A stretch of DNA of 34,820 nucleotides, taken from a virus. Position 1 is the first letter of the stretch. Each line of letters starts with the position of its first letter. The position numbers were made by a program, and so were the translations under genes. The stretch is taken from positions 1 to 34,820 of IMG/VR virus record IMGVR_UViG_3300030061_003235; one strand, 5' to 3'. The notes under the pieces were generated by a model. The model ran no database searches, was not told the origin of the DNA, and worked only from the letters and a program-made list of their open reading frames with translations. This document shows, piece after piece, positions 1 to 34,820 of the stretch.

Positions 1-219
1 ATGTTGGCAGTCAGTTTAGTTGCAGGGTCATTTCTAGTAATTGGTGCCCTGATTGTCGGTTGTATGCTAGGATGGGTGCTTAGAGAATATATGATGTATC
101 ACCATGATCGTCAAGAGCAACCAGTTCTACACCCTGAGATGTACGATGAGAACGGCAATATTCTCCCCGACTCTTTAATCGCTTTCCGTTTTGAGGATGA
201 CGATGACTCTGAAGATTAA
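1..219 (+). CDS. Small membrane protein with acidic tail, conserved cyanophage type
   Basis: This 72-residue protein has one strong hydrophobic segment at about residues 3-28 (valine, leucine, isoleucine and glycine rich), followed by a polar part and a very acidic C-terminus (FEDDDDSED). It therefore looks like a single-pass inner-membrane protein with a cytoplasmic or periplasmic tail. The segment YDENGNILPDSLIAFRFED resembles small cyanophage proteins of unknown function as I remember them. The window begins exactly at the ATG, so the ribosome binding site cannot be seen and a longer N-terminus cannot be excluded. The next gene follows after 15 bases, suggesting co-transcription. No function can be assigned. 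Confidence 0.7.
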   Translation: MLAVSLVAGSFLVIGALIVGCMLGWVLREYMMYHHDRQEQPVLHPEMYDENGNILPDSLIAFRFEDDDDSED

Positions 220-234
220 TCCCTAATTGAATTC

Positions 235-684
235 ATGGCTAAATTACCCCCACATCCGCTCCAATCTGAAATTTTGCAAGCGGTGTCAAGTGCAAAAACT
301 AAAGCAGCAAAAATCAACCTACTCAAGGAACACAGATCTCCTGCTTTAGTTTCCTTATTTGTATGGAATTTCGATGATAGTATCGAAAGTGCTTTACCTG
401 ACGGTGAAGTTCCTTACACACCAAATGACTCGCCTAGTGTTGACTCACAGAGCAAACTAGCAAGTCAGTATAGGACTCTCTATAATTATGTAAAAGGGGG
501 TAATGACACTCTCAAGAGAACTCGTAGAGAATCTCTGTTTATTGAATTGTTGGAGTCGCTACACCCCGACGAGGCAGAACTCATCTGTTTGGTTAAAGAC
601 AAACAAATGAGTAAAAAATACCGTATTACACATAATGTTATTAAGGAAGCATATCCTGATGTTGACTGGGGGAATCGTCGTTGA
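235..684 (+). CDS. Conserved cyanophage protein, unknown function (possibly DUF6433)
   Basis: This 149-residue soluble protein has no signal peptide or membrane segment. The N-terminus (KTKAAKINLLKEH around residues 22-34) and the C-terminal half (TRRESLFIELLESLHPDEAELICLV, roughly residues 95-120) look helical. The latter resembles a family of T4-like phage proteins of unknown function that I associate, without being able to check, with DUF6433. The stop codon overlaps the TTG start of the next gene, which argues for translational coupling. In related phages this type of gene sits among replication genes, but no catalytic motif is visible here and no biochemical role should be inferred. Confidence 0.75.
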   Translation: MAKLPPHPLQSEILQAVSSAKTKAAKINLLKEHRSPALVSLFVWNFDDSIESALPDGEVPYTPNDSPSVDSQSKLASQYRTLYNYVKGGNDTLKRTRRESLFIELLESLHPDEAELICLVKDKQMSKKYRITHNVIKEAYPDVDWGNRR

Positions 685-947
685 GTAAAGTACAAGTCTT
701 ATTTGAAGATTGTGATCCCGAGTTGGCAAAAGACAAAAAATTGCCATACTCGGCCTTTCTAATCGAATATCGTGATGAAGAGGGTCATAAAAAATATGAC
801 ATCTCATCTGCATATAAACAAGTAGATCTTTTTGATCATTACTGGGATAAGTATAAGACAGGATTCATCGGTTGGAAACAGACCGAGGGTAATGTCAATC
901 CAAAAATGTATGGATATAAAAGTCCTGCATCAAAATCCAAAAAATAA
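681..947 (+). CDS. Small conserved hypothetical protein, TTG start
   Basis: This 88-residue polar protein starts at TTG, and TTGA overlaps the stop of the preceding gene. No ATG is available near the start and the reading frame is well filled. Its C-terminus is lysine and serine rich (SPASKSKK). The sequence is rich in Lys, Asp, Tyr and Trp, has no membrane segment, and gives no recognisable motif. A hairpin with a T-run follows immediately, so this gene probably ends the first small operon (1-947). Function unknown. Confidence 0.7.
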   Translation: MSKVQVLFEDCDPELAKDKKLPYSAFLIEYRDEEGHKKYDISSAYKQVDLFDHYWDKYKTGFIGWKQTEGNVNPKMYGYKSPASKSKK

Positions 948-951
948 TCCC

Positions 952-984
952 AAATATCGGGTAAAAAAATCCCAGATATTTTTT
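952..984 (+). terminator. Rho-independent terminator after 681-947
   Basis: AAATATC-GGG at 952-961 pairs with CCC (971-973) and GATATTT (975-981), with one bulged A at 974, a 9-base A-rich loop and a T-run at 979-984. It stands 5 bases after the stop codon and before the next promoter, as expected of an intrinsic terminator. The A/T-rich lower stem makes it weaker than the hairpins at 1510 and 5986. Confidence 0.6.
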
Positions 985-1029
985 GAACTGTAGGGTTTTC
1001 AAAAACGGTTCATGTTGATACGAACACAC

Positions 1030-1058
1030 TTGACTAAATAATGTCAGTGGTCTATAAT
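1030..1058 (+). promoter_or_regulatory. Sigma70-type promoter with an overlapping late motif
   Basis: The -35 box TTGACT (1030-1035) and the perfect -10 box TATAAT (1053-1058) are separated by 17 bases. The expected transcription start is near 1065. A T4-type late motif CTAAATA (1034-1040) overlaps the end of the -35 box, so the same spot could be used by both host sigma factor and phage gp55. GGTC (1049-1052) and GACC (1061-1064) form an inverted repeat around the -10 box. It lies 61 bases upstream of the next start codon. Confidence 0.75.
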
Positions 1059-1067
1059 GAGACCTGT

Positions 1068-1118
1068 CGTTCATCCCTTCGGGGACGCAAGTAAGTCGCG
1101 GAACGGAGCGTTCATCCC
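1068..1118 (+). promoter_or_regulatory. Structured 5' leader element
   Basis: The leader starts about three bases after the predicted transcription start. It can fold into a compact three-way junction: CGTTC (1068-1072) with GAACG (1101-1105); TCCC (1074-1077) with GGGA (1082-1085), closed by a TTCG tetraloop; and CGC (1086-1088) with GCG (1098-1100). The 10-base sequence CGTTCATCCC occurs twice, at 1068-1077 and 1109-1118, the second copy ending directly at the ATG. The purine stretch GGAACGGAG (1100-1108), the likely ribosome binding site, is partly inside the fold. The role is inferred; the pairings and repeats are read directly. Confidence 0.45.
1082..1107 (+). repeat. Direct repeat copy 1: GGGACGCAA-N9-GGAACGGA
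   Basis: The first copy of a split element: GGGACGCAA, nine variable bases, then GGAACGGA. It lies in the leader just upstream of the small gene at 1119. The second copy, with the same spacer length, is at 1264-1289. Confidence 0.7.
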
Positions 1119-1280
1119 ATGGTAGATATATTACTATATTCAACTATTGCCTGTGCTGATGCCGATGCTATTATGCTGAGGATGAAAGCAAATGAGAATA
1201 TTCCTCATGAGGTAAAAGTTGAGTTAGTTGAAACCGTAAAGGAATCAACACCATACTGCTATTGGGACGCAAACGACTAA
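1119..1280 (+). CDS. Small conserved cyanophage protein ending in WDAND
   Basis: This 53-residue ORF runs from ATG at 1119 to TAA at 1278. The protein has a hydrophobic start (MVDILLYSTIACADADAIML) and a charged middle, and ends in CYWDAND. It resembles very short proteins of marine T4-like phages, often found behind early promoters, as I remember them. The GGAACGGAG ribosome binding site lies 10 bases upstream. The last codons (Trp-Asp-Ala-Asn-Asp) are themselves encoded by the second copy of the GGGACGCAA repeat. Two cysteines (11 and 47) are present but form no known motif. Function unknown. Confidence 0.65.
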   Translation: MVDILLYSTIACADADAIMLRMKANENIPHEVKVELVETVKESTPYCYWDAND

Positions 1281-1289
1281 AGGAACGGA
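1264..1289 (+). repeat. Direct repeat copy 2: GGGACGCAA-N9-GGAACGGA
   Basis: The second copy of the split element seen at 1082-1107, with identical outer blocks and the same nine-base spacing but a different spacer sequence. It overlaps the 3' end and stop codon of the small gene at 1119-1280 and lies 32 bases before the next start codon. Confidence 0.7.
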
Positions 1290-1321
1290 CCTAAAAATCC
1301 AACTACTTTAGGAGTAAACAA

Positions 1322-1489
1322 ATGAACACACTTAACCTCATTCGCAAGCAGATCCAAAAGTCTTCTGCATTGCATGACGCGCAGATCTCTCACACTACCT
1401 ATCGTGGTGTGAAGTATGATACTCGCTGTGTTGAGAGTAAGGACACTCACGGTACATTTTGCTATCGCGGTGAAACTTACACAAAGTGA
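1322..1489 (+). CDS. DUF4278-like small protein
   Basis: This 55-residue protein has two YRG motifs (TYRGVKYDTR near residue 27 and CYRGETYTK at the C-terminus). These recall DUF4278, a family of very short cyanobacterial and cyanophage proteins of unknown function with the pattern YRG-x-x-Y. A strong ribosome binding site AGGAG (1310-1314) stands 7 bases before the ATG. The gene forms a two-gene unit with 1119-1280 between the promoter at 1030 and the terminator at 1510, consistent with early expression from a host-type promoter. No catalytic residues are visible. Confidence 0.7.
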   Translation: MNTLNLIRKQIQKSSALHDAQISHTTYRGVKYDTRCVESKDTHGTFCYRGETYTK

Positions 1490-1509
1490 TCACGCTTACA
1501 TATAATCGG

Positions 1510-1537
1510 GGAGGGGCTTGACGCTCCTCCTTTTTTT
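1510..1537 (+). terminator. Strong rho-independent terminator
   Basis: GGAGGGGC (1510-1517) pairs with GCTCCTCC (1523-1530) around a TTGAC loop: eight pairs, one of them G-U. Seven T residues follow at 1531-1537. It ends the short transcript of 1119-1489. Confidence 0.9.
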
Positions 1538-1564
1538 ATGTAAAATGGTTGAAACGAAAATTTT

Positions 1565-1732
1565 ATGGATAGAGTAGTTTTGAAAGGTCTGGTTCGGACC
1601 CTTAAAGCATTGATTCTAGAATTAGAATCAGAAGTTTTTGCAGACAAAGACGCTTATGTAGATAAGCGTGAAAATTATGATGATCCAGTAGAATATTTTG
1701 GAGAAGGAGACGATGACGGATATCCAGACTGA
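1565..1732 (+). CDS. Small acidic conserved cyanophage protein
   Basis: This 55-residue ORF begins with a helical basic-hydrophobic part (MDRVVLKGLVRTLKALILELESEVF) and ends with an acidic tail (GEGDDDGYPD). It resembles other short cyanophage proteins of unknown function. No strong ribosome binding site precedes the ATG. Its last 20 bases overlap the start of the next gene, and it opens a run of overlapping genes reaching through thyX. No function can be assigned. Confidence 0.6.
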   Translation: MDRVVLKGLVRTLKALILELESEVFADKDAYVDKRENYDDPVEYFGEGDDDGYPD

Positions 1733-1970
1733 TTGGAGATATACTCCCGAAAAAATGGAGGTCAGAGAGAAGTCTTTGGCACTCTTACTGAAGCGTTACG
1801 GTAGTGACTTGAATTCTGATGGTTCCCCTAAATATTCAAACCAGAGCATATATGCGTGTGCCCATGATTGGGTATCCCAAGGAAATATGATCACACACGG
1901 AATTATTAAGTATTACGAGGTCTATTATGCGGATGAAAGATACGATTCGTCTAACCAAGGAGGCACTTAA
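1713..1970 (+). CDS. Conserved hypothetical protein
   Basis: This 85-residue protein starts at ATG 1713, chosen over an in-frame TTG at 1698 because AGAAGGAGA stands just upstream. The sequence contains the helical segment VREKSLALLLKRYG and the segment NQSIYACAHDWVSQGN, with a C-terminal acidic and tyrosine-rich end (YYEVYYADERYD). There is no membrane segment or known catalytic motif. It overlaps both neighbours, so it is probably co-translated with them in the operon leading to thyX. Function unknown. Confidence 0.65.
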   Translation: MTDIQTDWRYTPEKMEVREKSLALLLKRYGSDLNSDGSPKYSNQSIYACAHDWVSQGNMITHGIIKYYEVYYADERYDSSNQGGT

Positions 1971-2109
1971 ACAACCCTGGTTATATTCAGAAGCAGAATT
2001 GCTATACATGAGGAAGGCGAGAAAACGCGCCAAGAAAGGATTGAAATTAAAACACATGAGAGGAATGAATGGAACAAGTGACACTGCTGCAAGCGACTCC
2101 GAATCCTGA
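1927..2109 (+). CDS. Small basic hypothetical protein
   Basis: This 60-residue protein is highly basic in its middle (MRKARKRAKKGLKLKHMR) and has the motif KDTIRLTKEALKQPWLYSEAELLYM, a type seen in short cyanophage proteins. GAGG at 1917-1920 favours ATG 1927; an ATG at 1933 is also possible. It overlaps the preceding gene by 44 bases and thyX by 41. The C-terminal serine-rich tail is encoded within the thyX start region and may be a by-product of the overlap. The basic character suggests nucleic-acid contact, but this is inference only. Confidence 0.6.
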   Translation: MRMKDTIRLTKEALKQPWLYSEAELLYMRKARKRAKKGLKLKHMRGMNGTSDTAASDSES

Positions 2110-2707
2110 AGAAACAATGGCGTATATCGCCAGAGTATCAAATCCAAAAAATCAGGATAATCCTAGTTTTGAAGGATTGTTGAAATATTGTATTAAACAT
2201 GGTCACTGGTCAGTGTTTGAGCAAGCATATATGACCCTAGAAATTGAAACTTCTAGGGCAATCGCGGCTCAAATCTTGAGGCACCGTAGTTTCACATATC
2301 AAGAGTTTTCTCAACGGTATGCTGATTCTACCTTGCTGTCAAAAAGTATTCCTTTACCAAAACTTCGCAGACAAGATACTAAGAATCGTCAAAACTCTAT
2401 CGATGATGTTGATCCTTTTGTTAATCAACAATTTGAGATGGCCATGCAGAGGTATTTTGATGAAGGTCTTGATCTGTACAAGACTATGTTAGACAAGGGA
2501 ATTGCCAAGGAATGCGCCAGGATGGTGCTTCCCCTCGCCGTACCTACCAGAATCTACATGACAGGCTCATGTCGCTCCTGGATCCATTATATCGCCCTTA
2601 GAAGCGCCAATGGCACTCAGGCAGAACACATGGATATTGCTAATCAAGCAAAAGTTATCTTCTGCGAGCAGTATCCTACTGTCGGAAAGGCGATGGATTG
2701 GTGCTGA
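2069..2707 (+). CDS. thyX: Flavin-dependent thymidylate synthase ThyX
   Basis: ThyX makes dTMP from dUMP using methylene-tetrahydrofolate, FAD and NADPH, supplying thymidine for phage replication. The 212-residue length fits the family. The ThyX signature RHR-x7-S-x-R is visible as RHRSFTYQEFSQR at residues 71-83, where it binds substrate and flavin. A second conserved region near the C-terminus (TGSCRSWIHYIALRSANGTQAEHMDIA) matches the family's R-x-x-x-x-F/Y-x-x-R region. The ribosome binding site GAGAGGA lies 5 bases upstream of ATG 2069. It replaces the ThyA-type enzyme (td) of T4, as is usual in marine cyanophages. The gene ends a run of overlapping small genes. Confidence 0.95.
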   Translation: MEQVTLLQATPNPEETMAYIARVSNPKNQDNPSFEGLLKYCIKHGHWSVFEQAYMTLEIETSRAIAAQILRHRSFTYQEFSQRYADSTLLSKSIPLPKLRRQDTKNRQNSIDDVDPFVNQQFEMAMQRYFDEGLDLYKTMLDKGIAKECARMVLPLAVPTRIYMTGSCRSWIHYIALRSANGTQAEHMDIANQAKVIFCEQYPTVGKAMDWC

Positions 2708-2713
2708 TAAATA
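2706..2713 (+). promoter_or_regulatory. Late promoter motif GATAAATA
   Basis: GATAAATA at 2706-2713 matches the T4-type late -10 element and stands 21 bases before the ATG at 2734. It overlaps the thyX stop codon. No -35 box is expected for gp55-type promoters. Confidence 0.6.
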
Positions 2714-2733
2714 AATTTGTGTAAATTATTGTT

Positions 2734-2988
2734 ATGGCTACCTACCCTATAGTTAACAAAAACACTGGTGAGCAAAAAGAAGTAGTTCTTAGTGTTCACG
2801 ATTGGCCTCAGTGGTGCGAAGACAATCCAGATTGGAAGAGAGATTGGTCTGATCCTTCTACATGCCCCTCTCCTGGAGAGGTTGGTGAATGGAAAGACAA
2901 ACTCCGTATTTCCAAACCTGGATGGAATGAAGTCCTGCGTAATGCAGAAAAAACGGGTCAAAACCGCCAAAAACTAACCCTCGATTAA
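2734..2988 (+). CDS. Conserved cyanophage protein, W/D-rich
   Basis: This 84-residue soluble protein is rich in Trp, Asp and Pro (VHDWPQWCEDNPDWKRDWSDPSTCP). As I remember them, similar small proteins in marine T4-like phages begin with YPxxNKxTGEQKEV and are sometimes compared with FmdB-like regulatory proteins. Only two cysteines are present (residues 28 and 44), not a full zinc ribbon, so that comparison is weak. A late promoter motif lies 21 bases upstream, and phoH follows after 4 bases. Function unknown. Confidence 0.7.
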   Translation: MATYPIVNKNTGEQKEVVLSVHDWPQWCEDNPDWKRDWSDPSTCPSPGEVGEWKDKLRISKPGWNEVLRNAEKTGQNRQKLTLD

Positions 2989-2992
2989 CCTT

Positions 2993-3742
2993 ATGCCTAG
3001 AAAGAGAAAGTCCGAACCAGTCGGCGCTGGATTGACTGCTAAGCAGATGAGAAGGAAGAAACCAATCAACACTGATTTTCTTGTTGATATTCAACCTCTA
3101 ACGGATAATCAAAATATTTTATTTAAGGACTACTCTGAAGGAAAGAATATCTTTGCCTATGGTGCAGCAGGTACAGGTAAAACCTTTATCGTTCTGTACA
3201 ACGCGCTTAAGGATGTTCTTGACGAATATTCCCCTTTCCAAAAAATATACATTGTCCGTTCTTTAGTCTCTACTAGAGAGATTGGTTTTCTTCCTGGAGA
3301 CCATGAGGATAAGTCTGCCCTTTACCAAATTCCTTATAAGAATATGGTGAAGTATATGTTTGAGATGCCTACAGCAGCAGATTTTGAGATGCTGTATGGT
3401 AATCTCAAATCACAAGAAACTATCTCATTCTGGTCTACCTCATTCATCCGTGGAACCACTCTTGATGACGCAATTGTTATCGTTGATGAGTGTCAAAACT
3501 TGAATTTTCATGAATTAGATAGTATAATCACAAGGGTAGGTGAGAATACTAAGATCCACTTCTGTGGTGATGCTACCCAAACTGACCTAACCAAAACTTA
3601 TGAGCGTAATGGTATCTTGGATTTCATGAAGATCCTGGAACAAATGCCATCATTCGCTACTATTGAATTCGGTGTGGATGACATCGTTCGTTCTGGTCTT
3701 TGTAAAGAATATCTCGCTACTAAATTGGCACTCGGTATGTAA
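2993..3742 (+). CDS. phoH: PhoH-like P-loop ATPase
   Basis: The 249-residue protein is a PhoH family ATPase, a marker gene of marine phages. The Walker A motif GAAGTGKT is at residues 57-64, and the Walker B segment IVIVDECQN is at 161-169. Between them lies the PhoH-typical VRSLVSTREIGFLPG region. Host PhoH belongs to the phosphate-starvation regulon in Escherichia coli; the phage role is unresolved and may concern RNA metabolism. A basic N-terminal extension (about 25 residues, PRKRKSEP) precedes the ATPase domain. It is coupled to the next gene by a TAATG overlap. The family call is secure, the role is not. Confidence 0.93.
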   Translation: MPRKRKSEPVGAGLTAKQMRRKKPINTDFLVDIQPLTDNQNILFKDYSEGKNIFAYGAAGTGKTFIVLYNALKDVLDEYSPFQKIYIVRSLVSTREIGFLPGDHEDKSALYQIPYKNMVKYMFEMPTAADFEMLYGNLKSQETISFWSTSFIRGTTLDDAIVIVDECQNLNFHELDSIITRVGENTKIHFCGDATQTDLTKTYERNGILDFMKILEQMPSFATIEFGVDDIVRSGLCKEYLATKLALGM

Positions 3743-4401
3743 TGTTTAATCATCTTGAAATTGAACTCCCTCGTTTAGAGAGAAACACCATTGATGGTGT
3801 AAGATATTATGAAACTCCTAATACAAAGATGGTATCCATTACCTCTATTATTAGTTTTTATAATAGAGAAATCTTCGTCAAGTGGCGTAAAAGAGTTGGA
3901 GAAGAGGCAGCAAATCTAAAGACCAGACTTGCTACGAGTCGTGGCACTGATATGCACACGCTTACAGAGAATTACCTTAAGAATAACAATCTCCCCAAGG
4001 TAAAGCCTCTTCCTGATTTTCTGTTTAAGATTGCTAAACCCGATCTAAACAAAATCAATAACATTCACACTCTAGAAGGATCACTCTACAGTGAGCAACT
4101 GGGCGTTGCTGGCACTGTAGACTGTATCGCTGAGTATGAGGGAGAATTAGCAGTTATTGACTTTAAGACATCGGCAAAACCAAAACCACTAGCGTGGATT
4201 GAAGGTTACTTTGTCCAATGTGCTGCTTATGCTTGCATGTACTATGAACTCACTGGCACACCCGTTAAGAAATTTGTTATTATAATGGCATGTGAAAATG
4301 GGGATTGCAAAGTGTATGAGGAATATGATAAACTTAAGTACATGAAGTTACTTACCAAATACATCAGAAACTTCGCAGAGTATCACTTAAATGGAAAATG
4401 A
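3742..4401 (+). CDS. PD-(D/E)XK family exonuclease (RecB/Cas4-like)
   Basis: This 219-residue protein has the core of the PD-(D/E)XK nuclease fold: an upstream GTDMH (H72), GTVD (D127), IDFK (D140 and K142), and a following Q/Y helix segment (VQCAAYACMYY, about residues 158-168) as in RecB-type exonucleases. The spacing between GTVD and DFK matches family members that cut DNA with Mg2+. It is widespread in cyanophages, where it is annotated simply as exonuclease. It could act in recombination or host DNA breakdown. It is coupled to phoH by a one-base overlap and overlaps the start of gp33 by 11 bases. Confidence 0.85.
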   Translation: MFNHLEIELPRLERNTIDGVRYYETPNTKMVSITSIISFYNREIFVKWRKRVGEEAANLKTRLATSRGTDMHTLTENYLKNNNLPKVKPLPDFLFKIAKPDLNKINNIHTLEGSLYSEQLGVAGTVDCIAEYEGELAVIDFKTSAKPKPLAWIEGYFVQCAAYACMYYELTGTPVKKFVIIMACENGDCKVYEEYDKLKYMKLLTKYIRNFAEYHLNGK

Positions 4402-4645
4402 ACTAACAAAAGCTTTGGGCAAAAAATTTATGAATGCCGCAAAGTTTTCTTTGGAGATTGAATCTCTCGTACTAAAAGAAAAGATTAATTACATTGAGGC
4501 AATTGTTCTTTTTTGTGAAGAAAATAGTATAGAAGTAGATTCTATTAATAAACTAATTTCTAAACCTTTAAAGGAGAAACTGAAGCGCGATGCTCAGGAT
4601 CTTAATTTTATGAAAAAGACCACTAGAGCAAAGTTACCGCTCTAA
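4391..4645 (+). CDS. gp33: Late-transcription coactivator gp33
   Basis: gp33 bridges the host RNA polymerase flap and the phage sliding clamp, activating late promoters read by the gp55 sigma factor. This 84-residue protein matches the cyanophage gp33 pattern: FSLEIESLVLKEKINYIEAIVLFCEEN (about residues 16-42), then a SKPLKEKLKRDA helix and the conserved C-terminus MKKTTRAKLPL. It overlaps the nuclease gene upstream. Its presence agrees with the many CTAAATA/GATAAATA/TATAAATA motifs in the window, which would be its target promoters together with gp55 and gp45, both outside the window. Confidence 0.85.
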   Translation: MENELTKALGKKFMNAAKFSLEIESLVLKEKINYIEAIVLFCEENSIEVDSINKLISKPLKEKLKRDAQDLNFMKKTTRAKLPL

Positions 4646-4648
4646 ATA
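4642..4648 (+). promoter_or_regulatory. Late promoter motif CTAAATA
   Basis: CTAAATA at 4642-4648 overlaps the gp33 stop codon and stands 18 bases before ATG 4666. It has the same sequence as the motifs before talC and before the fiber operon. Confidence 0.5.
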
Positions 4649-4665
4649 AAGCCAGGCAGAGAGAA

Positions 4666-4998
4666 ATGATGTCAGACTTCTTCGATTCAGAACTAGTACA
4701 AGAAGAAATTCAAGAAATTAATGAACTTCAGGAAGAAATTTATACTGAAGTGTTTTCGTTTGATAAATTAGATCGCGAAGATAAAATTGAGCACATTGAC
4801 AAACTTGACCTTCTCCTTGAGAAGCAGAGAATTCTCTACACAAGAATGTCACTCTCTGACGACCCTCGCGCACAAGAAATGCGTGAGAGTGTTCGCAGAT
4901 CTGCTATCCTGATGGGATTCCCTAAGGATGTTGACTGTGGTGTTCTTTTTGCTAATATGCAGAAGACCCTCACAAAAGTCAGAGAACAGATTTCTTGA
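4666..4998 (+). CDS. DUF1825 family protein
   Basis: This 110-residue acidic helical protein starts with DFFDSELVQEE and continues with helices rich in Glu, Leu and Lys (LLLEKQRILYTRMSLSDDPRAQEMRES). This is the pattern of DUF1825, a small family shared by cyanobacteria and their phages. No function is known and no catalytic residue is visible; coiled-coil association is plausible. An ATG three bases further (4669) is an alternative start. The stop codon TGA lies inside the -35 box of the gp32 promoter, so gp32 transcription can begin independently. Confidence 0.85.
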   Translation: MMSDFFDSELVQEEIQEINELQEEIYTEVFSFDKLDREDKIEHIDKLDLLLEKQRILYTRMSLSDDPRAQEMRESVRRSAILMGFPKDVDCGVLFANMQKTLTKVREQIS

Positions 4999-5024
4999 CA
5001 CAGGGCGTGGGTCCGCCCTATAAT
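4995..5024 (+). promoter_or_regulatory. Consensus sigma70 promoter of gp32
   Basis: A perfect -35 box TTGACA (4995-5000) and perfect -10 box TATAAT (5019-5024) are separated by 18 bases. Transcription should start near 5031. The spacer contains the perfect inverted repeat AGGGCG (5002-5007) / CGCCCT (5014-5019), and GGGTC (5009-5013) with GACCC (5026-5030) flanks the -10 box, suggesting an operator. The host polymerase can read it without phage factors, giving early or middle expression of gp32. Confidence 0.9.
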
Positions 5025-5038
5025 AGACCCGAACACAA

Positions 5039-5067
5039 GCCAAATCCAATCACAGGCCAAATCTAAT
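5039..5067 (+). repeat. Direct repeat in the gp32 leader
   Basis: GCCAAATCCAAT (5039-5050) and GCCAAATCTAAT (5056-5067) match at 11 of 12 positions with a 17-base period. The second copy runs into the ATG of gp32. The leader is A/C-rich and should be unstructured, and only a weak CAGG ribosome binding site is seen. This may be the site for autogenous translational control by gp32. Confidence 0.55.
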
Positions 5068-5974
5068 GTCATTTGCATCACTCAAGAAACAGTCCTCCCT
5101 AGGATCCCTCACCGCTAAACTGGTCAGGGAAGTTGAGAAAACCAATAAGGGGGGTGGATCTTCTGATGATCGTCTCTGGAAACCAGAGGTCGATAAAGCT
5201 GGTAATGGATATGCAGTTGTCCGTTTCCTTCCTGCTCCCGATGGTGAAGACCTTCCGTGGGCAAAAATGTACTCCCATGCCTTCAAAGGCCCTGGTGGGT
5301 GGTATATCGAAAATTCTCTTACTACCAATGGTGGTAAGGATCCTGTATCCGAACTCAATACGAGTCTTTGGAACAGTGGTGTAGAATCTGATAAGGCAAT
5401 TGCTCGCGATCAGAAGCGTAAACTGTCTTACTATTCCAACATCTATGTTGTACAGGACAAAGCAAATCCTGACAACGAAGGTAAAGTATTCCTTTATAAG
5501 TTTGGTAAGAAGATCTTCGACAAAGTTATGGCTGCTATGCAACCTGAGTTTGAAGATGAAGAACCAATCAACCCATTTGATTTCTGGGCAGGTGCAGACT
5601 TTAAGATCAAGATCAAGAAAGTCGCTGGTTACTGGAACTATGACAGTTCTGAGTTTGCTCGTCAAGCACCGCTTCTGGATGATGATGACGCAATGGAAGC
5701 AATCTGGAAGAAAGAATATTCTCTCTCCGAGATTGTTGATCCTTCACAATTTAAGTCCTATGAGGATCTGAAGAAGCGTCTCAACTATGTCCTTGGAACT
5801 GCAACTCCTAAGGCACCTGTTGTTGATGAATCTTTTGAAGATGAGTCTGAAGGTCGTGGGTCTTTTAACGATCCTGACATTACTCTCTCTGCCAGTTCTT
5901 CTGCTCCGCAGATGAGTCCTCAAGAGAGTGAAGATGATGCTCTAGCATACTTCCAGCGTCTCGCTGAAGAATGA
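5066..5974 (+). CDS. gp32: Single-stranded DNA-binding protein gp32
   Basis: gp32 coats single-stranded DNA during replication, recombination and repair, and organises the replisome. The 302-residue protein shows the T4 gp32 plan. A basic N-terminal segment (MSFASLKKQSSLGSLTAKLVREVEK) supports cooperativity. The core (WKPEVDKAGNGYAVVRFLP at about 38-56, KLSYYSNIYVVQD at about 118-130) is the OB domain. The acidic C-terminal tail (residues 255-302, many Asp/Glu, ending YFQRLAEE) binds partner proteins. No cysteine occurs anywhere in the protein, so the zinc site of T4 gp32 is missing. It has its own consensus promoter and is followed by a strong terminator. A T4-like autoregulation is plausible because of the repeated leader. 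Confidence 0.95.
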   Translation: MSFASLKKQSSLGSLTAKLVREVEKTNKGGGSSDDRLWKPEVDKAGNGYAVVRFLPAPDGEDLPWAKMYSHAFKGPGGWYIENSLTTNGGKDPVSELNTSLWNSGVESDKAIARDQKRKLSYYSNIYVVQDKANPDNEGKVFLYKFGKKIFDKVMAAMQPEFEDEEPINPFDFWAGADFKIKIKKVAGYWNYDSSEFARQAPLLDDDDAMEAIWKKEYSLSEIVDPSQFKSYEDLKKRLNYVLGTATPKAPVVDESFEDESEGRGSFNDPDITLSASSSAPQMSPQESEDDALAYFQRLAEE

Positions 5975-5982
5975 TATAAATA
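5975..5982 (+). promoter_or_regulatory. Late promoter motif TATAAATA (exact T4 consensus)
   Basis: TATAAATA at 5975-5982 is the exact T4 late consensus. It begins directly after the gp32 stop codon, 45 bases before ATG 6027. The predicted start (near 5988-5989) falls inside the left arm of the gp32 terminator hairpin. Confidence 0.75.
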
Positions 5983-5985
5983 TTG

Positions 5986-6005
5986 GGGAGGGAAACCTCC
6001 CTTTT
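5986..6005 (+). terminator. Terminator of gp32
   Basis: GGGAGG (5986-5991) pairs perfectly with CCTCCC (5996-6001) around a GAAA (GNRA-type) tetraloop, followed by TTTT and, after GTAG, a second T-run. It closes the gp32 transcript. Confidence 0.9.
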
Positions 6006-6026
6006 GTAGTTTTTACATTTTCAACG

Positions 6027-6185
6027 ATGGCTTTCACTGGCACTAGATATGTTGTCACCTTTGATGATGGTGATAATACAAATACTAAAAGGGTAGAGAT
6101 TTTCGCTGAATCTGCTTCTATGGCAGAAGCAAGAATTAAGCACAGATTCTCATCCGCTCAAAATATTGTAGTTGCTGCTGCTTGA
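6027..6185 (+). CDS. Small hypothetical protein, late-promoter gene
   Basis: This 52-residue ORF runs from ATG 6027 to TGA 6183. The protein (MAFTGTRYVVTFDDGDNTN ... ending QNIVVAAA) looks like a short beta strand-helix-strand unit, and SASMAEARIKHRF is the helix. It resembles other cyanophage proteins of 50-60 residues without known function. A perfect late motif and the start of the late transcript lie upstream, so it should be expressed late. No strong ribosome binding site is seen. The next gene follows after 3 bases. Confidence 0.65.
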   Translation: MAFTGTRYVVTFDDGDNTNTKRVEIFAESASMAEARIKHRFSSAQNIVVAAA

Positions 6186-6188
6186 TAA

Positions 6189-6593
6189 ATGTCACGCAAT
6201 AAAGTAATTGTTTATAATGGAGATGATGGCTATTGCAATGTCGTCATTCCATCAGATCAGTGTGTACTATCCGATGCCGATATTATCGCAAAGGATGTAC
6301 CCGCTGCAGAATACTCTTTGATTTCTCACACTGAGTTGCCCACAACAGTATTCAGAAACGCATGGAAGTACAACCACTCAAGTTCAGCTGTGGATGTGGA
6401 GATTGCAAGTGCAAAAGTGATAACGACACAGATCCTGGAAAGTCGTTATCTAGCAAACGAGAAGGAAAACGAGGAGATAACGAGAGTAGCCAACATGAGA
6501 GGCCAGTCTCCTGATCTCATCGATAATCCCGCAGTTCCATATTCCGATATCAACGCTAAGAAAAGCGTTAACGGTTTATTGAGTCTTATCTAG
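6189..6593 (+). CDS. Conserved hypothetical protein, late plus-strand gene
   Basis: This 134-residue soluble protein is found among cyanophage proteins of unknown function. The N-terminal half is mixed beta (KVIVYNGDDGYCNVVIPSD). The middle is helical with charged residues (LESRYLANEKENEEITRVANMRGQ). The C-terminus is VNGLLSLI. It has no signal, membrane segment or catalytic motif. It follows 6027-6185 after three bases and should share its late promoter. Its stop codon overlaps the stop codon of gp53 on the other strand within a CTAG tetranucleotide, so the two operons converge without a spacer. Confidence 0.65.
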   Translation: MSRNKVIVYNGDDGYCNVVIPSDQCVLSDADIIAKDVPAAEYSLISHTELPTTVFRNAWKYNHSSSAVDVEIASAKVITTQILESRYLANEKENEEITRVANMRGQSPDLIDNPAVPYSDINAKKSVNGLLSLI

Positions 6594-7237
6594 TTCTTAT
6601 TCTCAAAAGCAATTTTTTGCCTGAGTTTAGTGCTAAACTGAGAAGACTCCTGATATTGCAAGAGATCTCTTGCCTCATTAACGAACGATGTAAGGTACTG
6701 TTTCCTCAGTACATTAATCGTTCTTTTTTTATTGTTTTTTCTTACCTCAACTAACCAGTTAGAAACTGCCACAGTTGGGTTTACAAGTTGCCCAGGATTT
6801 TCTGGATCGTTGATTCTAAAACTTTGATCAACAACCTGACCACCAGGCATCAGAAGTCTACCATTAGAGTCTCTTATTTCCTTTGTTTCGTATTGACGAG
6901 TGGCATTTAAATTCTCTTGATATTTGTCATACATTACATCATATAGTAATCTACTAGACAGAGGCCATTCGTCTCTAACATTGATAATGTTAGCAGTCAG
7001 AAGAACAACCCAATCAAAATTTGGATCTCCATACAATACTTGAGAAACATTATCAGGTCTTTGACCATCCTCAATATTGTACTTTCTAAAATTAGTTGCG
7101 TTAAAAAATACAGAGTCTCTGATCTTCATACGAAGAAAGAGATTCTTTACTTCTACATATTGTTTCTTTCTACCACCAACTCTATTTGGATTGATGTATT
7201 GAAAATTTGGTAAAAGACTGAAATATGAGTTTGACAT
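6590..7237 (-). CDS. gp53: Baseplate wedge subunit gp53
   Basis: gp53 is a T4-type baseplate wedge protein that completes the wedge together with gp6, gp7, gp8, gp10 and gp25. The 215-residue length fits (T4 gp53 is about 196). Family features are YFSLLPNFQYINPN at the N-terminus, VKNLFLRMKIRDSVF, the Y-x-I-x-x-G-x-RPDNVSQVLYGDP segment and DWVVLLTANIINVRDEWPLS (about residues 75-94). It is the last gene of the minus-strand operon gp4 - unknown - gp48 - gp53 and is coupled to gp48 by a TAATG overlap. Confidence 0.93.
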   Translation of the reverse strand: MSNSYFSLLPNFQYINPNRVGGRKKQYVEVKNLFLRMKIRDSVFFNATNFRKYNIEDGQRPDNVSQVLYGDPNFDWVVLLTANIINVRDEWPLSSRLLYDVMYDKYQENLNATRQYETKEIRDSNGRLLMPGGQVVDQSFRINDPENPGQLVNPTVAVSNWLVEVRKNNKKRTINVLRKQYLTSFVNEARDLLQYQESSQFSTKLRQKIAFENKN

Positions 7238-8136
7238 TAGAAACCTGCCTCGTCAGCATCTACTTGGTCATAATCATCAGCGTAAACTGGTTCAAGTTCA
7301 GTAAACGATAAGTTTAGTCTGTAATGAACTGGAGTGCCATCATCATATGTTGCGTGAATTCCAGACCCAGTGTAATCTACACCAACACTTGTCAGGGCAC
7401 AGATCTTAAATTTATTTAGAAATTTCTGGTCATCGATACCTTTTTTGTAAGATAACCTGAATACATCTGGTGCTTGTAGAAAACCATTTGCGCCTAATTC
7501 TCTCTTCGCTGCAGATGCTATCTTTAAAGTTTTTATGATCTGCAGTACTGCTTGAGATTCGTTCTTATTTCTAGGAGTCAAGTCCCAGTTAAATCCAAAT
7601 GGTCTAAGACTAACACTGTTAAACAACAGTTCAACATTTTGGTTGACAATTTGACCAGAGGTTCTACCTAAAACATCATTTAAAGAAATTGATGATCCTG
7701 CTACTGCATTAACTATAGCGACTGAAGCTTTAGATCTTACAAAATTTCGATATACATCAAATCCACCCTTAGTAGTGGGGATTTGACTTCTTATAAATGT
7801 CTCTAAATCTTGGTCTCCCTGACCTGTTAATTTATTCATTCCTATGCCTGCTGCTGCAAGTCCAGTACCAGCAAGTGCAGATAGTTTAGATTCTCCCCAA
7901 CCAGTTCTATTTACAGTTGAAACTGTATTTGGAACTGGTAAAACTATACTGCTCTTTGCACTCTTTTTAAAACCAAAGACACTACTACTTGCTGTTGCAG
8001 CACCTGCACCTCCTCCACCAGCTAAAGTTGGCAATCCGCCAGGTTTGTACTCAAGAACCTCTAAGAACATATAATCCGTCGTGGAATCGATCACATCCAA
8101 CGGATATCTCAATAATTTTGAAGAATTCTTATACAT
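7237..8136 (-). CDS. gp48: Baseplate tail tube cap gp48
   Basis: gp48 with gp54 caps the baseplate hub and starts tail tube polymerisation; both have a gp19-like tube fold. The 299-residue protein starts with the cyanophage gp48 pattern (LLRYPLDVIDSTTDYMFLEVLEYKP). It has a Gly/Ala-rich linker around residues 33-50, then the tube-fold core with NVELLFNSVSLRPFGFNWDLTPRN (about 168-191) and the C-terminal strands YRLNLSFTELEPVYADDYD. It lies between the 115-residue gene and gp53 in a tight minus-strand operon. A gp54 assignment is the alternative, because the two T4 proteins share the fold. Confidence 0.82.
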   Translation of the reverse strand: MYKNSSKLLRYPLDVIDSTTDYMFLEVLEYKPGGLPTLAGGGGAGAATASSSVFGFKKSAKSSIVLPVPNTVSTVNRTGWGESKLSALAGTGLAAAGIGMNKLTGQGDQDLETFIRSQIPTTKGGFDVYRNFVRSKASVAIVNAVAGSSISLNDVLGRTSGQIVNQNVELLFNSVSLRPFGFNWDLTPRNKNESQAVLQIIKTLKIASAAKRELGANGFLQAPDVFRLSYKKGIDDQKFLNKFKICALTSVGVDYTGSGIHATYDDGTPVHYRLNLSFTELEPVYADDYDQVDADEAGF

Positions 8137-8152
8137 TCTTTTTATTTCCTAT

Positions 8153-8500
8153 TTATGAGGACATTGAGAATTTTGCGTATGATAAAGATCTGGCATCTTC
8201 TAGTTCATTTGCCTCAATAACATATAGTTGACTTTGAACCTCTTCCCAAGTGTAGTTTCTTGTCAAATTCCAGTGAAAATTAAATCCAATAAAACCCCAC
8301 TTCTCTACACCGATACATGCAATTAGTGGGAACTCGTCATATCTTATATTAGGTGTTTTTGCTTTGTATATAAAAGTGTAAAACTTCCCACCCTCAGGAA
8401 TAATTTCTAAGTTATCCAATACCTCCATCATACTCATAAAAATATTATCTGGTCCTTCAAGGCCAGTAAAATTATCTACAATTGGTTGTAACCTGCTCAT
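8153..8500 (-). CDS. Conserved T4-like phage protein of unknown function
   Basis: This 115-residue protein lies between gp4 and gp48, and its ATGA start overlaps the gp4 stop. Characteristic segments are GGKFYTFIYKAKTPNIRYDEFPLIACIG, WGFIGFNFHWNLTRNYTWEEV and a C-terminal AKFSMSS. The pattern of many aromatic residues and strands is found in proteins of T4-like and other large myoviruses in the same neighbourhood, suggesting a structural or assembly role. No catalytic motif is visible. Function unknown; the context argument for a baseplate or head-completion role is inference. Confidence 0.75.
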   Translation of the reverse strand: MSRLQPIVDNFTGLEGPDNIFMSMMEVLDNLEIIPEGGKFYTFIYKAKTPNIRYDEFPLIACIGVEKWGFIGFNFHWNLTRNYTWEEVQSQLYVIEANELEDARSLSYAKFSMSS

Positions 8501-8940
8501 ACACCTAGATTGTCTTCTGTTAAGATCTTAAATTGAAATAATCTATCCTCACAGTAATCCTTAGCAGCTTTCCATTTTGCTTGATTCTTAGCATACTCAG
8601 CAACTTCACGAATATATGTTTTAGTTCGTTGCTTTTGTACCTTAGGTTCGATGCACTGCTTCTTTGGTTTTACTTCTATAATATATCGCTGGACACTTCC
8701 GTTGTTTTCGCGAACTTTAATATAAAAATCGGGAAAGTATCTATGGATTTTACCATCTAAAGGTGATCTATATGGGATAACAATCTCTTCACTACCCCAT
8801 TCAAGGATGTTTTCATTCCTATCACAGTAAACCATGAACTTTCGTTCCCATAAACTGCGATAAATAATGTTACGATGGTTTCCTCGATATTTTTCAATAT
8901 TGCTAGGTTGAAATTTACCTTTGTATGCCATTATAAACAT
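8497..8940 (-). CDS. gp4: Head completion protein gp4 (nuclease-like fold)
   Basis: T4 gp4 (also called gp50/65) completes the packaged head before tail joining. This 147-residue protein has the family pattern MAYKGKFQPSN...YRSLWERKFMVYCDRNENILEWGSEE. A TnsA-like endonuclease arrangement is visible: E32 (SLWERKF), D71 (YFPDFYI) and E89-x-K91 (IIEVKPK). ATG 8940 has an AAGG sequence 4 bases upstream; the internal ATG 8931 gives the N-terminus MAYKGK usual in the family, so either start is possible. It is the first gene of the minus-strand operon, with a late motif just upstream. Confidence 0.9.
   Translation of the reverse strand: MFIMAYKGKFQPSNIEKYRGNHRNIIYRSLWERKFMVYCDRNENILEWGSEEIVIPYRSPLDGKIHRYFPDFYIKVRENNGSVQRYIIEVKPKKQCIEPKVQKQRTKTYIREVAEYAKNQAKWKAAKDYCEDRLFQFKILTEDNLGV
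8859..8866 (+). promoter_or_regulatory. Plus-strand late motif GATAAATA inside gp4 (antisense)
   Basis: GATAAATA at 8859-8866 on the plus strand lies inside the minus-strand gp4 gene, 93 bases before the GTG at 8960. It has the same sequence as the late motifs at 2706 and 29666. It is the only good candidate found for transcription of the plus-strand hub operon start. Confidence 0.45.
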
Positions 8941-8951
8941 TTAACCTTAGG

Positions 8952-8958
8952 TATTTAG
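8952..8958 (-). promoter_or_regulatory. Minus-strand late motif CTAAATA before gp4
   Basis: TATTTAG on the plus strand at 8952-8958 reads CTAAATA on the minus strand, 11 bases upstream of ATG 8940. It should drive the gp4 - gp48 - gp53 operon in the late phase. Confidence 0.6.
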
Positions 8959-8959
8959 C

Positions 8960-9781
8960 GTGCCACGACGAGATTACCCCAGGAAAAGAACCACAGAAGA
9001 GATTAGATCGTTGTTCACTAATGTGGCAACAACTAATCATTTTGAGTTTCAACTCTTGGCATTTCCCTCTGGGTTGTTGAGTTTTATTCAACAAAAAGAA
9101 CCATTACTGTCAAGATATTTTCTGAGTAGAGAACTGAGTCTGTTATGTAAAGGAGCAGAACTTCCTGGTGCTGCCTTTGCTACGGCTCAGATCAAGGGCA
9201 ATTATATGGGTATCACCCAAAAATATGCTCACACCAGAGTCTTTACTGACAGTTCATTCACATTTATTGTGGATAAACAATATAAAGTATTAAAATTCTT
9301 CCAACTGTGGCAAGAATTTATTGCAAGTGGTGGAGAGGTATCCAGAGATAAGAAAGCATACTATAATAGAATGATCTTTCCCGACAACTACAAATGTAGT
9401 CAAATGGGAATAACAAAATTTGACAAAGATCACTTTCAAAAGGTAGACTATACCTTTATCAATGCATTCCCGACTAACATTGTTCCATCTGCTGTAGATT
9501 ATGCCAACAACAGAATTCTAGAGGTAACAATCACATTCTCTTATGACCGTTATGTCCTTGGCAGTATTAGTAGTTTAGATGCTAAATCTGATCAAAGAAC
9601 ATTACCTAATTATGTTCCTGATATTGACCTTAGTTTCGATTACAAATTTAATCCTGGAGATTTTGAATACTCATCAAAACCTAGAGGAGATGGTGCTACT
9701 TCTGGAAAAGTTGACTCTGACTTGCCTCCTTCCTCTGGTGGTGCTATTCGACTTGATGTAATTCCTTATCAAGGATCATAA
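8960..9781 (+). CDS. Tail-tube-fold structural protein (gp54/gp19-like)
   Basis: This 273-residue protein starts at GTG 8960; there is no nearby ATG, and AGG lies 8 bases upstream. It has the marks of tail tube proteins: FEFQLLAFPSGLLSF, LLCKGAELPGAAFATAQIKGNYMG (about residues 61-84, like the gp19 strand with LPG), YAHTRVFTDSSFTFIVDKQYKVLKFFQLWQEFI and YDRYVLG. Length and fold resemblance suggest a tail tube initiator like T4 gp54, or a second tube-like protein. It opens the plus-strand hub operon opposite gp4/gp48. A low-complexity Gly/Ser/Pro C-terminus follows residue 235. The structural class is fairly sure; the gp54 equivalence is inferred. Confidence 0.7.
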   Translation: MPRRDYPRKRTTEEIRSLFTNVATTNHFEFQLLAFPSGLLSFIQQKEPLLSRYFLSRELSLLCKGAELPGAAFATAQIKGNYMGITQKYAHTRVFTDSSFTFIVDKQYKVLKFFQLWQEFIASGGEVSRDKKAYYNRMIFPDNYKCSQMGITKFDKDHFQKVDYTFINAFPTNIVPSAVDYANNRILEVTITFSYDRYVLGSISSLDAKSDQRTLPNYVPDIDLSFDYKFNPGDFEYSSKPRGDGATSGKVDSDLPPSSGGAIRLDVIPYQGS

Positions 9782-9787
9782 TAAATA
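9780..9787 (+). promoter_or_regulatory. Late promoter motif AATAAATA before gp26
   Basis: AATAAATA at 9780-9787 contains the ATAAATA core, overlaps the preceding stop codon and lies 19 bases before ATG 9807. It probably drives the gp26 hub operon. Confidence 0.55.
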
Positions 9788-9806
9788 AAAACACTCATCA
9801 ATCATT

Positions 9807-10520
9807 ATGGCTTTACCAAAAATTGCAACTCCTACATTTGAGTTGATTATTCCGTCCACTAAGAAAAAAATTAAGTATCGTCCATTTCTAGTTAAAGAAG
9901 AGAAAGTTCTTGTTCTGGCAATGGAAAGTGAAGACATCGAGCAGATTGCAAGGGCAATCAAAGATGTTCTCTCAGCATGCATTATCACTCGTGGTGTGAA
10001 AGTAAATGAACTTTCCACATTTGATATTGAATATCTCTTCTTAAATGTTCGTGGCAAATCTGTAGGTGAATCTATTGATGTCATTGTCACCTGTCAAGAT
10101 GATGGGGAAACTAAGGTTCCTTTGACTATCTTTATTGATGAAATTAAGGTAGTTGATTATCCTGAGCACAAATCTGATATCAAACTAGATGATACTTTAA
10201 CTCTCAGGATGAAGTATCCATCTTTGGGTGAATTCATCACTCAAAACTTTGGAGATGGACTTGACCTACAATCTTCTTTTGATGTTATTGCATCATGCAT
10301 TGACATGATTTATTCAGATGAAGAGACATGGGAATCAAAGGATACTCCTAAAAAGGAATGGGTTGAATTTGTTGAACAACTAAATTCGTCTCAGTTCAAA
10401 GAGATTGAACATTTCTTCAATACAATGCCCAAACTTTCTCACACTGTCAAGTATGAAAACCCAAATACTGGTGTAGAAAATGAGGTTGTACTTGAGGGAT
10501 TAGCATCTTTTTTCAGTTAG
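9807..10520 (+). CDS. gp26: Baseplate hub assembly protein gp26
   Basis: This 237-residue protein matches the T4 gp26 (T4_baseplate) family: PKIATPTFELIIPSTKKKIKYRPFLVKEEKVLVLAMESED in the N-terminal 45 residues, then FDIEYLFLNVRGKSVGESIDV (about residues 72-92). In T4 it is needed for hub assembly but is not a major virion component, which suggests a chaperone role. Its last codons are TCT TTT TTC AGT TAG, forming a T TTT TTC slippery heptamer. A small ORF in the -1 frame begins two bases after the stop and is open back to the heptamer. A -1 shift would give a fusion of about 298 residues, as with lambda gpG and gpGT. Confidence 0.92.
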   Translation: MALPKIATPTFELIIPSTKKKIKYRPFLVKEEKVLVLAMESEDIEQIARAIKDVLSACIITRGVKVNELSTFDIEYLFLNVRGKSVGESIDVIVTCQDDGETKVPLTIFIDEIKVVDYPEHKSDIKLDDTLTLRMKYPSLGEFITQNFGDGLDLQSSFDVIASCIDMIYSDEETWESKDTPKKEWVEFVEQLNSSQFKEIEHFFNTMPKLSHTVKYENPNTGVENEVVLEGLASFFS

Positions 10521-10575
10521 CGATGCTGCATGAGGATATTGTCGCTTACTACAAAGTAAATTTCGCCCTCATGCA
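10508..10575 (+). promoter_or_regulatory. Candidate -1 programmed frameshift signal in gp26
   Basis: The heptamer TTTTTTC (10508-10514) is in the X XXY YYZ register relative to the gp26 frame. Twelve bases later, TGCATGAGG (10527-10535) pairs perfectly with CCTCATGCA (10567-10575), nine pairs around a 31-base loop. The loop itself holds a small TTAC/GTAA hairpin (10546-10549 with 10556-10559). The -1 frame after the shift reads Gln-Leu-Ala and then joins the small ORF at ATG 10523. Frameshifting itself is inferred. Confidence 0.65.
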
Positions 10576-10702
10576 ACATCATAAATACTCTCTGAGTGAT
10601 ATTGAAAACATGATCCCTTGGGAAAGGGACATTTATCTTAGTTTATTGGAGCAATTCATCGAAGAACAGAATTTAAAAGCACAGCAATCTAATGGTTATT
10701 GA
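10523..10702 (+). CDS. Small tail-assembly partner of gp26, probable frameshift product domain
   Basis: This 59-residue ORF encodes a helical protein with NFALMQHHKYSLSDIENMIPWERDIYLSLLEQFIEEQN. This pattern recurs, as I remember it, in small proteins following gp26-type genes in other large phages, where T4 carries gene 51. There is no ribosome binding site before ATG 10523, which lies two bases after the gp26 stop. It can be made by termination-reinitiation, or as the C-terminal part of a gp26 frameshift fusion. The His-His and acidic helix resemble the small T-like extensions of tail chaperones. It overlaps the start of the next gene by 11 bases. Confidence 0.72.
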   Translation: MLHEDIVAYYKVNFALMQHHKYSLSDIENMIPWERDIYLSLLEQFIEEQNLKAQQSNGY

Positions 10703-12368
10703 TCCCACAAAACTACTTCCACCAGGAAAAGAAGGAACTCCCGAGGGTAGAGTGGACAACCCTGGAGTTCCTGAGGGTAATTTAACTGTAAAGCAATTTA
10801 ATTCTTTAAATAAAAATATTTTTGCAATCCAAAGAAATTTGGGTGCAATTGCAGATCTAATTGGGCAAAGAAGTGCTCAAGATGCACAGGAAGATAAGCA
10901 GGAAATTCAGCAGAAAAGAAAATCTGCTGATGAATTAAAGAAGGGAACCAAAGAAAACTTTCTTGAATCTTCTATTAAGCAGGGATTACTCAAACCTCTT
11001 AAGTCTCTCAAGAAAAAAGTAGATGGTCCTTTTGGTAGGTTGATGAAAGCCCTTGAGGCTATGTTCTTAGGATGGTTGGGAATAAAGGGAATAGATGCTT
11101 TGGAAGCATGGTCAGAAGGTGATAATGAAGCATTTGAAAAAATAAAGAATGACATCATTAAAGGATTAGCAATCGCTGGTGGTATTGCACTTGCTCTGAA
11201 TGGTGGTATTGGTGCTATTACTGGAGCAATCAGTGGTGTTCTTACATCAATGTTGCTTAACCTTCCAAAGTTACTTGGACTATTGGCAAATCCCTATGTA
11301 ATGCTAGGTGCTTTAGCGATAGGGGCTGGAATCCAACTTTATGATATCCTTAGAAATGATAGACTTAGTGGCGGTCGATCTAGTTATGAGTCCTATACGC
11401 AGGGTGTCATGGACATCATGGCTAGCGAGGGCAAAGAAGCAGCAATGAGATATCTTGCGAATCAAAAAGCACAGTTGTTGTTAAAGGAACCTAGATTAGC
11501 AAAACCAAATCTGTTTGATAGAGCTCTCACCCCTGGTGGTGCTCTTCTTAATGAAATTGAGGCGAATGAGAGGTCAGTTGAATCAGGAGAATTTGATTAT
11601 CTGTTAAAAGAGAGTTTAACTGAGGATGATCTGAAGATATTTAATGATATTACTGCTGCTATTAAAAAAGTAAAATTATATGATGACAAATATGATCAAC
11701 TAGAGAAAGAGGTAGAAGCAGCACTTACAGCTAGTGGTGGTTATGATGAACTATCTGCTGCTGATAAACGGAAGTTTGATAGTCTTGCAGTTTTAAAGCA
11801 GCAGATTGTTAAATCTATGAATTTTGTTAGATCGTTGAGAGATAAACTGTCAAACGATGCTCAGAAATTCTTCAATGCTAGAGTAGATTTATCTAACCCA
11901 GCTATGTTCAATGCTTCGACTCTTGATATTCCATTGTTTGAGGATCAAACTGGAATTAGAATTCGTGCTGGAGATGCTGATCCTGGTAGATTAAAAGATT
12001 TGGATGGATTGGTTGAAAGACTAGAAAAAGATCTGGGTAAAACATCTAGCAGTCCAACTAATGCAACTTCTAATACCTCTGTAGAGCAAATACCAGAATC
12101 AAATACACCAACAAACATAAAACCAGCACAGATAATTGATATTGATGACAACAAACTAGGAATTAAACTTGAACCAGTCTCTAGGAATTTTCGTAATATA
12201 GAAGAAAGTACATCTAATCCATTGGTAACTGTTATTCCAATTGATGACCGAGGTATTCCTACTGAGGAACCAGTTGCGTCCACTCCATCGGCAACTTCAT
12301 TTCCTATCATAGAAACATCTAATCCTTTTAATGATCATCTTGCTTTTGCATTCTCTATGTATAGCTAA
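10692..12368 (+). CDS. Putative tail tape-measure-like structural protein
   Basis: This 558-residue protein follows gp26 and the small chaperone-like ORF, the usual place of the tape measure. It has a proline-rich start, then a charged helical part (about residues 45-110). A long hydrophobic stretch spans residues 115-220 (AMFLGWLGIKG, IIKGLAIAGGIALALNGGIGAITGAI, LLGLLANPYVMLGALAIGAGIQL). A helical middle and a Ser/Thr/Pro-rich tail follow. Size is near T4 gp29 (590 residues), and hydrophobic segments are typical of tape measures. No sequence similarity to gp29 can be claimed by eye. It is coupled to the following gene by TAATG. Confidence 0.6.
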   Translation: MVIDPTKLLPPGKEGTPEGRVDNPGVPEGNLTVKQFNSLNKNIFAIQRNLGAIADLIGQRSAQDAQEDKQEIQQKRKSADELKKGTKENFLESSIKQGLLKPLKSLKKKVDGPFGRLMKALEAMFLGWLGIKGIDALEAWSEGDNEAFEKIKNDIIKGLAIAGGIALALNGGIGAITGAISGVLTSMLLNLPKLLGLLANPYVMLGALAIGAGIQLYDILRNDRLSGGRSSYESYTQGVMDIMASEGKEAAMRYLANQKAQLLLKEPRLAKPNLFDRALTPGGALLNEIEANERSVESGEFDYLLKESLTEDDLKIFNDITAAIKKVKLYDDKYDQLEKEVEAALTASGGYDELSAADKRKFDSLAVLKQQIVKSMNFVRSLRDKLSNDAQKFFNARVDLSNPAMFNASTLDIPLFEDQTGIRIRAGDADPGRLKDLDGLVERLEKDLGKTSSSPTNATSNTSVEQIPESNTPTNIKPAQIIDIDDNKLGIKLEPVSRNFRNIEESTSNPLVTVIPIDDRGIPTEEPVASTPSATSFPIIETSNPFNDHLAFAFSMYS

Positions 12369-13936
12369 TGAAATTAATCCCCACCAATGAAGCATTAAAT
12401 ATCGTTGATGTTGGTCTGCTTTCTGTTAGGCAGACCACACAGGGTATTAGGAAATCACTTGGTCAAGATATCAGAAAGAATAAAATTAGAGACAATACAA
12501 AATTAGGACTCGATAGATTAGAAGCAGATACTGCTAGAACGAAAGGCAAGGAAAAAATTATAGAAGCAAAACAACCAAATAATTTTATTAAAGGTGGAAT
12601 TGATGCTGCCGTAAAAGGATCTAAGAGTTTATTCTCTGGGTTGTTGAAAGCCGCTGGTTGGGTCATCCTTGACTGGTTAATTAATAATCTACCCACAGTT
12701 GTGGTAATTATTGAGGATGTAACTAATTTTGTTGTTAACTTGAAAAATAATTTTGTCAAAATTATCAATAGTGTGACTGCAGTCATGGATGGGATATACA
12801 ACACTGCAGCAGCATTGAGTAGAGATTTAATATCTGGTAAGATTTTTACTAGTGAAAGAGAGGTAACCAAAGAATTTGAAAAACTCACAGACTCATTCAA
12901 TCAATTGAATGTGGACATAGACACCACATTTAAACAATCAATTGAAGACCTAGAGGATTTAAAAGAACAAAGTGAACAAGAAATTCGTGATGCCAGACAA
13001 AAGTTAGGATTAGAACCTCTTGATCCACAACCAACAACACCACTAGCACCAACAAGATCAAGTGAACAAACAGAACAACTAGAAGAAGCAAAGAGTCAAT
13101 TAGATTCTGGAGAAATAACTCAAAATCAATATGACAACAGGGTAAATGAAATTTTGGAAACTCCCCCACCAGTAACAACTCAACCTCCAATAGAAGCACC
13201 TGCTCAATCTCAACGACCTGCACCTTCTCCTGGAGTAGAACCACAAACATCTGGATTAATATTCCAAGATACTGGCAAAAAACCTCCTGGATTTGCCATA
13301 GGAGATGGTATTGGTGCTGGAAGAAATCATATGGGATTAGATATCCCTGCGGAGTCTGGTTCTGCGCTTACGGTTCCCTCAGATTCTACTATCACTGATA
13401 AGAATTTTGAAAAAAATTATGGTAACTATGTTGTGTTCATGGATGCAAATGGACTAGAGCATTTTTATGGACACATGTTGGAACCGACTCCATATAATAG
13501 AGGTGATAAGGTTAAGCCAGGAGATGTTATTGGTAGAGTAGGATCAACTGGAAGATCTAGTGGACCACACTTGCATTGGGAACTTGGTAAAGCAGAAGGT
13601 ATTACTGGATATCCTAGAAGGAATGCAATTAATCCCATGGAATATGGATTCCCTGGCAGTGCTCCCTTTACTGGAGAAGTTGTTGGTCCACCTAGGAGAC
13701 TTGTTTCGGAATTGAAAGGTATGGAGAAACCACCATCAATGTTACCTTCTTATCAAACAACACAAGGAGATTCGTTAATAGTTCCATTCTCACTTGCATC
13801 TCTAAATATTGATAGTGAAAAGTCTTCCAAGGAAAACACCTCTGCTGAAGAATCAAACGAATTTACTGCTGCATATGCAGGTTATAACCCAGATTATATA
13901 AAAATTTTAAAGAATCTCAATAGGAAATTCACATAA
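12368..13936 (+). CDS. Virion-associated M23 peptidase with hydrophobic N-terminus
   Basis: This 522-residue protein combines three parts. The N-terminal helical and hydrophobic region has a membrane-like segment (GLLKAAGWVILDWLINNLPTVVVIIEDV) around residues 90-120. Next comes a Pro/Gln/Glu-rich linker (about 210-300). The third is an M23 (LytM/lysostaphin-type) zinc peptidase domain. Zinc ligands are visible: H321 and D325 in GRNHMGLD and H403 in GPHLHWE, with H401 as catalytic partner; YGNYVVFMDANGLEHFYGHM also fits. It probably opens the peptidoglycan during DNA entry. The surrounding genes encode the hub, so it may be the muralytic part replacing the lysozyme domain of T4 gp5, joined to a tape-measure-like N-terminus. 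Confidence 0.85.
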   Translation: MKLIPTNEALNIVDVGLLSVRQTTQGIRKSLGQDIRKNKIRDNTKLGLDRLEADTARTKGKEKIIEAKQPNNFIKGGIDAAVKGSKSLFSGLLKAAGWVILDWLINNLPTVVVIIEDVTNFVVNLKNNFVKIINSVTAVMDGIYNTAAALSRDLISGKIFTSEREVTKEFEKLTDSFNQLNVDIDTTFKQSIEDLEDLKEQSEQEIRDARQKLGLEPLDPQPTTPLAPTRSSEQTEQLEEAKSQLDSGEITQNQYDNRVNEILETPPPVTTQPPIEAPAQSQRPAPSPGVEPQTSGLIFQDTGKKPPGFAIGDGIGAGRNHMGLDIPAESGSALTVPSDSTITDKNFEKNYGNYVVFMDANGLEHFYGHMLEPTPYNRGDKVKPGDVIGRVGSTGRSSGPHLHWELGKAEGITGYPRRNAINPMEYGFPGSAPFTGEVVGPPRRLVSELKGMEKPPSMLPSYQTTQGDSLIVPFSLASLNIDSEKSSKENTSAEESNEFTAAYAGYNPDYIKILKNLNRKFT

Positions 13937-15228
13937 TGTCTGCAGTAACTGGAGCATCTGTATATCAAGAATTTACGATCACATCAAGTGATAATAAAAA
14001 AGTAGTGTCTATTATTGGTGGCGTTATTGATTTTCAGTACTATGAAGATCTATACTCTCCAGTGACAACTGCCATTATTCAAATTTCAAATACTGGTAAT
14101 ACTGTTGATGGGCAAGGATTATATTATGGACTTCCTATCAAGGGTGGCGAAAGAGTAAATTTTAAGATCAAAACTCCAGTTGATAGTTTAATAGGCAAAG
14201 GAGGTCTTTTTGAATATGTAATGTATGTTGATAAAGTAACCAATCATATTAATGATAGACAAGGTGAATTCTTTATGTTGCACCTGGTGTCACGAGAAAG
14301 TATCACAAATGATCAGTGTAGAGTTACCAGAAAGTATGTTGATAGGACTATAGATCAGTGTTTGGCAGAAATCATTGGACTAGTAGAACCTCTGCAACCA
14401 GTTAACTTTGAGAAAACAGAGAATATATATCCTTTCTTTGGTAATATGAGAAAGCCTTTCACATGGGCAATGCAATTAGCATCAAAAGCAATTCCTGTTG
14501 ATTCTAAAAGTAAATCCGCAGGATTCTTCTTTTGGCAAACAAAAAGAGGATTTAATTTTAGATCTATCGATGGTTTGATTAAATTTGCCATAGAAAATAA
14601 AGCAACTGTACAGAAATATTATTATAGACAGGATATGAGAAATCAGTATGAAGGTACTAATGCCACTGGAATACTTGACTTCAAAGAAAACAAAGCTGTA
14701 GATCTTAGTAATTCACTTAATAGGGGAGAATTTTCTTCATATCGTGTTTACTTCAATCCATTAGATTTTACCTTTACTCCACCAAACGAAGCTAGAATCT
14801 TATCTGACCCTAAGACTTATTTGGGAGAGAAGGAAGATCTTCCATTAATTGTAGATCCAGAAAACATTCCAGCAACAATGTGGGCTCCCAGAGTTCTCAG
14901 TGGGGTGTATAATGTAGGGACACTGGTTGCTGGAGTATCTACAGCAATTAGTTACAACCCACTTGATGAAGTTGCTCAGGGAGCATCTAGGTATAGTTCA
15001 TTTTTTAATATTGACTATACCGTCACGGTTCCAGTGAACACTAATTTATGTGCAGGAGACCCAGTTTTCTTAGAATTACCTAAGACGACTGTGGGTACTC
15101 AGGATATAGACCGCAAACAGAGTGGTCTATATATTATTAAGGAAATCACTCATAAGTTCCTTCCAAATAAATCATACACTTGTATGAGAGTGGTTAGAGA
15201 TCATCATGGTATTAACACACAAAAGTAA
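13936..15228 (+). CDS. Baseplate hub protein, gp27-like
   Basis: This 430-residue beta-rich protein lies before the gp5-like gene, as gp27 relatives often do. It contains YQEFTITSSDNKKVVSIIGGVIDFQYYEDLYSP, LHLVSRESITNDQCRV, RKPFTWAMQLASKAIP (about residues 171-186) and GFFFWQTKRGFNFRSID. These are segments of the hub fold shared by gp27, phage Mu gp44 and P2 gpD. The C-terminal PVNTNLCAGDPVFLELPK ... SGLYIIKEITHKF is typical for the last hub domain. The protein would form the trimeric torus carrying the gp5-like spike. The gp27 equivalence is based on pattern and position, not on alignment. Coupled by TAATG upstream. Confidence 0.75.
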   Translation: MSAVTGASVYQEFTITSSDNKKVVSIIGGVIDFQYYEDLYSPVTTAIIQISNTGNTVDGQGLYYGLPIKGGERVNFKIKTPVDSLIGKGGLFEYVMYVDKVTNHINDRQGEFFMLHLVSRESITNDQCRVTRKYVDRTIDQCLAEIIGLVEPLQPVNFEKTENIYPFFGNMRKPFTWAMQLASKAIPVDSKSKSAGFFFWQTKRGFNFRSIDGLIKFAIENKATVQKYYYRQDMRNQYEGTNATGILDFKENKAVDLSNSLNRGEFSSYRVYFNPLDFTFTPPNEARILSDPKTYLGEKEDLPLIVDPENIPATMWAPRVLSGVYNVGTLVAGVSTAISYNPLDEVAQGASRYSSFFNIDYTVTVPVNTNLCAGDPVFLELPKTTVGTQDIDRKQSGLYIIKEITHKFLPNKSYTCMRVVRDHHGINTQK

Positions 15229-15229
15229 T

Positions 15230-15457
15230 ATGGAAAGCATCGAACAGCACATCCAAAAGGATAGAGAAATCCTTGAGAATCCAACAACTAATCCACAGAT
15301 GCGTCGTCATATTGAGAGTGAATTGCACGACCTAGAAGAGTATGCTGAGCACCACAAAAAAGATATTGAGGCTGGTGATCATCATGACCCAACACCATTA
15401 GAAATGTATTGTGATAATAATCCTGATGCAGATGAATGTAGGATCTACGAAGACTAA
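15230..15457 (+). CDS. cp12: CP12-type Calvin-cycle inhibitor
   Basis: CP12 is a small disordered protein that brings together glyceraldehyde-3-phosphate dehydrogenase and phosphoribulokinase, shutting off the Calvin cycle. The C-terminal part PLEMYCDNNPDADECRIYED shows the CP12 signature with two cysteines (C61 and C70), eight residues apart, forming the redox loop that binds GAPDH. The 75-residue protein has an acidic helical N-terminus but lacks the N-terminal cysteine pair of plant CP12. Start at ATG 15230, one base after the previous stop; an in-frame ATG at 15206 would lie in the preceding gene. Phage CP12 is thought to divert carbon to the pentose phosphate pathway. Here it lies inside the baseplate hub operon. 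Confidence 0.88.
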   Translation: MESIEQHIQKDREILENPTTNPQMRRHIESELHDLEEYAEHHKKDIEAGDHHDPTPLEMYCDNNPDADECRIYED

Positions 15458-17568
15458 TGGCAGCGACAGAATTCGACTATAATGCTAATTATTTTAGCAG
15501 ACAGGGTTTTAGACCTTTTGTAGCTCAAATTGCTCCTCTTGATGCCCAAGAGGAACAATTGGTCGATGGAAAAGGTTGGAGTCAGAGATATAAGATCCGA
15601 TCCATGGAATGCATGGGTCCTGATGAGACTGTTCCTAACTCGGAATTACCTTGGGGACAGGCTATTCTTCCAACAACTGCTGGATCTGGTAGTGCAAACT
15701 ATGCACAATCTACTATGCTGCAGCAGGGAGATTGTGTTTTTGGTTTCTACCTTGATGGTGATGCCATGCAGATGCCATTTATCCTTGGTCACTTTCCTAG
15801 AACGGATTCTGTAGCAACAGGAGATTATAAGTCACCTTTTGCTCCTTTTGGCGGATATACTGCAAATACTCCAGAGAGCGGCAGAGTACCTAAAAGTGAG
15901 TCTAATGAAGATAGTGAGAATTCACAACCTACCCCAGGAACAGGTGGTGATACAAAGAAACCAGATAATGCTGGCACTGGAACTAGAGTACTAACTGCTG
16001 ATACTTGTAAGTTGAATCCCATCAGTGAGATGGCGAATGTTGTAGAAAATCTTGCTAGTAAAATAGAAAGACTTGCACTTACTGGTACTAATCTCGCCAA
16101 TGAAGTTAAATTAGCAGCAGACATTATCGAAGTACAAGCCAACAGATTTGTTGGTACGATGATTGAGAAGTTATTTGATAAGTTAGAAGGGTTAGGTCAA
16201 AAAGGATTACTATTATTATATAAAAAAGTCTTCGCTAAAGTATTAGCAGCCACAGGATCTAAAACTATTGCACACGCTGCTGGTGTTGCTGCTCAGACTG
16301 CAATGCTTGCTCCTACTTCATTCTTACAGGAAGCGATTGGTTGTGTTGCAAACAAAGCAGTAGAAGGATTATCTGGCACTATTGAAGATCTTTTGATGGA
16401 TCTTATTGATAGTGGTAGAAACTATGCTGGATGCATGGGAGCACAGTTTACAGGCGCTTTTGTTGGTGCAATAATCGATGAAATTACAGACTTGATGAAG
16501 GGACCTCTTGATGGAGTTGCAAAAATCATTGCACCTGGATTCAAAGTAGCAGACTTCCTGTCTAGTGTAAGTAGTAATATCGCTAGTATCGCATCATTCC
16601 TTGATTGTAATCAGTCTAATAAGGGTAAGTGTCCACAAGATAAGGAATATATTGTTGGTGGTACTAGTAAAGAGAAGGGTGAAGATCCCTTTGACTATGT
16701 GATGGATGCACTTAAAATCTCCAAAGGTGCTGCAAATCTCACTAATGATTTTGAAAGAAAGTGGGGTAAGTGGGATATCTTTGGTGATGGAGAATTGTTA
16801 GGAGAATCTGCTGACAATGTTATTGGTGGTGGTTGTTATGGTGGTCCTCCAGAAAACTGTACTGGACCATACATCGAAATCTTTGGTGGTGGCGGATCTG
16901 GTGCAGTTGCCGAAGTTATCATGGGATATTTTGTAGAAAATGCTGGACTTGGTGGAGTTCGTGCAGGTATTGAAAGGACGGGTAGTATAATTGGTGCTAA
17001 AATGAAGAGCACTGGATCTGGTTACAGATATCCACCCATAGTAAACTTTAGAGACAAATGTAATTTTGGATATGGTGCTGTAGGAGAAGCAATTCTTGGT
17101 GGACAAAATGGAGATGAAGTTATCGCAATTGTCATGGTTACTAGTGGTGAGTCTTATCCAGAGTTGCCACCAGTAGCATCTCCAATCACAGATGGTATTA
17201 CTGATGTTATTATCACTAATCCTGGTTCTGGATATGACCCCATAGTAGATGTTATTACCATCCCTGGAGTATCTGATGGCGGAACTGTATTTGTTCCTAT
17301 ACCAGAGGGTCCAGAAATTACTTTCCCAGATCCAGATGAACCTGGAGTTGGGATTGGAACACCATCACCGATCTTTGAGATTATTACTGATGATAATGGT
17401 GGTATAATTGATGTTAAGGTTCTAAATATTTTGAGATTTAACGAAGAGTTACCAACACTCAGAGTTAAAAGTGCAACTGGGTCAGGAGCAATTCTTAGAC
17501 CTGTGTTCGGTTCTCTTCCAGAGGGTCGTGGCCAAGTTGGTATTATTTCTGCAATCGACTGTGTGTAA
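15457..17568 (+). CDS. gp5-like hub OB-fold protein with long C-terminal extension
   Basis: This 703-residue protein has an N-terminal OB-type domain similar in plan to T4 gp5. RYKIRSMECMGPDETVPNSELPWGQAILPTTAGSG (about residues 44-78) and QQGDCVFGFYLDGDAMQMPFILGHF (about 89-113) parallel the gp5 segments around LPW and the following GTR-V-GHFLD. No lysozyme domain is seen. After a Ser/Pro linker (130-175) comes a helical Ala-rich middle (190-400). A Gly-rich beta region follows, with repeated SGSGY-x-x-PPIV patterns (around 525 and 588). The spike follows in the next gene. It is coupled to cp12 by TAATG, so both are translated from the same late mRNA. Confidence 0.8.
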   Translation: MAATEFDYNANYFSRQGFRPFVAQIAPLDAQEEQLVDGKGWSQRYKIRSMECMGPDETVPNSELPWGQAILPTTAGSGSANYAQSTMLQQGDCVFGFYLDGDAMQMPFILGHFPRTDSVATGDYKSPFAPFGGYTANTPESGRVPKSESNEDSENSQPTPGTGGDTKKPDNAGTGTRVLTADTCKLNPISEMANVVENLASKIERLALTGTNLANEVKLAADIIEVQANRFVGTMIEKLFDKLEGLGQKGLLLLYKKVFAKVLAATGSKTIAHAAGVAAQTAMLAPTSFLQEAIGCVANKAVEGLSGTIEDLLMDLIDSGRNYAGCMGAQFTGAFVGAIIDEITDLMKGPLDGVAKIIAPGFKVADFLSSVSSNIASIASFLDCNQSNKGKCPQDKEYIVGGTSKEKGEDPFDYVMDALKISKGAANLTNDFERKWGKWDIFGDGELLGESADNVIGGGCYGGPPENCTGPYIEIFGGGGSGAVAEVIMGYFVENAGLGGVRAGIERTGSIIGAKMKSTGSGYRYPPIVNFRDKCNFGYGAVGEAILGGQNGDEVIAIVMVTSGESYPELPPVASPITDGITDVIITNPGSGYDPIVDVITIPGVSDGGTVFVPIPEGPEITFPDPDEPGVGIGTPSPIFEIITDDNGGIIDVKVLNILRFNEELPTLRVKSATGSGAILRPVFGSLPEGRGQVGIISAIDCV

Positions 17569-18257
17569 TGGCAAGTAAACCAAAAAATTATAAAAGAAGA
17601 GTTATTGACTCTAGAGGTGCTCATTTCAGAATTGATTCTGGAAACCCTATTGAAGGAGCTGTAGGCCCTGAGGTATGCAAGGTATTTGCTGTTAATGATA
17701 ATGATGACACTTTCCTAATTTCACACAGTCAGGGAGGACTTTCTAGGATTGCGGCAGAAAAAACTTTAGAAGTTCGTTCTGGTGATAAAAACAATCCTGG
17801 CATCATTGACATTAGAATTAGTGCTGCTAATGGTGATATCACAATCACTGCAGCGCATGGATCCGTGAGGGTTAATGCTAAGAATATTATGATGCAAGCG
17901 AATCAAGATATTGATTTGTATGCAGGAAGAAATGTTAACATTACTGCTGGTTCTGGAAGAATCTCATTAAAAGCAAACACTATTACTGAGGAAGGTAAGA
18001 GAGGAAATGGTATTGTTAAGACCTTTGGTATGTCAATGTTTGCAGGTTCGTTTGTTCCTGGTGATTTAGTTGAGTCTGCTCTAGGACCATTTGCATCTCC
18101 AACTATCCTTGGTGTTGGTAAAGCAGCATTTAGTGCTGCTACTGGTGGTATTAGTGGGGGTTTGGGTGGTTTTGTTGCTAACAGTGTTATATCACAAACT
18201 GGCATCGGTGGTATTGCTGGTGGTGCCGTTAAATCTGCTCTCGGAGGATTCTTCTAA
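17568..18257 (+). CDS. Beta-helix cell-puncturing spike protein (gp5 C-terminal-like)
   Basis: This 229-residue protein contains a run of octad-like repeats typical of triple-stranded beta-helices of gp5/VgrG spikes: GDITITAAHGSVRVNAK, NIMMQANQDIDLYAGR, NVNITAGSGRISLKAN (about residues 86-140). The N-terminal part (RRVIDSRGAHFRIDSG) resembles the entry to the helix. The C-terminal third is Gly/Ala/Ser-rich and hydrophobic (SAATGGISGGLGGFVANSVI). In T4 this helix is the C-terminal third of gp5; here it is a separate gene, coupled by TAATG to the OB-fold protein. It should form the tip of the tail needle. Confidence 0.8.
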   Translation: MASKPKNYKRRVIDSRGAHFRIDSGNPIEGAVGPEVCKVFAVNDNDDTFLISHSQGGLSRIAAEKTLEVRSGDKNNPGIIDIRISAANGDITITAAHGSVRVNAKNIMMQANQDIDLYAGRNVNITAGSGRISLKANTITEEGKRGNGIVKTFGMSMFAGSFVPGDLVESALGPFASPTILGVGKAAFSAATGGISGGLGGFVANSVISQTGIGGIAGGAVKSALGGFF

Positions 18258-18985
18258 TGACAAATAATTCCATAACTTCAACATTAAGATATGGACCTAC
18301 AGGTAATTACTATGGGTTACCAACATCATTTGCTGCCGTCACACATTGTGAGGCAGGAGTAGTAAGCACTGGGCCTATCTTAGAAACTGGTGAAGTTTTA
18401 GTTCTTGGTAATGTTGTAATTTCTCCCGATCCTTTAGCAAAGGGTAAACCATCAGGTACACTGACTGTTGCAACTGCAACTACACTCAATACACTAGTTA
18501 CCATTAATGGTATTACAAATATTACTGGTACAGTCAATGTCACTGGCACTGTCACAGCAACAGCGTTTAGTGGAACGATTAATGTTCAACCATGGAAGAG
18601 TTTTGATATCAGACACCCTAACAGAGATGGATGGAGATTGAGACATGTTTGTGTTGAGGGTCCTGAGGCAGCAGTATATATTAGAGGCAAATTAGACGGA
18701 GATAATATTATTAGACTACCTGATTATTGGGAAGGATTGATTGATTATGAAAGTATTACTGTAGATCTGACACCATATGATAGACCAGATGATTCGATGT
18801 ATGTAAAAGCAATCAGGAGAGACCCTGATCATCATATTATTGTCGCATCTGAGAAACATTTAAGGAATATCAAAGCATTTTATACTGTCACTGCTGCTCG
18901 ACTGGGTGAAATGGTGGTAGAGTACGAGGGACAGTCGGTGGACGATTACCCAGGTGACACAACCAACTTCACATACCAGGGATAG
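18257..18985 (+). CDS. Fiber-like structural protein with KSFDIRHP/EGPE domain
   Basis: This 242-residue protein has a Thr/Val-rich beta stretch at residues 70-105 (TLTVATATTLNTLVTINGITN), then a domain starting WKSFDIRHPNRDGWRLRHVCVEGPEAAVYIRGKL (about 112-145). This type of domain (KxFxIxHP ... LEGPE-x-x-VYxRG) recurs at the C-terminus of many phage fibers and appendages, including cyanophage ones. It is coupled to the spike gene by TAATG and ends the hub operon; a sigma70-type promoter lies across its stop. It may decorate the spike or baseplate. The exact role is not known. Confidence 0.7.
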   Translation: MTNNSITSTLRYGPTGNYYGLPTSFAAVTHCEAGVVSTGPILETGEVLVLGNVVISPDPLAKGKPSGTLTVATATTLNTLVTINGITNITGTVNVTGTVTATAFSGTINVQPWKSFDIRHPNRDGWRLRHVCVEGPEAAVYIRGKLDGDNIIRLPDYWEGLIDYESITVDLTPYDRPDDSMYVKAIRRDPDHHIIVASEKHLRNIKAFYTVTAARLGEMVVEYEGQSVDDYPGDTTNFTYQG

Positions 18986-18996
18986 GGTGCTATAAT
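18968..18996 (+). promoter_or_regulatory. Sigma70-type promoter upstream of the talC region
   Basis: TTCACA (18968-18973, five of six consensus bases) and the perfect TATAAT (18991-18996) are 17 bases apart. Expected start is near 19003, leaving an A-rich leader of about 17 bases before ATG 19020. This would let the talC cluster be read by host polymerase independent of the late hub operon. Confidence 0.7.
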
Positions 18997-19019
18997 ATAG
19001 AGGTAAACAAACAAACCCC

Positions 19020-19226
19020 ATGAACGAAGAATACATCGATTGCGTGCTTGTTGACATTTGCAAGCGTCGTTTCGTGTGTGTCTCAGATCAAGACGCAACC
19101 AAACCACTTGAATGCGAGACCATGGATGAGTTCATGCGTGTTCTTGAGGTCTGTCAGACTTTCCTTCCTGAGGATAGCATTCTGTGGGTTGACCCCGTAA
19201 CAGTTGAGAGCGGTAGCACTAAATAA
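19020..19226 (+). CDS. Small acidic hypothetical protein
   Basis: This 68-residue protein (MNEEYIDCVLVDICKRRFVCVSDQDATKPLE ... ending VESGSTK) has a short beta-strand beginning with three cysteines (8, 14, 20), and an acidic helix (CETMDEFMRVLEVCQ). There is no membrane segment or known motif. A host-type promoter lies 24 bases upstream, and the talC late motif overlaps its stop codon. The purine sequence AGAGG (18999-19003) lies 16 bases before the ATG, too far for a good ribosome binding site. Function unknown. Confidence 0.68.
   Translation: MNEEYIDCVLVDICKRRFVCVSDQDATKPLECETMDEFMRVLEVCQTFLPEDSILWVDPVTVESGSTK
19219..19225 (+). promoter_or_regulatory. Late promoter motif CTAAATA before talC
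   Basis: CTAAATA at 19219-19225 overlaps the end of the preceding gene and stands 21 bases before the talC ATG. With the sigma70 promoter at 18968 it would give talC both early and late transcription. Confidence 0.55.
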
Positions 19227-19245
19227 ACAAGATTATACCTTAATT

Positions 19246-19899
19246 ATGAAGATCTTCCTGGATACCGCAGACACAAAAATCATTCAAAAGTACTATTTGA
19301 CTGGTTTAATTGATGGTGTGACAACTAATCCAACTCTTATCATGAAGAGTGGCCGTGTACCTGAAAAAGTTTATGAAGAACTTAGGGACATCGGTATTAA
19401 AGATATTAGTATGGAAGTCGTTGGTACAGAGTCAGAAATGACAGTTGAGGCACTTCGTCTCGCTGAAAAATTCGGAGACTGCTGTACTATTAAACTGCCA
19501 TGTACTCCAGCAGGTCTTATGATTTGCAAGTATCTTTCACTGAAAGGTATTAGAGTCAATGTGACTTTGATTTTTAGTGCAGCACAAGCAATTCTCGCTG
19601 CTAAAGCTGGTGCTACTTATGTGTCACCTTTTGTTGGTCGCCTCGATGATCAATCTGTTGCTGGTTTAGAAGTAGTTCGTTCTATTGCTGACCTGTATGG
19701 TATGCATGGCATGAAGACTAAGGTTCTTTCTGCATCTATTCGTAGTGTGCAGAGGGCAGTCCGTTCCTGGTACAATGGCGCGGAAATTGTAACAATGCCA
19801 CCATCAATCTTTGAAAAGATGTATAATCATATCCTAACCGATAAAGGTTTAGAAATCTTCGATAAAGACTGGGAGGAAGTTAAAAATGCAGGAACCTGA
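19246..19899 (+). CDS. talC: Transaldolase TalC
   Basis: TalC is the short (217-residue) transaldolase type that transfers a dihydroxyacetone unit between pentose phosphate intermediates. It is a common metabolic gene of marine cyanophages. Start at ATG 19246 gives the typical MKIFLDTAD N-terminus; an upstream in-frame ATG at 19204 lies in the previous gene. Signatures are GVTTNPTLIMKSG (24-36), the catalytic lysine K83 in TIKLPCTPAG, NVTLIFSAAQA and SPFVGRLDD. Together with cp12 it fits the view that the phage blocks the Calvin cycle and draws NADPH and ribose from the pentose phosphate pathway. Confidence 0.95.
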   Translation: MKIFLDTADTKIIQKYYLTGLIDGVTTNPTLIMKSGRVPEKVYEELRDIGIKDISMEVVGTESEMTVEALRLAEKFGDCCTIKLPCTPAGLMICKYLSLKGIRVNVTLIFSAAQAILAAKAGATYVSPFVGRLDDQSVAGLEVVRSIADLYGMHGMKTKVLSASIRSVQRAVRSWYNGAEIVTMPPSIFEKMYNHILTDKGLEIFDKDWEEVKNAGT

Positions 19900-20017
19900 C
19901 GAAAAGAAAAAGATTCCCCCTACAGATGATGCAACGGGAGTCTTTGAATTTCCTGAAGAAGAAGAGGATAGTGATGAGTTAATTGAGTTATACACAAATC
20001 ACCATGAAGGATCATGA
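19886..20017 (+). CDS. Very small acidic protein downstream of talC
   Basis: This 43-residue ORF overlaps the 3' end of talC by 14 bases. The protein (MQEPDEKKKIPPTDDATGVFEFPEEEEDSDELIELYTNHHEGS) is very acidic and probably unstructured; similar short proteins occur after talC in other cyanophages as I remember them. Its 3' end stops five bases before the nitrilase start, and the AAGGA at 20007-20011 within it may serve as the nitrilase ribosome binding site. GGAGGAAG at 19871-19878 could be its own ribosome binding site. No function can be assigned. Confidence 0.6.
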   Translation: MQEPDEKKKIPPTDDATGVFEFPEEEEDSDELIELYTNHHEGS

Positions 20018-20021
20018 AACT

Positions 20022-20810
20022 ATGAGATTTGCAGGTGCTCAAATTCCAGTATCTACAAATATTCAGTATAACAAAAAAGAGATTCTTAAATCTATTGATT
20101 GGGCAAAGGAAAATAAAGTAGATCATCTATTGACACCAGAATGTGCCTTGTCTGGATATCATAGTGGATGGACTTACAATAAGGAAGAACTTACTGATGC
20201 ATTAAAAGAGGTAGAAGAGGCACAGAAAGATGCTAAGATAAACTTACATTTAGGAACATTTTTTGAAGAAAACGAGGTTATTGGCAATGTAAATAGAAAT
20301 CAAATTAGACATTATAATACTGATGGAAATATTGTTGGAGCAACAAATAAGACATTTGTTTGTGATGGTGAAAATTGTTTGGGTAGAGATCCTATCCTCG
20401 ATCCTATTACTCTAATTGAAATAGGTTATAATCAAAATATTGCTAGTTTAATATGTAATGATTTTTGGGGATATCATGAAATAGGTAGAAGGCCATTAAC
20501 CACAGAATATTCTGATATTCCTGAAATATCAATTATTTTTCATGCTACAAATGGTGCGAAGGTTTCTGAAGATGATCCATCTTTTGTTCCCTTCGATATG
20601 TGGCATAATGGATTTCTTCATATGACATCATATTCATGTGGAATTCCAATTCTAACTGTAGATGCATGCACACAATGGGAGTGGGATGGTGAAGATGAAA
20701 CCATGATTAATAAGTTTAGAACTTCTAGTCAAAGTGGACTGATTACCAAGAATGGTTGGTTAACTGATGTCCCCAGATACGGTCGGCAATACTTTTACTA
20801 TGACATTTGA
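20022..20810 (+). CDS. Carbon-nitrogen hydrolase (nitrilase superfamily)
   Basis: Members of this superfamily hydrolyse nitriles, amides or carbamoyl compounds with a Glu-Lys-Cys triad. All three residues are visible in this 262-residue protein: E40 in LLTPECALSGY, K110 in GATNKTFVC and C145 in SLICNDFWG. The N-terminal RFAGAQIPV is the usual first strand. Start at ATG 20022 is chosen because AAGGA stands 10 bases upstream; in-frame ATG 20004 is an alternative. The substrate cannot be told. It is a metabolic gene next to talC; the next gene overlaps its end by 11 bases. In a nitrogen-poor ocean, nitrogen release from an organic compound is conceivable. Confidence 0.85.
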   Translation: MRFAGAQIPVSTNIQYNKKEILKSIDWAKENKVDHLLTPECALSGYHSGWTYNKEELTDALKEVEEAQKDAKINLHLGTFFEENEVIGNVNRNQIRHYNTDGNIVGATNKTFVCDGENCLGRDPILDPITLIEIGYNQNIASLICNDFWGYHEIGRRPLTTEYSDIPEISIIFHATNGAKVSEDDPSFVPFDMWHNGFLHMTSYSCGIPILTVDACTQWEWDGEDETMINKFRTSSQSGLITKNGWLTDVPRYGRQYFYYDI

Positions 20811-21330
20811 ATTGAAAGTCTTTGACAATTTTTTATCACAAAAACATTTTCAAGAACTCGTAGAGTATATTGATAATTGTGCATGGCACTACAATTCGAT
20901 GATTGTATATGATAAATCAAATACTAATCCAGAAGATAAAGATTATGTAGGACCAGATACTCCAAATGAATATCAAATGGTCATGCCAATATGGTCACAG
21001 GGATGGGTCTATGAAAGATATGTTGCAGAATTATTTTCCACATATCTTGAACCTAGAGCATGGGTTAGAATCAAAGCAAATTTCTCACCAAAGAGAATTG
21101 AAATCATTGAAAATGACTTGCACATTGATACTAACCATGGCGATTTGACGGCTATTTTCTACATAAACTCGAACGATGGATACTCACATTTTAAGAGTGG
21201 TAAGAGAGTAGAGAGTGTTGCCAATCGTATAGTAATCTTTCCTAGAGATACAATGCATAGCGGCACTACCTCTACTACAGATCATAGAAAGGTTATAAAT
21301 TTTAATTATTTTGGGAGCATGGCGGAATAG
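20800..21330 (+). CDS. 2-oxoglutarate/Fe(II)-dependent oxygenase
   Basis: This 176-residue protein has the 2OG-Fe(II) facial triad: H108 and D110 in LHIDTNHGD, H153 in RDTMHSG, and R163 (HRKVINF) for 2-oxoglutarate. The core strands LTAIFYINSNDGYSHFKSG and NRIVIFPRD fit the family. Start at ATG 20800 overlaps the nitrilase end; an in-frame ATG further upstream (20767) lies within the nitrilase gene. The substrate is unknown; cyanophages often carry several such enzymes. The last 18 bases, coding GSMAE and stop, are also the first 18 bases of the tRNA-Leu gene, so the C-terminus was probably set by the tRNA. Confidence 0.85.
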   Translation: MTFELKVFDNFLSQKHFQELVEYIDNCAWHYNSMIVYDKSNTNPEDKDYVGPDTPNEYQMVMPIWSQGWVYERYVAELFSTYLEPRAWVRIKANFSPKRIEIIENDLHIDTNHGDLTAIFYINSNDGYSHFKSGKRVESVANRIVIFPRDTMHSGTTSTTDHRKVINFNYFGSMAE

Positions 21331-21396
21331 GTAGACGCACCAGACTTAAAATCTGTTGACCGCAAGGTCGTGGGGGTTCAAGTCCCCCTGCTCCTA
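21313..21396 (+). tRNA. tRNA-Leu (anticodon UAA)
   Basis: An 84-base sequence folds as a class II tRNA. The acceptor arm GGGAGCA (21313-21319) pairs with TGCTCCT (21389-21395), with one G-U pair. The anticodon loop CTTAAAA has anticodon TAA within a CAGA/TCTG stem. The long variable arm GACCGCAAGGTC is typical for leucine. The T arm is GGGGGTTCAAGTCCCCC. CCA is not encoded. It reads UUA, a codon commoner in the A/T-rich phage than in GC-rich Synechococcus hosts. It overlaps the upstream oxygenase by 18 bases. Confidence 0.95.
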
Positions 21397-21431
21397 TATA
21401 AAGAAGGTACACTTCCTAATCGCATAATAAA

Positions 21432-21929
21432 ATGAAAAAAGCATTACTTGCTTTTGGAATGTTATTGATGACCGCTGGTGCAGCAAATGCTGGCGGATTA
21501 GTTCATAAAATGTCTTCTAGTGTGCAATTGACCGTTGATGCAGCAAGAACCACTGCGACAAGACTGGGTTCTCAATATTCTGTATCGGGATCAAATGTAA
21601 ATACTACTGACGGAAACACGGCAGGAACAATTTCTACTGGAACTATTACCAGTGGTGTCTATGCTCCTGGTGCTATTGCAGCAACTCAAAAAACTGCTGG
21701 AGAAGCATTCTCTTTCAGTTCTTCTTACCTTCAAGGTGATGCCGTGCCAACTAGCGCACCGACTGTAGGAACAGTGGGTAACTTCTCTAGTCAAACCTCC
21801 TACACTGCTGGCACTGCTGGATCTCTAGCAGGTACTGTAAGCACAACTGGTGCTCTTACGCTGACGGGTGGTGGAGCTGGAACAAGTGCAATAGGACAAT
21901 TTGTTTCCGAAATTACTGTCATCGATTGA
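21432..21929 (+). CDS. Secreted Ser/Thr/Gly-rich protein
   Basis: This 165-residue protein starts with a clear Sec signal peptide: MKKALLAFGMLLMTAGAANA, positive start, hydrophobic core and an A-N-A cleavage site after residue 20. The mature part is rich in Ser, Thr, Gly and Ala with alternating beta pattern (SSSVQLTVDAARTTATRLGSQYSVSGSN) and no cysteine. This looks like an extracellular or periplasmic beta-structured protein. Similar proteins with GGLxHKxxSSVQLTVD are known to me from other marine cyanophages, without function. It is the first of three signal-peptide genes. No good ribosome binding site precedes the ATG. Confidence 0.75.
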   Translation: MKKALLAFGMLLMTAGAANAGGLVHKMSSSVQLTVDAARTTATRLGSQYSVSGSNVNTTDGNTAGTISTGTITSGVYAPGAIAATQKTAGEAFSFSSSYLQGDAVPTSAPTVGTVGNFSSQTSYTAGTAGSLAGTVSTTGALTLTGGGAGTSAIGQFVSEITVID

Positions 21930-21940
21930 GGTAAATCGTC

Positions 21941-22357
21941 ATGAGGAGATTACTTCTCTTGGCACTGTTAATGGGATCTCCTGCAATGGCGGTCCCCGTT
22001 GTGCCTAATTTTACACAGGGCTCAATGACCAGCCACACAGAAACTACAAGTAAAGTAACCGAGACGATTAACTCGATGGATTACTCTACTGGATATACAT
22101 ATAGTGCAAGTGGAACAGGTGTGACCACTAATGGTAACTTGTCTCCTGGTACATCATCTACTACAGTAACAATTGACGGAGTGAATTCAACATGGACAGG
22201 CGTGGGTTCCAAACCAAGTTTCACACAGACAACACCAGGAGCGGCATTTCAGTTCGCGGAATCTTATCACGGCCCTGGTTTACAACAACATACAGTAATT
22301 CAAAGAACAACCGAGATTACAAGCGTCACCGACACTACAAGTATCTTCCAACAATAG
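21941..22357 (+). CDS. Secreted Thr/Ser-rich protein
   Basis: This 138-residue protein has a Sec signal peptide, MRRLLLLALLMGSPAMA, cleaved after residue 17. The mature part contains VPNFTQGSMTSHTETTSKV, INSMDYSTGYTYSASG, SKPSFTQTTPGAAFQFAESYHGPGLQQHTVIQR and ends TTSIFQQ. This conserved pattern occurs in other cyanophage proteins as I remember them. GAGG lies 9 bases upstream of the ATG. The gene follows the previous one after 11 bases and its 3' part overlaps the next long frame. The role is unknown; export through the host Sec system is the only supported statement. Confidence 0.75.
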   Translation: MRRLLLLALLMGSPAMAVPVVPNFTQGSMTSHTETTSKVTETINSMDYSTGYTYSASGTGVTTNGNLSPGTSSTTVTIDGVNSTWTGVGSKPSFTQTTPGAAFQFAESYHGPGLQQHTVIQRTTEITSVTDTTSIFQQ

Positions 22358-23226
22358 GATTATGTCTACTCAACCTTGCGACTGCACTTCCTGCTCATGC
22401 AGAGACCGTGGGCGGTGTAAGTGCGACTGCTGCCCCTGTAGCTAATAGCTCAGGCTCAGTTACCAATCAAGCTATTCAGGTTTTACAAGGACCGTACATA
22501 ACTAATACCTACGGCGGTGGAGTCCAGTGTCAAGGACCCACTATGAATTTCACGCCATATGTAACTGGTAGTGCGTCTCAACAAAAACCGTGGGAGGACT
22601 TTTATGACACACCAGTATATGATATGCGTGACCTTAGCGGTGCATTTGATGATGAAGGGAATCCTATCCCTGATGGTGCTCCAGATAATCCTGGCGCTAT
22701 ATTATGGAATCAACCAACAAGAACTGGACAGAAAGACAACTATAATTTGTCACTAGGATTTAGTGCTACAATATCTAATCCATTAGACAGGAACTTACAG
22801 AAACTTTGTAAGGAGGCAGCACGATCTCAAATTGCAATGCAACAACAACTGACTGCCAATAAGCGGTTAGACTTTGAACTTGCGAGACTTAAAACTTGTG
22901 CTAATTTATTGAAGGAGGGAATTATGTTCCACCCTAAAAGCCCTAATGCTATTTTATGTGCTGATGTAGTGGTGATGAATACAACTACTGTTGCACCACA
23001 TCGTCACACTATTCCTTCCCCTTCAGTTTCCGAATCGCGTGTGAGCGAATCCGCTGCTGATCTTGGCGCTCCCTTGTCGATTCAATCGGGGCAGTCTTCC
23101 CCCGTATCGCAGCAATCTTCTTCAGTACCTTCTTCACAGTCGGTTTCACCGCTTTTAACAGAAGATCAGCAAAAGGTTTTGCAAGCAGTGCAGCAGTGGT
23201 CGCTACCACAGCAATTGAGGCAGTAG
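22192..23226 (+). CDS. Third secreted cyanophage protein, start codon uncertain
   Basis: The frame contains a signal-peptide-like segment ending LNLATALPAHA (after residue 70 when read from ATG 22192), followed by ETVGGVSATAAPVANSSGSVTNQAIQVLQGPYITNTYGGGVQCQGPTMNFTP. I recognise the latter as a conserved cyanophage pattern. The only ATG in frame is 22192, inside the preceding gene, giving an unlikely basic N-terminal extension. Near the expected start there is no ATG, GTG or TTG; an ATA (22354) overlaps the preceding stop. The C-terminal 70 residues are Ser/Gln-rich and overlap a minus-strand gene. A helical part (QKLCKEAARSQIAMQQQL...) holds several cysteines. The boundaries are provisional. 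Confidence 0.6.
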   Translation: MDRRGFQTKFHTDNTRSGISVRGILSRPWFTTTYSNSKNNRDYKRHRHYKYLPTIGLCLLNLATALPAHAETVGGVSATAAPVANSSGSVTNQAIQVLQGPYITNTYGGGVQCQGPTMNFTPYVTGSASQQKPWEDFYDTPVYDMRDLSGAFDDEGNPIPDGAPDNPGAILWNQPTRTGQKDNYNLSLGFSATISNPLDRNLQKLCKEAARSQIAMQQQLTANKRLDFELARLKTCANLLKEGIMFHPKSPNAILCADVVVMNTTTVAPHRHTIPSPSVSESRVSESAADLGAPLSIQSGQSSPVSQQSSSVPSSQSVSPLLTEDQQKVLQAVQQWSLPQQLRQ

Positions 23227-23782
23227 CAGTAACTTTACCTGCGTTAGGTATATTGCCTACAATTTGATCGGTGACATTTAACGGTACAGTCACCATTAAA
23301 CATTCCTTACCCACTACTTCATAAGCAACAATTTTCTCATTACCCTGTAGGATTTTTCCTATAGGGTTTTTTAATTGCTGTTCTCTAGTAGGACACTCTG
23401 GCTTTGGTGGAGGTGGTGGTGTTTCTGTTCTGGGTGTTTCTGTCTTAGTATCCTTTTTAGGTGATGCTACTGGAGGAATTGGTGCCTCACTTTCAAACTT
23501 TAGTTTACCTTTATCGTAGTCAATGGGATTGAATGATGGCATCTGACCATCACAATATGTCTTGACACCTTTAGGATCATCCCCACTCAGATTCTCATTT
23601 TTACCATCATCTTGCTCATGTGCTTGCACACAACCAGGAATATCAATAATAGGTACACCAATTTGTGATGTAACTGGTGGATAGATTGGTATTGCTTGAG
23701 GTGGGTCAGATGTCAACCATTTAGGTATGTCTCGGATACCTATTTGATTGACATTTATATTAATATTACGAATGTTTGGCAT
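23009..23782 (-). CDS. Conserved cyanophage protein with C-terminal hydrophobic segment
   Basis: This 257-residue protein starts at ATG 23782 (MPNIRNININVNQ), which overlaps the stop of the upstream gene as TAATG; an earlier in-frame ATG (23788) is less likely. The N-terminal part (QIGIRDIPKWLTSDPPQAIPIYPPVTSQIGVPIIDIPGC) is a pattern I recognise from many cyanophages. A Pro/Thr-rich linker (TPRTETPPPPPKPEC) follows. Near residues 190-213 is an Ala/Val-rich hydrophobic segment (ATASIAVVATTAALLAKPFADLLL), and the tail is very basic. It forms an operon with 23782-24366. The 3' end overlaps the opposing plus-strand gene by 218 bases. Function unknown. Confidence 0.75.
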   Translation of the reverse strand: MPNIRNININVNQIGIRDIPKWLTSDPPQAIPIYPPVTSQIGVPIIDIPGCVQAHEQDDGKNENLSGDDPKGVKTYCDGQMPSFNPIDYDKGKLKFESEAPIPPVASPKKDTKTETPRTETPPPPPKPECPTREQQLKNPIGKILQGNEKIVAYEVVGKECLMVTVPLNVTDQIVGNIPNAGKVTATASIAVVATTAALLAKPFADLLLKAVKPTVKKVLKKIAAIRGKTAPIESTRERQDQQRIRSHAIRKLKGKE

Positions 23783-24366
23783 TAGCAATCATTAAATACT
23801 GTTCCAACTTGAGATCCTAATTCGGACCCTGCCTTTTGTCCCAGAAGTAAAGCCCAACCACCTGCTAACCATCCAACATAAGGAATGCTAGCAAGAGCAG
23901 GAACAGCAACACCAGCAGCAACCGCACTACCTGCCATTGCACCTTGTGACCGTGCTCCAGCGTCCGCCACGATACATTCTACTTCTTTCGCAGACTTTCC
24001 CTCAGATGCATTCCCACCTCCCATATTGCGGGTGCCATCCATAGTGTACTGGTCGTAACGAGTCTCAGTGCGCTTCTCGTGACTGCCACCAAACATTCCC
24101 CTCTTATCCTTGTCCAAGTTTAGAGATCTATGTGACTCTAAGATCGCAGGATCATTGGCTTTATATTCAATACTATAACCTTCTGTGTCTGCTTCAATTT
24201 TATAAGAAGAGTAAGGAGTTCCTCTTGGAATATTAATAGCAGGGACTTGCGGAATCTCAGGATGTTCTGGTCTATTAAGAACATAACCAAGGAGTCCGAT
24301 GTGGGCGATACCGAATAGTGCTCCAGCTCCGATTGCAACCCATTTCATCGGTTTAATATCAGGCAT
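23782..24366 (-). CDS. Conserved cyanophage membrane protein
   Basis: This 194-residue protein has an N-terminal membrane segment (MKWVAIGAGALFGIAHIGLLGYVL, residues 7-30), then INIPRGTPYSSYKIEADTEGYSIEYKANDPAILESHRSLNLDK, a strongly conserved cyanophage pattern in my recollection. The segment RTETRYDQYTMDGTRNMGGGNA follows. A Gly/Ala-rich hydrophobic C-terminal region (about 145-185, VAVPALASIPYVGWLAGGWALLLG) ends in FNDC. A late motif on this strand lies 26 bases upstream. It is the first gene of a two-gene minus-strand operon. The function is unknown; the glycine-zipper-like end suggests membrane interaction. Confidence 0.78.
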   Translation of the reverse strand: MPDIKPMKWVAIGAGALFGIAHIGLLGYVLNRPEHPEIPQVPAINIPRGTPYSSYKIEADTEGYSIEYKANDPAILESHRSLNLDKDKRGMFGGSHEKRTETRYDQYTMDGTRNMGGGNASEGKSAKEVECIVADAGARSQGAMAGSAVAAGVAVPALASIPYVGWLAGGWALLLGQKAGSELGSQVGTVFNDC

Positions 24367-24392
24367 GACAATTAACCGTAGAGATCACTGCT

Positions 24393-24407
24393 TATTTAGT
24401 CTAAATA
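24393..24407. promoter_or_regulatory. Divergent late promoter pair, perfect palindrome
   Basis: TATTTAG-T-CTAAATA (24393-24407) is a perfect inverted repeat around one base. Each arm is a CTAAATA late motif. The plus-strand copy is 32 bases before the fiber ATG 24440; the minus-strand copy is 26 bases before the minus-strand gene start at 24366. Confidence 0.7.
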
Positions 24408-24439
24408 GTCAGAGCACACAGTTCTCAGTCTGAAGAGAG

Positions 24440-27400
24440 ATGCCACTTAATAAGCTAGAGAATTTCATCAAGAATACTGAAGGTAAAATTCTTTATGTTA
24501 ACCCTAATGATCTTGATGCTACAGATAGCATCACTAATCAGGGTAACTCACTAACGAAACCCTTCAAGACTATTCAGAGAGCACTATTAGAATCTGCACG
24601 ATTCTCATACCAGACTGGATTCGATAACGATATTACTGACAAGACAACTATTCTCTTGTTCCCTGGTGATCACTTTATCGACAACCGTCCTGGTTTTGCG
24701 ATCAAGAAAGATCCAGCAGATCCAACTAGAGCGGTAGGTGTATCACCAATCGGTGCTGAAACATTAGGCACCACAGAATTCGCTCTGTCTTTGACTAGTG
24801 AGTTCGATCTAACTGTAGAAAACAATCAACTCTATAGGTTTAACTCAGTCAACGGTGGAGTTATTGTACCTCGTGGTACTTCTATTGTAGGTCTTGACCT
24901 TAGAAAAACTAAGATCCGTCCTCTGTATGTACCCAACCCTACAGATGATGATGTACCTGGATCATGTATATTCAGAATTACTGGTAACTGTTATTTCTGG
25001 CAATTCTCTTTATTTGATGGTAAAGGTGATCGTCTAGTATTTACTGACCACCAGCAGTTTAATGATGATAATAGATCATTTCCTTCATTCTCTCACCACA
25101 AACTGACATGCTTTGAGTATGCTGATGGTAAGAATGAAGTCAAAGGTTATGATATCACTGACCTCAGCATGTATTATTACAAGCTGACATATGCTTTCCA
25201 AGAAGCATCTGGTCGTGCTATTACATACGAATGGCCCGAGAATCAGGGTGACTTTGAAGCAGTTCGTCAAGAGAATGAGATTGTTGGTGCCCTTGGCACA
25301 GACCCTCTAGAAATCGCCAGTATTGTTGCAGGTGATGGACTAAACCCCACATCTCAAATTACTGTCACAACAGAACAAGAACATGGTCTTAGTGCGGGCA
25401 CTCCGATTAAGATCAGTGGAGTAAATGTATCTCAATATAATATTTCGACCATTGTTCAATCTATCGTAGATGCAACGACATTTACATATAATCTTGCCAC
25501 CTTTCCCAACAACCTACCCGCTACACCATCCAACATTACAAGTGCTGTTGTTACCATTGAATCTGATACGGTAACTGGCGCATCTCCTTACATCTTCAAT
25601 ATCTCTCTGCGTTCTGTCTTTGGCATGAACGGTATGCATACTGATGGTAGTAAGGCCACTGGTTTCCGTTCGATGGTTGTTGCCCAGTTCACTGGTATTT
25701 CACTCCAGAAGGATGACCGTGCGTTTGTTAAGTATAACAATCAGTCAAGACTTTACGAGGGTATCACATATCAAAAAGTCACTGGATCTCTGCTATCAGC
25801 AGAATCCTCCTCTACAGATGCTACCACTGTATATCATTTAGATTCTGGTGCAATTTACAGGCAAGGATGGGAGCAATCTCATATTAAAATTTCGGAAAAT
25901 GCAGTTGTTCAAGTTGTTTCTGTTTTCGCTATTGGTTATAATGCTCACTTTGTTGGTGAAAGTGGTGCCGACGCATCAATCACCAACTCCAACTCCAACT
26001 TCGGTCAATTTGCTTTATTGGCAGATGGATTCAGAGATGCAGCGTTCCCGAGAGATGACCAAGGATATATCACGCACCTTACTACACCCCAACATGTAAA
26101 TACTGGTGCTAATAAGATTGATACTGTAAGTTTCTATCAGTTAGATGTAAGCAAGACTAAGAATGTTGGTCTCTCTAGTCATCTTTACATCTTTGGTTTT
26201 GACAAGGAAGATGATCCCCCGTTGAGTTTATCTCAAGGTTTTAGAATTGGTGCTAATTTTGATGAGAAACTGTTTGTATCTATTGGTGGTACAGAGTACA
26301 GTGCCGATGTTCGCATGGCAGAAAATATTCTGACTGGTGTATCTACTGCAGCACTTGGTGATCAAACTGGTGTTAAAAAAAGTGCATTGAGTGTTCCTAA
26401 TACTCAATTTGCAATGACAACCGATTCTATTGGTTTAGTTAATGGCGAAAAGATTAGAATTTTCAGTGATAGTGGTGACCTTCCAGAAGGTTTGCAGTTC
26501 AATAGAATTTATTACGCTATTGTCAACTCTCCCACAGAAATTAAGGTAGCTAGTACATTCTCAAATGCTATCAATAATGTACCCATTGAATTGTATGGTG
26601 GGCAAAATCTCAGAGTTGTAAGTACAGTATCTGACAAACAAACTGGTGAAATTGGTCACCCAATTCAGTGGGACTTAAATCAGAATCAGTGGTTCCTACA
26701 TGTAGAGGATGGTAACACAATCTATCCTCAGATTCAAACAAATATTAATCTAGAGTCTGGTTCGGGAACAAATATCTCGTTCATCAGAAGATTTGAGGAT
26801 AAGAGGAGTATTGAGGATAAGTTATACAAGGTAAGATATGTTATTCCAAAAGAAGCAGGAAACTCTAGAGATCCTGTAAGTGGTTTCATTGTTCAGAACT
26901 CCAGCCTCACAGGATTTGCTAAGACAAGTGATCCCTCATCCACTACAATTACTCTTGATGATAACAACTTTAGACGAAATCATCAGTTTATTGCCGATAT
27001 CAGCGAGACTGGTGGTGTTGTTACTGTTACAACTGAACTTCCTCACATGGTTGAGGTTGGTGATATTATCTTTGTAGAGAATGTACAGGACTCTAACAAT
27101 ACTCCTGGTCTTGCTAACAAAGGGTATAACGGATACTTTACTGTTACTGGTCTGATTAATGCATATCAGTTTAACTATTCCAGTACAGATAACTCTGGTG
27201 TAGAAAGAAACACTGGTAACTTTGTTTCTACTGTAAATACCAGAAACCTATTCCTGCCTAGATTTGCAATCAACAATAATGGTAAGAATTTCTCAGTATA
27301 TCGTAGCACAGTTGTTGAACCATATCTTGCTGGTCAAGAAGATGGTGTTTACATCTTAGAACTTCTTTCTGCAGACTTTGCACCACCTCAGGAGTTCACT

Positions 27401-29674
27401 CCCAAGAAATATGAGCAGAATGTTACCTTCTATTATCCTCAGCAGGATAGAGATAACATCTTAATTAATCCACCTGCTGCAAAATCATTTGCAAGACGCT
27501 CACCTTTAGGTAAGGTTGATGTTAATGATCTAAAGAACTCTCTGACTAGAGAAACAGTTGACAAGTTCCTTACTACATTCAATGTTGGTTATGGAATCTC
27601 TAATGTCACTGCAATCTCTGCTGGTGTTTGTACTGTTAGTTTCACAAACCAGCATGATCTGAATGGTTTGGTTGCTCATGAAAATCTAGTATCTGCTACT
27701 GGATATGGTGTAACTGAACAATATAATGTAAAACTATTAAATGGTGGTATCTGGCAAGGTGCAACTGCTACTGTAACTGTTGGTGTTGGTTCTACAACTA
27801 TCACTGGATTTGAAGTATTTGCTCCTGGTTCTGGTTTCCAAGGTGGAGAAACATTAACGATTGAAGATTATCCTGGATCTTCCATTGGTGTTCCTACATC
27901 TGGTATCTCCTCTTGTATTGGTGATGTTGTTGCTATCACAGGTATTGGTACAACTAGCGATGGATTGTTTAGAATTACCAGCGTACCTGATAAGAACAGT
28001 ATTGCTATCGCAGTAACATCTGGTGATCCACAAGTTATTAGTGGTCAGTATGCTTATAGAGTCACACCTTCTGTCTCTGTCGCATCTACTCATTTTGATA
28101 TTACAACTGGTCTAACGACTATTACAACATCACATCCTCATGGTCTGAGAAAAGGATCTAAGTTCAAGGTTGTAGATGCTAGCAGCAATAATGTTGGTGA
28201 GTTTGTTGTTGATACTGTTGCAGGTATTACCACATTCACCACCACAACTGTTAATGACATTAACTATGCTGCTGGACATAAATTGTATCAGCAGGCGTTC
28301 GATGGTAACAATCAGTCAGTTCCTCTTTCTGAGGCTATTGGATCTAGATATACCAATTTGTATGCTGGTGAGCATGCGACATTAAAAGATGAAGTAGACG
28401 CCGTAACTACAACTATCAGACTGCAAGTTCCAAATGCTGGTATTGGTACTGATCTGAGATATAAACTCGGTGATTACATCGAGATCGAATCCGAAATCAT
28501 GAGAGTATCTGAGCAGGGTCTGATTGGTGGTGGTAATGATGCTCTTCGTGTCATTCGTGGATCTATGGGCACACTGCCCACGAAACATTATGCTGGCGCA
28601 TTAATTAGAAAGGTCAATCCTCTCGCTATTGAGTTGCGTCGTCCTTCTATTCTCCGTGCATCTGGACATACATTTGAATATCTTGGTTATGGTCCTGGTA
28701 ACTATTCAACTGGTCTTCCTCAAGTTCAGAATAGAACTCTGACTGATGATGAAGAATATCTGTCACAGGCACAAGAAAGATCTGCTGGTGCTATTGTTTA
28801 CACTGGTTTGAATAACGAGGGTGACTTCTATATTGGTAACAAGCGTATTTCTTCATCTAGTGGTGAAGAATCTTCCTTCGGTATTCCTATTCCTACTGTA
28901 ACTGGTGAGACTGCATCTAGTAACTCTGTCGTATTTGATGAAGTTATTGTTAGACAGAGAATCATTGTTGAGGGTGGTCCTCAGCAAAATATCCTGTCAC
29001 AGTTTGATGGCCCTGTCACATTCTCCAATGATGTTAACTTCACTGATGATCTAATCACTAGTGGAACTGTTGAACTTGGTGGTGACATTGAGATTACTGG
29101 TTCTTTCCCAACTGGTGCTAAGTTGAATAATGTTCTGGTTGGTGTTGGTACTAATCTGACGGAGATCACAACAGTTCCTGGATCTGGTGATCTTGTTCTT
29201 AATGCTGCAACTGGATTCTCTGTTGCTATCGCAACTGATACCAAGTACACTGCTAAAGTAACATTTGAGAAGCAGGTTAACTTTAACGGGTTTACTACAT
29301 TCTCTGGTGATGTATTCATGAGTGGTGCTGGATTCACATATTGTGGTGGTCCGCTCCATGTATGTGATGACATTGTTGCTTTCTATGGTCAGACATCTGA
29401 CATTGCTATGAAGGAAAATGTTTCCACACTTGATAATCCTCTCGCCAAGGTTATGCAGATTCGTGGTACTGAATACGATTGGAAGGAAGGTAACAAGAGC
29501 TATAAGGGTCACGATGTTGGCGTTATCGCTCAAGATGTAGAAAAAGTTCTCCCTGAGGCTGTATCTACCAAACCTGATGGCACTAAGGGTGTCCACTATA
29601 ATAAGTTGATCCCTCTTCTTATTGAGGCAGTGAAAGACCTGAATCAACAAGTTGATGAACTAAAGGATAAATAA
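24440..29674 (+). CDS. Long tail fiber protein with S74 intramolecular chaperone
   Basis: This 1744-residue protein is a tail fiber. The N-terminus (NKLENFIKNTEGKILYVNPND) is typical for cyanophage fiber attachment. Four similar beta modules with a T-x-x-x-H-G/M/D-L pattern are spread at about residues 307, 860, 1063 and 1225. The C-terminus (from about 1650) has TSDIAMKENV, then GHDVGVIAQDVEKVLPEAV and KLIPLLIEAVKDLNQQVDELK. This matches the peptidase S74/intramolecular chaperone family, where the Ser-Asp-x-x-x-Lys arrangement (near residue 1652) cuts the chaperone off after folding. It is driven by the palindromic late promoter. It probably binds the host surface as a trimer. Confidence 0.88.
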   Translation: MPLNKLENFIKNTEGKILYVNPNDLDATDSITNQGNSLTKPFKTIQRALLESARFSYQTGFDNDITDKTTILLFPGDHFIDNRPGFAIKKDPADPTRAVGVSPIGAETLGTTEFALSLTSEFDLTVENNQLYRFNSVNGGVIVPRGTSIVGLDLRKTKIRPLYVPNPTDDDVPGSCIFRITGNCYFWQFSLFDGKGDRLVFTDHQQFNDDNRSFPSFSHHKLTCFEYADGKNEVKGYDITDLSMYYYKLTYAFQEASGRAITYEWPENQGDFEAVRQENEIVGALGTDPLEIASIVAGDGLNPTSQITVTTEQEHGLSAGTPIKISGVNVSQYNISTIVQSIVDATTFTYNLATFPNNLPATPSNITSAVVTIESDTVTGASPYIFNISLRSVFGMNGMHTDGSKATGFRSMVVAQFTGISLQKDDRAFVKYNNQSRLYEGITYQKVTGSLLSAESSSTDATTVYHLDSGAIYRQGWEQSHIKISENAVVQVVSVFAIGYNAHFVGESGADASITNSNSNFGQFALLADGFRDAAFPRDDQGYITHLTTPQHVNTGANKIDTVSFYQLDVSKTKNVGLSSHLYIFGFDKEDDPPLSLSQGFRIGANFDEKLFVSIGGTEYSADVRMAENILTGVSTAALGDQTGVKKSALSVPNTQFAMTTDSIGLVNGEKIRIFSDSGDLPEGLQFNRIYYAIVNSPTEIKVASTFSNAINNVPIELYGGQNLRVVSTVSDKQTGEIGHPIQWDLNQNQWFLHVEDGNTIYPQIQTNINLESGSGTNISFIRRFEDKRSIEDKLYKVRYVIPKEAGNSRDPVSGFIVQNSSLTGFAKTSDPSSTTITLDDNNFRRNHQFIADISETGGVVTVTTELPHMVEVGDIIFVENVQDSNNTPGLANKGYNGYFTVTGLINAYQFNYSSTDNSGVERNTGNFVSTVNTRNLFLPRFAINNNGKNFSVYRSTVVEPYLAGQEDGVYILELLSADFAPPQEFTPKKYEQNVTFYYPQQDRDNILINPPAAKSFARRSPLGKVDVNDLKNSLTRETVDKFLTTFNVGYGISNVTAISAGVCTVSFTNQHDLNGLVAHENLVSATGYGVTEQYNVKLLNGGIWQGATATVTVGVGSTTITGFEVFAPGSGFQGGETLTIEDYPGSSIGVPTSGISSCIGDVVAITGIGTTSDGLFRITSVPDKNSIAIAVTSGDPQVISGQYAYRVTPSVSVASTHFDITTGLTTITTSHPHGLRKGSKFKVVDASSNNVGEFVVDTVAGITTFTTTTVNDINYAAGHKLYQQAFDGNNQSVPLSEAIGSRYTNLYAGEHATLKDEVDAVTTTIRLQVPNAGIGTDLRYKLGDYIEIESEIMRVSEQGLIGGGNDALRVIRGSMGTLPTKHYAGALIRKVNPLAIELRRPSILRASGHTFEYLGYGPGNYSTGLPQVQNRTLTDDEEYLSQAQERSAGAIVYTGLNNEGDFYIGNKRISSSSGEESSFGIPIPTVTGETASSNSVVFDEVIVRQRIIVEGGPQQNILSQFDGPVTFSNDVNFTDDLITSGTVELGGDIEITGSFPTGAKLNNVLVGVGTNLTEITTVPGSGDLVLNAATGFSVAIATDTKYTAKVTFEKQVNFNGFTTFSGDVFMSGAGFTYCGGPLHVCDDIVAFYGQTSDIAMKENVSTLDNPLAKVMQIRGTEYDWKEGNKSYKGHDVGVIAQDVEKVLPEAVSTKPDGTKGVHYNKLIPLLIEAVKDLNQQVDELKDK
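29666..29673 (+). promoter_or_regulatory. Late promoter motif GATAAATA before second fiber gene
   Basis: GATAAATA at 29666-29673 overlaps the fiber stop codon and stands 29 bases before ATG 29703, so the second fiber gene can have its own late transcript. Confidence 0.6.
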
Positions 29675-29702
29675 GTAAAAAGGTCTTGCCTACTAAAAGA
29701 TA

Positions 29703-32429
29703 ATGCCTAATAATTACAAGACAATCATCAACTTTAGAGATGGTATTCAGGTTGATGCAAATGACCTGATCTCTAATAATGGTCTAGTCGGTATCGGCAC
29801 GACTATTCCTAGAGAGGAACTTGACATTCGGGGTAACCTGATTGTTGAGAACCAATCCAACTTTAGAGATGTCAATGTTATTGGACACTCTACACACTAC
29901 GGTCTAATTAATGTTGCCGTAGGATATTCTGTTGGTATCGGTACAACCGTACCTGAAGCAACATTCCAAGTCGGTGTAGGAACAACAGGATTCACAGTTA
30001 GTTCTTCAGGAACATGTAGGGCAACAAGATTTGAGGGTGATGGATCTGGTTTAGTTAATCTTCCTACATCAGTATGGGATAATGATAATCCTGGTGTAGG
30101 AACAACAATCTATGCATTTAGACCTGTAGGTGTTGCAGTAACATTCCCACAGGCAGATTTTGCTATTGGTGATTTAATTGAGGTTGATGCTATTAGTGGT
30201 GTCGGCACATTTGAAGGGCTTAGTGCAAAGAACATTGCATTGACTGGTAATGCCCAGCAAGGTAATCTCACCATGGTTGGTGATATTATTGGCGTACAAA
30301 CTGTAACTGGTAGTGGTAATATTGAATTAGGTGGGATTGGTTCATTTGGAACTGGTCTAAACATGGCATCTGGTGTCATGATTGGCACTGATGGTGGTCT
30401 TAAGTTCACTGGTGATAATACAACCATTGACTTTCAAGGCACAAGTCTTAACGCATCTGCTAGACAAGGCATTAGATTTATTGAGACATCTGGAGGACCA
30501 GAAGTACAAGCAGTTCTCTATAATTCTGCTGCTACTGGTGTTGGTGGTACTTCAAGTGGTCAGGTTGAATTCTGGGGTCAAGATGACTTAGACCCAGATG
30601 CTGTTAAATATAAACCAAGAGTTGTTATTCATCGGGAGGGTAGAATCGGTGTTGGAAAATCTACTGTTGATCCACAATATAATGTTGATGTCGTCGGGAC
30701 AGGTACATTTAGCGGTACGCTCGGTGCTGGTGGTGGATTCATTGGCAATGTTATCGGTGATATTACTGGTGTGGCAGGTCTGGCACAGGGATTAACTGGC
30801 GTACCTGATATTAGTGTTGATCAGATTGATTCTCTTGGAATTAACAGCATCTTTATTAGAAACACTGGTATATCTACATTTGGTGGTGAACTTAGTGTAA
30901 GTAACTTTGTTGGTGTTGGTTCCACCAACTCTGCATTAGGTAGAGGTCTAGGTGTTATCGGCGGTGCTGATTTCTCTGGCCCTGGTACATTTGGTGGTGA
31001 TCTTTCTGTTGGTGGAAACCTCAGTATTGGTGGCACATTTGGTGGATCTGTAAGTATCTCTGATGTTACTGCCACTGAGTTAGTTGTTACTGGCATTATG
31101 TCAGGTACAACTACATCTAGTGCTATTCTTAATACAACAACAATCACAGGCAATGTAACTCAAAATTCTGACAAACAGTCAACATTTGGTGCTGTTAATA
31201 TTGGTGGTACATGTAGAATCCTGACCGATAATTTAGTCTTTGGTGATGCATCCACTCAGGTTTCTGCATCTGGTACAGTATTTGCTAATTTAAGTGGTGT
31301 TGTTACTACTACTGGTATTGTATGCGAAAGTATTGTAGTTAATGGAGACTTTGCATATACTGGTGGTAACATCGGCACATTTGGTTCTATTGAACTGAGA
31401 GGTGCAAGTGGTATTATCTCTGCGACTAAACTAGAACTGGGCGGATCTGTAGAGTGTCAATTCATGGTTGCAAGTAGTGGTGTTACCACAGTTGCAAACT
31501 TAGATATTACTGATGGTGCAGGAACTAACCTTCTGATTACTAGAGTTGGTTTCAATACTACACTTGCTGGTATTCCTGTTCAAGAAGGAATCGCATTGTT
31601 CGATAATGCTGAGATTGCAGTTCTTGGTGAAGGTGGTATTGGTATTGGTTCAACTTCTGGTAAGAGAGACAGTGATGTTGATTTGTATGTGGGATATAGG
31701 AGAAGTCCATCAAATGAATTCCTTGGTGGTGAGACAGTATTTGAGGGTGGTGTAGGTATTGGTACTAAAATTAGTGCCGATGATAGTAACGCTCTTGAGG
31801 TGTATAAAAACACTAAATTCTATAGTAATCACACTGGTATTGGTGGTACTGAAGGTGGTGGATTAATCAAAGTTGGTTTTGATACTGCTAATCCAGATTC
31901 TGCACTTGATCTTGGTGAATGTGCTGGTAGTATTATTCTTCCTAGATTAGACGATAACACACCTGTTGGTGCTAAACCTGGTTGTCTTTGGTTTAATATT
32001 AATAACGATATCAACAAACTTAAGTTTATTGATAAAAATGGTGATGCTGTTGGACTGGCGACTATTAATTCACCATACTTCGATAATAGCAATATGATCG
32101 AGGAACTTGGATATCTTGGTGGTGTTGTTGCTAATGATGCTGATCGTGCTACCAAGATTAATGCTAATGTTGACAATGTTATTCAACCTGGTGCTGAGTT
32201 CGGTGTAACTCCTGTTGGTTTTGGTACTGCACACATGACATATAACAAGCAGTACAATAAGCACCAATATGCAACTCAACAGGGTTCCAGTGCAACTGAT
32301 GCCAGCATTTTTAGATCTTATGTTTCCTCTGGAACATCGGCCCTAAATATTGAGCAGGACGCATCGGACCCAAGTAAAGTGTTTATCACTGTTGCAGGAA
32401 TCGGTTCCGTAACATTCACGCTATCATAA
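29703..32429 (+). CDS. Tail fiber/appendage protein with VGIGTT repeats
   Basis: This 908-residue protein begins NNYKTIINFRDGIQVDANDLISNNGLVGIGTTIPREELDIRGN. The VGIGTT-x-P-x-x-x-LDI-x-G motif recurs (NSVGIGTTVPEATFQVG; RIGVGKSTVDPQYNVDVVG; GVGIGTKIS). It is typical of long, beta-helical fibers of cyanophages and other aquatic phages. The middle is a Gly/Thr/Val-rich repetitive beta region (VSNFVGVGSTNSALG, LSVGGNLSIGGTFGGSVS). The C-terminus has a distinct globular part (CAGSIILPRLDDNTPVGAKPGCLWFNINNDINKLKFIDKNG). No S74 chaperone is seen. It lies between two other fiber genes, so it likely forms part of the same fiber or adjacent whiskers. Confidence 0.8.
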   Translation: MPNNYKTIINFRDGIQVDANDLISNNGLVGIGTTIPREELDIRGNLIVENQSNFRDVNVIGHSTHYGLINVAVGYSVGIGTTVPEATFQVGVGTTGFTVSSSGTCRATRFEGDGSGLVNLPTSVWDNDNPGVGTTIYAFRPVGVAVTFPQADFAIGDLIEVDAISGVGTFEGLSAKNIALTGNAQQGNLTMVGDIIGVQTVTGSGNIELGGIGSFGTGLNMASGVMIGTDGGLKFTGDNTTIDFQGTSLNASARQGIRFIETSGGPEVQAVLYNSAATGVGGTSSGQVEFWGQDDLDPDAVKYKPRVVIHREGRIGVGKSTVDPQYNVDVVGTGTFSGTLGAGGGFIGNVIGDITGVAGLAQGLTGVPDISVDQIDSLGINSIFIRNTGISTFGGELSVSNFVGVGSTNSALGRGLGVIGGADFSGPGTFGGDLSVGGNLSIGGTFGGSVSISDVTATELVVTGIMSGTTTSSAILNTTTITGNVTQNSDKQSTFGAVNIGGTCRILTDNLVFGDASTQVSASGTVFANLSGVVTTTGIVCESIVVNGDFAYTGGNIGTFGSIELRGASGIISATKLELGGSVECQFMVASSGVTTVANLDITDGAGTNLLITRVGFNTTLAGIPVQEGIALFDNAEIAVLGEGGIGIGSTSGKRDSDVDLYVGYRRSPSNEFLGGETVFEGGVGIGTKISADDSNALEVYKNTKFYSNHTGIGGTEGGGLIKVGFDTANPDSALDLGECAGSIILPRLDDNTPVGAKPGCLWFNINNDINKLKFIDKNGDAVGLATINSPYFDNSNMIEELGYLGGVVANDADRATKINANVDNVIQPGAEFGVTPVGFGTAHMTYNKQYNKHQYATQQGSSATDASIFRSYVSSGTSALNIEQDASDPSKVFITVAGIGSVTFTLS
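32343..32349 (+). promoter_or_regulatory. Possible late motif CTAAATA inside second fiber gene
   Basis: CTAAATA at 32343-32349 lies in the coding end of the second fiber gene, 90 bases before ATG 32440. It matches the motif exactly but may be chance in coding sequence. Confidence 0.3.
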
Positions 32430-32439
32430 GGATTGATAT

Positions 32440-34083
32440 ATGGCTTACGGAGATTGGAGCGAAAAAACTCAACAACTCCTAACAGGTACACCTGGTACTC
32501 AGATCTCATATGGTGAAATTAGGGCAGCAATTGGTAACAGTTCTGCCCCTATTGCAGCATCTGAGTTACATCGAGTTACAGACCTTGATGCACCATATGA
32601 TTTTAATACTGGTAAGTATGCTACATCCACAGGAACGCCACACTTACCATATGTTTTAGATGCAGTTGAAAATGTTGGTGTAGGTACAAGTGGAGCTATT
32701 ACACCTCAAGATCTTAGAGGTATTATTAAAGAATATATTATTGAGCAGGCACCTAATTCTGAGGAAGAGAACTTTAATGTTACCGATCTGAATAGTCCTA
32801 GCACTCCTAGTATCAATGCACAATGGGGCGGTAATCTTAATAGAAATATATCAAAGTATCTAAGGTTAAAGGGTAGAGTTGTTAGTACTGATGTCTCAAC
32901 TCCTGCTGTTATTGCTGATGATCCATCATCAAACCTCAACATTTATGTAAATAATTCTCCACCATCCTATGGAGTTTATTCTGCTGGTGGTGCATTAGGT
33001 GGACAACCTGGTGGTCATGCCGTACAAATTTCTAATCCTGGTGCTCCTTCACTTCGTAAAGTATTTGTAGAGTGTGAAGGATCAGACTCCCGCATTTATG
33101 CTGGTGGCGGTGGTGGAAAAACTGGAGTTAATGGATCAGGTGGTAGTGGTGGATCTGGTGCATCTTCTGGATCACCTGGATCACCTGGATCACCTGGTGG
33201 CAGTGGCGGCAGCGGATCAGGTGGTAGTAGTGGATCCCCTGGATCCCCTGGATCACCTGGTGGTGGTGGACAACAGCGTAAAGGATATCAGCAGAGATCT
33301 GGTAAGCAGGATAGAAGAAGTAACAGAAATAGAAGAGATAGACGCAAGAGATATGGAGGTTGGCCCCGTAGTAGACGCGGACCACGGCAGGATAGACAAG
33401 GTTATCAGGACAGATCTGGATTCCAACAGAGGCAAGGCAAGCAGCAAAGATCGTATTGCTCTGGCGGATCTGGCGGTGGTGGTGGATCAGGTGGCGGCGG
33501 CGGTAGCGGTGGCGGCGGCGGATCAGGTGGATCTGGCGGTGGCGGTGGATCAGGTGGTCCCGCTGGATATAATGGCGGTGGCGGCACTGGCGGTGTAAAG
33601 GGCGTAGGTGCTCCTGGCCGTGGGTGGAACTACAAGACAGGCAACATAACTGGTCAACCTGGCACTCCTGGAACCCCTGGAACCCCTGGTGGTGGCGGTG
33701 GATCTGGAACACCTGGTGGTAGCGGTGGTAGCGGATCTCCTGGTGGTTCTGGAACTCCTGGAGGCAGCGGACAACCTGGAGGTTCTGGAACCCCTGCAGG
33801 ATGCTCTGCGGGTAGTCCTGGAACACCTGGTGGTAAGGGTGGAAGTGGACAACCTGGAACACCTGGTGGTAGAGGATCATCTGGTCAACCTGGACAACCT
33901 GGAACCCCTGGAAATGCTGGTGGACCTGGACAACCTGGTCAACCTGGACAACCTGGTGGATCTGGTGGAGATTGGGGTCAACCCGCGTTCGGTGGTGCTG
34001 CTGGTGGACAGGGTGGACGCGCTGTTAATGGTGACAAGTATCAAGTCATTCCTAATGGTGGAGACATTAAAGTAATTTTCTAA
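32440..34083 (+). CDS. Collagen-like glycine-rich tail fiber/adhesin
   Basis: This 547-residue protein has an ordinary N-terminal domain (about 1-210) starting AYGDWSEKTQQLLTGTPGTQISYGEIRAAIG. From about residue 220 it is dominated by glycine: collagen-like Gly-X-Pro runs with X as Ser, Thr or Gln (about 25 triplets) and polyglycine-serine stretches. In the middle, residues 278-340 form an arginine/glutamine-rich block with the half-repeats GYQQRSGKQ and GYQDRSGFQQRQGKQQRS. The C-terminus returns to normal sequence (KYQVIPNGGDIKVIF). Glycine-rich helical sandwiches occur in gp38-type adhesins of T-even phages, a possible structural parallel. A prolyl-hydroxylase-like gene follows after 6 bases. 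Confidence 0.82.
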   Translation: MAYGDWSEKTQQLLTGTPGTQISYGEIRAAIGNSSAPIAASELHRVTDLDAPYDFNTGKYATSTGTPHLPYVLDAVENVGVGTSGAITPQDLRGIIKEYIIEQAPNSEEENFNVTDLNSPSTPSINAQWGGNLNRNISKYLRLKGRVVSTDVSTPAVIADDPSSNLNIYVNNSPPSYGVYSAGGALGGQPGGHAVQISNPGAPSLRKVFVECEGSDSRIYAGGGGGKTGVNGSGGSGGSGASSGSPGSPGSPGGSGGSGSGGSSGSPGSPGSPGGGGQQRKGYQQRSGKQDRRSNRNRRDRRKRYGGWPRSRRGPRQDRQGYQDRSGFQQRQGKQQRSYCSGGSGGGGGSGGGGGSGGGGGSGGSGGGGGSGGPAGYNGGGGTGGVKGVGAPGRGWNYKTGNITGQPGTPGTPGTPGGGGGSGTPGGSGGSGSPGGSGTPGGSGQPGGSGTPAGCSAGSPGTPGGKGGSGQPGTPGGRGSSGQPGQPGTPGNAGGPGQPGQPGQPGGSGGDWGQPAFGGAAGGQGGRAVNGDKYQVIPNGGDIKVIF

Positions 34084-34089
34084 TTTGTT

Positions 34090-34692
34090 ATGTCAATCTA
34101 TCGTTTATGCCCCCCACCCAATTTTGGTATGGGGGAAATCTTGTATGAGTCTTGGGAAGATGGATTTTCACCTGAAGAATGTGATCGAATCATTCATTAT
34201 GGTGAGTCATTAAATCCTGAGCAGTCTATTGTAGGCCCTGATGAAGAATCACAGGAAATAGAAGAAAGTATTAGAAAGTCAAGAAACTCATGGATTGCAT
34301 TAAATGAGGATACTGAGTGGTTATATGAAAAACTAGGCAAAATTCTTAGATGTATGAATGGCATGCATTGGAGATTTGATATCACTGGATTCCATGAACA
34401 TTTGCAGTACACGGTATATCATGATGACAAATCATTTTATCGTTGGCATGTAGATAATATGTTGCTTGGTGATATGCCACCTAGAAAGTTGAGCATGTCA
34501 GTACAACTTAGTGACCCTGATGATTATGAAGGTGGAGAGTTACAGATTAACGATGGAAATATACATACAACAGCGAATGATCGTGGAATAGTTACTGTTT
34601 TTCCTAGTTATGCTCTGCATCGTGTCACACCTGTGACTCATGGGACTCGCCGCTCTCTCGTAGTATGGGCGAACGGTCCTGGGTTCAGATGA
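34090..34692 (+). CDS. 2OG-Fe(II) oxygenase, prolyl-hydroxylase/PKHD-like
   Basis: This 200-residue protein has the iron triad H120 and D122 (YRWHVDNM) and H177 (FPSYALHRVTPV), plus R187 in HGTRRSL for binding 2-oxoglutarate. The segment KLSMSVQLSDPDDYEGGELQI followed by HRVTPVTHGTR is the pattern of PKHD-type and prolyl 4-hydroxylase-like enzymes. The N-terminal segment (YESWEDGFSPEECDRIIHYGE) is the usual cap. It follows the collagen-like fiber gene after six bases, so this fiber is a possible substrate. A C-rich/G-rich hairpin overlaps the first codons (34111-34135). The substrate is inferred, the family is clear. Confidence 0.9.
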   Translation: MSIYRLCPPPNFGMGEILYESWEDGFSPEECDRIIHYGESLNPEQSIVGPDEESQEIEESIRKSRNSWIALNEDTEWLYEKLGKILRCMNGMHWRFDITGFHEHLQYTVYHDDKSFYRWHVDNMLLGDMPPRKLSMSVQLSDPDDYEGGELQINDGNIHTTANDRGIVTVFPSYALHRVTPVTHGTRRSLVVWANGPGFR

Positions 34693-34733
34693 CAAACTGG
34701 CACACTCAATCCCCCATAACCCCTGTCAGGGCC

Positions 34734-34739
34734 TATAAT
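34734..34739 (+). promoter_or_regulatory. Isolated -10 box TATAAT close to a start codon
   Basis: TATAAT at 34734-34739 has the palindrome CCCTG-T-CAGGG (34721-34731) directly upstream but no recognisable -35 box at the usual distance. A start 7 bases later would fall on the A of ATG 34746. It resembles the two other TATAAT boxes here (1053, 5019) in having GC inverted repeats next to it. Confidence 0.45.
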
Positions 34740-34745
34740 AAGGGT

Positions 34746-34820
34746 ATGAAAAACACACACCTTGAGCACCTGGAAGACGAGATCCTGAACAGCGGCACCG
34801 CTGGCGGGTTCAATGCTATT
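34746..34820 (+). CDS. Start of a further gene, truncated by the window
   Basis: From ATG 34746 an open frame runs to the end of the window: 25 residues, MKNTHLEHLEDEIL then NSGTAGGFNAI. The sequence K-NTHLEHLEDEIL recalls the N-terminus of a cyanophage family that, as I remember it, goes on with a KWDGAPA-type nucleotidyltransferase-like motif. That part is not in the window, so the assignment cannot be tested here. There is no normal ribosome binding site spacing (AAGGGT touches the ATG), and the upstream TATAAT could produce a leaderless message. Confidence 0.55.
   Translation, partial: MKNTHLEHLEDEILNSGTAGGFNAI

Follow-up and report, generated by a model that had tools for sequence, protein, structure and literature searches.

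We analysed 34,820 nucleotides of viral DNA (IMG/VR record IMGVR_UViG_3300030061_003235, positions 1 to 34,820), referred to below as the window. We conclude, with high confidence, that gp26 and the small open reading frame (ORF) behind it are a single tail assembly chaperone gene, from which two protein forms are made by -1 ribosomal frameshifting. Judging from their genomes, T4-like cyanobacterial viruses of the ocean very probably produce both forms.

A slippery heptamer and an open -1 frame at the end of gp26

The short form, gp26 (TAC-N or G-like; PF12322, phrog_150), has 237 residues and is encoded at positions 9807-10520 of the + strand, with a TAG stop codon at 10518-10520. Its last codons read GCA TCT TTT TTC AGT TAG. 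The heptamer T TTT TTC (10508-10514, + strand) thus stands in the X XXY YYZ register, with one codon between it and the stop. Read in the -1 frame from 10514, the sequence continues CAG TTA GCG ATG (QLAMLHED...) and meets no stop until 10702. The translation of this frame is QLAMLHEDIVAYYK... and we refer to it as the T domain (10514-10702, + strand; phrog_634, phrog_150 and homology to gp51). It would add 62 residues after Phe236. The predicted long-form peptide across the junction is ...EGLASFFQLAMLHED..., which contains SFFQLAMLHED, and the predicted slip product has 236 + 62 = 298 residues. Most of this region is commonly annotated as a separate 59-residue ORF (10523-10702, + strand) named "gp51", a baseplate hub assembly catalyst. 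We looked for a Shine-Dalgarno sequence 5-12 nt before the ATG at 10523 and found none. A heptamer in exact register, a small ORF that continues gp26 in the -1 frame without its own ribosome binding site and a fusion of about 298 residues had all been proposed in a sequence-only reading of this DNA. Direct reading bears out each of them.

Phase and slippery site are conserved among relatives

Conservation was assessed using 80 gp26 relatives from IMG/VR, 179 more obtained with distant queries and 12 diverse named phages. An automated survey used a profile to place the T domain and also recorded the gp26 stop and every in-register heptamer. This gave 262 usable junctions, forming 55 clusters at 70% identity and drawn from many phage groups. 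The T domain lay in the -1 phase at all 262. An in-register TTTTTTN was present in 261 of the 262 junctions and 54 of the 55 clusters. Its last base can be C, T, A or G; the run is exactly TTTTTTC in the window and 29 of 55 clusters, and some relatives have runs of 7-8 T. Elsewhere in gp26 (13,058 codons, 55 representatives), TTTTTT occurs once in register and 15 times out of register. The heptamer at the end of gp26 is therefore far beyond chance.

The surrounding codons are also constrained. Immediately before the run stands GAT, AGT, TCT or AAT, all of them codons that end in T (p about 1e-12), and TTT is used without exception as the first Phe codon (p about 1e-14); both probabilities assume independent draws from the codon usage of the same genes and ignore shared ancestry, so the true figures are less extreme, and our conclusion does not depend on them. 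Since all four last bases are used while the T run is kept, it is the nucleotides that are conserved and not the Phe-Phe pair. The sequence-only reading had named, as evidence that would count against it, relatives with the small ORF in the 0 or +1 phase or lacking a slippery site. None of the 262 junctions has either phase and only one lacks TTTTTTN; hence, every computable argument of this kind failed.

Two groups of phages have unusual sites. In Vibrio phages K474 (L092) and VP-1 (L280) and Serratia phage Kevin (L281), the T domain is in the -1 phase and TTTTTTN is absent. Shorter runs (CTTTTTG, GTTTTTC and GTTTTC) are found instead, and the slip site may work differently. VP-1 and Kevin are classed as Ackermannviridae. 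In L231, L232 and L234, 31 nt separate the heptamer from the gp26 stop, compared with 7-13 nt elsewhere, and the T domain follows the heptamer directly in the -1 frame. The short form there hence has extra residues past Phe-Phe.

Many T domains have no start codon

We inspected the -1 frame for ways to begin translation. No ATG, GTG or TTG precedes the conserved T domain in 25 of 55 clusters, or 107 of 262 loci. In these clusters the domain can therefore be reached only through frameshifting. It is conserved right up to the heptamer, also where a start codon is missing. The ATG of the 59-residue ORF is kept in the clade of the window, 2 nt after the gp26 stop in every relative, and an ATG directly after the stop is also present in the P-SSM2-like clade; it is missing from many other relatives. 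Reinitiation at ATG 10523 may thus yield a free T protein in the clade of the window. It is unable to explain the whole family.

Gene calls reflect this arrangement. The GenBank call for P-SSM7 starts at an internal codon, giving a 31-residue "gp51". For AS-szw, Aeh1, S13 and vB_VmeM-32, the T domain is omitted from the GenBank gene calls altogether. The Aeh1 site reads GAT TTT TTC GAC TGA and is followed by a clear T domain in the -1 frame. Among the GenBank records examined, none had a joined gp26/T gene.

A Shine-Dalgarno-like element precedes the heptamer and a stem follows it

Pairing energy with the 16S rRNA tail has a sharp peak 8-9 nt upstream of the heptamer. The mean is -6.2 kcal/mol at the peak and -0.77 in the rest of the gene. 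Values of -4 kcal/mol or lower occur in 78% of clusters, compared with 4.7% of control positions. In the window, the peak corresponds to GAGGGA (10494-10499, + strand), a putative upstream stimulator 8 nt before the heptamer. The element is encoded by Leu-Glu-Gly codons. Of 36 clusters, 26 use GAG for Glu, compared with a background of 31% (p=4e-7). This excess indicates that, as far as codon choice can tell, the element appears to be selected as a nucleotide sequence. It is a putative frameshift signal that the earlier reading did not include.

That reading did describe a perfect 9-bp stem (10527-10535 with 10567-10575), which proved exact. Including one C.A mismatch, the full stem is 14 positions long, its 5' arm at 10522-10535 and its 3' arm at 10567-10580 (+ strand), leaving a spacer of 7 nt after the heptamer. 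The minimum free energy is -20.7 kcal/mol, with a z-score of -3.8 on a segment chosen around the stem and -2.7 on a longer stretch. Across 15 distinct sequences from the clade of the window, 94.8% of stem cells are paired, whereas slid controls gave 24-52%. Two pairs covary and nine cells carry double changes, a number reached in 0 of 500 shuffles. Across clusters, downstream folding is stronger than in control windows of the same gene (mean z -1.54 vs -0.26, p=1e-7). The stems are clade-specific and differ between clades. The stem of the P-SSM2-like clade (L037 group) is conserved and almost perfect, with too little variation in its pairs for covariation to be informative. Several clades (e.g. 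L192, L251 and L255) have no strong downstream structure.

gp26 has a predicted chaperone-like fold

We examined the identity of both protein parts. Over its full length (residues 9-236), gp26 matches PF12322, the T4 gp26 family (E=2e-70), and it also matches phrog_150 (E=3e-77). The phrog_150 profile has 282 positions, of which 5-232 align with gp26 and 239-278 with the small ORF; the same profile covers T4-type gp51 end to end. The T domain matches phrog_634 (E=1e-26). The gp26 of the window is homologous to T4 gp26 throughout and its T domain to the C-terminus of T4-type gp51, and the T4 proteins fall in phrog_150 as well.

The AlphaFold2 prediction for gp26 has a pLDDT of 88. A VIA search of the PDB with this model returned 3fgx (Z 7.8), 2ob9 (Z 7.8) and 3klu (Z 7.2), followed by 5ir0 at 4.9 and then an unrelated entry at 4.3. 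The matches span about 85 N-terminal residues. Entry 2ob9 is HK97 gp13, which aligns with gp26 residues 1-86 (Z 7.8, rmsd 4.0, 84 residues, 11% identity); gp26 differs in having 150 further residues. Entries 3fgx and 3klu we take to be prophage chaperones as well. The fold match is moderate, with a Z of 7.8 but a Foldseek E above 1. The predicted fold of gp26 thus resembles that of the HK97 tail assembly chaperone. At the sequence level, the gp26 profile matched no solved structure, and no chaperone family of other phages was detected. Neither the T domain nor the 558-residue product of the gene that follows received a chaperone or tape measure name from Pfam or NCBIfam.

We also looked at the neighbouring genes. 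Immediately upstream of gp26 is a tail tube gene (8960-9781, + strand; phrog_45 E=7e-38, PF23849 E=2e-19). Downstream, the 558-residue gene (10692-12368, + strand) overlaps the end of the T domain by 11 nt. It is a candidate tape measure gene by its position and a hydrophobic stretch at about residues 155-212; profile searches gave it no family match. Pelagiphage HTVC008M has a gene identified as tape measure by profile (phrog_58 E=5e-14) a short way downstream of its T domain. The sequence-only reading had regarded gp26 and the small protein as equivalents of tail assembly chaperones. The HK97 gp13 fold match, the tail tube gene upstream and the HTVC008M tape measure support this in part. The same reading had placed the small ORF in the position of T4 gene 51, which is too simple, because T4-type gp51 is the whole long form, with a gp26-like N-domain as well as a T domain.

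Other neighbours were noted. The second gene after the chaperone (12368-13936) encodes a protein of 522 residues, of which 320-408 form an M23 metallopeptidase domain; it has weak matches to the peptidase parts of tape measure profiles. In five pelagiphage, rhizobial and methylophilales phages (L276, L084, L085, L086 and L282), the T domain and the tape-measure-like gene are separated by an extra gene of about 110-140 residues.

Proposed mechanism and alternatives

According to our model, most ribosomes would terminate at TAG 10518 and release the 237-residue short form. A minority would be stalled by the downstream stem, probably also by rRNA pairing with GAGGGA. The two Phe-tRNAs on U UUU UUC would then slip back one base and re-pair as UUU UUU. 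Ribosomes that have slipped would read on through the T domain and make a minor long form of 298 residues. The roles proposed for the two forms are taken from lambda gpG/gpGT (Xu, Hendrix and Duda 2004; reviewed in PMC5009743): the short form may coat the tape measure protein, and the T domain may recruit tail-tube subunits.

The small ORF could instead be an independent gene, translated by termination and reinitiation at the ATG 2 nt past the stop, with T6 being just a Phe-Phe motif. Public records annotate it separately, and the ATG does stand right after the stop in the clade of the window and in the P-SSM2-like clade. We nevertheless consider this highly improbable. The 25 clusters devoid of a usable start codon still conserve the domain up to the heptamer, the final slippery base takes all four letters and so also produces Phe-Leu while the run itself is constant, and the T domain is never in phase +1 or 0. 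Alternatively, RNA polymerase rather than the ribosome might slip on the T run to make the fusion, for which the 7-8 T of some relatives could be cited. This is extremely improbable, since the TTTTTTC of the window and 29 clusters is short for polymerase slippage, which moreover needs no codon register, yet the register is fixed in 261 of 262 junctions. The Shine-Dalgarno-like element and the stem are also at distances suited to ribosomes and not to polymerase.

A different possibility accepts the frameshift and assigns its products to baseplate hub assembly only, with no role as tape measure chaperones. T4 gp26 and gp51 are indeed listed as hub assembly chaperones (PMC3004832). We think such a restricted role unlikely; the HK97 gp13 fold match is a trait of tail assembly chaperones, and so are a location flanked by tail tube and tape-measure-like genes and the logic of a short and a long form. 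Furthermore, the two roles may coincide, because gp29 of the T4 type, which determines tail length, carries a hub subunit annotation as well. Ribosomal frameshifting within a tail assembly chaperone gene is therefore the interpretation that we carry forward.

T4-type phages encode the long form as a separate gene

In RB6 (T4 type), RB49, RB43, Aeromonas phage 25 and Acinetobacter phage Stupor, gp51 comprises a gp26-like N-domain and a T domain in one frame, and gp26 itself has no T domain. The fused form thus occurs as an ordinary gene, too. Unlike the arrangement in the window, the long form of these phages is a duplicated copy with its own gene and no frameshift, and the copy is often divergent from gp26. 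The window has no free-standing long form of gp51, only the T domain of 59-62 residues. Fused ORFs were found only in phages of the T4, RB49 and RB43 types. Straboviridae hold both layouts, with the frameshift in Aeh1, AS-szw, S13, vB_VmeM-32 and ValKK3 and not in T4-type phages.

In a phylogenetic tree, the five fused gp51 proteins group together in a single clade (100/100), and one branch (96/95) has all 20 frameshift-type proteins on the same side of it. One switch between the strategies therefore suffices. The root is set by midpoint only, and the tree does not fix the order of frameshifting and duplication. The results suggest that frameshifting is common among T4 relatives and that, depending on where the root lies, the split-gene layout of T4 replaced it once, later on, or the change went the other way. 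Tentatively, the three-part signal (Shine-Dalgarno-like element, U UUU UUN and a replaceable stem) could be ancestral to the chaperone genes of most T4-related myoviruses, including Kyanoviridae, Pootjesviridae, Emdodecavirus, Emmerichvirinae, Schizotequatrovirus and others, with the T4 branch swapping it once for gene duplication. If so, T4, the textbook model, would be the exception. An exchange between gene duplication and translational control can thus be tested directly.

Relation to known systems

The frameshift signal of E. coli dnaX consists of a Shine-Dalgarno-like element about 10 nt upstream, a slippery heptamer and a downstream stem. The three-part layout described here is similar; dnaX differs in its heptamer (A AAA AAG), in being a cellular gene and in that its efficiency is known. 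In lambda the heptamer is G GGA AAG, unlike the U UUU UUN of gp26, which is also larger and has an extra beta-rich C-terminal half. Lambda gpG/gpGT otherwise has the same plan: there is a short form and a long form made by -1 frameshifting, and the first ORF carries the slippery site at its 3' end (PMC5009743). Its gene lies between those for the tail tube and the tape measure; our site has a tail tube gene upstream and a candidate tape measure gene downstream. In the Vandenendeviridae phage Adele, a -1 frameshift is associated with a conserved poly-T tract near the end of a myovirus chaperone gene, and the T region was again mis-annotated as a separate ORF (PMC12846349). Unlike our case, the Adele motif is GTTTTT rather than TTTTTTN, and the phage belongs to a different family.

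The principle of frameshifting in T4-like chaperones is apparently already known. Poly-T frameshift signals in T4-like chaperone genes are attributed to Vladimirov et al. 2022 (Virology 566:9) by PMC12846349. Citing the same work, PMC10885494 (PRFect) notes that some T4-like phages carry a short gene and a fused longer gene, with no frameshifting. Our literature search, in which Vladimirov et al. 2022 is represented by the papers that cite it, found no cyanophage-specific description. Within the same limits, we found no text on the Shine-Dalgarno-like element, the covarying stem or the reason for a "truncated" cyanophage gp51. The earlier reading knew of no description for T4-like cyanophages; its claim to novelty is weakened by signals for T4-like chaperones that are apparently in print. 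Measured against those citing papers, the cyanophage case, the Shine-Dalgarno-like element, the stem, the absence of start codons and the explanation of gp51 may be additions.

That explanation concerns two oddities reported in 2010 (PMC3037559): in cyanophages gp51 had no more than some 20% of its normal length, and in Aeh1 it was "missing". Both would be resolved if the T domain is reached by frameshifting, since gp51 would then look truncated in cyanophages and absent in Aeh1. Cyanophage "gp51" would be the tail end of a longer chaperone form and not a separate protein. The annotation of this near-core gene would need correcting across hundreds of genomes of T4-like phages.

Other features of the window

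A CP12 gene, encoding a regulator of host metabolism (15206-15457; PF02672 E=2e-15), lies within the tail and baseplate block, sharing about 23 nt with the end of the tail gene upstream of it. The sole tRNA gene found in the window is a tRNA-Leu with a TAA anticodon (21312-21397).
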